From assembly GCA_903916255.1 (NCBI GenBank), contig CAIWVW010000106.1, positions 1-48,350 on the forward strand: a stretch of 48,350 nucleotides of DNA. The letters run 5' to 3'. The position numbers were made by a program, and so were the translations under genes. Shown here piece by piece: positions 1-48,350 of this stretch (positions are counted from its first letter, which is position 1; each line of letters opens with the position of its first letter). The DNA is from an uncultured Bacteroidota bacterium (GTDB lineage Bacteria > Bacteroidota > Bacteroidia > JABEUT01). A model generated the notes under the pieces. It was not told the origin of the DNA. It made no database searches and was given only the letters and a program-made list of their open reading frames with translations.

Positions 1-554
1 AGGTGCTTGAAGCCGAAAGCCTTTTCATATTTCTTATAAAAATTAGCTAATGACCTGAACTCCAGTCTTACTTGTTCCATATTCGGTGTGTTGGTTGCCA
101 TACCCATAACCCCTGTTATCTTAATGTTTGGAAATTTTTGGACTTCATTTTTCAAAAAACCTTCGGCTTCTTCAAAGCTCATTCCGAATTTGGTTTCTTC
201 CGAAGCTATAAATACTTCCAGCAGGCAATTTATCACCCTGTTACATTTTTTGGCCTGTTTATCTATCTCGGCAGCCAGCTTAACACTATCTACCGACTGA
301 ATTAAATGTACAAAAGGAGCTATATACTTAACTTTATTGGTCTGCAGGTGGCCAATTAAATGCCATTGTATGGAAGGCGGCAGAAGTTCTTGCTTCTCCA
401 ATAACTCCATCACTTTATTTTCTCCAAAGGCAAGCTGGCCGTTGTCGTAAATAGCTTTTATGCTTTCTACCGGATTTTTTTTGGAAACAACGATTAAATC
501 TACTCCCTGCGGAATAGTATCCCTAACTGAATAATATCGTTCGGTTAAATTCAT
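1..554 (-). CDS. YggS-family PLP-binding protein (partial, 3' end outside window)
   Basis: This is the N-terminal 184 residues of a YggS/PROSC-type pyridoxal-phosphate-binding protein, a cytosolic PLP-homeostasis protein with a single alanine-racemase-like barrel. Visible hallmarks are the VSK motif that supplies the PLP lysine (Lys25), the FGENKV motif, WHLIGHLQTNK, a QSVDS stretch, ETKFGM and GVMGMAT. The reading frame runs off the left edge, so the C-terminal SMGMS phosphate-binding region is not seen. The ATG at 552-554 lies 37 bp after the infB stop in the same direction, so it is probably the third gene of nusA-infB-yggS. The short gap holds only a tandem repeat. Family assignment is firm; the exact cellular role is family knowledge. 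Confidence 0.93.
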   Translation of the reverse strand, partial: MNLTERYYSVRDTIPQGVDLIVVSKKNPVESIKAIYDNGQLAFGENKVMELLEKQELLPPSIQWHLIGHLQTNKVKYIAPFVHLIQSVDSVKLAAEIDKQAKKCNRVINCLLEVFIASEETKFGMSFEEAEGFLKNEVQKFPNIKITGVMGMATNTPNMEQVRLEFRSLANFYKKYEKAFGFKH

Positions 555-560
555 CTAGCA

Positions 561-591
561 AACTCTTAGCTCTTAGTTTTTAACTCTTAGC
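561..591. repeat. Heptamer-type short tandem repeat (CTCTTAG/ACTCTTA words)
   Basis: The yggS-infB gap is made almost wholly of the word AACTCTTAGCTCTTAG and a second AACTCTTAGC, spaced at about multiples of seven. The same words recur on the other strand inside the Kelch-protein gene at 29513-29550. Confidence 0.6.
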
Positions 592-3297
592 TTACAGTTT
601 CGCTTTCACTTCTACCTGCTCGTACCCTTCAATAATATCGCCTACGTGAATATCATTAAAACCCGAAATATTCAAGCCGCAGTCATAACCTGATACAACT
701 TCCTTCACATCATCTTTAAAGCGTTTTAGCGAAGCCAAATCGCCGGTATGCACCACAATTCCATCATGGATAACACGGATGCGGGTATTGCGGGTAATTT
801 TTCCGGTAAGCACCATACAGCCTGCCACGTTACCCACTTTGGTAACAGCAAATACTTCGCGCACTTCAAGGTTGCAGACAATCTTTTCCTGTACTTCTGG
901 GCTCAACATACCTTCCATTGCGGTTTTCACCTCTTCAATGGCATCATATATGATAGAATAGAGACGGATATCGATTTGTTCCTGTTCGGCTATCCTGCGC
1001 GCATTTTGCGATGGGCGAACCTGGAAACCAATAATAATGGCATTGGATGCGGAGGCTAAAAGCACATCTGATTCGGTAATGGCGCCAACACCCTTGTGTA
1101 CAATATTTACTTGTATTTTAGGGTTAGCCAGTTTCAATAATGAATCGGACAATGCTTCAATAGAACCGTCAAAGTCACCTTTCACAATTACGTTCAGCTC
1201 TTTAAAGTCGCCTATGGCCAAACGTCTTCCAATTTCATCAAGGGTAATATGCTTGCGTGTTTTCAAACCTTGTTCACGTTGCAATTGCAAACGCTTATTA
1301 GCAATTTCACGCGCTTCCGATTCACTGGCCACTACGTGGAACTGGTCACCCGCCTGTGGAGCGCCGTCCAAACCTAATATCAATGCCGGCATAGCAGGGG
1401 TTGCAGCTTCAATAGGCACGTTACGTTCATTATGCATAGCTTTCAGCTTACCGCTGAAACAACCTGCCACAATAACATCGCCTACGTGCAGGGTACCGCC
1501 TTCTACCAGTATGGTAGCCACGTATCCTTTACCTTTGTCTAATGCCGATTCGATAACAATACCGTGTGCTTTTTTATTCGGGTCGGCTTTCAATTCCAAT
1601 AATTCTGCTTCCAGCAAAACCTTTTCCAAAAGCTCGTGTATATGTATTCCTTTTTTGGCAGATATTTCTTCCACCTGGTATTTGCCACCCCAATCTTCTA
1701 CCAAAATGTTCATTTGGGCCAGCTCTTCTTTAATCCGGTTTACGTTAGCGCCTTCCTTATCTATCTTGTTAATAGCAAAAATCATTGGTACGCCCGCAGC
1801 CTGTGCGTGATTAATAGCCTCTTTTGTTTGAGGCATTACACCATCATCCGCAGCTACCACAATAATGGCTAAGTCGGTTGCTTGTGCACCGCGGGCACGC
1901 ATAGCGGTAAACGCTTCGTGGCCGGGAGTATCAAGGAACGTAATCTTTTTACCATTTTCCAAGGTTACGTTATATGCACCGATGTGCTGTGTTATACCAC
2001 CCGCTTCACCGGCAATAACGTTTGTCTTTCTTATATAATCGAGTAAGGATGTTTTACCGTGGTCAACGTGGCCCATAACAGTAACAATGGGAGAACGGGG
2101 AAGCAAATCTTCCTCTTTGTCCTCTTCTATTCTTACCGCTTCCTGAACATCAATACTTACAAATTCCACTTTATGGCCGAATTCTTCCGCCACAATGGAA
2201 ATGGTTTCCGCATCTAACCGTTGGTTGATTGAAACGAACAATCCCAAACTCATACAGGTTGAAATAACATCCTGTATAGGAACGCTCATCATCTTTGCCA
2301 ATTCATTGGCCGAAACAAATTCAGTTACTTTTATAACTTTTCCTTCCGCTGCAATTTGTTCGGCTTCCTGCTGGGCTTTTTCATTCATCAAATCGCGTTT
2401 CAAACGGCGGTACTTGGCCGCTTTTGATTTGCCGGAACCGCTTAAGCGGGCCAATGTTTCCTTAATCTGATTTTGAATTTCTTCATCCGTAAGTTCAGGG
2501 CGTTGTTCACGCGGCCTGGAGGCTCCGCCAGGGGCACCCGGTTTGCCCGGTGCTGAAGGGCGTGCTGCCTGATTAATATCTTCCTTGTTATATTCTTTTT
2601 TGAATATGCGTTTTCTCTTCTTTCCGGCTGCGCCCGGGCCTCCGCCTTTTGGGGCGGTATCATTATTAGATGAAGCTACAGGTTTTTGGGGCAGTTCTAT
2701 TTTACCAATAATAGTAGGGCCTTCCAGTTTGCTGAACTTAGTAGGAACAAAATCTTCTTTTATTCTTTCTACAGCCGGAGGAACTTTTACTACAGGCGAC
2801 TCAACAACGGGAGGTTTTACTTCTTCTACCGGCTTTACCTCTTCTTTCTTGGTTTTTGCAGGTTTCTTAGGTTCTTCGGCTTCCTTTTCTTTAACCGGAG
2901 CTTTCCCTTTTTTAGGAGATTCGGGCAATTCTATTTTGCCAGTAATCTTAGGGCCTTCCAGTTTTACTTTTTCACGGGCAGGCTCAACCGGAGGCGCTGC
3001 AACTACCGGAGGAGCTTTTACAACGGGTGTTTCAACAACAACCGGCGGAGTTTTTTTAGCTTCTTCTTCAGCAAAAATGGTTTCCTTTTCTTTCTGAATA
3101 AGTATGGCCTCGTCCTTGGTTTTCTTTTCGCCTTCGTACTCTTTTCTTACCAATGCATACTGGGCATCGGTAATTTTGTGGTTGGGGTTCGACTCCACCT
3201 TATGCCCGTTCGCGTTCAGGAAATCGCTGAGCGTTCCCACACTCACGTTGAGTTCTTTTGCAACTTTACTTAATCTATGTATGCCTTCTCCTGCCAT
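592..3297 (-). CDS. infB: Translation initiation factor IF-2
   Basis: This 901-residue cytosolic GTPase positions initiator tRNA on the 30S subunit and promotes subunit joining. It opens with the IF2_N helical module ([17 protein letters not shown]), followed by a long low-complexity Lys/Glu/Pro/Val linker (about 50-290) of the kind expected in Bacteroidota. The G domain has GHVDHGKT at 409-416, DTPGH at 456-460 and NKID at 510-513, followed by the beta-barrel and C-terminal domains. The start at 3297 is supported by the conserved [11 protein letters not shown] opening. It lies 74 bp after nusA in the same direction, and that gap contains an inverted tandem repeat rather than an obvious promoter, so co-transcription is likely. 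All G motifs are intact. Confidence 0.98.
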
Positions 3298-3303
3298 GTT
3301 TTT

Positions 3304-3366
3304 AGTTATGAGTTATAAGTTATAAGGTATGAGCGTAAATAACTCATAAGTTGTAACTTATAACTT
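3304..3366. repeat. Inverted heptamer-type repeat between nusA and infB
   Basis: Two arms built from ATAAGTT/TTATAAC-like words face each other and can form an imperfect A+T-rich hairpin that fills the nusA-infB gap. There is no T-run of a classical terminator. It could attenuate or stabilise the transcript, but it resembles the other short tandem repeats in the window and may be neutral. Confidence 0.55.
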
Positions 3367-3371
3367 CATTA

Positions 3372-4646
3372 TTATCCTTCAAATTCTTTCCGTAAGATAC
3401 TCTGTACTTCTTTTATTGTTTCTTCTTCCAGGTCGGTCCGCTTTGCCAAATCTTCCACAGTAAGTTCCAATACGCTCTTCGCTGTATCGCAACCAATGCT
3501 CTTTAAGGCATCGAGTATCCAACCTTCTATTTCATCTCCGAATTCATCCAACGGAACGTCTTCGGTATAGTTTTCCGCATCCCTGTAAACATCTATTTCG
3601 TAGCCTGTCAAACGTGCCGCCAAACGGATATTATGTCCGCCTTTACCAATAGCAAGTGATACCTGGTCGGGTTTCAAATACACATCGGCATGTTTGGTGG
3701 CTTCATCAATTTTTATGCTGGTAATTTTAGCCGGATTAAGTGCACGGGTAATAAACAGGGTAGGGTTGGTAGTGAAGTTGATTACGTCGATATTTTCGTT
3801 TTTCAATTCCCGAACGATTCCGTGAATACGTGAACCTTTAACGCCTACGCAAGCTCCCACCGGGTCGATACGGTCATCATACGATTCTACGGCCACCTTG
3901 GCTCTTTCGCCCGGTTCACGTACAATCTTCTTAATAGTAATAAGCCCGTCGAATATTTCAGGCACCTCCATTTCAAACAATCTTTCCAGGAATGAAGGAG
4001 ACGTGCGAGACAGGGTAATTACCGGATTTGTTCCATTCATTTCTACCGAAAGCACTACCGCACGGATAGTATCGCCCTTCTTAAAGAAGTCGGATGGGAT
4101 TTGTTCTGTACGCGGTAAAATAAGTTCGTTGCCTTCATCATCCATAATAAGGATTTCCTTTTTCCAAATTTGGTAAACCTCGCCGCTGATAATATCGCCT
4201 TCTTTATCTTTATATTTTTTGAAAAGTGTTTCTTTTTCCAGTTGTGATATGCGTGAACTCAGGTTTTGGCGCACAGCTAAAATGGCCCTGCGGCTGAAAT
4301 CCATAAAATTTACGGGTTCCGAAACATCTTCGCCTACTTCAAAATCAGGCTCAATCCGAATAGCTTCGGAATATGCAATTTGTGTATTCGGGTTTTCAAT
4401 TTTATCGTCTTCCACAATCACGCGGTTTCTCCATATTTCCACGTCGCCCTTGTCCGGGTTAACGATGATATCGAAGTTTTCATCTGTTTCAAAACGCTTG
4501 CGCAGCATAGCTTTAAACACATCCTCAATAACGTTCATGAGGGTGGCTTTATCGATACTCTTGATTTCTTTAAATTCGGAAAATGACTCAATAATATTTA
4601 AGTGGGTAATTTCCTTTAGTTCAGCTACGTTTGCCTTCTTTGCCAT
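3372..4646 (-). CDS. nusA: Transcription termination/antitermination factor NusA
   Basis: NusA binds RNA polymerase and nascent RNA and modulates pausing, termination and antitermination. The 424-residue protein has the expected order: N-terminal polymerase-binding domain (about 1-125), S1 domain (about 140-205) and two KH domains (about 235-375) with the KH signatures GACVGVKGSRI and SLAIGKGGHNI. A short C-terminal helical segment follows, which is usual for Bacteroidota NusA and shorter than the two acidic repeats of E. coli. The ATG at 4646 follows a roughly 125-nt leader with a consensus promoter and a potential pseudoknot. infB follows downstream; rimP, the usual upstream partner, is not here. 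Confidence 0.97.
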   Translation of the reverse strand: MAKKANVAELKEITHLNIIESFSEFKEIKSIDKATLMNVIEDVFKAMLRKRFETDENFDIIVNPDKGDVEIWRNRVIVEDDKIENPNTQIAYSEAIRIEPDFEVGEDVSEPVNFMDFSRRAILAVRQNLSSRISQLEKETLFKKYKDKEGDIISGEVYQIWKKEILIMDDEGNELILPRTEQIPSDFFKKGDTIRAVVLSVEMNGTNPVITLSRTSPSFLERLFEMEVPEIFDGLITIKKIVREPGERAKVAVESYDDRIDPVGACVGVKGSRIHGIVRELKNENIDVINFTTNPTLFITRALNPAKITSIKIDEATKHADVYLKPDQVSLAIGKGGHNIRLAARLTGYEIDVYRDAENYTEDVPLDEFGDEIEGWILDALKSIGCDTAKSVLELTVEDLAKRTDLEEETIKEVQSILRKEFEG

Positions 4647-4680
4647 GACAATAAATTTTAAAACTTACAATTTTATTAAT

Positions 4681-4727
4681 TCAAGCGAGTTATATAAACA
4701 ACAAAGGAGGTCGCTTGAGCCCTCCTT
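4681..4727 (-). promoter_or_regulatory. Candidate H-type pseudoknot in the nusA leader
   Basis: Read on the minus strand, AAGGAGG (4727-4721) pairs with CCTCCTT (4710-4704), and the hairpin loop TCAAGCGA (4718-4711) pairs perfectly with TCGCTTGA (4688-4681). Connectors are 2 nt (GC), 0 nt and 15 A/U-rich nt, the geometry of a classical H-type pseudoknot. It lies between the nusA promoter and start codon and ends 34 nt before the ATG. The arms carry an SD-like AAGGAGG and a 16S-tail-like ACCTCCTTT. Pairing is seen directly; a regulatory role is inferred. Confidence 0.55.
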
Positions 4728-4777
4728 GCAAGTACTTAATTAATGGGAGAATCCTATCCAAATCACATAATCCGGTG

Positions 4778-4785
4778 CAAAGATA
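4778..4785 (-). promoter_or_regulatory. nusA-infB promoter -7 box (TATCTTTG)
   Basis: TATCTTTG matches the Bacteroidota TAnnTTTG box. It implies a transcript start near 4773 and a leader of about 125 nt ahead of nusA. Confidence 0.6.
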
Positions 4786-4848
4786 TAAAAAATTTACAGA
4801 ATAAATGGCTTTAGCAGGCAAAATTGAAAAAAAGAGCTGGAAATTTCA

Positions 4849-4856
4849 TACTTTTG
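4849..4856 (+). promoter_or_regulatory. Promoter -7 box (TACTTTTG) for the PorG-like gene
   Basis: The TAnnTTTG match lies 47 nt before the ATG at 4904. A transcript starting near 4861 excludes the upstream in-frame ATG at 4805 as the start. Confidence 0.6.
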
Positions 4857-4903
4857 AATCTTTAACAGTAACACTGAGAGCACTATTTCCGTTGATAACC
4901 AAA

Positions 4904-5731
4904 ATGAAAAGACTTTTTCTTGTTTTAAGTTCAGTATTACTGGGGGTAGTTTCACTATCTGCCCAAAAAACCTCTGAAATAGGAATATTTCTCGGAGGTT
5001 CCTTTTACCTGGGCGATTTGAACCCCAATGGGTTCTTTAAGTTTACCCAACCCGCCTACGGATTAATTTACCGCTATAATATCAATAACCGCTTTTCTTT
5101 CAGGGGTAATGTATTAATTGGTGAAGTTACGGCTTATGATAACCAATCAAGCTCGGCATATCAACAGCAACGCAACCTGAATTTCAAGTCGCCAATTGAT
5201 GAAGTTTCGGGACAATTTGAGTTCAACTTTTTCGAGTATGAAATAGGCAACCCGAAATATAACTTTAGCCCCTATATTTTTGGTGGATTTGGCCTTTTCA
5301 GGATGAATCCGGAAGGAAAAATAGGCGACCAATGGGTTGATTTACAGCCGCTGCATACCGAAGGGCAAGGAACACAATATAATCCCAATGCCCCGTACCA
5401 TTTAATTCAGCCTTGCATACCATTTGGCATTGGTATAAAAACAAACTTCTCGCCCAGCATTTGCCTGTCCATTGAATGGGGTTTGCGTAAAACATTCACC
5501 GGGTATATAGATGATGTGAACGGTGTATATCCTAATGCGGCGCAATTAGCGGAGCAGGCAGGGCCCAATGCTTCACTGGCATTGCAAATGTCGAACCGCA
5601 GCAATATTCCATCGGCGGCATTAACCGGCACACAGCGCGGCAACGGTAAGGACGATTGGTATTCCTTCGCCGGAATAATGCTCTCCTTCCATCCCAAGCA
5701 TATCGTGAATGAGTGTTTCAGCTATTTTTGA
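4904..5731 (+). CDS. PorG-like outer-membrane beta-barrel protein (DUF6089 family)
   Basis: The 275-residue protein has a cleavable signal peptide (MKRLFLVLSS, ending in SLSAQ) and a beta-barrel body. The signature EIGIFLGGSFYLGDLNP after the signal peptide is typical of DUF6089/PorG. PorG is the outer-membrane protein that anchors the PorK/PorN ring of the type IX secretion system. The window also encodes several T9SS cargo proteins and a PorE-like protein, which fits this role. The ATG at 4904 is chosen over the in-frame ATG at 4805 because it starts a clean signal peptide and follows a promoter box at 4849. The gene is monocistronic and ends in a strong palindrome shared with the convergent neighbour. 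A related non-T9SS DUF6089 barrel is the main alternative. Confidence 0.75.
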   Translation: MKRLFLVLSSVLLGVVSLSAQKTSEIGIFLGGSFYLGDLNPNGFFKFTQPAYGLIYRYNINNRFSFRGNVLIGEVTAYDNQSSSAYQQQRNLNFKSPIDEVSGQFEFNFFEYEIGNPKYNFSPYIFGGFGLFRMNPEGKIGDQWVDLQPLHTEGQGTQYNPNAPYHLIQPCIPFGIGIKTNFSPSICLSIEWGLRKTFTGYIDDVNGVYPNAAQLAEQAGPNASLALQMSNRSNIPSAALTGTQRGNGKDDWYSFAGIMLSFHPKHIVNECFSYF

Positions 5732-5744
5732 GAAATCAGGCGTG

Positions 5745-5819
5745 TTTCTCGCAAAGGCGCAAAGACCGCTAAGCGAAATACATTTTTTTACTTTGCGAGC
5801 TTTGCGCCTTTGCGAGAAA
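5745..5819. repeat. Palindromic intergenic repeat (CTCGCAAAGGCGC family), likely bidirectional terminator
   Basis: Perfect 20-bp inverted arms (5745-5764 and 5800-5819) contain TTTCTCGCAAAGGCGCAAAG and its complement. The repeat lies between convergent genes. Relatives are at 35174-35246 and 39963-40029. Confidence 0.8.
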
Positions 5820-5823
5820 TAGC

Positions 5824-6705
5824 CTACTTATACAACTCCACATCATTATGTTCCTGTGCCTGCTCGAAGGAGTTGAGTTTCATTTTTTCAACCAAATCCA
5901 TTTTACGTTTGTTGAGCAAAATCTTTTTGATGTTTTCCCGCTCAAAAGATAATGGTGATATGCTATTCTTAATCATAAAGCCTTTAATGCCGAGGTAATA
6001 GGTGTTGGCTGTATCGGCAATTTGCACAATACGGTTATTGTTGTTTTGTAAGAAAATATCTTCGTTGGCAGTTTCAATCGGGACTTCTTTCAGCACATCA
6101 TCAAACATAAGCCAGGCGTTATCATCGAGGAAATAGTTGGCCGCATTCTGGTTGCAATAAGTCGCCAGTTTTTCACGGTCCTTAATATCGTTGGAATACA
6201 TCCAGCCTTTCAGTTTTTCCTGTCCGGTTGCTTTCTTGGGCACTTTCACATAAATGATTTTCACAATGTCGTTTTTCAACTGGAAATCTTTTTTATTCTT
6301 GTCGTAGTAATCGTTAATTTCGTTTTCAGCAATATTGGTATCAAGCTTCTCGCTTATCAGTTCCTTTTCATATTCATATATCACCAATGAGTTTTTGTAA
6401 TCTTCAATTTGTCTTGTAAAATCAACCTGTTTTGGGTCAAGGTTATTCATCGCCTGGTGGACAATTACCTGTTGCTGCATCCAACGGGTGAGATATTCAT
6501 TTAATATCTTCATGCTGTCGGCAGGTTTAGTGCCTTTGGGCACAATTCCTTCAATGTCTGCCATGTATAGGTAGGCGTCAAACGCCCGTGCGACAGGTTT
6601 TTTAGAGGGGTCGCTGTTTTTCTTTATTACATTGCAGGAATCAAGCCCGATGAGCAAAAATAAAAATGGCAGATATGTTTTCACACTTTTTAGTTCTATT
6701 GCCAT
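5824..6705 (-). CDS. SurA/PPIase-like lipoprotein
   Basis: The 293-residue protein has a lipoprotein signal peptide whose hydrophobic stretch ends in LIGLDSC, with Cys24 as the likely lipidated residue, so it should sit in the envelope. The helical body, rich in charged residues (YEYEKELISEKLDTNIAENEINDYYDKNKKDF), is the parvulin-type pattern in which a SurA_N-like domain precedes a PpiC-like domain. Similar lipoproteins in Bacteroidota are annotated as peptidylprolyl isomerases or periplasmic chaperones; the catalytic PPIase core is not clear here, so chaperone activity alone is possible. The start codon overlaps the upstream gene by 10 bp (ATGGCAATAG), which implies translational coupling. 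Confidence 0.6.
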   Translation of the reverse strand: MAIELKSVKTYLPFLFLLIGLDSCNVIKKNSDPSKKPVARAFDAYLYMADIEGIVPKGTKPADSMKILNEYLTRWMQQQVIVHQAMNNLDPKQVDFTRQIEDYKNSLVIYEYEKELISEKLDTNIAENEINDYYDKNKKDFQLKNDIVKIIYVKVPKKATGQEKLKGWMYSNDIKDREKLATYCNQNAANYFLDDNAWLMFDDVLKEVPIETANEDIFLQNNNNRIVQIADTANTYYLGIKGFMIKNSISPLSFERENIKKILLNKRKMDLVEKMKLNSFEQAQEHNDVELYK

Positions 6706-7199
6706 TGTCTCAGTAGTTCAATTAAATCAGCCATCAGGTGGCCTTTGGGAGTATCAGCTATTGGGGGATATATTTCCATGATCTTGTTTAGAATTGCTTC
6801 CGCCTGCGTTGTGGTAATCAGTCCGTGCATATTTTCGATAGAGGTAAGCGCTTCCATAGCAATAGGGAAATCTTCTTTCATCACAATATCGGCAAACATT
6901 TCGATATGCGGGGTACAATCCAAATCGGCTTCCCAGCAAGCGGTAAGTAATTTCTTTTTGTCAATCGGCCCGGCTTCGCCGATGGCGGTCATAAGCAGTT
7001 CGGCGGCTTTAGGCTCCTTCTTTATAAAAGCCAATACCTGCACACGGTCTTTTTTATGGCGCTCATCGCAAATCAGTTCAATGATAATGTCCATCTGTTC
7101 CTTCTTAGCTTTGTTTTCATCTTCAATATTGATGTAAACTGTATTGTAAGCTTTCGGGTCCAGCAGTTTTTCTTTCAGCAAATCTCTATTTAATGGCAT
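6696..7199 (-). CDS. HEAT-repeat-like conserved protein
   Basis: This 167-residue acidic, wholly helical protein has no signal peptide or membrane segment. Repeated helix pairs around LITTTQAEAILNKIMEIY and IAMEALTSIENM suggest an ARM/HEAT-type fold, so it may be a protein-binding scaffold. I do not recognise a named family. It is the first gene of a coupled pair with the PPIase-like lipoprotein, and the two may share a transcript. The nearest gene in the same direction upstream ends 33 bp away. Confidence 0.6.
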   Translation of the reverse strand: MPLNRDLLKEKLLDPKAYNTVYINIEDENKAKKEQMDIIIELICDERHKKDRVQVLAFIKKEPKAAELLMTAIGEAGPIDKKKLLTACWEADLDCTPHIEMFADIVMKEDFPIAMEALTSIENMHGLITTTQAEAILNKIMEIYPPIADTPKGHLMADLIELLRQWQ

Positions 7200-7232
7200 C
7201 GGTGAATCGTATTTTAATTGTAAAATTAAGGA

Positions 7233-8216
7233 TTAATGTAAATGCAGCCCTAAAATTGTGGCTATATCATCTCTCCAGATAAGCACATACACCCCAAATA
7301 TACTCACAATTCCTGCGAAAACAGTTTGTATAGTCATCTTTTCTTTATATAAAATATAAGCCACGGGCATAATGATAATTGGAGTGAGTGAAAGTATTGT
7401 TTGCGCAATGGCAACCTTGCACATAGTAAGGCTCCACATTACCAAAACGATAGATAAAACCAATCCGAATATGGTTGCAAGCGTGGCTTTTAACAGCGTA
7501 GTTTTCTCTTCCAGAATAGGAGAAATTACTTTTTCTTTTAATTTTCCGGTTGCAAATGTGAAAACAAAATAAGCGAGTGTTGCTGCGAATACACGAATCC
7601 ATGTGGCATGTATAGGCGATATTAAAGTGGTTTCATCGGTTAATCCTTTTTTAGAAAGCGTCATGTGCAAACCCTGGCAAATACCTGCCAATAGCCCGAA
7701 TAGAACTCCTTTGCTCACTTTTCCATATTCATGGGTAACATGTTTATCTAACTCTTTGGTATCACTGGCTTGTATAAACCAAATCATTCCGGCAATACTA
7801 ATAACCATACCAAGAATACCAATAAAATCAAGCCTTTCGCCAATCATTACAAAACCAAAACCTAAGGCTGCACCCGGGCCTATGGTATTTAAAATGCTGT
7901 ATTTCTTTTCGCCGAGTATTGCTAAACAATGAAACCCAAAATAATCGCCGATGGCGAGCCCGAATATTCCGGAAGCAGATAAATAGAGGTATTCTGTTGA
8001 TGATGGAGATGTAAATAAAGTGATGGGTGTTTTTTTATCAATAATCATTACGATAATACTCAACACAATGAATGCCAATAATAAACGAAAATGGTTCACC
8101 GCTACCGGTCCCCATTTCCTTGCCACATCGGTAAATGGAAACGTGGACAATGCCCCAACTATCATGGCGAAAAATGCAATTAAATAACCGAGGCCGGAGC
8201 CGAGTTGAAAGTTCAT
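7233..8216 (-). CDS. EamA/DMT-family transporter
   Basis: This 327-residue polytopic membrane protein has about ten hydrophobic segments in two homologous five-helix halves. Its motifs fit the EamA drug/metabolite transporter superfamily: GALSTFPFTDVARKWGP near the first helix, SASGIFGLAIGDYFGF in half one, LLAGICQGLHMTLSKKG in half two and a terminal GIVSIFGVYVLIWRD. The substrate cannot be read from sequence; family members export amino acids, nucleotides or other metabolites. The ATG at 8216 begins with MNFQLGSGLGYL. A tandem A+T-rich repeat separates it from the divergent SDR gene. Confidence 0.85.
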   Translation of the reverse strand: MNFQLGSGLGYLIAFFAMIVGALSTFPFTDVARKWGPVAVNHFRLLLAFIVLSIIVMIIDKKTPITLFTSPSSTEYLYLSASGIFGLAIGDYFGFHCLAILGEKKYSILNTIGPGAALGFGFVMIGERLDFIGILGMVISIAGMIWFIQASDTKELDKHVTHEYGKVSKGVLFGLLAGICQGLHMTLSKKGLTDETTLISPIHATWIRVFAATLAYFVFTFATGKLKEKVISPILEEKTTLLKATLATIFGLVLSIVLVMWSLTMCKVAIAQTILSLTPIIIMPVAYILYKEKMTIQTVFAGIVSIFGVYVLIWRDDIATILGLHLH

Positions 8217-8220
8217 AAAG

Positions 8221-8311
8221 TAAAAAGTTCATAAAGGTAGATAACTTTCAAATTATTACCTTTCCACGAACTTTATAAACTTTTACCTTTACAAACTTTA
8301 TAAACTTATTG
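8221..8311. repeat. Degenerate tandem repeat (ACTTTATAA words) in divergent promoter region
   Basis: ACTTTATAAACTT-like words repeat at spacings near 7 or 9 nt, with complementary AAAGTTCATAAAG at the left end, so the region can fold weakly. It separates the divergent EamA and SDR genes. No clean TAnnTTTG box is seen. Confidence 0.5.
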
Positions 8312-8315
8312 ATAC

Positions 8316-9017
8316 ATGAACATTATAGTTACCGGAGCGAGCAGGGGGATAGGATACGAACTCGTAAAACTCTTTGCCGCTGACCCAAAGAATAAAGTGG
8401 TTGCCATTTCCCGCAACCGTTCCCGATTAGAGCAACTGAAAAGGGAAGCAAGGGGTGGAATGGTTTACCCTGCTGTAGTTGATTTTAGCAATAAAGATTT
8501 TAAAAGGGATATTACCCTGCAGGTGCTTTCGCATATAAGTACGGTAGATATTTTGGTGAATAACGCCGGAGCATTAATAAACAAACCGATGGAGGAACTG
8601 ACTCCTGATGATGTAGAGAAAATGTTTCGTGTGAATGTAACTTCCCAATTTGAATTTTTGCAAGCCTTACTACCTTATATGGGCAAAGGAAAATTGCCCA
8701 CACATATTGTAAACATAGGAAGCATAGGCGGTTTGCAGGGCAGCATGAAATTTCCGGGATTGAGCGCTTACAGTGCCAGCAAAGCGGCCCTTGCAGGATT
8801 AACGGAATGCCTTGCAGAAGAATTTAAGGACCGCAATATATCCGTTAATTGCCTGATGCTTGGTGCGGTGCAGACGGAAATGTTTGAAGAAGCCTTTCCC
8901 GGCGAAAAAACAGAAATGACTCCTTTATTAATGGCTGCTTATATCCGCGATTTTGCATTAACGGGAGCTAACTTTTTCAATGGGAAAATAATTCCGGTGG
9001 CAAAGGGGACGCCGTAG
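8316..9017 (+). CDS. Short-chain dehydrogenase/reductase (SDR)
   Basis: This is a 233-residue classical SDR that catalyses NAD(P)-dependent oxidoreduction of an unknown small substrate. The cofactor motif TGASRGIG is at 6-13, NNAG at 82-85, the catalytic serine is in IGSIGG (Ser136), and YSASK supplies Tyr152 and Lys156. An arginine-rich stretch after the second strand (SRNRSR) suggests NADP(H) preference. The ATG at 8316 begins directly with MNIIVTGASRG. The gene is monocistronic and is followed 3 bp later by the convergent DUF262-HNH gene. Annotation to FabG or sepiapterin-reductase-like enzymes would be over-specific. Confidence 0.92.
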   Translation: MNIIVTGASRGIGYELVKLFAADPKNKVVAISRNRSRLEQLKREARGGMVYPAVVDFSNKDFKRDITLQVLSHISTVDILVNNAGALINKPMEELTPDDVEKMFRVNVTSQFEFLQALLPYMGKGKLPTHIVNIGSIGGLQGSMKFPGLSAYSASKAALAGLTECLAEEFKDRNISVNCLMLGAVQTEMFEEAFPGEKTEMTPLLMAAYIRDFALTGANFFNGKIIPVAKGTP

Positions 9018-9020
9018 GGT

Positions 9021-10343
9021 TTATTTTTTCTTGGCCTTTTTTGTTCGATTACCTTTTGAAGAATTACAATTTCTGCATAATAAAGATGCATTATCGATTT
9101 CACTTCGACCTCCTTTACTATGAGGATTGATATGATCTATTGTGAAGTCATTCCAAGTAAGTTCTTCTCCACATTCCGTGCAGATTTTTTCAGCAGTTGA
9201 ATTCCAGATTAGTCGCCTCTGTTCTGGGCTAAACCCTCTTTGTTTGTCCTTTACTTCAAATAAGTTTCGCAATATCCCGTCAAGTATATTCATTCGTTTT
9301 CTTCTTTGACTGATTTCATCAGTAGCCTGAGAAACAGTTAATAGGTACTCGCGGTAAATACTATCGGATTCCTGGACACCCTCAACTTTCTTTTGTTTTA
9401 ATCTTGCTCTATCCACACCATCTGAAAATTCCTTAAGCAAATCCCATGCAAGTTTATTTCGCCGTTTGTCAATTAAAATCAAACCTTCTTCTTCGTATTT
9501 GGAAATGAGAACAGCTAAGACATAAAAATCAGATAGACCATTAAACCTTGTTTCTTTCGTTTCATGTAAACGAGGGAACATAGTTTTGATGGTATTGAGT
9601 GTTTTAACAATCTTTCCTTTCAGTTTAGAGATTTGGGAAGGAGTCAACCCTTTTCCCATAATTTTATCAAGTGCTGATTTTTTATTTATTACATCATTTT
9701 CTCCAATTGAAAGCATGATTTCACAAATCAATTCAACATGCTTCATTCTTGAGATTTGAGCTGAACTTAATATTCGTGCTTTGATAAAATATTTTTCATA
9801 TTTCCGCGCTATGCCTACTGCGGCTTTAAGAAATGGACTAGTGTAATATTTTGCGTGTTGTTTTTCTGCTGAAGTTAGTGCCTTTCCAGTTGAGTTAATT
9901 CGCACGAATACCTCAATAATATCCGAAAGACCACCTTGTACCTCAATAGTGGATAGTGTATATCCCGTTATGCGAGTTTGCTCACTTTTCTTTTTCAAAT
10001 AACCCCAGTCAACTTCAATATAATTAGGTTCACTATCAAGTTGGGTTTTAACTGTATAACGATTGCCATGAATAACACCCATGAACATTAAGATAGATTC
10101 TAGTCTCTGTTTACCATCAATTACATCATAAATTATAGTTCCATTTTCTTCCCTTCTATAAAGAAATATAGCTGGTAAAGGATAATTTCTGAAAATACTG
10201 TCTATAAGTTTAGCCCGATCCTTTATTGCCCAAACAGAACTGCGCTGAAAGGCGGGACTAAGATTTAACTGACCTTTTTCATAAAGGTTAACCAAGTCAT
10301 GAATTTGTTTCGAATAGGTGTGATGACTAAGTTCGTTTTTCAT
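9021..10343 (-). CDS. DUF262 plus HNH endonuclease protein
   Basis: The 440-residue protein couples an N-terminal DUF262 (ParB/Srx-like NTPase fold) to a C-terminal HNH nuclease. DUF262 evidence: LSPAFQRSSVW (29-39), SIFRNYPLPAIFLYRR and the signature IDGKQR (75-80). The HNH module at 388-433 has CTEC (388-391), DH (403-404), NPHSKGG and CRNC (423-426), a zinc-ribbon HNH with all metal ligands visible. DUF262 proteins with HNH domains include GmrSD-type modification-dependent enzymes and SspE of phosphorothioate defence, but those use the DUF1524 variant, so this may be a simpler relative. The gene appears more A+T-rich than its neighbours, is solitary, and adjoins a decayed toxin-antitoxin module, which fits an accessory defence gene. 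Confidence 0.85.
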   Translation of the reverse strand: MKNELSHHTYSKQIHDLVNLYEKGQLNLSPAFQRSSVWAIKDRAKLIDSIFRNYPLPAIFLYRREENGTIIYDVIDGKQRLESILMFMGVIHGNRYTVKTQLDSEPNYIEVDWGYLKKKSEQTRITGYTLSTIEVQGGLSDIIEVFVRINSTGKALTSAEKQHAKYYTSPFLKAAVGIARKYEKYFIKARILSSAQISRMKHVELICEIMLSIGENDVINKKSALDKIMGKGLTPSQISKLKGKIVKTLNTIKTMFPRLHETKETRFNGLSDFYVLAVLISKYEEEGLILIDKRRNKLAWDLLKEFSDGVDRARLKQKKVEGVQESDSIYREYLLTVSQATDEISQRRKRMNILDGILRNLFEVKDKQRGFSPEQRRLIWNSTAEKICTECGEELTWNDFTIDHINPHSKGGRSEIDNASLLCRNCNSSKGNRTKKAKKK

Positions 10344-10410
10344 TTGAATTAATTTTTATTTCACAAATGTAATATAGATTATCAATATTACAAGAACTTC
10401 CCACTTTTCC

Positions 10411-10439
10411 CCTATCTTCGCATCCCATGAACCACATTA
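10411..10439 (+). repeat. Duplicated 5' end of the nitronate monooxygenase gene (copy A)
   Basis: This 29-bp segment matches 26 of 29 bases of 10828-10856, which spans the -7 box and first codons of the enzyme gene. Copy A has its own ATG (10427) but the frame closes after about 16 codons. The pair brackets the toxin-antitoxin remnant. Confidence 0.75.
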
Positions 10440-10480
10440 AAAGGAATTTTCATAAATTTGCTTTTCAATACATTTAGTAT

Positions 10481-10717
10481 ATGTCGGCTGCTGAAATAAA
10501 CGGAATAAAGCTTAATCTCATCGCTTGGATTAACCAGCTTTCCGATACTGAACTCATTACTTTTTTGGATGGCATAAGGGCATCGAGGGCTAAAAATGAT
10601 TGGTGGGATGAACTGTCCGACAAACAAAAAAAACAAATATTGGCAGGCATTAAAGACGCAGATACTGGCAAATTATCTTCATCAAAAGAGTTTTGGAATA
10701 AACTGAAAGATGCCTGA
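10481..10717 (+). CDS. Antitoxin-like small protein (addiction module component)
   Basis: The 78-residue helical protein ends with WWDELSDKQKKQILAGIKD and a following GKLSSSKEFW segment. This layout resembles the unstable antitoxins (addiction module component family) paired with RelE/ParE toxins: a DNA-binding helical N-terminus, then an acidic 'LSDxQKxxIxxGxxDxxxGK' toxin-binding tail. An overlapping remnant of a RelE/ParE toxin follows immediately, supporting the call. The unit lies between two copies of the 5' end of the next gene, so it was probably inserted. The ATG at 10481 starts the only reasonable frame. Without an intact toxin the antitoxin is an orphan. Confidence 0.75.
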   Translation: MSAAEINGIKLNLIAWINQLSDTELITFLDGIRASRAKNDWWDELSDKQKKQILAGIKDADTGKLSSSKEFWNKLKDA

Positions 10718-10824
10718 TTTCTATTTTAAGCAAGGCTTTATCTGTATTTTATAGGATACAAAGGGATAAAATTGAGGTTCTTGCAATTTTAGATAACAGG
10801 TGCGATTTTAAAGAGTGGATGTGA
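10709..10824 (+). pseudogene. RelE/ParE toxin remnant
   Basis: An ATG at 10709 overlaps the antitoxin stop and reads only 14 codons. In another frame, codons 10744-10824 read VFYRIQRDKIEVLAILDNR, then CDFKEW and a stop. That is the typical C-terminal beta-strand end of RelE/ParE toxins (YRI...DKIEVLAI...R). About two thirds of the toxin is missing, so it should be inactive. Both the internal deletion and the frame change are seen in the sequence; the family is inferred from the tail and the adjacent antitoxin. Confidence 0.75.
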
Positions 10825-10829
10825 TTACC

Positions 10830-10837
10830 TATCTTCG
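10830..10837 (+). promoter_or_regulatory. -7 box (TATCTTCG) for the nitronate monooxygenase-like gene
   Basis: TATCTTCG is one base off TAnnTTTG and lies 6 nt before the ATG at 10844, implying a leaderless or near-leaderless transcript. It is also present in copy A at 10411-10439. Confidence 0.5.
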
Positions 10838-10843
10838 CACTCC

Positions 10844-11794
10844 ATGAACCGCATTACAGAACTATTTGATATTAAATATCCCATCATACAAGCAGGTATG
10901 CTGTGGACCAGCGGCTGGCGTTTGGCTTCGGCTGCATCTAACAGCGGTTGCCTGGGGCTTATTGGCGCGGCAAGCATGTATCCGGATGTGCTTAGGGAGC
11001 ATATTCAAAAATGTAAAAAAGCCACCGACAAACCTTTTGGTGTGAATGTGCCATTGCTTTATCCAGATATTGATGTGGTGATGAACATTATTGTAGAAGA
11101 AGGTGTGAAGATTGTGTTTGTCTCTGCGGGCAATCCCAAAGCATGGACGCCATTTTTGAAAGAGCATGGGATAACAACTGTGCATGTAGTTGGCAGTACC
11201 AAATTCGCCCTGAAAGCACAAGATGCAGGAGTTGATGCCGTTGTCGCCGAAGGCTTTGAAGCAGGCGGACATAACGGTCGCGAAGAAACTACTACGATGG
11301 TTCTTATTCCGTTGGTGAAAAAAGAAATTAAGATACCTTTAATTGCAGCCGGAGGTATTGCAAGCGGACGCTCTATGCTGGCAGCTATGGCTCTGGGAGC
11401 CGATGGGGTGCAGATTGGCACACGTTTTGCAGCGGCGGAAGAAGCATCTGTTCATCCGAATTTCAAAAAGCGGATTATAGAGTCAAATGAGGGTGATACC
11501 GTCCTTACATTGAAGAAACTGGTGCCGGTGCGCATTCTGAAAAATGAATTTTATAAAAAAGTGGAAGAAGCGGAGAATCGAGGCGCATCAACCGAAGAAC
11601 TGAAAGAATTGTTAGGCCGGGCCCGGGCCAAACTCGGAATGTTTGAAGGCGATATGGCGGAAGGCGAATTGGAAATAGGGCAGATAGCAGCGGCAGTAAG
11701 GGAAATACAACCCACGAGTGTAATAGTAAAAGAAATAATGGGTGAGTTTCATGCAGCGATTGCAGAAGCAGGACAATATGATATACCTAAATAA
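10844..11794 (+). CDS. Nitronate monooxygenase / FabK-like FMN enzyme
   Basis: This 316-residue TIM-barrel FMN enzyme has IIQAGMLWTS near the N-terminus, the conserved EGFEAGGHNGR with His143 in the active-site loop, and the FMN-phosphate motif AAGGIASGRS (168-177) followed by GADGVQIGTRF. These are shared by nitronate monooxygenases, which oxidise alkyl nitronates, and FabK, which reduces enoyl-ACP in fatty-acid synthesis. Length and the GGH motif fit both, so the substrate is open. The translation starts at an ATG only 6 nt after a -7-like box. Its promoter and first codons are duplicated upstream at 10411-10439. Confidence 0.88.
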   Translation: MNRITELFDIKYPIIQAGMLWTSGWRLASAASNSGCLGLIGAASMYPDVLREHIQKCKKATDKPFGVNVPLLYPDIDVVMNIIVEEGVKIVFVSAGNPKAWTPFLKEHGITTVHVVGSTKFALKAQDAGVDAVVAEGFEAGGHNGREETTTMVLIPLVKKEIKIPLIAAGGIASGRSMLAAMALGADGVQIGTRFAAAEEASVHPNFKKRIIESNEGDTVLTLKKLVPVRILKNEFYKKVEEAENRGASTEELKELLGRARAKLGMFEGDMAEGELEIGQIAAAVREIQPTSVIVKEIMGEFHAAIAEAGQYDIPK

Positions 11795-11801
11795 CAAATA
11801 C

Positions 11802-11892
11802 ATTGGAACGCTGATGACGCGGATTGCTTATGATAATACACGGATTCAAATCTTATTTAATCTTAAGCAATCCGCGTAATCAGCGTTCCAAT
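11802..11892. repeat. Long inverted repeat after the nitronate monooxygenase gene
   Basis: Two 29-bp arms (11802-11830 and 11864-11892) differ at one position and flank a 33-bp A+T-rich spacer. They contain ATTGGAACGCTGAT and ACGCGGATTGCTTA. No T-run directly follows the hairpin apart from ATTTTTA. It may act as a terminator or be a dispersed palindromic element. Confidence 0.85.
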
Positions 11893-11905
11893 TTTTAATA
11901 AAACT

Positions 11906-13147
11906 ATGATAGACTTTGAAAGATTCACTTTAGCTAACGGATTAAAAGTAATTGTACACCGGGACACATCCACCCCGATGGCCTGTGTAAATATTTTGTA
12001 TGATGTTGGCGCTCGTGATGAAGACCCTGAACGTACAGGCTTTGCACACCTTTTCGAGCATTTGATGTTTGGCGGTTCTGTTAATATACCCGAATATGAT
12101 ACTCCATTGCAAATTGCAGGTGGGGAGAATAATGCCTTTACTTCGAACGATATTACCAATTACTATCTCACGCTTCCGGCAGTGAATTTGGAAGTGGCTT
12201 TCTGGTTGGAATCGGACCGGATGTTGAGTTTAGCTTTCTCTGAAAAGAGCCTGGAAGTGCAGCGTAATGTGGTTATTGAAGAGTTTAAACAGAGTTATCT
12301 TAATCAGCCTTATGGTGATATCTGGCTGGAAATTCCAAAGCTGGCATATAAGGTGCACCCTTATTTGTGGCCCACTATCGGTAAAAATATCGACCACATA
12401 AAATATGCGGTGATGGAAGATGTGAAAGCATTTTTCAAAAAGTTTTATTGTCCGAATAATGCCATACTTGTTGTTACCGGAAATGTAACTGTCGAGGAAG
12501 TTAAGCGTCTTTGTGAAAAATGGTTTGCACCTATACCGATGGGTAATCCGCCTAAGCGGAACCTGCCTGTTGAGCCACCGCAAACCGAAGCCCGCATGCT
12601 GGTGTTGGAACGCGATGTGCCTGCAAGCGCCATTTATAAGGTGTATCACATGGGCAAACGTGCAGATAAAAGTTTTTACACGATGGAACTGCTTGCTGAT
12701 ATCCTAACGGATGGTAATGCTTCACGCTTGTATGTAGAGTTGGTGAAAAACCAAAAATTATTCAGCGAGATAAATGCATTTACGTATGAATCGCTCGACC
12801 CGGGGGTATTTATTATAACAGGTAAGTTATTGGATGGCGTTACATTGGAACAAGCGGATGCCGCCATACAAAAGGAAATTGCAAAACTTCTTGTTGCCGA
12901 AGTGCAGAAAGATGAATTGGAAAAAGCAAAAAATAAAGTAGAAGCGCAACATGTTTTTGCAGAAATAAGTATCCTGAATAAAGCCATGAACCTTGCCATG
13001 TTTGAATTATTAGGGGATGCAAATGATGCCAACAAAGAAGTGGAAAAGTTTTTCAGCGTTTCAGAAAAAGATATACTGAATGAAGCCATAGCAGAGTTAA
13101 AGGAGTCGAACTGCTCTACCTTATATTACCGTGCCAAATCAAAATAA
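11906..13147 (+). CDS. M16-family zinc metallopeptidase, catalytic subunit
   Basis: This 413-residue member of the M16B (mitochondrial-processing-peptidase-like) family carries the zinc motif HxxEH as HLFEH at 48-52, with the distal glutamate in NVVIEEF (about 125). The C-terminal half is the inactive M16_C domain. No signal peptide is visible, so it is cytoplasmic or lacks an obvious export route. It overlaps or abuts the next M16 gene, which lacks the zinc motif. Such pairs act as alpha/beta heterodimers that degrade or process peptides. The ATG at 11906 begins MIDFERFTLANG, matching the usual family start. Confidence 0.93.
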   Translation: MIDFERFTLANGLKVIVHRDTSTPMACVNILYDVGARDEDPERTGFAHLFEHLMFGGSVNIPEYDTPLQIAGGENNAFTSNDITNYYLTLPAVNLEVAFWLESDRMLSLAFSEKSLEVQRNVVIEEFKQSYLNQPYGDIWLEIPKLAYKVHPYLWPTIGKNIDHIKYAVMEDVKAFFKKFYCPNNAILVVTGNVTVEEVKRLCEKWFAPIPMGNPPKRNLPVEPPQTEARMLVLERDVPASAIYKVYHMGKRADKSFYTMELLADILTDGNASRLYVELVKNQKLFSEINAFTYESLDPGVFIITGKLLDGVTLEQADAAIQKEIAKLLVAEVQKDELEKAKNKVEAQHVFAEISILNKAMNLAMFELLGDANDANKEVEKFFSVSEKDILNEAIAELKESNCSTLYYRAKSK

Positions 13148-13148
13148 A

Positions 13149-14453
13149 ATGCCAAAGGAAATGATGTTAGATAGAAAATCAATGCCCGGACTTGCGCTGG
13201 AAAGCAAGATAAATATTATTCAGGCGCAGAGCCATTCTTTGCCAAACGGAATACCGGTTTACTATGTAAATGCAGGAACGCAGGATGTAATTAAAATAGA
13301 AGTTATTTTCCGGGCCGGTTCGCGCGAACAGGATGTGCCGTTGGTGGCGGGAAGTACAAACTCCATGCTGGAGGAAGGAACTAAAAAACATACCTCCGAG
13401 GAAATTGCATCCTTGCTTGATTATTACGGTTCTTTTTTAGAAACTTCCGTTCAGCAAGATTATGCCTCGGTAACTATTTACACCCTCGGAAAGCACTTAG
13501 ACAAAGCACTTCCCATTTTGGAAGAAATAATAAAGGAGCCTTCCTTTCCGCAAAGCGAATTGGAAATTTATTTACATAATAACAAGCAACGCTTTTTAGT
13601 AGATGAACAGAAAGAACGTGTGGTGGCTGCAAAAAATTTCCCTTCACTTTTATTTGGAGATTCGCACCCTTACGGACATAAAACCCGTTTGGAAGAATAT
13701 GACGGAGTGAAGAAAGAATTCTTGGAAGCTTTCCACAAAAAATATTATACCCCGGGGAATTGCGCTATCATTGCATCCGGAAGGGTGAACGATATATTGC
13801 TGAATAAAATTGGAGATTATTTTGGCAAGGATACAATTGCTCATCATCTGCCATTCACCACTCACAATTATGTTCCGCATTCGGCTAAAGAAAAAGTAAA
13901 TTACATTCCAAGTCCGAAAAAGGATTCCGTTCAATCTGCTATACGAATGGGCCGGGTTTTATTTTTGAAAACGCACGAAGATGCTATCCCTTTTCAGATA
14001 TTAAATACCATTCTCGGTGGTTATTTCGGTTCCCGTTTAATGAGTAATATCCGAGAGGATAAAGGCTATACCTATGGAATTTCATCCTCCGTAGTCTTTC
14101 TGCAACATGCAGGATATTTTAATATAGGTAGCGAAGTTGGAAGCGCTGTTTGCGAAGCCGCAGTGATTGAAATTTATAAAGAACTCGACCGGCTTTGCAA
14201 TGAACCTGTTCCTGCGGATGAACTGCAACTGGTGAAAAATTATTTACGTGGTAATTTCATGCGCAGTATGGATGGGCCGTTTGCGCTTGCCGACAGGTTC
14301 AAACACATTTGGCTGCACAATATGGACTATTCGTATTATGAAAAATATGTAAATGCATTAAGCACCATTACTGCAAAAGAACTTATGGAAATGGCCAATA
14401 AATATTTGCAGAAAGAGAGTATTTACGAATTGGTGGTTGGAGCTAAAAAATAA
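13149..14453 (+). CDS. M16-family peptidase-like subunit (non-catalytic)
   Basis: This 434-residue M16 homologue lacks HxxEH: the corresponding region reads AGSTNSMLEEGTKKH. It retains the C-terminal glycine-rich segment GGYFGSRLMSNIREDKGYTY, which in the non-catalytic subunit of M16B heterodimers helps bind substrate. The ATG at 13149 lies 1 bp after the stop of the partner gene; an in-frame ATG at 13131 would overlap by 17 bp and is less attractive. Tight spacing indicates co-translation with the catalytic subunit. The pair together is the functional unit. Confidence 0.9.
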   Translation: MPKEMMLDRKSMPGLALESKINIIQAQSHSLPNGIPVYYVNAGTQDVIKIEVIFRAGSREQDVPLVAGSTNSMLEEGTKKHTSEEIASLLDYYGSFLETSVQQDYASVTIYTLGKHLDKALPILEEIIKEPSFPQSELEIYLHNNKQRFLVDEQKERVVAAKNFPSLLFGDSHPYGHKTRLEEYDGVKKEFLEAFHKKYYTPGNCAIIASGRVNDILLNKIGDYFGKDTIAHHLPFTTHNYVPHSAKEKVNYIPSPKKDSVQSAIRMGRVLFLKTHEDAIPFQILNTILGGYFGSRLMSNIREDKGYTYGISSSVVFLQHAGYFNIGSEVGSAVCEAAVIEIYKELDRLCNEPVPADELQLVKNYLRGNFMRSMDGPFALADRFKHIWLHNMDYSYYEKYVNALSTITAKELMEMANKYLQKESIYELVVGAKK

Positions 14454-14465
14454 ATAATTTTTACC

Positions 14466-15179
14466 GTGACTAAACTAAGCGTAAATATTAATAAGATAGC
14501 CCTCATCCGCAACTCGCGGGGCGGGAATCTGCCCGATGTAAATAAAGCGGCCTTGGATATTGTGCGTTTCGGTGCACAAGGTATTACGGTGCACCCACGG
14601 CCAGATGAAAGGCACATCCGTTATAAGGATGCCTATGCTTTGAAACCATTATTGAATGTGGAGTTCAATATTGAAGGTTATCCGAATGATACATTCATGA
14701 AAATGGTAACAGAAGTGAAACCCGCGCAAGTTACATTGGTACCTGACCCGCCGGAAGCGCTTACTTCTAACGCAGGCTGGGATACAATAAAACATACAGA
14801 TTTTTTAAAAGAAGTAATTTCTATTTTGCATAAATCGGGCATACGCACTTCCATATTTATCGGCACTGATTTGAAAATGCTGGATGAAGCTGCCAAAACA
14901 GGCACCGACCGGATAGAACTATACACCGAAGATTACGCTAAAAATTATTTTGCATCTCCCGAAAAAGCCATAGAACCTTATCGCCTTGCAGCCATCCGGG
15001 CCCATGAACTGGGACTTGGAATAAATGCAGGACACGATTTGAATTTAGATAACCTTGCATTTTTCCATCGACATATTCCTCATTTGGATGAAGTAAGTAT
15101 TGGACATGCACTTGTATCAGATGCACTTTATTTAGGGCTGGAGAAAACGGTACATTTATATCTTGAAAAGCTAAAATAG
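14466..15179 (+). CDS. pdxJ: Pyridoxine 5'-phosphate synthase
   Basis: PdxJ condenses 3-amino-2-oxopropyl phosphate with 1-deoxyxylulose 5-phosphate to give pyridoxine 5'-phosphate, the last ring-forming step of the DXP-dependent vitamin B6 pathway. The 237-residue barrel carries [15 protein letters not shown] (6-20), [13 protein letters not shown] (43-55), the [18 protein letters not shown] loop and the late GINAGHDLN and EVSIGHALV motifs. The likely start is GTG at 14466, because [10 protein letters not shown] matches the family opening. It follows the M16 pair by 12 bp and may be co-transcribed. A PLP-handling YggS gene also lies in the window, but no direct functional link is shown. Confidence 0.96.
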
Positions 15180-15218
15180 ATTGTTATGAATACATATTTT
15201 CAAGACGCATTTCTTTTC

Positions 15219-15251
15219 AACCCCAAATCCCTAAGGGGGCTTTTAGGGGTT
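15219..15251. repeat. Inverted repeat (AACCCC...GGGGTT, CCCTAAGGGGG core)
   Basis: A 33-bp element with outer AACCCC/GGGGTT arms and an inner CCCTAAGGGGG pseudo-palindrome. It is directly followed by a second, unrelated palindrome. It looks like a mobile miniature repeat rather than a gene. Confidence 0.6.
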
Positions 15252-15255
15252 ATAA

Positions 15256-15338
15256 CGTCATTGCGAGGAACGAAGCAATCTCACCCAAAAGTTTTTATCC
15301 GGATTAGTAAGATTGCTTCGCGGGGCCTCGCAATGACG
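15256..15338. repeat. Palindromic repeat (CGTCATTGCGAGGAACGAAG family)
   Basis: The left arm (15256-15282) contains CGTCATTGCGAGGAACGAAG; the right arm (15311-15338) ends CCTCGCAATGACG, giving an imperfect long hairpin. Similar CATTGCGAG palindromes are familiar dispersed elements in many bacterial genomes. The short open frame across it is not a credible gene. Confidence 0.7.
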
Positions 15339-15382
15339 AACGGAAGCTATTTTAGGAGTTTGAGACAGAAAGCAATAAACGC

Positions 15383-16192
15383 ATGAAACTCTTCTTTCGC
15401 AAACTCGGAACTGGCAAGCCTCTTTTTATCCTGCATGGCTTATTTGGTTCATCAGATAACTGGCAGACCTTGGGCAAAAAGTTTGCAGAAAATTATACCG
15501 TCTATTTTGTAGACCAGCGCAACCATGGCCGCTCACCTCATAGCGATGAACACAGCTATCAATTAATGAGCGATGATTTGCTGGAGTTAATGAACGACGA
15601 AAATATTGATAAGGCCATACTCATGGGCCATTCCATGGGCGGAAAAACAGTGATGCACTTTGCAGTGAATCATCCGGAACGAGTGGAGAAATTGGTAGTT
15701 GTTGATATGAGCCCGAAAAAATATCCCGTCACTAACCTTGAAATTATTCAGGCTATGGAAAAGGTAGATTTAGATAAGGTGAAATCGCGCAAAGAAGCAG
15801 AGGAAATCTTATCGGCGGATATTAAAGATGCAGGGGTGATGCAGTTTTTATTGAAAAACCTTTATTGGGACGATAATCAAATCAATGACGTTAAAAGTCA
15901 TGATGGTGACCGGAGCGTCACCAAATTAGCGTGGCGATTTAATCTGCACGGTTTAAAAACGAACCTCTCACGGGTTTCTGAAATTACACCCATGCCTTCG
16001 ACTCCATTGCAAATGCCTGTTTTATTTGTGAAGGGCGGCAAATCAGACCATATGTTTAATGCAGACAGCAGGCTGATACATGAAATGTTTGCCAACGTAA
16101 AAATTCTAACTATTCCCGAAGCCGGGCATTGGGTTCATGCGGACAGGCCCAAGGAGTTTTTTGAAATTGTGAATAGTTTTTTGAAAGAATAA
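15383..16192 (+). CDS. Alpha/beta-fold hydrolase (YbfF-like esterase)
   Basis: The 269-residue cytosolic hydrolase has the oxyanion motif HGLFGSSDNW (18-27), the nucleophile elbow GHSMGG (82-87, Ser84), DQRNHGRS before it, and the catalytic histidine in AGHWVHADRP near the C-terminus. The arrangement is close to YbfF-type acyl-thioesterases and carboxylesterases; no substrate is evident. The ATG at 15383 follows a repeat-filled 200-bp gap after pdxJ, so it may not belong to that operon. All triad positions are present. Confidence 0.9.
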   Translation: MKLFFRKLGTGKPLFILHGLFGSSDNWQTLGKKFAENYTVYFVDQRNHGRSPHSDEHSYQLMSDDLLELMNDENIDKAILMGHSMGGKTVMHFAVNHPERVEKLVVVDMSPKKYPVTNLEIIQAMEKVDLDKVKSRKEAEEILSADIKDAGVMQFLLKNLYWDDNQINDVKSHDGDRSVTKLAWRFNLHGLKTNLSRVSEITPMPSTPLQMPVLFVKGGKSDHMFNADSRLIHEMFANVKILTIPEAGHWVHADRPKEFFEIVNSFLKE

Positions 16193-16298
16193 ATCATCTC
16201 CAATTTTTAGAATCTGATATGTCTTTCTGCCGGAAAGGTTCTGCATAACGGATAATGATTATTTTTACCCGATATAATATATATCCCCGGGATTTAAA

Positions 16299-18044
16299 AT
16301 GACACTCAAGGAAAAACTGCCTGTAAGTTATTTACTCTTCACCTTACGTGGACGAATTTCCCGCCTCACCTATTGGACCGTGTCCATTTTTATCTGGACA
16401 TCATTTTACATCCTTTTTAGCGCGTTGCATTATTTCATTTCTTATTCTGCAACTTGCGTTATATATCCGCTTTTATTCTGGGCGCTTATTGCCACCGCCA
16501 CCAAAAGGCTCCACGATAATGGCATTACCGGTTACTGGATTTGCATTGTATTGCTGCCTGTTGTAGGGCCCCTCGCATTATTTTACTTTTTGGGCATGCG
16601 CAGAGGTGATAGTTTGCCGAACCGTTTTGGGCCTGTTCCCGGCTCAAAACCCGATTATTTTAAAAATAAAGACGCGGAAATAATTCCGCATTTGAAATCG
16701 GATGAGCGTATTGTGAATGATGTTACCCAATTGAACCCTGTCCTTGTTTCGAAAGTGGAAACACCAACTACTGTTGAAGAATTGCAAAGCATCCTGAAAA
16801 ATATGAAAGGGCCTTTTTCCATCGGGGGTGGAAGGTTCAGCATGGGAGGGCAAACGGCAAGCCCGCAAAGTATCCACATTGATATGCGCAAGCTGAACAA
16901 AGTGCTTGAATTTTCGGCAGAAAATAAAACTATAAAAGTACAGGCAGGTATACGCTGGTGCGATATTCAGCACTATATAGATGAGCATAATCTGAGTGTT
17001 AAAATTATGCAGACCTATGCCAATTTCACGGTTGGCGGAGCTTTAAGTGTGAATGCACATGGGCGATACATTGGTGTCGGGCCGCTAATTTTATCGGTCA
17101 GGTCACTTGACATCTTGCTGGCAAACGGTGAATTAAAGCATGTTTCGAGAGAGCAGAACCCGGAATTGTTTTTTGCATGCGTGGGCTGTTACAATGCTAT
17201 TGCAGTTATTGTCGACGCAGAATTTGATTTGGAAGATAATGTTGCGATGAAGCGCACCCACCAAAAAATGAAACGCAGCGAATACCGGGAATTTTTCTTT
17301 AATGACATCCGGAATAATAAGGATATTGTTTTTCATAACGGGGATATTTATCCTCCCTTATATAAAAATGTACGGGCCGTAAGCTGGGTTAAAACCACTA
17401 AAAAACCAACCGTAAAAACCCGTCTGATGCCGCTTGCAGCTTCCTATCCCCTTGAAAGATATTTTATTGGGAGCTTCAGTAAAAATAAATTCGGCAAGTG
17501 GAGGAGGGAACATATTATTGACCCCTTGGTTTACCTAGAAAAGAAAATACACTGGCGGAATTATGAGGCAGGTTATGATGTTGCGGAGCTGGAACCTGAA
17601 TCGAGAAAGGAAAGCACGTATGTGTTGCAGGAATATTTTGTGCCCGTAAATCTGTTTGACGATTTCAGCGAAAAGATGGCGGAAATTTTTATCCGGCATA
17701 ATGTAAATGTGCTGAATGTATCTATCCGGCACGCTTTTAAAGATAGTGGTTCGTTGCTGGCATGGGCGCGCGAAGAGGCATTTGCTTTCGTGGTATATTA
17801 TAAACAAAATACCGATGATGTAGAAAAAGGAAAAGTCGCCGTGTGGACAAGAGAGTTGATTGATGCCGTTATTTCTGTGAATGGCGCATATTATCTGCCC
17901 TACCAGCCGCATGCCACCCCGGAGCAATTCCATAAATGCTATCCGGATGCGGAAAAATTATTTGCGCTAAAAACAAAGCTCGACCCTGATTTTAAATTCC
18001 GGAATGTTCTTTGGGATACCTATTATAAACCTGCCAAATCCTGA
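16299..18044 (+). CDS. DUF805 membrane domain fused to an FAD-linked oxidase
   Basis: The 581-residue protein joins two normally separate modules. Residues 1-115 are a DUF805 domain with FTLRGRISRLTYW, KRLHDNGITGYW and a closing NRFGPVPG, which make hydrophobic helices. Residues 140-312 form a PCMH-type FAD-binding domain with SIGGGRFSMGG (174-184) and TVGGALSVNAHGRY (244-257); the remainder is the substrate domain. The usual GGHS His that would attach FAD covalently is replaced by GGRF, so FAD is probably non-covalent, as in DprE1/aldonolactone-oxidase-like relatives. It is membrane-tethered with the oxidase on one side. Two genes follow within 6 and 4 bp. Substrate unknown; a lipid or isoprenoid-linked substrate would fit the membrane anchor but is speculative. 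Confidence 0.85.
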   Translation: MTLKEKLPVSYLLFTLRGRISRLTYWTVSIFIWTSFYILFSALHYFISYSATCVIYPLLFWALIATATKRLHDNGITGYWICIVLLPVVGPLALFYFLGMRRGDSLPNRFGPVPGSKPDYFKNKDAEIIPHLKSDERIVNDVTQLNPVLVSKVETPTTVEELQSILKNMKGPFSIGGGRFSMGGQTASPQSIHIDMRKLNKVLEFSAENKTIKVQAGIRWCDIQHYIDEHNLSVKIMQTYANFTVGGALSVNAHGRYIGVGPLILSVRSLDILLANGELKHVSREQNPELFFACVGCYNAIAVIVDAEFDLEDNVAMKRTHQKMKRSEYREFFFNDIRNNKDIVFHNGDIYPPLYKNVRAVSWVKTTKKPTVKTRLMPLAASYPLERYFIGSFSKNKFGKWRREHIIDPLVYLEKKIHWRNYEAGYDVAELEPESRKESTYVLQEYFVPVNLFDDFSEKMAEIFIRHNVNVLNVSIRHAFKDSGSLLAWAREEAFAFVVYYKQNTDDVEKGKVAVWTRELIDAVISVNGAYYLPYQPHATPEQFHKCYPDAEKLFALKTKLDPDFKFRNVLWDTYYKPAKS

Positions 18045-18049
18045 ATAAT

Positions 18050-18910
18050 ATGAGCAATTCCAACTCAGAATTCAAATCCGTTATGGCAGACGCCCGTTGG
18101 AGCGATGCCCTCTATCGCTTCCTACAGGTAGTGTTTCATCTGTATCCCGAAGATAAATTTCATCACTTGATTTCCACAACCACCCAGGAAAAAAATTCGG
18201 ACGAAGAAATCTATAAATTTGTCCAGGCAAAGCTTTCAACCATAAAACCCTTCCTTTCGGAGATTACCTATTCGCTACCTGCATTAAAAAAGCAGAAAAA
18301 GGCGATGAACGGCCAGCTTTTAAAATTGCTGGGCGTGAGAAATCAAATAAACGGGTATTTAGAGATTGGAACAACGGGAAGATATATAAGCGTATTGCGA
18401 AAGCACATTCCCGTTAAGGGAGCTATTTATCTTACCAATGATATCGCACCTACGAATGGCGTTGCAGATATTTTTGAGCGCGGCCAGCTAAAAAAGATAG
18501 GGAATTTCATTCCTTTGAATGATTATAAACCCGTTAGCCAATCGCAAATTCCCGATGAAAACCTGGAGGTGGTCACCTGTTTCATTGGGTTGCACCATTG
18601 CCCGCCGGATTTGTTGGACGGATATATAAAATCGATACACCGCATATTACGCAAGGGCGGCTTATTTATTATGCGCGACCACGACGTGAAAACTCCTGAA
18701 ATGGCTGTTTTTGTTTCGCTGATACATACCGTATTTAACCTGGGATTGAACATTCCCTGGGAAACGGATTCAAAAGAATATAAAAAATTCCGGCCGGTGG
18801 ATGAGTGGAGTAAAATGCTTTTATCATACGGATTTGAAGACAGCGGAGAAAGATTATTACAGGACAAGGACCCTTCAGATAATACCTTAATGGCATTTGA
18901 AAAAGTTTAA
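18050..18910 (+). CDS. Class I SAM-dependent methyltransferase
   Basis: This 286-residue protein begins 6 bp after the FAD-oxidase gene. A helical N-terminal extension (about 1-100) precedes a Rossmann-like domain with a degenerate SAM motif I, YLEIGTTGRY (103-112). A later VVTCFIGLHHCPP segment is typical of methyltransferase type-11/25 domains, then ILRKGGLFIMRDHDV. The canonical acidic residue after motif I is not obvious, so the substrate and even activity are uncertain. Position between an FAD oxidase and an uncharacterised membrane-linked protein suggests sequential modification of one substrate. Confidence 0.82.
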   Translation: MSNSNSEFKSVMADARWSDALYRFLQVVFHLYPEDKFHHLISTTTQEKNSDEEIYKFVQAKLSTIKPFLSEITYSLPALKKQKKAMNGQLLKLLGVRNQINGYLEIGTTGRYISVLRKHIPVKGAIYLTNDIAPTNGVADIFERGQLKKIGNFIPLNDYKPVSQSQIPDENLEVVTCFIGLHHCPPDLLDGYIKSIHRILRKGGLFIMRDHDVKTPEMAVFVSLIHTVFNLGLNIPWETDSKEYKKFRPVDEWSKMLLSYGFEDSGERLLQDKDPSDNTLMAFEKV

Positions 18911-18913
18911 CCG

Positions 18914-19999
18914 ATGCGAAGACTGAGAATACTTACCCTTTTCACCGTAGCATTGTCAGCTGCTATTTTCTTTCTCAAGAAAAGAAGCCCAAGTACTATT
19001 CAGGCCGGTGATGGGCTGGTGATAAAAAAGGAATGGCTCACAACTAATAAAAACCCGGTTACACCAAAATCGGATATTCGCCCGGCGGATCAAACCTTCC
19101 TCACTTTTCCCGAATGGTATTTGGTTTTTAGTCCCGAAGAACAGGCCCATTACTTCAAGACACATACTTCTACAACTTTCCCGTATATGAGCCATACGGC
19201 ACAAATTTGGCAGAGCTACAGAATTGTATCAGACCAAATAAGAGGGAATTATCCGCCTAACCCCGGTTATCATTTTATGATATGGGTAATTGGTACAAGC
19301 GTTACTGTAGAATATTCTTTAAAGGCATGGTACGAAACTATTATCGGGCGGATGACAGATACCCGTGAAGTGTTAACCGATGAGGATAAATTCAATATCC
19401 AATTTACGGACGATTATGTTACGTTTATTAAAGATAAACCCTGGTATGAATTCGATTTTAAGAGCCGCTTGGAATCCCTTTGGACTAATACCCCATTTTT
19501 CGGGAACCATTTTTTACGAAAGCTGGAAAGGAGATATATTCTCACATCCGAACTTATAGTGAAAACCGTTTATGGCAAGCTGATAAAACTCGGAACAAAA
19601 ACGGTGTACGATGATGCTTTACCTACAACTACTGTATTGGTTGACTCAATCCCGAAAAATCTCCCGGATATAAAAGTCCTCCAAAAGTTTCCTGATAAAT
19701 CAGCATTGGTGAGCCTTCCACGATATGATAAGTTTAATCCGGTGGTATGCGAACTGGCAAAAGAAAAATTTAGCTTCAAAGAAATTGCAGGAAATAATTC
19801 AGCCATATTGCTTACGGCTTTGGTGCCTTCAACCACGAATATTTCTTTTGAAAACACACAGATTGTATTCACGCAGCCTGTTTCTTCCGACCCAACTATG
19901 AAAAGGGTTGCGCTTGCTACGCCTGTCCCTCAACTGCACAAACTATTGAACTACCTGATGCAGCAAAACGTGAAGATTGAGCATATTTTTGATTATTAA
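18914..19999 (+). CDS. Uncharacterised membrane-anchored protein, third gene of the FAD-oxidase operon
   Basis: The 361-residue protein starts with a short basic stretch and one hydrophobic segment (about 4-22, LTLFTVALSAAIFF), so it is probably anchored with the bulk outside. I do not recognise a named domain. Distinctive motifs are FLTFPEWYLVFSPEEQAHYF at about 63-82, HTAQIWQSYRI, GYHFMIWVIGTSVTVEYSLK and, near the end, MQQNVKIEHIFDY. The first motif looks strongly conserved in character (aromatics and charges), suggesting an active or binding site. It begins 4 bp after the methyltransferase stop, with no internal promoter, so the three genes form one unit. Confidence 0.75.
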   Translation: MRRLRILTLFTVALSAAIFFLKKRSPSTIQAGDGLVIKKEWLTTNKNPVTPKSDIRPADQTFLTFPEWYLVFSPEEQAHYFKTHTSTTFPYMSHTAQIWQSYRIVSDQIRGNYPPNPGYHFMIWVIGTSVTVEYSLKAWYETIIGRMTDTREVLTDEDKFNIQFTDDYVTFIKDKPWYEFDFKSRLESLWTNTPFFGNHFLRKLERRYILTSELIVKTVYGKLIKLGTKTVYDDALPTTTVLVDSIPKNLPDIKVLQKFPDKSALVSLPRYDKFNPVVCELAKEKFSFKEIAGNNSAILLTALVPSTTNISFENTQIVFTQPVSSDPTMKRVALATPVPQLHKLLNYLMQQNVKIEHIFDY

Positions 20000-20077
20000 A
20001 ATACATCGCTGTTTCATAAACGGGAAACCTGTTTAAAACTTTTCACACTCATTTCTCCCATTACTGTGCTACATTCC

Positions 20078-20085
20078 TACTTTTG
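20078..20085 (+). promoter_or_regulatory. -7 box (TACTTTTG) 8 nt before the LutA-like gene
   Basis: An exact TAnnTTTG match ends 8 nt before the ATG at 20094, so the transcript would have little or no leader. Confidence 0.6.
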
Positions 20086-20093
20086 CACTTAGT

Positions 20094-20813
20094 ATGATAG
20101 TAGATATATTTATTCCCTGCTTTGTCGACCAGCTATATCCGCAAACGGGCTTTAACATGGTTAAGGTTTTGGAGCGTGTTGGCTGCGATGTAAATTATAA
20201 TCCGGAACAAACCTGTTGCGGGCAACCTGCATTCAATGCGGGTTATTGGGCCGATGCCAAAAAAGTGGGTGAAAAATTCATCAAGGAATTTCAGCATGAC
20301 CGATATATTGTTTCCCCTTCCGCGTCGTGCGTGGGAATGATAAAGAACTATTATCCGGAGATGTTTCACAACTCTGCCCTGCATAATGAATACAAGCAGC
20401 TGGCTAAGAATATCCACGAGTTCAGCGACTTTTTGGTGAACGTATTAAAGGTGTCGGACATTGGCGCTACGCTGGAAGGTGTCGCCACCTATCATGATTC
20501 ATGCGCCGCTTTGCGGGAATGCAAAATTAAGGATGAGCCGCGCGCTTTATTAAGTAAGGTGCGTAAACTGGAGATGAAAGAAATGAAAGACACCGAATCG
20601 TGCTGCGGATTTGGAGGGACCTTCTCTGCCAAGTTTGAACCGATTGCCGTTGGAATGGGCTCGGACAAGGTTAAAAATGCCATGGAAACTGGGGCTCAAT
20701 ACCTAATTTCAACCGACCTTTCCTGCCTGTTGCATATTGATGGATATATTAAAAAGCAAAACCTGAATTTGAAGACCATGCACCTTGCCGATGTTTTGGC
20801 AAGTGGCTGGTAG
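20094..20813 (+). CDS. LutA-like (Fe-S)-binding CCG-domain protein
   Basis: The 239-residue protein consists of two CCG cysteine-rich domains. The first has IFIPCFVDQLYP and EQTCCGQPAFNAG; the second has ATYHDSCAALRE and DTESCCGFGGTFSAKF. CCG domains bind iron-sulfur clusters in LutA (lactate utilisation), GlpC and heterodisulfide-reductase-type subunits. Length and order match LutA, but no lutB/lutC homologue lies in this window, so it either acts with partners encoded elsewhere or has a different oxidoreductase role. Cytosolic, no signal peptide. The ATG is placed by the adjacent -7 box. Confidence 0.85.
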   Translation: MIVDIFIPCFVDQLYPQTGFNMVKVLERVGCDVNYNPEQTCCGQPAFNAGYWADAKKVGEKFIKEFQHDRYIVSPSASCVGMIKNYYPEMFHNSALHNEYKQLAKNIHEFSDFLVNVLKVSDIGATLEGVATYHDSCAALRECKIKDEPRALLSKVRKLEMKEMKDTESCCGFGGTFSAKFEPIAVGMGSDKVKNAMETGAQYLISTDLSCLLHIDGYIKKQNLNLKTMHLADVLASGW

Positions 20814-21012
20814 TTCCGAAGTCTTAAAATAAGTTAAATATCAGCGGGTGTTAATAACAATTATAGAGCCAAAATAAAGTTTTTCTCGCTGATTTACTGC
20901 CGGGTTACGTTTTACAAGCCGTTTTTATTAACAAACCACAAATAAACTTAACATTAATTGCTTGGATTAGTAACAAAAAGTGATTACTTTAGTATTCTAA
21001 TAGTGAAAGACT

Positions 21013-21207
21013 ATGTTTGAAATGAGTAAAAAAATCCTGGAAAAGGTTAGTTTTGACAGGGCTTTGTTTTATAAGGAATTAGTCAAGACTCTAAAATGGT
21101 TGAAGCCCGATGAAAAAACGCTTTTAAAAGTTTGGTGCCTCACCAACTTCGGACATATATATAAGGAGCAAATTATGGATGCATTCCGACATGTCGCTAA
21201 GCTATAA
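21013..21207 (+). CDS. Small conserved helical protein
   Basis: This 64-residue protein is basic and helical, with LFYKELVKTLKWLKPDEKTL and a closing WCLTNFGHIYKEQIMDAF. The pattern of aromatic and charged residues resembles a short protein that recurs in Bacteroidota genomes, but I know no function. It lies in a rightward pair with the following small membrane protein, which it overlaps by 17 bp. A 199-bp gap after the LutA-like gene contains nothing recognisable. Confidence 0.6.
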   Translation: MFEMSKKILEKVSFDRALFYKELVKTLKWLKPDEKTLLKVWCLTNFGHIYKEQIMDAFRHVAKL

Positions 21208-21421
21208 TAAAAAGATAGCTGGCTTTGCTTTTAATGCTGTCCTTTTCGGCAGCATTTATTTCTTTTGGGATTATCGTTCTGTTGCCTTACCCGGGCGAGT
21301 AGGGGAAAGTTTAATTTCCGGACTTATTGGAGCTTTCCTTGTATTGCTAATTGGCAAACTGATAGATAAGCCGCTCGCTGCGTGGAAGGCTGCTAGGAAA
21401 CAAAGAAGAGCAGACCGTTAA
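21191..21421 (+). CDS. Small membrane protein
   Basis: A 76-residue protein with two hydrophobic segments, about IAGFAFNAVLFGSIYFF and LISGLIGAFLVLLIGKL, ending in a basic tail (KAARKQRRADR). The ATG at 21191 is preferred over one 12 bp upstream because it gives a compact start with a short polar N-terminus. It overlaps the preceding small gene by 17 bp and is therefore probably translationally coupled. Function unknown. Confidence 0.6.
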   Translation: MSLSYNKKIAGFAFNAVLFGSIYFFWDYRSVALPGRVGESLISGLIGAFLVLLIGKLIDKPLAAWKAARKQRRADR

Positions 21422-21434
21422 ACCGAGACTATAT

Positions 21435-22352
21435 TTAATCTAGGTTCTGCAAATTTCTTTTTATTCCTTTATATCCTGCCCGCTGCAAAGGAGAGTCTTT
21501 AAAAGTCTTTTTAAAAACATCTTCCGTAATTTCTTCCCAATCCTTTTTGCTCATATTCAATAAGGCAGGGTTGGGTTGCATTTCTTTTGTTTTGTGGGGA
21601 AGCGAGAAACTGTTCCATGGGCAAACATCCTGGCAAACATCACAACCGAACATCCATCCGTCGAGTTTGTCTTTGTATTCTTCCGGCATATTTTCCTTTA
21701 ACTCAATGGTGAAGTAAGAAATGCACTTGCTGCCATCTACTATTTTCGGGCCAACTATTGCTTGTGTGGGACAGGCATCCATACAGCGCGTGCAAGTGCC
21801 GCAATAGTCTTTTTTAATAGGGGTATCCGCGTCCAAGTCAATATCTACAATCAGTTCGGCAAGAAAAAAGAAAGACCCTTTTTGCGGACGAATCAACATA
21901 GCGTTTTTACCAATCCAGCCCAAGCCGCTTTTGGCTGCCCAAGCCCTATCCAATACTGGGGCAGAGTCTACAAAAGCCCGGCCATGTATTTCGCCTATTT
22001 CTTCATTCAGCACATGCAGCAACTCCTTTATTTTATCCTTAATTACAAAGTGATAGTCCTTTCCATAAGCATATTTTGAGATTTTTGCTTCGCCCGCCGT
22101 AGCTTTAGCGGAGGCGGGATAATAATTCAGCATGAGTGATATGACAGACCTGGCCCCATCTACTAATAATCGCGGGTCAAGGCGCTTATCAAAATGGTTT
22201 TCCATGTATTGCATCTTGCCATTCATGCCTTGCTCCAGCCACTTTTCAAGGCGGGGAGCTTCCTCTTCGAGGAATGCAGCTTTCGAAATTCCGCAGAAAT
22301 CGAAGCCGAGGCGAAGGGCGGTGCGTTTGATGATTGAGGCATGGCTTTGCAT
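21435..22352 (-). CDS. queG: Epoxyqueuosine reductase QueG
   Basis: QueG reduces epoxyqueuosine to queuosine in tRNA using cobalamin and two [4Fe-4S] clusters. The 305-residue protein shows [20 protein letters not shown], the first cluster motif [16 protein letters not shown] and the second [11 protein letters not shown], plus the common C-terminal ending [13 protein letters not shown]. The start is taken at ATG 22352, since an upstream TTG adds only a few unlikely residues. A palindromic repeat at 22093-22118 has inserted in frame, adding [10 protein letters not shown] between MLNYYP and KISKYAYG. The protein otherwise appears intact. Confidence 0.93.
22093..22118. repeat. In-frame palindromic repeat inside queG
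   Basis: CCCGCC and GGCGGG ends with a GCTTTAGCGG core form an imperfect hairpin. In the queG frame it encodes ASAKATAGE, a low-complexity insert not expected in QueG. Confidence 0.7.
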
Positions 22353-22400
22353 AAGGTAAAGGTAAAGCAATTATAGTAACTTTACAGCAAAAGAAATATC

Positions 22401-23102
22401 ATGGAACAATTAAGAAATAAAAATGTTATAGAGAAGGATTTGGAAAGTATTTTTACAGAAATTACTTCTCTAGAAAAGAAATTTATAGAAGAGTCCAAAA
22501 ACTTTTTAGAAATTGGAATGGACAAGGGGAAAGGTGGGACACTTACTTTAGACTTCTATGTTTCAGCTATCGTACACCGTTCCATTCATTTAATGAGTGG
22601 GTTCTTGTTATTATCAAAAGAAAATAATTATATCGCATCTGTACCCTTGGTTAGGTTGCAACTTGATAATTGTTTGCGATTCTTTGCCTCAACTTTAGTT
22701 ACAGACATAGATGCCTTTTTTCTTGCATTTTTGAGCGGTGAACATATAGAATACCTTAAAGACCATTCAGGCAATGAAATGCGAGACAGTTATTTAGTAA
22801 AAAAGTTGGAAAATCTGTTTCCGGGCATCCTTTCACTTTATAAAAATACTTCTGGCTATATTCATTTTAGTAATGCTCATGCAATTGATCAGACCAATAT
22901 CCCAAAGAATAAAGAAAGAACCATTGGAATAAGAATAGGAAGATATGATATGTATCCTATTGATAAAAAAGTTGATTTTGCCTATAATATGTTAAGAATT
23001 AGTCAAATTCTTCTGTACTTGGTTAAATCTTGGACAGAAGAGAAAGCAGAAATTATGTCCAAACTAAAACCAGAAAATAATGCTGCTGATATTTCCGACT
23101 AA
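22401..23102 (+). CDS. Helical hypothetical protein, possible accessory gene
   Basis: This 233-residue protein is mostly helical and has no membrane segment or signal peptide. It contains [15 protein letters not shown] and [16 protein letters not shown], and a later [12 protein letters not shown]. The overall look, a helical body with a conserved HF/IH motif, resembles DUF5677-type or Abi-like proteins of unknown function, but the match is only suggestive. The gene is A+T-rich compared with queG and ruvB and overlaps the ruvB 3' end by 4 bp. A TAACTTTA box at 22377 could drive it. Could be horizontally acquired. Confidence 0.6.
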
Positions 23103-24121
23103 AACAACCTATTCGTCCCCAAATTCGGAATCTTCTTCAGGTGCTTGTATGCTTTGTCGGTTACTTCACGGCCGCGCGGGGTACGTGCCATATAACCTTC
23201 CTGTATCAGGAAAGGTTCATACACTTCTTCAATGGTTCCGGCTTGTTCCCCTACGGCAATGGCAATAGTGGTAATGCCTACAGGGCCTCCTTTAAACTTT
23301 TCTATAATGGCTGTAAGTATGCGGTTGTCCATTTCATCCAACCCGTTTTCATCTACATTCAGGGCTTTCAGCGCGAATTGGGTAACCTTCAAATCAATAG
23401 TGCCTTCGTTTTTTATTTGTGCAAAGTCGCGCACACGGCGTAGCAATGCATTGGCAATACGGGGAGTTCCCCGGCTGCGGCGGGCTATTTCCCAACTGGC
23501 ATCTTTACTGATGGGTATATTTAATATAGCCGAAGAGCGCTCCACAATTTTTTGCAGGAGTTCTGCATGGTAATAATCGAGACGGAAGTTTATCCCAAAA
23601 CGGGCGCGCAATGGTGATGTCAAAAGTCCTGACCTTGTAGTAGCGCCAATAAGTGTAAATGGGTTTAATTTCAATTGTACGCTGCGGGCATTCGGGCCGG
23701 TATCGAGCATAATATCTATACGGTAATCCTCCATAGCGGAGTATAGGTACTCTTCCACAATCGGACTCAGGCGATGGATTTCATCTATAAATAAAACATC
23801 AAAGTTGCCAAGGTTGGTAAGCAGTCCTGCCAGGTCGCCGGGTTTTTCAAGCACCGGCCCCGAAGTAATTTTAATATTCACTTCCAGCTCCTGTGCAATA
23901 ATATTGGCAAGGGTTGTTTTTCCCAATCCGGGAGGGCCATGCAATAGAACGTGGTCAAGCGCCTCTTCCCGCTGTTTGGCTGCCTGAACAAATATTTTCA
24001 GGTTCTCGATTACCTTTTCCTGTCCGCTGAATTCATCGAAATGCTGGGGGCGCAAGGCCGTCTCCACCTCTTTTTCGGCGGGAGAAAGGTTTTCACTGTC
24101 GGGATTCAGGTTTTCGTTCAT
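23099..24121 (-). CDS. ruvB: Holliday junction branch-migration ATPase RuvB
   Basis: RuvB is the hexameric AAA+ motor that, with RuvA, moves Holliday junctions. The 340-residue protein has Walker [11 protein letters not shown] (61-70), Walker B with DEIH (113-116), the sensor-1 region [11 protein letters not shown], the arginine motif [17 protein letters not shown] and a C-terminal winged helix ending [13 protein letters not shown]. The ATG at 24121 is unambiguous. The 3' end overlaps the convergent gene by 4 bp. An A+T-rich tandem repeat separates it from the upstream beta-barrel gene. Confidence 0.98.
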
Positions 24122-24217
24122 TAAAACAGTTTATAAAGTTTGTAAAGTTCGTAAAGTTTTTAAAGTTGACATCATGTTTTTTTACTTTATAACTTTATGA
24201 ACTTTTTACTTTATGAA
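24122..24217. repeat. Tandem TTTATAAAG/ACTTTATGAA repeat between two genes
   Basis: The left part is four degenerate 9-mers of the type TTNNTAAAG; the right part carries the complementary ACTTTATGAACTT words. Together they can form a long A+T-rich hairpin between the barrel gene and ruvB. Confidence 0.6.
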
Positions 24218-24865
24218 CTACTCCTCAATCATCTTGGCCAATTTAGTTTTAGGAAAAATGCCCGCGTATATTTCCAAGGGATAAATTAATATACCTACCG
24301 AATAGGTTACGGAGTTAAAATCATAGCCCAGCAGTTTATTATTTACAAGCATGTAGCGGTAGCCAACCTGCGTATATAGCCCGCAATATTTATTGAAGTT
24401 ATAATCCAGTTCCACTTGCGGTTCCAGCGGAACAATGGTTTTATTACTTGCAATAACCACTTTTCCTTCATCGGTATATTGGTAGTTTGAAGTGCCGATA
24501 CCAATGAAAACCGGGATGTCAATCCGCCAGTGTTTGGAGAGGGTCATAATGTATTCTACAAAGTATGACATGAAAACAAAATTAAGCTTGCCTTTAATGG
24601 TATCTCCATTGGTAATTTTGGTATCATAAATAGTATTTGAAAGGAAGTTGGGACCGCCTCCGATGGTGAATTTTTTACCAAAACAAACCCCGATACCAAA
24701 CCCGAAAATATTGGCGCTGTTATTGCCTATATAGGAATTTCGCGTGGTGAAGCAAAACGAAAAATTGCCTTTGTGTTCAATAGCAGATTGGAGCGTATCG
24801 ATAAACTGACACTTTGCGCTTATTACTGTAACACAAAAGAGGATTATACAAATGATTCTTTTCAC
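24218..24865 (-). CDS. Outer-membrane beta-barrel protein, uncharacterised
   Basis: The 215-residue protein has a signal peptide (MKRIICIILFCVTVISAKCQ, with a possible SPase I site after AKC) and a body of alternating hydrophobic residues typical of a small outer-membrane barrel, for example FGIGVCFGKKFTIGGGPNFL and YFVEYIMTLSKHWRIDIPVF. The ending KTKLAKMIEE is not a T9SS sorting tail. Function unknown. Upstream lies an LRR gene in the same direction with a palindrome between them. Confidence 0.65.
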   Translation of the reverse strand: MKRIICIILFCVTVISAKCQFIDTLQSAIEHKGNFSFCFTTRNSYIGNNSANIFGFGIGVCFGKKFTIGGGPNFLSNTIYDTKITNGDTIKGKLNFVFMSYFVEYIMTLSKHWRIDIPVFIGIGTSNYQYTDEGKVVIASNKTIVPLEPQVELDYNFNKYCGLYTQVGYRYMLVNNKLLGYDFNSVTYSVGILIYPLEIYAGIFPKTKLAKMIEE

Positions 24866-24899
24866 GGGTTTTCAAAAGTACGTCATTAAATTAAAAGCA

Positions 24900-24957
24900 G
24901 CCACAGATTACACCGATTGAATTATCAAGAATCTATCGGTTGGTTTTAATCTGTGGC
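24900..24957. repeat. Inverted repeat (GCCACAGATTA arms)
   Basis: 11-bp perfect outer arms with a shared CGAT inside, after the LRR gene. Followed on the plus strand by a T-run. Possibly a terminator or dispersed repeat. Confidence 0.55.
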
Positions 24958-24974
24958 AAGGTTTTTTTCTAAGA

Positions 24975-25571
24975 CTATTGTTCACAAGCGCAGCTCGGGG
25001 TAAACGCTATTGTCGTGTTCGGTAGTTCAGCCTTCAGCGATGCCTGCAGCCTGCTGCTTATAAGCACATCCTGCAACTCGAGTATCCTTAAATTATCGCT
25101 CAGGTAACTCAGTTCGAAAGGAAAATAACTCAGGTTAGAACCCCATAAATCCATATAGCGCAACTCTTTCAGTTTACCGATTGTATGCGGCAGCTTCTGC
25201 AATTCGGAACGGTTCATTATAAAATATTTCAGATTTGCAAGGTCGCCGAATTCGGGAGGCAGCGAATCGATTTTAGTTTTTGAAAGCACCAGGAACTGCA
25301 GGTTTTTCAATTCACCAATCCAATGCGGTATTACGGTAATTTTGTTTTTGCTGAGGTCAAGGTATTGCAGGTTAGTCAGTTTACGAATATCTTCCGGCAC
25401 TTCCGTCAGTTTTTGTTTGCTGAGGTCCAGTTTTATAACGCTTTCAGGGTTAACAGCAGCCTCCTTAATACTGTTAACCGCAGTCATGGTATCGAGCGAA
25501 AGGGAGTCATACATTTGACTATACCCTGCCATAGGCAAAACAAAAAACAAAATCAGAAAAAGGCTTTTCAT
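24975..25571 (-). CDS. Secreted leucine-rich-repeat protein
   Basis: The 198-residue protein has an N-terminal signal peptide (MKSLFLILFFVLPMAGYSQ) and about five 23-residue leucine-rich repeats of the type LxxLxxLxLSxNxIxxIPxxIGxL, for example LTNLQYLDLSKNKITVIP and LKNLQFLVLSKTKI. Bacterial LRR domains of this type bind proteins. The chain ends in PSCACEQ with no T9SS tail, so it may stay periplasmic or be released. It lies 6 bp after accA in the same direction; read-through is possible. Confidence 0.82.
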   Translation of the reverse strand: MKSLFLILFFVLPMAGYSQMYDSLSLDTMTAVNSIKEAAVNPESVIKLDLSKQKLTEVPEDIRKLTNLQYLDLSKNKITVIPHWIGELKNLQFLVLSKTKIDSLPPEFGDLANLKYFIMNRSELQKLPHTIGKLKELRYMDLWGSNLSYFPFELSYLSDNLRILELQDVLISSRLQASLKAELPNTTIAFTPSCACEQ

Positions 25572-25577
25572 GAAAGA

Positions 25578-26537
25578 CTATTTTTTCTCAACATAAACCC
25601 CCATATCGCAAAACTTATCTATCCGTTTCCGGATTCTTTTTTCAGGGTCCATTTTCGATAGTTTTTCTATTTGCTTGTGGAGTTCTTCGCGCACAAAGGC
25701 AAAGGCTTCCTGCGGATTAACATGCGCCCCGCCCAATGGTTCTTTTATAATTCCGTCAATCAGTTTATTGTGCAGCATATCTTCCGGGGTAAGTTTTAAC
25801 TGTTCGGCTGCTTTCTCTTTAAAATCCCAGCTTCTCCAAAGGATAGATGAACATGATTCCGGCGAGATAACCGAATACCAGGTATTTTCCAGCATCAGCA
25901 CTTTGTCGCCGATACCTATGCCCAATGCACCGCCCGATGCTCCTTCGCCAATTATTATACAAATTACGGGCACTTTCAGGCGCATCATTTCAAACAGATT
26001 GCGGGCTATGGCTTCCGCCTGGCCGCGCTCTTCGCCTTCCAGTCCGGGATAAGCCCCTGGGGTATCGATAAAAGTAACGATAGGCACATTGAATTTCTCC
26101 GCCATTTTCATCAGGCGCAATGCCTTGCGATAGCCCTCCGGATTTGGCATACCAAAGTTGCGCATTTGACGCAGCTTGGTAGTGTTTCCTTTCTGCTGGC
26201 CTATAAACATGATGCTTTTTCCGTCTATTTTTCCAAGGCCGCCCACCATGGCTTTGTCGTCTTTTACGTTACGGTCGCCGTGGAGTTCAAAAAAGGTGCC
26301 CTGGGTAAGCGCTTCAATATAATCGAGGGTATAGGGCCTGTCAGGATGGCGCGACAGCTGAACCTTTTGCCAGGGGGTAAGTTTCGCAGCTATTTGTTTG
26401 CGGGTTTCTATAATTTTATCCTCCAGTTCCTTTACGGTTCCTTTGGTATCTACTTTACCTTTTTCGCCTACCTGCTTTACTTTTTCTATCTGTTCGAGCA
26501 GTTCCTGAACCGGTTTTTCAAAATCAAGATAGTTCAT
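25578..26537 (-). CDS. accA: Acetyl-CoA carboxylase carboxyltransferase subunit alpha
   Basis: AccA with AccD transfers the carboxyl group from carboxybiotin to acetyl-CoA, making malonyl-CoA for fatty-acid synthesis. The 319-residue protein shows [15 protein letters not shown], the crotonase-like core [51 protein letters not shown] and the ending [13 protein letters not shown]. The ATG at 26537 is followed by [18 protein letters not shown] box lies 19 nt upstream. Confidence 0.97.
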
Positions 26538-26556
26538 TCATTGGGTTTTGGGACTG

Positions 26557-26564
26557 CGAAGATA
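26557..26564 (-). promoter_or_regulatory. accA -7 box (TATCTTCG)
   Basis: One mismatch to TAnnTTTG, 19 nt before the accA ATG on the minus strand. Confidence 0.5.
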
Positions 26565-26580
26565 GAAAAAAGGGGGGAAA

Positions 26581-26617
26581 GCTATAAACTATGAGCTATG
26601 AACGATAAACTATGAAC
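26581..26617. repeat. Heptamer-type tandem repeat (AACTATG words)
   Basis: Five consecutive 7-mers variant around AACTATG, such as AGCTATG and AACGATA, immediately before the REP array. Confidence 0.6.
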
Positions 26618-26646
26618 CTAAAACTCTTATATAAGGGCTCTAAACC

Positions 26647-26744
26647 TTGGTAGGCGCTGATTTGCAATCAGTGCCCAATTACTTTATAATTTAATTACAA
26701 ATTAAAACCTTAATAAGCACTGATTGCAAATCAGCGCTTACGGG
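26647..26744. repeat. REP pair 1 (inverted REP hairpins, RAYT-associated)
   Basis: A GTAG-headed hairpin containing GCGCTGATTTGCAATCAGTG (from about 26653) faces an inverted copy ending at 26741 with GTAA on its own strand. A spacer rich in TTTAATTACAAATTAAAA separates them, as in a BIME. Each arm is itself a hairpin (CTGATT/AATCAG). Confidence 0.85.
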
Positions 26745-26796
26745 TGGAAAGCTATAAACTATGCTATACTAACCCAAAAATGATGTAATAGAATGC

Positions 26797-26894
26797 TTGG
26801 TAGGCGCTGATTTGCAATCAGTGCCCAATTACTTTATAATTTAATTACAAATTAAAACCTTAACAAGCACTGATTGCAAATCAGCGCATACGGG
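26797..26894. repeat. REP pair 2, near-identical to pair 1
   Basis: Repeats pair 1 almost base for base, including the spacer, 52 bp further on. Together they are a direct repeat of about 98 bp. Confidence 0.85.
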
Positions 26895-26961
26895 GGGCTT
26901 CGAAAGACCCGATGTATCTTTCGGATATGCGAGAAGTGAATAAAGATTTTGACCCCATAAA

Positions 26962-26990
26962 GTAGGCGCTGATTTGTAATCAGTGCCTAC
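26962..26990. repeat. REP 3, single palindrome before the RAYT gene
   Basis: GTAGGCGCTGATTTGTAATC followed by AGTGCCTAC, a nearly perfect palindrome with GTAG ends, 46 bp before the RAYT start. The loop has one base change relative to the other REPs. Confidence 0.8.
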
Positions 26991-27036
26991 CTAATTTGTA
27001 ATCTTTGATTAAATTGCCGGGTAATTAGAATTCCCA

Positions 27037-27570
27037 ATGTCAGAAAAGTATAAAACAAGCAGTGACGGCTTATATTTCGTCACCATGACAGTTGTTGGAT
27101 GGCTTGATGTATTTACAAGGCGTGAATACCAACAAATTTTAATAGATAGCCTCACCTTCTGTCAACAACATAAAAATCTTAAAATTTATTGCTATAGTTT
27201 AATGCCGAGTCACTTCCATTTTATTACCTATTCAGAGAATGGGGAATTATCCGGTATACTTAGGGATATGAAAAAATTCACAGCCAAACAACTTATTAAA
27301 GCAATAGAAGAAAACCTGCAAGAAAGCAGAAGGGAATTATTTTTAAACCAGTTCGCCTATTACGGTAAAACTAGTGGAATGAAACAAGAAATGCAATTTT
27401 GGAAACACGATAATCATCCCTTTTTTCTTTATACTAATAAAATGATACAGCAAAAAGTAAACTATATATTGATGAATCCGGTTGAGGCAGGTTTTGTAAA
27501 TTTACCGCAAGAATGGAGGTTGAGCAGCGCCAATGAACAAAGCCCGATAAAAGTGGATGAAAGAATTTAA
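27037..27570 (+). CDS. REP-associated tyrosine transposase (RAYT, TnpA-REP)
   Basis: This 177-residue Y1 transposase has the HUH metal motif as H-F-H (residues 59-61) in MPSHFHFITYS. The catalytic tyrosine is probably Tyr143 in VNYILMNPVEAGFV, the hallmark of RAYTs. The opening region YFVTMTVVGWLDVFTRREYQ is also typical. RAYTs cut and join single-stranded REP hairpins and are usually domesticated and non-mobile. Here REP hairpins lie immediately upstream and downstream, so it appears to be a self-contained unit. The last codons and stop at 27568-27570 run into a REP-spacer-like sequence. All catalytic residues appear intact. Confidence 0.93.
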   Translation: MSEKYKTSSDGLYFVTMTVVGWLDVFTRREYQQILIDSLTFCQQHKNLKIYCYSLMPSHFHFITYSENGELSGILRDMKKFTAKQLIKAIEENLQESRRELFLNQFAYYGKTSGMKQEMQFWKHDNHPFFLYTNKMIQQKVNYILMNPVEAGFVNLPQEWRLSSANEQSPIKVDERI

Positions 27571-27620
27571 TTACAAATTAAAACATTAGGTAAGCACTGA
27601 TTGCAAATCAGCGCTTACGG
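27571..27620. repeat. REP 4 with partial spacer, downstream of the RAYT gene
   Basis: TACAAATTAAAACATTAGG is followed by GTAAGCACTGATTGCAAATC and the rest of an inverted REP hairpin ending CGCTTACGG. It lies at the end of the RAYT gene and inside the C-terminus of the convergent truncated gene. Confidence 0.8.
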
Positions 27621-28305
27621 GCGTAAAAAGCTGCAAGGCTGCCCAACCCACAGCAGTATTGCTGTTGCCAAAACCATTATATGTTAAATTAGATGTTAAA
27701 CTTTCAAGGGCAAAATCGCCAATAGCTACATTTTTACAGCCGTAGTAATTGGAGCCTGATACGCCTCCGGTGTTTTTTAACAAGGCATTATAGCCTACGG
27801 CTGTGTTCCAGATACCTCCAGTGCCGGCAAAGTTAATGCCTGTTTGATTGCCAACAAACGTATTATAACTTGCCGCCGACGATGCGTGGGGCGTAGAATA
27901 CCCTGCATGTATGCCACAATATACGCTTGTTGTATCGCCAGAGTGCCATAAAAACATTTGGGGGTATAAATTACCCGAGCCATTAAGTGCGCCGCCTATG
28001 CTATAACCTACAGCATTAGAAGGCCCATTTACATTAACACCATCGCCCACAAAAATGCCGAGTATGTCTGTCATATAATTTGGGCCGGGCTGGTTTACAC
28101 CAAATGCAGTCATGGCAGTACCGGCCGCAGTACCGTTTCCTGTCATTATTGCCATTACACCATTATTAGTTTGAAGTTCGCCATGATTAATTGGAGATGA
28201 AACAATAAGACTATATGTGTAGGCTTGTCCAAATACTCTGTTTTGAAGTAAGAATAAGACTGAAACCATAAAAATTATTACAGGTAGTTTTGTTTTAGCT
28301 TTCAT
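27586..28305 (-). pseudogene. Surface/autotransporter-head-like protein, C-terminus replaced by a REP
   Basis: The 239-residue chain has a signal peptide (MKAKTKLPVIIFMVSVLFLL) and then repeats of the NTAVGYNALLK/NTAVGWAAL type, as in trimeric adhesin or tail-fibre-like heads with many copies. It stops at GWAALQLFTPVSADLQSVLT, the last dozen or so residues being encoded by REP4 and its edge. The expected repeat continuation, and any T9SS or trimerisation tail, are missing. I call it a truncated gene; it may still be expressed with a foreign C-terminus. It lies 12 bp after the Kelch T9SS gene in one leftward unit. Confidence 0.7.
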
Positions 28306-28317
28306 GATATTTTGTTT

Positions 28318-29562
28318 TTAATTGTGAATGATTAGTTTTTTATTGATGTATTTATTATTGAACTGAATGGACAAGATATAAATTCCTTCCTGTAAATTAC
28401 CTCTATCAAGAATGCATACATTCCCCGACTCTAGTATCTCGAAACATTCCTTTTCCCCTAAGGCGTTATATAAATTGAATGTGGGATGACATAATAAAAT
28501 TTCATCGGGTAATAAGAGCGTACACGTATTAGTAAATGGATTGGGAAAAGCTACAATATTTTCCTGCGCTGCTTTTATGTTACTTGTGCTCGTTGAGCTA
28601 TCAGGAATGAACTTATTAAATGTATTAAAAAAACCACCTGAACTGTCTACTCCTAAACCTAAATACCCCGTATCACCTATAGCAAATGAATAACAAACGG
28701 ATCTAGATAAACCCGGATAACTTAATTCTTGAGTCCAGCTATCATATATAGCATTATAACGCCAAAAGTAAGGAAGAAACTTGAGTGTGTCATTATTTTT
28801 ACCCTCACCCGTACCTAAATAAACATAGTTTCCAATAATAAAACTGCTTGCAGTATATATGGAATCTCCCGGATAATTTGCTTTTTGAGTCCAAGCATTA
28901 CTTCCTGTGTCATATTCCCAAACATCATTATAGAAAATATGGTCAGTACTGTCTGCCCCAAAGCAAACATATCCGTTCCCATTCATAGCAAAACCACAAG
29001 AATTAATTCTTGATATACTCGGAAAATCTGCTATTCTTGTCCATGTATTTGTGGCGGTATCATAACAATAAAAATCCCGCTCTTCATAACGGTATGCCTG
29101 CCCTCCTATACCCACATATCCTTTGCCCCCAATTGCAAAACCAACATCATAGCCTCGAGGCAAACCGGGAAAATTGGCTTTTTGAACCCATGTATCATGT
29201 GCAGGGTTGTATTGCCAGCATTCGTTGGAATAGCCATGCACATCACTATCCACCCCCGTCACAACATATGCATAATTACCAATAACAAATGAAGCCGGGC
29301 AAAACCTTGCTTTGCCAGGGAAATTGGCTTTTTGAACCCATGAACTCGTGGATGGGTTGAATTGCCAAAAATCTTTGTACCAATAGCTGTTAGCTCCTTT
29401 AAAACTATATCCTAAGCCAACATAGCCATAATTGCCAATTGAAAAACTAATCCCCCCATACCTTGCTGAATCGGGAAAGATAGAACTTGGAGACCAGGTG
29501 CCTTGTGAGAAAGCTAAGAGTGAAGAGCTAAGAGTGAAGAGAGTGAGGAGAAGTTTTTTCAT
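28318..29562 (-). CDS. Kelch-repeat protein with T9SS sorting tail
   Basis: The 414-residue secreted protein has a signal peptide (MKKLLLTLFTLSSSLLAFSQ), then about six Kelch-type beta-propeller blades with a recurrent GxxGYVGLG/YDxxxNxWTQKANFPG pattern, for example NFPGLPRGYDVGFAIGGKGY. The C-terminal 80 residues form a type A T9SS sorting domain with AFPNPF, FNLYNALGEKE and EGIYILSIQFNNKYINKKLI. It should be exported by T9SS and anchored or released at the surface. The signal-peptide core is encoded by a tandem 14-bp repeat. A TACATTTG promoter box is at 29583. Confidence 0.9.
   Translation of the reverse strand: MKKLLLTLFTLSSSLLAFSQGTWSPSSIFPDSARYGGISFSIGNYGYVGLGYSFKGANSYWYKDFWQFNPSTSSWVQKANFPGKARFCPASFVIGNYAYVVTGVDSDVHGYSNECWQYNPAHDTWVQKANFPGLPRGYDVGFAIGGKGYVGIGGQAYRYEERDFYCYDTATNTWTRIADFPSISRINSCGFAMNGNGYVCFGADSTDHIFYNDVWEYDTGSNAWTQKANYPGDSIYTASSFIIGNYVYLGTGEGKNNDTLKFLPYFWRYNAIYDSWTQELSYPGLSRSVCYSFAIGDTGYLGLGVDSSGGFFNTFNKFIPDSSTSTSNIKAAQENIVAFPNPFTNTCTLLLPDEILLCHPTFNLYNALGEKECFEILESGNVCILDRGNLQEGIYILSIQFNNKYINKKLIIHN
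29513..29550. repeat. Tandem 14-bp repeat encoding the Kelch signal peptide core
   Basis: GCTAAGAGTGAAGA occurs twice in tandem on the plus strand (29513-29540), followed by GAGTGAGGAG. On the coding strand this gives LFTLSSSLLAF-type hydrophobic residues. Confidence 0.8.
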
Positions 29563-29582
29563 TTGCTTGTACTTTAACCATA

Positions 29583-29590
29583 CAAATGTA
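29583..29590 (-). promoter_or_regulatory. -7 box (TACATTTG) for the Kelch gene
   Basis: Exact TAnnTTTG, 20 nt before the Kelch ATG. Confidence 0.6.
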
Positions 29591-29934
29591 AAAATAAAAT
29601 TGATATACGGAAATAAAAGTGCATTAATCTTTTATTAACAAATTTGCAATACATTTATGTGGCATTTGCATTATAATTGCCTGTCGGGCTTCGGCCTAAT
29701 TCGGTACCACTAATAAGTGTATTTGGCTTTTTTCCTACAATGTTTGTCCATTTACCCCACAAATGCCACGCATTTGCCTGTCATCAAAAATGTCCAAAAA
29801 TGCTAAAAAAGCAGGACATGCCTTAAAGCTATATCCAATAAAGGATATAAGGGTTTGTCCATTTTCAAATACGCGTAAAACCCGGACATTTCACCGGAAG
29901 GAAAATAGCAGGTTTTAATAAAAAAGGAGTGTGC
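29591..29934. other. Intergenic region, no gene seen
   Basis: Besides the Kelch promoter, this gap holds a 17-bp motif (29697-29713) that also lies before the T9SS gene at 33826, and a weak hairpin with ATGTCC/GGACAT arms (29790-29819). Neither strand has a convincing open frame. Confidence 0.6.
29697..29713 (-). promoter_or_regulatory. Shared upstream motif TTAGTGGTACCGAATTA (copy 1)
   Basis: The reverse complement of this site is identical, in the same orientation relative to the downstream gene, to 33714-33730. It is about 135 bp before the Kelch ATG. An operator or shared-repeat role is inferred. Confidence 0.45.
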
Positions 29935-30990
29935 TTACTGGCTGGTGTACTTCCTCCATTTCTCTATTACCTGTTCCATATCATCAGGTAAGGGAGATTC
30001 GAAATACATTTCTTTTCCTGTGGTGGGGTGCGTAAACCCAAGCGACATGGCATGCAATGCCTGCCGTGGTAATAGGGTAAAACAATTTTCTACAAATTTG
30101 GTGTATTTAGCAGTAGCTGTACCCCGGAGGATTTTGTCGCCCCCATATACTTCGTCGTTAAACAAAGGGTGTTTCAGGTATTGCATGTGTACCCTAATTT
30201 GGTGAGTACGGCCCGTTTCAAGTTTGCATTCCAGTTTGGTTACATAATGAAAGCGTTCCAATACTTTAAAATGGGTAATGGCATTGCGGCCATGGTCTCC
30301 TTCGGGAAACACGGCCATTTTCTTGCGGTCCTTGTGGTCGCGGCCAACATGGGCATTCACAGTTCCGCTGTCTTCTTTAAAGTCGCCCCAAGCCAAAGCA
30401 ATGTATTTACGCATTACCTTCTTTTCATGGAATTCCTTGGCCAGTTTGGTCATGGAGCGGTCATTCTTGGCAATAACCAATAGCCCGGAAGTGTTCTTAT
30501 CTATACGGTGTATCAATCCCGGGCGCAATTCCCTGAAGGGGTCTTTACTGGGGTGAGTCGATTTTGGAAGATTGCCTACATAGTAAACCAAGGCATTCAT
30601 AAGGGTTCCTGTAAAGTTGCCTGTTCCGGGGTGAACTACCATTCCGGCGGCTTTGTTTACCACCATAAGGTCATCATCTTCGTAAACTATATTAAGCGGG
30701 ATATTTTCAGGAATAAGTTCAATTTCCCTTTTAGGATAAGGAAATACCACGCTTATTTCATCAGCGGGCCTGACTTTATAGTTCGATTTGGTGTTTTTGC
30801 CATTTACCAATACATTGCCTTCTTCAATAGCGTATTGCACACGGGTACGGGTAGCATTCTCGATTTTATGCATCAGGAATTTATCGATACGCAAGGGCTC
30901 CTGACCAAGGTCAACCTTAAAAGCAAAATGCTCATAAAGGTCTTTGTCGTCGGCAAGGGTGTCTAATTCTTCGGGTTCTTCAGAGTTCAT
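29935..30990 (-). CDS. Ribosomal large-subunit pseudouridine synthase (RluD/RluA family)
   Basis: The 351-residue protein has an S4 RNA-binding domain near the N-terminus (PLRIDKFLMHKI... VNGKNTKSNYKVRPADEISV) and the RluA catalytic domain with GLIHRIDKNTSGLLVIAKN carrying the catalytic aspartate, then the LECKLETGRTHQIRVHMQYL core. It isomerises uridine to pseudouridine in 23S rRNA; the exact sites are family inference. I take the ATG at 30990: an upstream in-frame start would extend the protein across the terminator of the neighbouring gene. All catalytic motifs are intact. Confidence 0.93.
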   Translation of the reverse strand: MNSEEPEELDTLADDKDLYEHFAFKVDLGQEPLRIDKFLMHKIENATRTRVQYAIEEGNVLVNGKNTKSNYKVRPADEISVVFPYPKREIELIPENIPLNIVYEDDDLMVVNKAAGMVVHPGTGNFTGTLMNALVYYVGNLPKSTHPSKDPFRELRPGLIHRIDKNTSGLLVIAKNDRSMTKLAKEFHEKKVMRKYIALAWGDFKEDSGTVNAHVGRDHKDRKKMAVFPEGDHGRNAITHFKVLERFHYVTKLECKLETGRTHQIRVHMQYLKHPLFNDEVYGGDKILRGTATAKYTKFVENCFTLLPRQALHAMSLGFTHPTTGKEMYFESPLPDDMEQVIEKWRKYTSQ

Positions 30991-31007
30991 AGGTGAATTA
31001 CAAAAAC

Positions 31008-31043
31008 AAAAAAGGGATACCCCCAATCGAGGATTCCCTTTTT
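31008..31043 (-). terminator. Rho-independent terminator of the small lipoprotein gene
   Basis: On the minus strand, AAAAAGGGA pairs with TCCCTTTTTT across a 17-nt loop and ends in a T-run, 28 bp after the 31071 stop. Confidence 0.8.
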
Positions 31044-31070
31044 ATACTAATAAATTGCTTTCTTAAAAGC

Positions 31071-31298
31071 TTACTTAGCAGCTGAATCTTTCTTGGTAGA
31101 ATCGCCCATGTGTGCTTTTGCAGCTGAATCAGCTTTCGCTTTCATCATTGCAGCAGCGGTAGCAGCTTTTACTGAATCTGCCATGTGCATGGAATCTGCC
31201 TTAGCCTTTTCAGCTTTAGCTTTGTCTTCTGCACTTGGACCACAAGCGATAAATGCTAAGAAACCAGCAGCGGTAGCAATTGTCAATAACTTTTTCAT
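31071..31298 (-). CDS. Small Ala/Lys-rich lipoprotein
   Basis: The 75-residue protein has a lipoprotein signal sequence ending in FLAFIAC, with Cys19 the probable lipidation site, then an Ala/Lys/Asp/Met-rich coiled segment with ADS repeats (AEKAKADSMHMADSVKAAT). No known function. A consensus promoter box (31333) precedes it and a strong terminator follows, so it is a monocistronic unit, probably abundant. Confidence 0.75.
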   Translation of the reverse strand: MKKLLTIATAAGFLAFIACGPSAEDKAKAEKAKADSMHMADSVKAATAAAMMKAKADSAAKAHMGDSTKKDSAAK

Positions 31299-31332
31299 TT
31301 TTTGTGTAGGTTTGATGGATTAAAATAGGGCG

Positions 31333-31340
31333 CAAAAGTA
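31333..31340 (-). promoter_or_regulatory. -7 box (TACTTTTG) for the small lipoprotein gene
   Basis: Exact TAnnTTTG, 34 nt before the ATG at 31298. Confidence 0.6.
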
Positions 31341-31393
31341 GTATTTTTTTTCAAATCCAAACATTTTTTTGTTTTTTTTTGAAAAATTTGCAG

Positions 31394-33430
31394 TTACTTC
31401 TGAGTTATAATGAATTCCGTGCGCCTGTTTTTCTGTCTACCTTCCTCAGTATCATTACTTGCCACCGGATTTGCGGCTCCATATCCCTGAAAAGTCAGTC
31501 GTTCCGCTTTTATGCCTTCCTTCACCAAAACCTGCATAACGGTGAAGGCGCGGTCCGATGAAAGTGACTGATTGGATTGGGCGCTTCCAACATTATCAGT
31601 ATATCCGGCTATTTTCACTTTTATGGCAGGGTTTTCCTTCATATAATGAGCAAATTCCTTTACAACTGCGAGCGATACCTGCTCTAACTGTGCCGAATTG
31701 GATTTATAATAAATATCATTCAATACATAATTACCCCCCGATGAAAGGCTTTTCATATTAAAATCCATATTGGCAGGTTTGCCCGTAAAGGTATCTTTAG
31801 CTGTAATAATATGTGAATTGAAAGCATAGCCAGGTTTATTTACCGTTACCACATATTGCTCGTTTTGCGATTCTGTTACAACTGCCGCAAAAGATGCATT
31901 TACGGTATCGCTCATTACCGCCGCTTTTTTGTGGGTTTTAGCATCGGTAATGCTGATAGTGGCTCCGGTAATGGGATTTCCGGCATCATCTTTAATGGTG
32001 CCTACTTTCAGGGCTACTTTTTCAGGACGAGCTTCCGGGTATAGCGGAAACTGGTATATATCGTAGCCACCCATATTTTCGCCATTGGTGCGGTTAGGGT
32101 CGTTGGAGCAGAAATAGCCTGTCCGACCATCGGTGCTTACAAAAAAGCCTACTTCATCCTGATTGGAATTAATAGGATACCCGATGTTTTTCGGTTCACT
32201 CCATTTACCACCGGTATCCATCCGTGAATAAAAAATATCTAACCCACCCACCCCCGGCCATCCGTCAGATGAGAAGTAGAGGGTGTGGCTATCGGTATGT
32301 ATAAACGGGCTCATTTCATTTCCGGCAGTGTTAATCCCCGGACCCAAATTTTGGGCAGGCCCCCATTCTCCGCTGGCATCTTTTATGGTTTTGTATAAAT
32401 CGCATTTACCCAATCCGCCCGGGCGGTTGCTTGAAAAATAAAGGGTTTGCCCGTCAGATGCTATACTGGGCTGGCTGTTCCACGCCGAGGGGTCATTCAC
32501 CTGCTGCCCCAAATTTTTAATATCGCCCCATTGGCCGCCTTCCATGTCGCTGCTATAAAGCTGGAAACTTTTGCCGCCATCTGCCGATGGCTTTCCGATG
32601 GTAAAATAGAGGTGTTTATTGTCGATGGTGATGGTTGGGCCGCCTTCGTTCAAGCCGCGGTTAAAGGGCGGGGGCAAAGGTGCACCTGCATCAAAGGTTC
32701 CGTCTTCCTGCCGATGGCTTACCATAAAGTATTCTTTCTTTGTCTCTTCGCTTTGGGTAGACGAAAAACTATTGTGATAAGGCATTACCCTAGTGAAGAA
32801 AGCCAGCTGGTTATCGGGGGATATGATTGCCAGATAATCATTATATTCTGTACAAAGGCCTTTTACCATGTGTGGGTCGAAGGGCACTTTTTTGGTAAGT
32901 ATTTCGAGATAGAACTTGGAGGCTTTCAGGTCCTTTTTAGCTTCATACGTATAGGAGTCATAGTCTTTTGAAAACTTCTTTACATCATCATCTTTATAGT
33001 CTAAAAATTCCTGAAGGTAGATGATAGCCTGGTCGTAGGCATTGGCTTCAAAAGCGCTTACACCAATAAAATAATAGGGGTCGGAATGATAATGGGGACA
33101 GTTTTTAATAACCGCCTGAAAATAAGGTACTGCACCATCGTAAGGGGCTTTGTTCATTTGGGCTGTTTTGATAATTTCCTGAGCCATAGCAAAGTTGGCA
33201 GCCACATAATCGGGTTCCAATGCCAGTGCCTGTTTCAGGAATGCCAGCCTTTCCTCTTTCTGGTATTTTTTCTTGTCTGTCCCTTTGGTATATTGGTCAA
33301 TCGCCTTTTTATCATCCATTTGGGCGCAGGTAGTATCGTTTGGCGTTCCGGCTTTTTGGGCAAAAACCCCCAAGCCCTGAATAGTTAGAAAAACAACCAA
33401 TATGATTTTTATAGAACCAATGCGTAACAT
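31394..33430 (-). CDS. PorE-like multidomain OmpA-family protein
   Basis: The 678-residue protein has, in order, a signal peptide ending VFAQ, TPR-type helices (about 35-170), a WD40-like PD40 beta-propeller (about 200-430, blades with ASDGQTLYFSSNRPGG and HTLYFSSDGWPG), a carboxypeptidase-regulatory-like domain (about 455-545) and an OmpA C-terminal peptidoglycan-binding domain (IAGYTDNVGSAQSNQSLSSD, then RAFTVM). This architecture is that of T9SS PorE, which tethers the secretion ring to peptidoglycan. Unlike P. gingivalis PorE it has no lipobox cysteine. A different OmpA-family envelope protein remains possible. A promoter box is at 33455. Confidence 0.75.
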   Translation of the reverse strand: MLRIGSIKIILVVFLTIQGLGVFAQKAGTPNDTTCAQMDDKKAIDQYTKGTDKKKYQKEERLAFLKQALALEPDYVAANFAMAQEIIKTAQMNKAPYDGAVPYFQAVIKNCPHYHSDPYYFIGVSAFEANAYDQAIIYLQEFLDYKDDDVKKFSKDYDSYTYEAKKDLKASKFYLEILTKKVPFDPHMVKGLCTEYNDYLAIISPDNQLAFFTRVMPYHNSFSSTQSEETKKEYFMVSHRQEDGTFDAGAPLPPPFNRGLNEGGPTITIDNKHLYFTIGKPSADGGKSFQLYSSDMEGGQWGDIKNLGQQVNDPSAWNSQPSIASDGQTLYFSSNRPGGLGKCDLYKTIKDASGEWGPAQNLGPGINTAGNEMSPFIHTDSHTLYFSSDGWPGVGGLDIFYSRMDTGGKWSEPKNIGYPINSNQDEVGFFVSTDGRTGYFCSNDPNRTNGENMGGYDIYQFPLYPEARPEKVALKVGTIKDDAGNPITGATISITDAKTHKKAAVMSDTVNASFAAVVTESQNEQYVVTVNKPGYAFNSHIITAKDTFTGKPANMDFNMKSLSSGGNYVLNDIYYKSNSAQLEQVSLAVVKEFAHYMKENPAIKVKIAGYTDNVGSAQSNQSLSSDRAFTVMQVLVKEGIKAERLTFQGYGAANPVASNDTEEGRQKNRRTEFIITQK

Positions 33431-33454
33431 GATAGCTGAACGGAATTAAGACCT

Positions 33455-33462
33455 CAAAATTA
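33455..33462 (-). promoter_or_regulatory. -7 box (TAATTTTG) for the PorE-like gene
   Basis: TAnnTTTG match 24 nt before the ATG at 33430. Confidence 0.55.
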
Positions 33463-33813
33463 TATAATTAGGATAAAGGGAGGGTAAAGAAACCAAAAAG
33501 AAATGAACAGTTTTTTTGAAGGCTTTAAAATGTATTCGCTGCACTTTAACACGGTTTTTAAACTACTGCATAAACGCAGTATGCCCTGACAAACAAATTA
33601 TTACGCTATTGCAACAATTTTTAAACTACTGTTGCGAATAAGTTGTGGGGCAAATGCCATGCAAATGCAATGCAAGTATTTGGCGAGAATTGAAGAAAAG
33701 GCCAATCCATTAGTTAGTGGTACCGAATTAGTGGAATAGTAAAATAATAGATATATGAGGTGCATTTTTTGATGAAAAGTAAATGTTTTATAATTATAGT
33801 ACAATAGAATTAG
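33463..33813. other. Intergenic region between PorE-like and T9SS genes
   Basis: Holds a direct repeat TTTTTAAACTACTG at 33555 and 33618, small hairpins (ACTGC/GCAGT and GCAACA/TGTTGC), and the 17-bp motif at 33714-33730. No credible gene is seen. Confidence 0.55.
33714..33730 (+). promoter_or_regulatory. Shared upstream motif TTAGTGGTACCGAATTA (copy 2)
   Basis: Identical in 17 bases to the motif before the Kelch gene, in the same orientation relative to the gene, 95 bp before the ATG at 33826. Confidence 0.45.
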
Positions 33814-33821
33814 TATCTTTA
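33814..33821 (+). promoter_or_regulatory. -7-like box (TATCTTTA) just before the T9SS gene
   Basis: One base off TAnnTTTG and ends 4 nt before the ATG at 33826. It supports 33826 rather than 33783 as the start and implies almost no leader. Confidence 0.5.
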
Positions 33822-33825
33822 TGGA

Positions 33826-35171
33826 ATGAAAAAGATATTATTTGTGCTTTTTGTTTTTCTATTTGTGAGGGGCAGGGTTGGGATTCTCTTGGCGGAGGTG
33901 TAAAAAGTAGTATTACAGGAAAAGTTAGTGCTTTATGTATTTATAATAATAATTTAGTTGTTGGAGGGGAATTTGATACTGTAGGAAATATCCCCACCCA
34001 TAGTATTGCTCAATGGAATGGTACTACATGGAATTGTATTCAAACGGGCCCCGAAGAAGTATATTCCTTGTTAGAATATAATGGTAACCTTGTTGCTGGT
34101 TCTGGGGAATCTGGCTTTAGCATTACAACTATACCCGGAAGGTATGGTGACATAATTGGACAATGGAACGGGACATTTTGGGACACAATAGGCTCAGGAA
34201 TAAATGGGATATTACCGTATCCCACTATGTACTCACTATGTGAATATTTTGGAAATCTTTATGCTGGGGGCATTTTTAATGGCACGACTGCCCACATTTC
34301 ATACAACAGCATAGTAAGATGGAACGGTATAACATGGGACACTCTTCCCAGACAAGATACTATTGGTGAAGTAAATATAATGACAGTGTATAATGGTACA
34401 CTTTATGTTGGAGGTATATTATTTTTAGATAGAAGTAATAACATTGCCGCTTGGAATGGTTCAATATGGTCTGCTGCTGGTAGAGGTGTTAATGGTCACG
34501 TTTATTCTTTGGCTGTATATGGAGGTAAATTATATGTAGGTGGTGCATTTGACAGTGCAGGAGGAATGCCTGCAAAAAATATTGCTACATGGGATGGTTC
34601 CGTATGGAGTGCAGTCGGCAAAGGAATAAATGATACCGTTTATGCTTTGACACCTTATGGTAGTGTTTTAATAGCCGGAGGGCTATTCGACAGTGCGGGA
34701 GGAGCATCTTGTGATAAAATAGCACTATGGGATGGTACTTCGTGGTCATCTTTAGGTAGGGGAATAACAGGGAAAGGTGTTTATTCATTGTGTAATGATA
34801 ATGGGAATCTTTTTGTAGGAGGAGTTTTTGATACAGCGGGAGGAATCCGCGTAAATAATATTGCCCAATGGAGAAGTCCACTTGGTATAAAAAATATTCA
34901 AAACAATTTCAAACATGCACTAATATATCCCAACCCCTCCTCCGGCATCTTTACTTTGTCTCTATCCAATCCCGATAGCTATCGGGAGGAAAAATGCGTC
35001 GTGGAAATTTATAATGTGCTTGGAGAACAAGTGTTGAAAGAGACCCTTCGCTACACTCAGGGTGACAATCTTATTAACTTGAGCGGTCAACCCAATGGCA
35101 TTTACCTTTACAAGGTAATAAATGAGGATGGTGATATTTTGGGAAGCGGAAAGGTGGTGATAGCGAAATAA
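33826..35171 (+). CDS. T9SS-sorted surface protein, frameshifted near the signal peptide
   Basis: From ATG 33826 the frame reads MKKILFVLFVFLFVRG, a signal peptide, then ends at a stop. The rest of the protein continues in another frame. Adding one base in the G4 run at 33869-33872 would join VRG to QGWDSLGGG and give a complete protein of about 448 residues. The body has repeated blades of the LYVGGxFDSAGGxxxxNIAxWDG type. The C-terminus is a T9SS type A sorting domain (YPNPSSGIFTLSL, VEIYNVLGEQV, GQPNGIYLYKV). A reading frame from ATG 33783 avoids the frameshift but lacks a signal peptide. The frameshift may be a real mutation or an assembly error. Confidence 0.8.
34971..34986. repeat. In-frame palindrome in the T9SS sorting domain
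   Basis: CCCGATAGCTATCGGG is a perfect 16-bp palindrome. In the gene's frame it contributes PDSYRE between the first and second strands of the sorting domain. Confidence 0.75.
35044..35067. repeat. In-frame repeat (CCCTTCGCTACACTCAGGGT) in the sorting domain
   Basis: CCCTT/AGGGT ends give a hairpin. It encodes LRYTQGD in the second variable loop of the sorting domain. This sequence resembles dispersed CCCTTCG...CAGGGTGAC repeats. Confidence 0.65.
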
Positions 35172-35173
35172 AG

Positions 35174-35246
35174 TTTCTCGCAATGACGCAGAGTGCGCAA
35201 AGTATGATTTGTATTTTCTTAGCGTTCTTTGGGCCTTTGCGAGAAA
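35174..35246. repeat. Degenerate palindromic repeat (CTCGCAA family)
   Basis: TTTCTCGCAATGACGCAGAG and, inverted, CCTTTGCGAGAAA, between convergent genes. Related to 5745-5819 and 39963-40029. Confidence 0.7.
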
Positions 35247-35252
35247 TATAGT

Positions 35253-35864
35253 TTATATCGCCCCTGTTTCAATTAACCCAATAATATTTTCGATTTCTTT
35301 GTCTTCTGTTTCGGGGTCGTAGGTGTCTTTCAGGTTGTTGCCAAATATACGTGCCACTGTTTGCCACATAAAAGCAGATAGGGAACCACGGAGTTCTTTC
35401 ACCATTTCGTAAGATGTTGTACCCGTTTGCCGGTTAATGAGTTTAATAAGAATGCGCCCCTGGTTCACGGTCATGTTTTTAAGTTCCTCTTTATATTGGG
35501 CCATCATAATTTTTTCCATCTCTTTCAGGTACTTTTTCTTCTCCGATTCCGAAGTCATGGTCTGCATAGTAGCTTCACATTGCTTAAAGGTGGCTTCCGC
35601 CATAACCGCATAAGGATAAGCTACTTTCACATCACGCCGCAGTATGTAATATTTCATGGCTTCGTTTATATCGGCAAAGTGCCTTTCGGAAATAACCATT
35701 ACAGGGCGAATGGTTATCAGGGGCATAGTGTCGCCATCTATAATAGTAGCAGGCAGTTTACACTCGAGCGGTATAAGCGCGGGGGTGGTGGTGGCTATTT
35801 GCGCAGTGGCACCTAAATATGTGATTAAGAGGAATATGTATATAAATGAAACCTGTTTAAGCAT
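35253..35864 (-). CDS. DUF4294-family secreted protein
   Basis: The 203-residue protein has an N-terminal signal peptide (ending near GATAQ) and the DUF4294 core: IDGDTMPLITIRPVMVISER, then NEAMKYYILRRDVKVAYPYA, and a long helical stretch ending VNQGRILIKLINRQTGTTSY and YDPETEDKEIENII. DUF4294 is a Bacteroidota envelope family of unknown function. It is monocistronic; a divergent transferase gene lies 117 bp away. Confidence 0.85.
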   Translation of the reverse strand: MLKQVSFIYIFLLITYLGATAQIATTTPALIPLECKLPATIIDGDTMPLITIRPVMVISERHFADINEAMKYYILRRDVKVAYPYAVMAEATFKQCEATMQTMTSESEKKKYLKEMEKIMMAQYKEELKNMTVNQGRILIKLINRQTGTTSYEMVKELRGSLSAFMWQTVARIFGNNLKDTYDPETEDKEIENIIGLIETGAI

Positions 35865-35949
35865 GATGCTTATGTAACGGGGATATTAAAATATGGTTAA
35901 TTCACCAAGCCAAATTTACAACTTAATTAGGACATTCCAATATTATTTT

Positions 35950-35957
35950 TACATTTG
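35950..35957 (+). promoter_or_regulatory. -7 box (TACATTTG) for the glycosyl-1-phosphate transferase operon
   Basis: Exact TAnnTTTG, 23 nt before the ATG at 35981. Confidence 0.6.
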
Positions 35958-35980
35958 CGTCCGGTTACAACTTCTGTGAG

Positions 35981-37102
35981 ATGGGTATAGAGATACTAAT
36001 ATTCTTAGTTTCATTTTTTGTAGTTTTTGTGTGTACTCCGTCACTCATTAAGGTTTCTCATATGAAAAACCTTACCGATGAACCCGGAGATTTACGAAAA
36101 GTGCATTCCAAACATATCCCTACATTAGGCGGCGTAATCATCTTTGCAGGAACCCTTTTTTCCATTACCTTATTAATACCAACACTGGTAGCTACCTATC
36201 CGGGTAGTTTGCATGTAGCGCTTTCCGATGTAAACTATCTTATAGCCGCTTTACTTATTTTATTTTTTATCGGAATAAAGGATGATATTGTAGGCACTGC
36301 GCCTATTTATAAACTGCTGGGACATATTCTCGTTGGTATGATATTGGTGCTGATGGCCGATATACGCATAACGGGCTTCCATGGTTTATTCGGCATACAC
36401 GAAATACCCTATTGGGCCAGCGCATTTTTATCGGTATTTACTTTTGTTGTGGTGGTAAATGCATTTAACTTTATCGATGGGCTCGATGGGCTTGCAACAG
36501 GCATAGGGCTTATCGGTTCCATAAGTTTTGGTGTATGGTTCATGCTTAGCGGAGCGCCTGCATTATCTGCTTTGGGTTTTGCGCTCGGTGGTTCCCTTTT
36601 CGCATTCCTGATTTATAATTTTTCGCCTGCAAAAATTTTTATGGGCGATTCCGGTTCGCTTTTTGTAGGATTAATACTGTGCACGTTAGGCATTAAATTA
36701 ATCGAATACGATTCTTCCCTTATTCCCAATTACCTTGTTACTATTTCAAGGCCATTGTTTGTAATGGGTTTGTTTGCATACCCGTTAATGGATATGCTTC
36801 GTATTGTAATTATCCGCACCATGAAAGGGGTTTCCCCGCTTTCAGCTGACCGCAACCATATACATCATGCATTAATCGATATTAATTTGGGCCACGGAAA
36901 ATCTTCGGCGTTGCTATATGCATATACGTTAGCGGTGGTAGGTATGGTATTCCTGGTTAGCGGGCTGAACCCAACAGTTTCTTTTTTGCTTGTGGGCGGT
37001 TTTGCCATTTGTACGTTGCAAATTCCTGTTTTTCTTAAATACAGGCAGCGCAGAAGCAAAGCCGGCATCATGAAGAATATGGAACACCACCATGCCATGT
37101 AA
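35981..37102 (+). CDS. WecA/TagO-like polyprenyl-phosphate sugar-1-phosphate transferase
   Basis: The 373-residue membrane protein has about ten helices and the MraY/WecA motifs: HIPTLGGVIIFAG near the N-terminus, NAFNFIDGLDGLATG (Mg-binding aspartates), KIFMGDSGSLFVG and DRNHIHHALID. WecA/TagO enzymes move GlcNAc-1-P (or a similar sugar phosphate) onto undecaprenyl phosphate to begin O-antigen, teichoic-acid or capsule synthesis. The DRNHIHH motif points to WecA-like rather than MraY. The next gene overlaps the stop (TAATG) and encodes a Wzi-like barrel, which fits polysaccharide surface assembly. Confidence 0.92.
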   Translation: MGIEILIFLVSFFVVFVCTPSLIKVSHMKNLTDEPGDLRKVHSKHIPTLGGVIIFAGTLFSITLLIPTLVATYPGSLHVALSDVNYLIAALLILFFIGIKDDIVGTAPIYKLLGHILVGMILVLMADIRITGFHGLFGIHEIPYWASAFLSVFTFVVVVNAFNFIDGLDGLATGIGLIGSISFGVWFMLSGAPALSALGFALGGSLFAFLIYNFSPAKIFMGDSGSLFVGLILCTLGIKLIEYDSSLIPNYLVTISRPLFVMGLFAYPLMDMLRIVIIRTMKGVSPLSADRNHIHHALIDINLGHGKSSALLYAYTLAVVGMVFLVSGLNPTVSFLLVGGFAICTLQIPVFLKYRQRRSKAGIMKNMEHHHAM

Positions 37103-38664
37103 TGGGTAAACGAATACCTTTTTCATTCCTCTTTTTAGTACTTGCTTTTTATGGCAAAGGGCAAACCAATATGACCCTCGACAGAGATTTTTTATTGCCT
37201 TACCAGTCAGATTTTAACAATAAAAACTGCACGGTTTTTACCAGCGTAATGCCTTATGATATGGAGACAATCGAGACTGTTGTTAAACATGACAGTTCAA
37301 CAAAATATAAAGATTATATTTATAAAAAGAAAGACCACCTTTTTTCTTCCGGAGCTTTAAGCGCAACTATTTATCCCCTGGCAGGCGGAAGCGGAGGCTA
37401 TGATATGTATGGCAAAAGTTCAACCTACGATTATTCCGGCGGACTGCATTTAGATGGTAAAATTGGCAACCATTTTTCATTTTCGGGGAACTATTTGGGA
37501 GGCGATATTTCCGGCCTGTCTTTTATGGATAGTATTGTTAAACGCTACCGGGTTGTTCCCGGATTGGGCTATGCCTATGGTTCTGCATCAAGCGGATATT
37601 CATATCAATACTGGGACGCATATGTATCTTACACCCTTAACAGTAATTTCAATTTCCAAATTGGAAAGGGCAAAGAATTTTTGGGTGACGGATATCGTTC
37701 TTTGTTTTTATCGGATGTTTCCACCAGCTATCCATACTTTAAAATAACGGCTACCATTTGGCACATCCAATACGTAAGTATATTTACCATTATGCAGGAT
37801 GCCACGAACCCGAGCGGGCTTTCGGCAGATTGGAACACCAAATACAGTTCCTTTCATTACCTTACATGGAATGCTTCCAAACGCTTTAACTTTTCCATTT
37901 TTGAGGCTATTACGTATGATGGCGACAGCAACCGGAATGTACGTGGTCCCGACCCATCTTATTTGAACCCAATTCTGTTTTATCAATCGGCAAACTATAA
38001 CATGGGCGACCCTGATAAATCGAATTTGGGTGCAGCTTTTAAAGTAAAAGTTGCCAAAAACGAACAGTTCTATGGGCAGGTATTAATAGATGAATTTAAA
38101 TTGCAGAATGTAATACATCACACCGGGTGGTGGGCCAATAAGCAAGGTGTGCAGTTTGGGTTTAAAGCATTTAATATGTTCAAAGTGCAAAACCTTTCTT
38201 TTCAAACGGAAGTAAATTATGTGCGACCATTTACCTATACCGCTCGCGACCCGCTTCAGAATTATTCTAACTTCAACCAGCCGCTGGCCGACCCCGAAGG
38301 TGCCAATTTTATTGAATCGGCATCATTCCTTACCTATTACCACAAAAACTTTTTGATACAAGGAAGCGCTGTAATATATCATTACGGGGGTGATAAAAAT
38401 GGTAGCGATTATGGCCAGAATATATTTATTATTTATACCGACCACGAGTATAATTATGGAAACTATGTAGGGCAGGGAGTATCAACCTATCTGGCAACTG
38501 CCGGAGTGAAATGCGATTATATCATTTCGCCAAAAATGAATTTGAAGGCGGAACTGGGAGTATATATGATAGAAGAAGATGTTGCCGGAAACGAATTCAG
38601 CGAACCCTATATTACAGTAGGCGTTAAAACATCATTGGGAAATCTCTACAGCGATTTCCGGTAA
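37102..38664 (+). CDS. Wzi/RemB-like outer-membrane barrel
   Basis: The 520-residue protein has a signal peptide (MGKRIPFSFLFLVLAFYGKG) and a long beta-barrel body rich in Tyr, Asn and Gly. The segment GKGKEFLGDGYRSLFLSDVS, then YPYFKITATIWHI, resembles capsule-assembly Wzi-like proteins, to which gliding-motility RemB belongs. The role would be surface polysaccharide attachment or gliding. Its ATG overlaps the last base of the preceding WecA-like stop codon, so the pair is translationally coupled. RemB itself would need alignment to confirm. Confidence 0.7.
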   Translation: MGKRIPFSFLFLVLAFYGKGQTNMTLDRDFLLPYQSDFNNKNCTVFTSVMPYDMETIETVVKHDSSTKYKDYIYKKKDHLFSSGALSATIYPLAGGSGGYDMYGKSSTYDYSGGLHLDGKIGNHFSFSGNYLGGDISGLSFMDSIVKRYRVVPGLGYAYGSASSGYSYQYWDAYVSYTLNSNFNFQIGKGKEFLGDGYRSLFLSDVSTSYPYFKITATIWHIQYVSIFTIMQDATNPSGLSADWNTKYSSFHYLTWNASKRFNFSIFEAITYDGDSNRNVRGPDPSYLNPILFYQSANYNMGDPDKSNLGAAFKVKVAKNEQFYGQVLIDEFKLQNVIHHTGWWANKQGVQFGFKAFNMFKVQNLSFQTEVNYVRPFTYTARDPLQNYSNFNQPLADPEGANFIESASFLTYYHKNFLIQGSAVIYHYGGDKNGSDYGQNIFIIYTDHEYNYGNYVGQGVSTYLATAGVKCDYIISPKMNLKAELGVYMIEEDVAGNEFSEPYITVGVKTSLGNLYSDFR

Positions 38665-38688
38665 GAAAAAATAAGGAAGAAGGAACGA

Positions 38689-38895
38689 TTAATCGATAAG
38701 GCCTTTGTCCTTATGGCTTGAATAATATTTGTTCATAACGAACATCCAGCCAACAAAAAGCACACTTAACAAAAGGATATAAAATACACTGGGGCACCAA
38801 CGCAACTTCTCGAGCAGGTGGAACGATTTAATAAACATACGGCCAAGCCAATTCCACGCACCTGTAATTGAATAACTATACCAATTGAGCAACAT
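38689..38895 (-). CDS. Short single-pass membrane protein (DUF6341-like)
   Basis: The 68-residue protein ends a hydrophobic span (VFYILLLSVLFVGWMFVM) after an aromatic N-terminus with EKLRWCPSVFY. This pattern recurs in a small Bacteroidota membrane family beside DUF6427-type genes, which is exactly the case here. Function unknown. A TATTTTTG box precedes it. Confidence 0.7.
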   Translation of the reverse strand: MLLNWYSYSITGAWNWLGRMFIKSFHLLEKLRWCPSVFYILLLSVLFVGWMFVMNKYYSSHKDKGLID

Positions 38896-38913
38896 AATGT
38901 ATTATTTTAGGGG

Positions 38914-38921
38914 CAAAAATA
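38914..38921 (-). promoter_or_regulatory. -7 box (TATTTTTG) for the small membrane gene
   Basis: TAnnTTTG match, 18 nt before the ATG at 38895. Confidence 0.55.
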
Positions 38922-38967
38922 GTAATTATATGAAACCGTTGCTTTTTATTTGCGAATTTTACGGCTC

Positions 38968-39942
38968 ATGTTGTTGAAAATATTTAAAACCAACCCCTTG
39001 CTTTTGCTGATTTTCGGCATTGCATTCAGTGTTTTTCTTTGGGGTTCAACGGTTTTTCATGCAGCGGTAACCCCCCGCACCTATACCGACCTTACTTTGC
39101 TGGCTCCCTTTTTCGACCAGATTCACGACAAGGTTCTGCTGAAAGCAGCCATGGGTTTTGCCATTTTAATTATTCAAGCTGCCACTTGGAACACTATTGT
39201 AAATAAGCATTCGCTGTTAAGGCAATCAACCTATTTTCCCTTCTTTTTTATGGTGCTGCTGCTAAGTTGCAGGTCGTCACTTATTGGGTTTTACCCGGCA
39301 TTGGTTTCTTCGCTTTTTCTGGTTCTTGCAGTGCATAAACTCATTTCATCGTATATGAATGAAAGGGCATTGTCGGAAGTTTTTGATGCGGGACTTTTTG
39401 TCGGAATTGCCACCTTGTTTTATATCCCTTCTATGCTGTTTCTCATATTGCTTTGGATAGGGTTACTCGTTATCCGCACCGTTAACTGGCGCGAATGGGC
39501 ATGTACTATTCTCGGTTTTCTGGTGCCTTTTCTTTTTACCTTTACCTATAATCTTGTTTTCTTTCCGAAATACCCCTGGTACAATAAAATTATGAGCGAA
39601 TTTTATTACCACAGCACCCATCTTTCCTTTTCATGGGAACAGATTACAGTTATGGTTATTATATGCCTTGCTGCCGCCGGAAGCCTTTGGTTTTTTGTGA
39701 ACAGAATAACCGATAATGTAGTAAAGGCGCAAAAATTCTGGATACTCATGCTGTGGTTCATTCTTATAGCAGCCGCTTCGGTATTAATTTGTCCCGTAAA
39801 AGATTCCCGCGCTTTTTCCATAGTAGCTATTCCGGGTTCATTTGTACTGGCTGCATATTTTTTAAAAACCCGCGCCAAATTAATCCCTGAATTAATATTC
39901 CTGTCTTTATTGGGAGGCGTTATTATCAGCATGTTTTTCTAG
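38968..39942 (+). CDS. Polytopic membrane protein (DUF6427-like)
   Basis: This 324-residue protein has about nine hydrophobic segments and starts MLLKIFKTNPLLLLIFG. Motifs such as SRAFSIVAIPGSFVLAAYFL near the end fit the DUF6427 family seen in Bacteroidota near DUF6341-like genes. No enzymatic motif is evident. The ATG at 38968 is preferred to a TTG 18 bp upstream. It reads away from the adjacent small membrane gene; the two are divergent with 72 bp between starts. Function unknown. Confidence 0.75.
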   Translation: MLLKIFKTNPLLLLIFGIAFSVFLWGSTVFHAAVTPRTYTDLTLLAPFFDQIHDKVLLKAAMGFAILIIQAATWNTIVNKHSLLRQSTYFPFFFMVLLLSCRSSLIGFYPALVSSLFLVLAVHKLISSYMNERALSEVFDAGLFVGIATLFYIPSMLFLILLWIGLLVIRTVNWREWACTILGFLVPFLFTFTYNLVFFPKYPWYNKIMSEFYYHSTHLSFSWEQITVMVIICLAAAGSLWFFVNRITDNVVKAQKFWILMLWFILIAAASVLICPVKDSRAFSIVAIPGSFVLAAYFLKTRAKLIPELIFLSLLGGVIISMFF

Positions 39943-39962
39943 GCCGGTAAGATTCCAAATCG

Positions 39963-40029
39963 GTCTCGCAAAGACGCAAAGCCCGCTGAGTTAAATCTGT
40001 ATTTTCTTTGCGGGCTTTGCGTCTTTGCG
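39963..40029. repeat. Palindromic repeat interrupted by the IS1-family element
   Basis: The left arm (39963-39986) faces the right arm at 40010-40029, which continues after the element at 43288-43291 (AGAC). With the element and one target copy removed, the arms are perfect over 24 bp. Same family as 5745-5819 and 35174-35246. Confidence 0.85.
40022..40029. repeat. Target-site duplication, left copy (TCTTTGCG)
   Basis: The same 8 bp, TCTTTGCG, follows the right terminal repeat at 43280-43287. 8-9 bp duplications are typical of IS1. Confidence 0.85.
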
Positions 40030-40048
40030 GGTAGTGTCTCAGTTTGAA
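40030..40048 (+). repeat. Left terminal inverted repeat
   Basis: GGTAGTGTCTCAGTTTGAA; exact inverted copy at 43261-43279. Confidence 0.9.
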
Positions 40049-40082
40049 TTTTTATTTTTTGCGGAGGTAAATATATAGTGTT

Positions 40083-40090
40083 TATCTTTG
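40083..40090 (+). promoter_or_regulatory. -7 box (TATCTTTG) for passenger gene 1
   Basis: Four nt before the ATG at 40095, so the transcript would be leaderless. Confidence 0.6.
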
Positions 40091-40094
40091 CCCC

Positions 40095-40325
40095 ATGCGA
40101 CAACCCAAAAGACCGAAGGACACAAACCAACGTGCAAAATATATTGCAGACCTATTAACGGGAGAGGCAACAGAGCCAAATCCTGACGAGGGTAAGAATC
40201 CCGCTGCGGTCGCATTAGGGAGATTAGGCGGTTTAAAAGGCGGCAAAGCCCGTGCTTCCAAACTTTCAGCCAAGAAACGCAAGGAAATAGCCCAAAAGGC
40301 GGCTAAAAAGCGTTGGAGTAAGTGA
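40095..40325 (+). CDS. Passenger gene 1: small basic KGG/GGK-rich protein
   Basis: The 76-residue protein has a polar N-terminus (MRQPKRPKDTNQRAKYIADL) and a basic C-terminus with GRLGGLKGGKARASKLSAKK then RKEIAQKAAKKRW. The KARxxKLS and KxAxKRW patterns resemble small nucleic-acid-binding or histone-H1-like tails and a recurrent hypothetical family in other bacteria; no domain is certain. DNA or RNA binding is a plausible guess. It is the first gene inside the element, with a box directly upstream. Basic residues dominate. Confidence 0.65.
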   Translation: MRQPKRPKDTNQRAKYIADLLTGEATEPNPDEGKNPAAVALGRLGGLKGGKARASKLSAKKRKEIAQKAAKKRWSK

Positions 40326-40535
40326 TTTTTTTTAAATGACCCACTACCCTCTATTTTCTCAATAAATAGATTTATGTTGTTTTTAATAAACTACACAAAT
40401 GGGCTGTATATAACCTATTGTACTACCCAAAATGATGATATGAAAGTACAACTATACAACAACCGTAAAAACAACTACAAAACATAGGCAAAAAAATATT
40501 TTCATAAAAAACTAACTTAGTATATAAATAAGTAT

Positions 40536-40543
40536 TATATTTG
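40536..40543 (+). promoter_or_regulatory. -7 box (TATATTTG) for passenger gene 2
   Basis: The surrounding 17 bp (40527-40543, AATAAGTATTATATTTG) are identical to those at 41412-41428 before the transposase. Confidence 0.65.
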
Positions 40544-40565
40544 CGCTGACTTCAAAAAAAACAAG

Positions 40566-41042
40566 ATGGCACAAATTGATGATTCAACTAACCTTTTTAG
40601 AAAGGAACGGGCAAAACTAAAGAAATCCTATGAAGATAATCTAAAGGAAAATGAAAGATTAGCCAAACTAATCCATAACCTTGACATTGTTTTGGGGGAG
40701 AGTATTGTTGAATTATCCTCTGTTAATAACGGAGACAATAAAATTACTTTAAAACCTGAATGGTCAAAAGTGAGTTTTGCGGCAGTAGATTCGCCTGATG
40801 TTAAGTTAATGACTTCTGGCGGAATAGTCAGGGCTAAGTACCCTGATGTTACGGGGAAGGTTAAAGTACGATATTTAACTGCTATTTCTAATGCCTTACA
40901 GCAATTAACTGAACAAGGAAAACTAAAACGTGCTGAATGGGGCGGCAAAGGATGGCTATATGGTACGCCTGACAAATTTAATGACGATAATACACCTAAA
41001 ACAGAATATTTACCAGCAGATTATAAGGAAAAAAAACAGTAA
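40566..41042 (+). CDS. Passenger gene 2: coiled-coil/winged-helix-like protein
   Basis: The 158-residue protein has an N-terminal coiled coil rich in Lys/Glu/Asn (about 10-50, ERAKLKKSYEDNLKENERLA) and a C-terminal part (about 95-145) with YLTAISNALQQLTEQGKLKR and AEWGGKGWLYG, which looks like a small winged-helix domain with a wing glycine turn. It could be a DNA-binding regulator of the element. It has the same 17-bp promoter box as the transposase. No family recognised. Confidence 0.65.
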   Translation: MAQIDDSTNLFRKERAKLKKSYEDNLKENERLAKLIHNLDIVLGESIVELSSVNNGDNKITLKPEWSKVSFAAVDSPDVKLMTSGGIVRAKYPDVTGKVKVRYLTAISNALQQLTEQGKLKRAEWGGKGWLYGTPDKFNDDNTPKTEYLPADYKEKKQ

Positions 41043-41043
41043 T

Positions 41044-41232
41044 AGTCTGATTGTCAGACTTTAAACAGATATTGGCGGAGAGTGGCTGAACAAGCCAAGT
41101 GCTACAACACTAAAAATATGGTGAAAAACCAAACTCCGCCCACCGTATTGCCCCCGACAACTGCATAGTGCATTAGGCTTTCTACCTATGTACTTTCAGG
41201 GTTCGCCAGAGCCTTAGGGGGCAATTATTTTT
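41044..41232 (+). ncRNA. Candidate structured RNA upstream of the transposase
   Basis: A hairpin AGTCTGA-TTG-TCAGACT (41044-41060) follows passenger gene 2's stop. Then GGCGGAG (41074-41080) pairs with CTCCGCC (41134-41140), enclosing three small hairpins: TGGCT/AGCCA, AGTG/CACT and TGGT/ACCA, a cloverleaf-like multibranch. Next, ATTGCCCCC (41147-41155) pairs with GGGGGCAAT (41217-41225) around an inner AGGCT/AGCCT pair and is followed by TATTTTTA, like a terminator. No protein-coding frame explains it. RNA status is inferred. Confidence 0.45.
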
Positions 41233-41411
41233 AGAACGCAGGACAAAGATATATCATTTTTTGTTCCCTTCAACATCTTTTCCCTAAAAAGTTCTAAAAA
41301 AAATTACATCTTCGGATGTTAGTATCTGTTATTGTCTGTACGTAAAAAATATAATAATCAAGTAACCAATGATATAACAATGTAAATGAACTTTATGCTT
41401 GACAAGTCAAG
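41233..41411. other. Gap before the transposase promoter, no gene seen
   Basis: A+T-rich non-coding sequence without a further conserved signal that I can see, ahead of the AATAAGTATTATATTTG box. Confidence 0.5.
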
Positions 41412-41420
41412 AATAAGTAT

Positions 41421-41428
41421 TATATTTG
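41421..41428 (+). promoter_or_regulatory. -7 box (TATATTTG) for the transposase
   Basis: Exact TAnnTTTG, 18 nt before the ATG at 41447; the 17 bp preceding and including it are duplicated at passenger gene 2. Confidence 0.65.
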
Positions 41429-41446
41429 TGTCCTAATTCAGACGCT

Positions 41447-42271
41447 ATGAACGTATTACCATTAAATAAAAGAGTGCAAATCATTAACTTACTTGTTGAG
41501 GGTAGTAGTCTTAGGGCTATATCAAGAATAACGGGTTGCTCAATTAACACGGTTACTAAATTACTTGTAGATACTGGTAAAGCCTGTCAGAAGTTCCATG
41601 ACGAACAAGTAAAGAATGTAAAAGCTAAAAGAGTGCAATGTGATGAGATATGGTCTTTCGTATATAGCAAGCAAAAAAATGTTCCCGAAGGTATGCACGG
41701 AGAGGCAGGTGACATTTGGACATGGACAGCGATAGACAGCGATACTAAATTAATTATTTCCTATTATGTAGGTAACAGGGATTATGAAAGCGCACATGAG
41801 TTTATGAATGATGTTGCAAGTAGGGTAAAGAATCACATACAATTAACTACGGACGGATTAAAAGCATATTTGGAAGCTACCGAAGATGCGTTCCCACAAG
41901 GAATAGACTTTGCCCAACTTCATAAGGTATATGCAACAGTAAGCAAAGAGGATTCACGTAGGTATAGCCCTGCCGCTTGTACTGGAGCAATCAAAAAGCA
42001 AGTAATCGGTTCGCCCGACCCGAAGCATATAAGCACAAGCCACGTAGAACGCCAAAACTTGACTATGAGAATGCACATGAGAAGGTTTACCCGCTTAACA
42101 AATGCTTTCAGTAAGAAGGTAGAAAACCATTGCCACGCAATCGCATTACACTTTACTTACTACAATTTTTGTAGGATTCATAAGACTTTGCGGGTTACTC
42201 CTGCAATGGAAGCTGGATTAACCAATGACATTATGGAAATAGAGGATATTGTTAAATTGACCGATAAATAA
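41447..42271 (+). CDS. IS1-family transposase (single ORF, DDE)
   Basis: The 274-residue transposase has an N-terminal HTH (SSLRAISRITGCSINTVTKL at 20-39), CDEIWSFVYSKQKN with the first acidic residue (Asp66), GDIWTWTAIDSDTKLIISYY, TTDGLKAYLEA with the second (Asp136) and HVERQNLTMRMHMRRFTRLT with the third (Glu201), then YYNFCRIHKTLRVTPAMEAG. These match the long single-ORF IS1-family transposases, not the two-frame InsAB type. The start at ATG 41447 fits the promoter box at 41421, since an upstream TTG start would lie within the box. The gene seems intact. Confidence 0.92.
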   Translation: MNVLPLNKRVQIINLLVEGSSLRAISRITGCSINTVTKLLVDTGKACQKFHDEQVKNVKAKRVQCDEIWSFVYSKQKNVPEGMHGEAGDIWTWTAIDSDTKLIISYYVGNRDYESAHEFMNDVASRVKNHIQLTTDGLKAYLEATEDAFPQGIDFAQLHKVYATVSKEDSRRYSPAACTGAIKKQVIGSPDPKHISTSHVERQNLTMRMHMRRFTRLTNAFSKKVENHCHAIALHFTYYNFCRIHKTLRVTPAMEAGLTNDIMEIEDIVKLTDK

Positions 42272-42279
42272 TGGAGATA

Positions 42280-42726
42280 TTATGAGTTGCCGTCATAATA
42301 TTTGCCTACTCCGAATCCACCCGCAAAAGTAAAAACAGCGGTGACGAAATATTTTAATATTTCAAATTGTTTTGAGTAAATGAGTAATCCTCCGACTAAT
42401 AGTACAAAAATAAGTGCCGTAACCATTATTTTATAATTATGCCCTCGTTCATCTTTTCTCTCTTGCCTATCCCGCTTATCTTCTTCGTCTGCATTTGTTA
42501 AGACTTTGGTAATATGCTCAGGAGTTATTTTAGATGCAATAGGATTGGGCAAAGGCATCATACCTTGAAAGGATGTTATTCTTTGAATAATTTTCCTTTG
42601 GTCTTCAGGTAAGTCTTTTAGTAGGTCTTCAGGTATTGCCTCGTGAAGCGGGTCTTTTGAATCTTTATTAGGGCCTTTGCCCTTTGTGTCATCCGCTTCC
42701 GCCTTTGTTATTTCCCCCTCTGCCAT
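42280..42726 (-). CDS. Passenger gene 3: membrane protein with charged N-terminus
   Basis: The 148-residue protein has a long charged N-terminal half (PNPIASKITPEHITKVL, NADEEDKRDRQERKDERGHN) and two C-terminal hydrophobic spans (MVTALIFVLLVGGLLIY and ILKYFVTAVFTFAGGFGVG). The layout resembles DUF2335-like small membrane proteins in mobile elements, but identity is weak. It is the second gene of a leftward pair and ends 8 bp from the transposase stop (convergent). It may be an effector, regulator or accessory factor; no function is shown. Confidence 0.65.
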   Translation of the reverse strand: MAEGEITKAEADDTKGKGPNKDSKDPLHEAIPEDLLKDLPEDQRKIIQRITSFQGMMPLPNPIASKITPEHITKVLTNADEEDKRDRQERKDERGHNYKIMVTALIFVLLVGGLLIYSKQFEILKYFVTAVFTFAGGFGVGKYYDGNS

Positions 42727-42728
42727 AA

Positions 42729-43019
42729 TTATCTAAACAATTCTGTTAATTGCTCATTGATTTTATTCTCTACTGTAAACGTAATCCTATTCTCAATGTA
42801 ACTCGCTAAGATAAAGGTCAATAATGTGGAAAAAAGAGCCTTGTTGGAATCGTTTCTCTGTTCCTTCATTTCCCGTGAAATGATTTTAATTTCATTTCTT
42901 AAATCATCATCAATGGAGCTTCTAACTATAAATCCCCGATGTATCGGGTGGTGAAAGTGATAAAAGCCACCATGTACTGGTAAGTGTCTTACCTTGCGTT
43001 CTTCTTCAATGGTTGGCAT
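42729..43019 (-). CDS. Passenger gene 4: small protein with a hydrophobic helix
   Basis: The 96-residue protein has His-rich RHLPVHGGFYHFHHPIHRGF near the N-terminus, a charged middle (DLRNEIKIISREMKEQR) and a hydrophobic segment (ALFSTLLTFILASYI) near the end. It lies 2 bp before passenger gene 3 in the same direction, with a consensus promoter (43049) before it. I do not recognise a family. The pair probably acts together. Confidence 0.6.
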   Translation of the reverse strand: MPTIEEERKVRHLPVHGGFYHFHHPIHRGFIVRSSIDDDLRNEIKIISREMKEQRNDSNKALFSTLLTFILASYIENRITFTVENKINEQLTELFR

Positions 43020-43048
43020 ATCTTGGGTTTTTTTGTAATGAGACGGTA

Positions 43049-43056
43049 CAAATGTA
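43049..43056 (-). promoter_or_regulatory. -7 box (TACATTTG) for passenger genes 4-3
   Basis: Exact TAnnTTTG, 29 nt before the ATG at 43019 on the minus strand. Confidence 0.6.
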
Positions 43057-43260
43057 AAACTATTTTAGAAATCAGAATATGATGCTTATTAAATTATAAC
43101 ATGACAAAATTCATTCTTAACATCATCTTAACAACATCAAATATAGGGTATTTTCTCACAAAGGGTTGTTAAAAATCGTTAAACCGGTTTTTTCATAAGA
43201 TTAACCCTATAGGTTATACATTAAAATTATGTTGTTTGTTACAGGGACAAATAAACTATT
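43057..43260. other. A+T-rich right end of the element, no gene
   Basis: Non-coding sequence with short repeats such as TTAACATCATCTTAACAACA, inside the right terminal inverted repeat. No frame. Confidence 0.5.
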
Positions 43261-43279
43261 TTCAAACTGAGACACTACC
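43261..43279 (-). repeat. Right terminal inverted repeat
   Basis: Reverse complement of GGTAGTGTCTCAGTTTGAA, exact. Confidence 0.9.
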
Positions 43280-43287
43280 TCTTTGCG
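43280..43287. repeat. Target-site duplication, right copy (TCTTTGCG)
   Basis: Same octamer as 40022-40029; chromosomal palindrome resumes with AGAC. Confidence 0.85.
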
Positions 43288-43318
43288 AGACATACATCTC
43301 TTATAGCGCTCTTTTACC

Positions 43319-43326
43319 TATATTTG
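43319..43326 (+). promoter_or_regulatory. -7 box (TATATTTG) for purQ
   Basis: TAnnTTTG match 21 nt before the ATG at 43348; an upstream TTG in frame overlaps this box and is not used. Confidence 0.6.
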
Positions 43327-43347
43327 CAGCATAAAATCCATTCAAAA

Positions 43348-44079
43348 ATGTTGAAGTTCGGTGTAGTTATAGTGCCCGGTTCCAATTGCGACCACGATAC
43401 TATTTATGTACTTAAAAATATATTCAAGCAGGAAGCAGTTCCGCTATGGCATAAAGATACCGACCTGCAAGGGTGCGATGCCATTATTGTTCCCGGAGGG
43501 TTTTCCTACGGCGATTATTTACGTGCCGGAGCTTTAGCAAAATATTCTCCCATTATGAATGAAGTGGCATCCTTTAGCCGCGACGGCGGTTTTGTATTTG
43601 GTATTTGCAACGGTTTTCAAATTTTATGCGAAGCAGGGCTATTGCCGGGCGCACTTTTATTGAACACTCAACCACATTCGGGCAGACATTATTCCTGCAA
43701 AAATATACACCTGATAGCTCAGAATGATAATACTGCACTCACTAGCGGCATACCCAAAGGAAAAGTGATGACTATCCCAATTGCACATGGCGAGGGCCGT
43801 TATTTTGCCGATGCGGAAACATTGGAAAAACTAAACAAAAACGGGCAAATTCTTTTCAAATATTGCGATGAGGATGGCAAAATTACGCCCGACTCCAACC
43901 CGAATGGTTCACTCGAAAATATTGCCGGAATTTGCAATGAAACCAAAAATGTATTTGGCATGATGCCCCACCCTGAAAGGGCTTCCGATGAGTACCTCGG
44001 CAATACCGATGGCAAATTCATTCTGCAATCGCTTATCAAAACTGTTGAGGCTAAGAAGGCGGAGTATGTGAGTGTGTAG
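43348..44079 (+). CDS. purQ: Phosphoribosylformylglycinamidine synthase, glutaminase subunit
   Basis: PurQ supplies ammonia from glutamine for the fourth step of purine synthesis, FGAR to FGAM, working with PurL and PurS. The 243-residue class I glutamine amidotransferase has MLKFGVVIVPGSNCDHD, PGGFSYGDYLRAGALAKYS, FGICNGFQIL with nucleophile Cys87, and MMPHPERASD with the catalytic His and Glu. Separate PurQ means the S-L-Q type rather than the single-chain PurL. No purL/purS is in the window. The IS element inserted just upstream of its promoter. Confidence 0.96.
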   Translation: MLKFGVVIVPGSNCDHDTIYVLKNIFKQEAVPLWHKDTDLQGCDAIIVPGGFSYGDYLRAGALAKYSPIMNEVASFSRDGGFVFGICNGFQILCEAGLLPGALLLNTQPHSGRHYSCKNIHLIAQNDNTALTSGIPKGKVMTIPIAHGEGRYFADAETLEKLNKNGQILFKYCDEDGKITPDSNPNGSLENIAGICNETKNVFGMMPHPERASDEYLGNTDGKFILQSLIKTVEAKKAEYVSV

Positions 44080-44227
44080 ATAGTCTACCATAGGTAGTTA
44101 ACGATTTATAATATGTTTGGGAATAAGGGCAATTGTAAAATAATACCATTAAACCCCCAAAACCTACCGTTTAATAAATCAAACCCACCGTATAATAATT
44201 GTGGCTATAACACGCAATAATATGGAT

Positions 44228-44235
44228 TACCTTTG
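44228..44235 (+). promoter_or_regulatory. -7 box (TACCTTTG) for the GloVer-repeat T9SS gene
   Basis: Exact TAnnTTTG, 24 nt before the ATG at 44260. Confidence 0.6.
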
Positions 44236-44259
44236 AGTTATAATTTAAAATATTGAACC

Positions 44260-45669
44260 ATGAAAAAACTATTTATATTGTTTAACATATTTTTATGTTT
44301 AGGAATTAGATTAGTCGAGGCACAATATAATGTCCTTCTTAGCTTTAATAATACAAGTAACCCTCAGGGCAATTTTCCTTTAGGAAACCTCACTGTTTCA
44401 GGGAATACAATGTATGGAGTAACGCCCATAGGAGGCGCGAGCAAAAATGGGTGTGTTTTTTCTTTAAGTACTAATGGTAGTAATTATAAGGACTTATTCG
44501 ATTTTAATGATACTGATGGTTCTTATCCGGAAGGAACCTTAACTCTTTCAGGAAACATACTATACGGAACAACCTATAGAGGAGGAATAAGTGATAGCGG
44601 CGTGATTTTTTCAATTCATACTGATGGAACCGGATACAAGATTTTAACTCAATTCAGTGCTATAAATGCTGATAATCCTTATGGAAAACTGGTATTGTCG
44701 GGGAATAAATTATTTGGCAAGGCACAATATGGCGGTGCGAATCATTGGGGCTGCGTGTTCTCTGTTGACACTACCGGAACTGGATTTAAAGACCTCTTTG
44801 ATTTTCTTTACCACGAAGACCCTTGGCCTGTTATAGGTTCACTAACTATATCCGGAAGCACGTTATACGGAATGACTTTTTATGGAGGCACGCTTCACTA
44901 TGGAAATATTTTTTCCATTGATACAAATGGCACAGGATATGCGGATATATATGATTTTAATGAAGGATATGGAGATGCCTATCCTTTTGGCTCATTAACC
45001 CTATCAGGAAATACCTTATATGGAATGACGAACGATTCATATTGTTCATATATTTTTGGTAATATATTTTCCATAAAAACAGACGGAAGCGCATATAAAA
45101 ATATACATAGTTTTACATCAGCTGAGGGTGAATGGCCAACTGGCGATGTAACTCTTTTAGGGGGGAAATTGTATGGAATGATTCAGAATGGCGGCTCAGA
45201 CGGTAAAGGGTGCATTATTTCCATTGATACAAATGGGTCAGGATACACCCAATTAGTAAATTTCAATGGAAGTAATGGTCAGTTTCCCCAGGGTTCAATG
45301 GTCTTTTATAATAATGTATTTTATGGAATGGTATCTGAGGGGGGCGCTAATGGTGACGGGCTTATTTTTAGTTTAGATACAACTTTTATAAATGGTATAA
45401 ATACGGTTAAGAATGTATTTGGCAATATTACTATTTCCCCAAACCCCTCCACCGGCATTTTTACTATTCAGTCATCAGTTGTCAGTGGTCAGTCATCAGT
45501 TGAAGTTTATAATGTGCTTGGAGAAAAAGTGTATTCCTCAAGCCATTCACTATCCACTAATCACTATTCGTTTGATTTAAGCAACCAGCCCAACGGAATC
45601 TACCTATACCGTGTTTTAAATGAAGACGGCAGTTTGCTTGGGGAAGGGAAGGTAATAGTTCAGAAATAG
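44260..45669 (+). CDS. T9SS-sorted protein with GloVer-type beta-strand repeats
   Basis: The 469-residue protein has a signal peptide (MKKLFILFNIFLCLGIRLVEA) and about eight repeats of the kind GNxLYGMTxxGGxxxxGxIFSIDTNGTGYxxLxDFN, for example GCVFSVDTTGTGFKDLFDF. These match the TIGR03803-type 'GloVer' repeat seen in surface proteins. The C-terminus is a T9SS type A sorting domain: ISPNPSTGIFTIQ, VEVYNVLGEKVYS, NQPNGIYLYRV, LLGEGKVIVQK. Both variable loops of that domain contain heptamer tandem repeats. Localisation: secreted or surface anchored. Promoter box at 44228. Confidence 0.85.
   Translation: MKKLFILFNIFLCLGIRLVEAQYNVLLSFNNTSNPQGNFPLGNLTVSGNTMYGVTPIGGASKNGCVFSLSTNGSNYKDLFDFNDTDGSYPEGTLTLSGNILYGTTYRGGISDSGVIFSIHTDGTGYKILTQFSAINADNPYGKLVLSGNKLFGKAQYGGANHWGCVFSVDTTGTGFKDLFDFLYHEDPWPVIGSLTISGSTLYGMTFYGGTLHYGNIFSIDTNGTGYADIYDFNEGYGDAYPFGSLTLSGNTLYGMTNDSYCSYIFGNIFSIKTDGSAYKNIHSFTSAEGEWPTGDVTLLGGKLYGMIQNGGSDGKGCIISIDTNGSGYTQLVNFNGSNGQFPQGSMVFYNNVFYGMVSEGGANGDGLIFSLDTTFINGINTVKNVFGNITISPNPSTGIFTIQSSVVSGQSSVEVYNVLGEKVYSSSHSLSTNHYSFDLSNQPNGIYLYRVLNEDGSLLGEGKVIVQK
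45468..45502. repeat. Five TCAGTNN heptamers inside the sorting domain
   Basis: Exactly five consecutive heptamers beginning TCAGT (for example TCAGTCA and TCAGTTG). In frame they give SVVSGQSS between FTIQ and VEVYNVLGE. Confidence 0.85.
45547..45567. repeat. Three heptamers (TCACTAT type) in the second sorting-domain loop
   Basis: TCACTAT, CCACTAA and TCACTAT in tandem, encoding part of SHSLSTNHYS between EKVYS and DLSNQPNG. Confidence 0.75.
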
Positions 45670-45803
45670 GAACAAATATATTTTCGCCCCTGGCGGGAGA
45701 TTATGAGGGGTCAGTAATATTGTTTTCCCCTTGCTAATCATATTAATACCTTAGAGTCTTTTTTTATTTTATTGGGTTGATTGTTTCTGTAACTATTTAA
45801 TGG

Positions 45804-45811
45804 TATTTTTG
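45804..45811 (+). promoter_or_regulatory. -7 box (TATTTTTG) for the hybrid kinase gene
   Basis: TAnnTTTG match 69 nt before the GTG at 45881. Confidence 0.5.
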
Positions 45812-45880
45812 TATAAAGATAGGAAGCAAATAGCCATTGCATTAGTGTGTATTTATTAATTCCCCTTAATAATAAACCGG

Positions 45881-48349
45881 GTGAAGAATATTCCGTTTCT
45901 CAAGTGGTTCCGGAATGTATCCCTTACAAAAAAATTATATTTTGTAGTGGGTATTATGGCTGCATTGATAGGGGTGGAGTTATATGCCCTTAATTTTACT
46001 ATTCATACCCTTTCAGCTACCAGGGCACTGGTGGGAGGCGAGGGCCTCTGGTCGAAGGCAGAAAAGGAAGCGGCTTCAAGCCTGCAAAAATACGGATACA
46101 CACACGAAGAAATGGATTACCAGCATTACCTTAATTTGCTGGCTGTGCCGCTGGGCGACCATAAAGCTCGGCTTTCATTAAGTAAACCTGTGCCAGATGT
46201 GAAGGAGGCTTTCAAAGGTTTTGCGGAAGGAAGGATTCACCCCGATGATATTAACGGAGTGATAAGTTTATTAACCCGTTTTCACAACAACAGTTATATA
46301 CAACGAGCTGTAATTTATTGGGTACGGGCTGATTCTATGATTAATGTTTTGCAAAAATCGGGCGAAACGTTGCACCAACAAATCATGTCGGGTAAGGCAT
46401 CGGCTGCCGAAATAAATGCTACTTCGCAAAAAATTCAAAACCTCGATAAGGAATTGACAGAGGAGGAAGATAATTTCTCCTATTCCCTTGGCGACGGCTC
46501 GCGCTGGATGGAACACCTGATATTAAAACTGCTTTTTTCCATTGCACTTACGGTAGAACTGACCGGGCTGTTTCTATCCATATCAGTAAGCCGGGCCATA
46601 ACCAAAGGTATAAATGAAATTGTGAAAATTGCGCGCAAAGTCGCCATCGGCAATTTCAGCAGCCGGGCCAGGGTATATTCGGAAGATGAAATTGGTTTTT
46701 TGGCGGAATCGTTCAACCGGATGGTGGGTAACCTGGAGAAAAAAACACAGGAAGAAAAACAAGCCGTAAACGCATTGCGAAGCCAGAAGGAACTGTATGA
46801 AACTTTATTGAAAGCACAAAGCGAAATGGGCGAAGGTGTTATCATTTCGCAGAATGGTGAAATAGTTTATGTGAACCAGGCCACCTGCAAAATATATGGT
46901 TACAGCATGGAAGAAATAATGCGGATGCCATCCTCACTGCATCTTTTCCCAAAACAAAAAGAATATGCATTGAATAAGAAATCGGATGAATTTAAAGGGG
47001 AAACAAAAATAGTCCGCAAAGATGGAAAGAGGTTGGATATAGAGTTTACATCCCGTTTTATACGCAATCCCGGCAATGTGCAATCCATCACCATGTTCAG
47101 AGATGTAACCGAAAAAAAAGAAGTGGATGAACAACTTCAAAAAGCAAAAGAGAATGCGGTGAGGTCAGAACTTGCCAAACAAGTTGGTGAAAAATTCCTG
47201 GCCACCATGAGCCATGAAATCCGGACACCTATGAATGCAATTATAGGCTTCACGGATGTTTTGCTAAATACACCGATGAATGTGGAACAGCGGAAATTTT
47301 TGGGAGCCATTAAAACATCAGGTGATAATTTACTGATAATAATTAATGACATACTCGATATATCGCGTATTAAAGCGGGTAAAATGCGAATAGAGCAAAA
47401 GGGGTTCATCCTTTCGCAGATATTGTCTGTTTGCGTAGAACAGATGTCGCCGAAGGCTATTGAAAAAGGGATAGACCTTTCCACTACGGTCGATAATACA
47501 ATTCCCGCCGTGGTGGTAGGCGACCCAAACCGGTTGACACAAATTTTGCTCAACTTTTTATCGAACGCGGTGAAGTTTACAGATAAGGGCGCCATTAATA
47601 TTGGTGTTCGGAAATTGTCGGATGAAGCCGATGAGGTGGCGCTGGAATTTTCGGTGAAAGACACCGGAATAGGAGTAAGCCCGGATAAGTTGAACGATAT
47701 ATTTGATGCATTTACACAAGCCAGCGACAGCACTGCGCGGCTATATGGAGGAACAGGCCTCGGGCTGGCTATTGTAAAGCAGCTGGCTGAATTGCAGGGA
47801 GGAAGTGTTTCCGTAGAAAGTAAAGTAGGTGAAGGCTCGGTTTTTTATTTCCGTGTTAGGTATAAAAAAGTAAGAGGAAATATGCCGTATCCTGCAAACA
47901 AAACCATTAGTAATGTAAATGAGGAAGTAATAACAGGCTTGAAAGTGCTGGTAGTGGAAGATAATGCCATGAACCAATTGCTGGCGCAAAAAATATTGGA
48001 GGACTGGGGATGGGCCGTTGAAATAGCTTCCAGCGGCATGATAGCTATCGAAAAGGTAAAGAAAACCGATTATGATATAGTGTTGATGGATATACAAATG
48101 CCCGAAATGGACGGGTATGAAACGGCGAGTTACATTCGTGAAAAACTGCCTGTGCCAAAATGCTACATGCCTATTATAGCTACAACAGCCCATGTTATGC
48201 AGGCGGAAGAAGACCGTTGCTATGAAGCAGGCATGGAAGGCTATATTTCAAAGCCATTTAATACGAAACTGCTTTATTCAAGAATATTGGAGGTGCTTAA
48301 AAAAAGAGCAGATAGTTCTGATTATTCGTTCAGAAATATTAGCGGATAA
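45881..48349 (+). CDS. Hybrid sensor histidine kinase/response regulator
   Basis: The 822-residue inner-membrane protein senses an unknown signal and relays phosphate through its own receiver. Domains: transmembrane helices at about 17-38 and 212-236 enclosing a periplasmic helical region, HAMP (about 235-290), PAS (about 308-415), HisKA with MSHEIRTPMN (His445), HATPase with NRLTQILLNFLSNAVKF, DTGIGVS and GGTGLGLAI (about 545-662), and a receiver domain with phosphoacceptor Asp737 in VLMDIQMPEMDGYE and SKPF. The likely start is GTG 45881 (MKNIPFLKWFRN). No separate output gene is seen nearby. Complete within the window. Confidence 0.95.
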   Translation: MKNIPFLKWFRNVSLTKKLYFVVGIMAALIGVELYALNFTIHTLSATRALVGGEGLWSKAEKEAASSLQKYGYTHEEMDYQHYLNLLAVPLGDHKARLSLSKPVPDVKEAFKGFAEGRIHPDDINGVISLLTRFHNNSYIQRAVIYWVRADSMINVLQKSGETLHQQIMSGKASAAEINATSQKIQNLDKELTEEEDNFSYSLGDGSRWMEHLILKLLFSIALTVELTGLFLSISVSRAITKGINEIVKIARKVAIGNFSSRARVYSEDEIGFLAESFNRMVGNLEKKTQEEKQAVNALRSQKELYETLLKAQSEMGEGVIISQNGEIVYVNQATCKIYGYSMEEIMRMPSSLHLFPKQKEYALNKKSDEFKGETKIVRKDGKRLDIEFTSRFIRNPGNVQSITMFRDVTEKKEVDEQLQKAKENAVRSELAKQVGEKFLATMSHEIRTPMNAIIGFTDVLLNTPMNVEQRKFLGAIKTSGDNLLIIINDILDISRIKAGKMRIEQKGFILSQILSVCVEQMSPKAIEKGIDLSTTVDNTIPAVVVGDPNRLTQILLNFLSNAVKFTDKGAINIGVRKLSDEADEVALEFSVKDTGIGVSPDKLNDIFDAFTQASDSTARLYGGTGLGLAIVKQLAELQGGSVSVESKVGEGSVFYFRVRYKKVRGNMPYPANKTISNVNEEVITGLKVLVVEDNAMNQLLAQKILEDWGWAVEIASSGMIAIEKVKKTDYDIVLMDIQMPEMDGYETASYIREKLPVPKCYMPIIATTAHVMQAEEDRCYEAGMEGYISKPFNTKLLYSRILEVLKKRADSSDYSFRNISG

Positions 48350-48350
48350 A

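Follow-up and report, generated by a model that had tools for sequence, protein, structure and literature searches.

Introduction

RimP is a 30S maturation factor, and its gene is normally the first of the rimP-nusA-infB operon. NusA strengthens weak intrinsic terminators. The rimP-leader, known from other phyla, was the most widespread attenuator in the survey of Naville and Gautheret (2010), and NusA was proposed as its effector (PMC2965389). For Bacillus subtilis, it is described as established that NusA stimulates termination in the leader of nusA (Mondal 2016, as cited in PMC12288461). The metY-rimP-nusA-infB leader of Escherichia coli carries two terminators, t1 and t2, between the promoter/tRNA and rimP (PMC6511841). 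The effect of NusA and NusG is greatest where hairpins are weak and U-tracts interrupted; in B. subtilis, NusG-dependent pausing has the motif TTNTTT (PMC8060035). Within the Bacteroidota, a transcriptome study of Flavobacterium psychrophilum lists a rimP 5' element that has no Rfam match (PMC9723704). The literature we searched, which covers few subscription journals, contained no description of the phylum-wide hairpin, the rimP losses or the pseudoknot presented here.

The leader upstream of nusA

The window is the whole stretch of DNA that was analyzed, 48,350 nucleotides from an uncultured Bacteroidota bacterium. The nusA-infB genes and the elements in front of them are as follows.

4785-4778, minus strand: TATCTTTG, a Bacteroidota -7 promoter box of the TAnnTTTG form, assigned from the sequence
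4727-4721 and 4710-4704, minus strand: stem 1, AAGGAGG with CCTCCTT, perfectly paired around a 10-nt loop and exact in the sequence
4720-4719, minus strand: 2-nt connector, GC
4718-4711 and 4688-4681, minus strand: stem 2, TCAAGCGA (inside the loop of stem 1) with TCGCTTGA, exact in the sequence
Between the end of TCAAGCGA and the start of CCTCCTT, minus strand: 0-nt connector
4703-4689, minus strand: 15-nt connector
4692-4703, minus strand: T-rich tract TGTTGTTTATAT, an interrupted U-tract that follows stem 1 and forms part of the 15-nt connector
3372..4646, minus strand: nusA, with its ATG at 4646 (Pfam NusA_N, KH_5 and S1)
592..3297, minus strand: infB, encoding IF2 (Pfam IF-2 and IF2_N)

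The leader, which is presumed to be transcribed, begins a few nucleotides 3' of the TATCTTTG box. The distance to the nusA ATG is 34 nt from the end of stem 2 and 74 nt from the end of the AAGGAGG arm. The arms, connectors, promoter box and distance to the ATG lie letter for letter where the original prediction had placed them on the minus strand, and its naming of nusA and infB was confirmed by Pfam. The T-tract has six T in eight nucleotides and is broken (TGTTGTTT). A TTGTTT inside the T-rich tract (4692-4703, minus strand) is of the TTNTTT type, and may be there by chance in T-rich DNA. The divergent neighbor of nusA (4898-5731, plus strand) encodes a DUF6089 outer-membrane beta-barrel protein. 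DUF6089-like sequence is also found upstream of rimP in congeners, and the neighborhood seems to be conserved.

We read this element as an attenuator in the nusA-infB leader, in which stem 1 and the T-tract descend from a hairpin of the rimP-leader type and to which a pseudoknot between the loop and a downstream segment has been added. We put the probability of this reading at roughly 60%. It builds on the arms themselves, on a hairpin found across the phylum, on its covariation and on the losses of rimP.

A leader hairpin across the phylum

Eighty Bacteroidota loci were fetched using nusA, and in nearly all of them rimP lies directly upstream of it. In these, a hairpin sits between a TAnnTTTG promoter and the start of rimP; it reads GAGGGGAC-loop-GTCCCCTC or is closely similar, and a TTTTATT-like run comes after it. 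Hairpin and T-run precede rimP in the loci outside the window's genus in which rimP was found. Of the 92 leaders examined, 85 have the TAnnTTTG box ahead of the hairpin, and the spacing from promoter to hairpin is mostly 10-30 nt. Hairpin and T-run together, a few tens of nucleotides past a promoter, have the anatomy of an attenuator. Directly upstream of the hairpin, seven loci carry a tRNA-like sequence (tRNA-Gln-like by eye; L054, L058, L061, L064, L078, L087 and L093).

Covariation was measured on the hairpins of 39 relatives, which align almost without gaps. Here 95.8% of the cells are paired, and double changes occur at six of the eight pairs. The covariation score is 0.238, compared with 0.125 for shuffled alignments, and all measures of covariation are above those of the shuffles and of the slid controls. 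Outside the genus the homologous arms read GGGGAC/GTCCCC, and GGAGG/CCTCC is kept across the genus.

A covariance model was built from relatives outside the genus, with zero members of the window's genus, and run on 119 genomes. Of the 122 distinct matches listed, 32, each from a different genome, have RimP 26-138 nt downstream on their own strand; eight of the ten best are among these. The remaining matches, which were not checked one by one, mostly resemble ordinary terminators, many of them on both strands. The window itself holds a bidirectional terminator-like hairpin at 30998-31052, which the leader model scores on both strands and which serves as an ordinary terminator for comparison.

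Within the genus, the four congeners that have rimP (G001, G004, G005 and G008) carry AGGAGG, a loop of 9-12 nt and CCTCC, followed by a T-run, just before the start of rimP. In these four, as in G006 and G010, the hairpin is followed by T6. The model from outside the genus finds the congener leaders weakly, at 18.5 bits for G006 and at 14-15 bits for G001, G004, G008 and G010. It does not report the window leader under default filters; with the filters off, its best match there coincides exactly with stem 1 and has a low score of 10.6 bits. The proposed homology of stem 1 is based on where it lies and on the link through the congeners, and not on a direct sequence score. On these grounds, stem 1 is the local form of the Bacteroidota rimP-nusA-infB leader hairpin. 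The idea of a conserved, structured and probably regulatory leader before nusA-infB is supported: across the phylum, stem 1 has homologues that covary.

Loss of rimP with retention of the hairpin

The RimP_N profile had no match in the genome of the window (G000), in G002 or in G006, which are 97-99% complete, nor in G007. A RimP protein of the same genus used as the query had no match in G000, G002 and G007, and gave background only in G006 and G010. No rimP was seen in the nusA operon of either G007 or G010. In all five of these genomes the hairpin stands before nusA, with non-coding sequence alone between them. The NusA tree needs two label changes to account for the five congeners without rimP, with moderate support at the forks that matter, so one or two losses of rimP would be placed within the genus. 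In G006 (L117), about 260 nt of non-coding DNA lie between the leader hairpin and nusA, where rimP would be. This stretch holds a long inverted repeat, GCTCGTAGGACATTTTGC...GCAAAATACCTGTACGAGC, and looks like a small palindromic insertion.

RimP_N also had no match in four genomes of the family f16 and in one of f25, and in both families a promoter and hairpin precede nusA without rimP. In at least two families besides that of the window, rimP appears to have been lost in separate events, with nusA-infB and the leader hairpin kept. Because the hairpin is kept after the loss of rimP, its target is likely to be nusA-infB. This suggests a control of NusA itself and would fit a feedback of NusA on its own attenuator, as in B. 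subtilis; retention alone does not give the identity of the effector.

A probable second stem in three sister species

The four segments of the window leader follow the order S1-S2-S1'-S2' with feasible connector lengths, which is that of an H-type pseudoknot. In 4000 dinucleotide shuffles, no version of the leader gave an H-type pair with stems of at least 7 and at least 8 bp, and no second pair of that size was found on either strand of the whole window. The two-stem pairing is therefore unlikely by chance, as had been predicted. In nested folding the stems are near-equal competitors, with pair probabilities of about 0.43 for stem 1 and about 0.56 for stem 2. Both could coexist as a pseudoknot, but the 2-nt connector across an 8-bp stem would be tight. 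The hairpin of stem 1 is weak (-9.6 kcal/mol, 10-nt loop), and was missed by a terminator scan with a loop limit of 8.

When the hairpin loop is paired with the 60 nt downstream of it, the best duplex falls in the identical place in G000, G002 and G007. Against shuffles, its p value is 0.001 in G000, 0.021 in G002 and 0.178 in G007. Relative to G000, the last pair of stem 2 is changed from A-T to G-C on both sides in G002, where one pair is broken. The fourth pair is changed in the same way in G007, where two pairs are broken. Counted by hand, 21 of the 24 stem 2 cells are paired over the three species, with two compensatory double changes. All three share an almost unchanged 15-nt connector, in which the T-rich tract is invariant or nearly so. 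No comparable feasible pairing of the loop with downstream sequence was found in G006, G010 and the congeners that have rimP. A loop pairing in G010 (p 0.001) was rejected; there the loop pairs with the T-run itself, which leaves almost no connector and makes a pseudoknot infeasible. An upstream anti-terminator (TTCTCC/GGAGGG) was also considered. As read from the alignment, it is possible in G000 and G002 and not in G007. As an RNA pairing, stem 2 is likely, with moderate support that comes from three sister species. The original prediction had named compensatory changes in both stems as a check. They are clear for the homologue of stem 1 in the 39 relatives, and the picture is mixed for stem 2, with two double changes against three broken cells in three species.

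That G006, G010 and the congeners with rimP lack the pairing, that three of 24 cells are broken and that G007 reaches a p of only 0.18 would all agree with a plain attenuator hairpin in stem 1 and with a stem 2 that arose as a complementarity by chance and was passed on to three close relatives. We regard this as possible, though not probable, given the shuffles (0/4000), the identical position of the duplex in three species and the location of the two double changes at different pairs.

A second alternative is that the element acts mainly after transcription. The pseudoknot would then either bind a factor, such as NusA or a ribosomal protein, or stabilize the nusA-infB mRNA, and in this way set its translation or decay; the terminator activity would have been lost with the broken T-tract. 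We consider this unlikely. The tract is interrupted only in the three species with the pseudoknot and is T6 in the other six congeners, and the nearly invariant connector and the compensatory changes in stem 2 would also fit. However, the pseudoknot is 34 nt upstream of the ATG, beyond the usual initiation footprint, and it is present in three species only.

It is very improbable that TCAAGCGA and TCGCTTGA are the DNA operator of a dimeric regulator rather than an RNA stem. They are two perfect inverted 8-mers, 30 bp apart from center to center, but the arms change jointly between species with the pairing preserved, and they fall within the leader, which is presumed to be transcribed, where they overlap the conserved hairpin. 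We discard the suggestion of the original prediction that one of the arms of stem 1, AAGGAGG or CCTCCTT, acts by mimicry in competition for the 16S tail: the arms are exact SD and anti-SD heptamers and GGAGG/CCTCC is kept throughout the genus, but in the Bacteroidota examined outside it the homologous arms, GGGGAC/GTCCCC, keep the pairing and not the SD-like letters, and 74 nt separate the end of the AAGGAGG arm from the start codon, so that coincidence is the simplest reading of these letters within the genus.

Proposed mechanism

On the attenuator reading, transcription would start at the TATCTTTG promoter and reach a weak terminator about 50 nt on, where a share of the polymerases would be released. 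Plentiful NusA would probably raise this share, and the operon would damp its own expression. The weak hairpin and interrupted U-tract of the window are the same features at which NusA and NusG act most (PMC8060035). With the loss of rimP in the lineage, the hairpin would have been left in front of nusA. In the sub-clade, the hairpin loop would pair with a segment 15 nt downstream and form an H-type pseudoknot after the polymerase has read through. Termination, feedback by NusA, and the formation and role of the pseudoknot are the predicted parts of this scheme.

Polymerase must pass the T-tract before it synthesizes the 3' arm of stem 2, and thus the pseudoknot could not block termination there and would act on read-through transcripts only. 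This ordering follows from the sequence; an effect on the translation or stability of nusA is what we infer. The pseudoknot would most likely hold the leader of read-through transcripts in a defined fold, ahead of a nusA start that is open and A/T-rich. We advance only tentatively, as an unlikely idea, that after the loss of rimP the leader passed from a plain attenuator hairpin to a pseudoknot switch, in which the loop of the terminator is captured by downstream sequence after read-through, adding a second, post-transcriptional layer of control on nusA-infB.

The rimP-leader attenuator would be extended to the Bacteroidota, in a form that Rfam does not detect. The repeated loss of rimP with the hairpin kept is a natural experiment, which suggests that the element serves nusA-infB over rimP. 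Self-control of NusA by attenuation becomes directly testable in a phylum with little-studied transcription termination. The locus may also be an example of an attenuator leader that has gained a pseudoknot.

Comparison with known systems

The Rfam family RF01770 (rimP) belongs to the same operon and position as the window hairpin. At its gathering score of 47 bits, it had no match over the cut-off in 40 Bacteroidota genomes including that of the window, and none of the matches listed was at the window leader. An Rfam scan of the window, the leader and 12 relatives gave no convincing family.

The E. coli metY-rimP-nusA-infB leader and some Bacteroidota share a tRNA or tRNA-like sequence, which in the latter is directly before the hairpin; the window leader differs in having no tRNA, and one hairpin rather than two. 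In B. subtilis, as described in the citing paper, the nusA operon likewise has a leader with a weak intrinsic terminator, whereas the response to NusA that is shown there is one that we infer for the window.

Like the rimP-leader, the Bacteroidota element has a short G-rich/C-rich hairpin and a T-run between the promoter and the first gene of the operon, and no larger sensor domain. The window hairpin lies between TATCTTTG and nusA-infB, and that of the congeners before rimP. The arms of the window are G-rich and C-rich, but read GGAGG/CCTCC in place of the strict GGGc/gCCC. The window further differs in its 10-nt loop and interrupted T-tract, in having no rimP and in the added pairing of the loop with downstream sequence. 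Judged by sequence and location, the Bacteroidota hairpin corresponds to the rimP-leader attenuator of PMC2965389.
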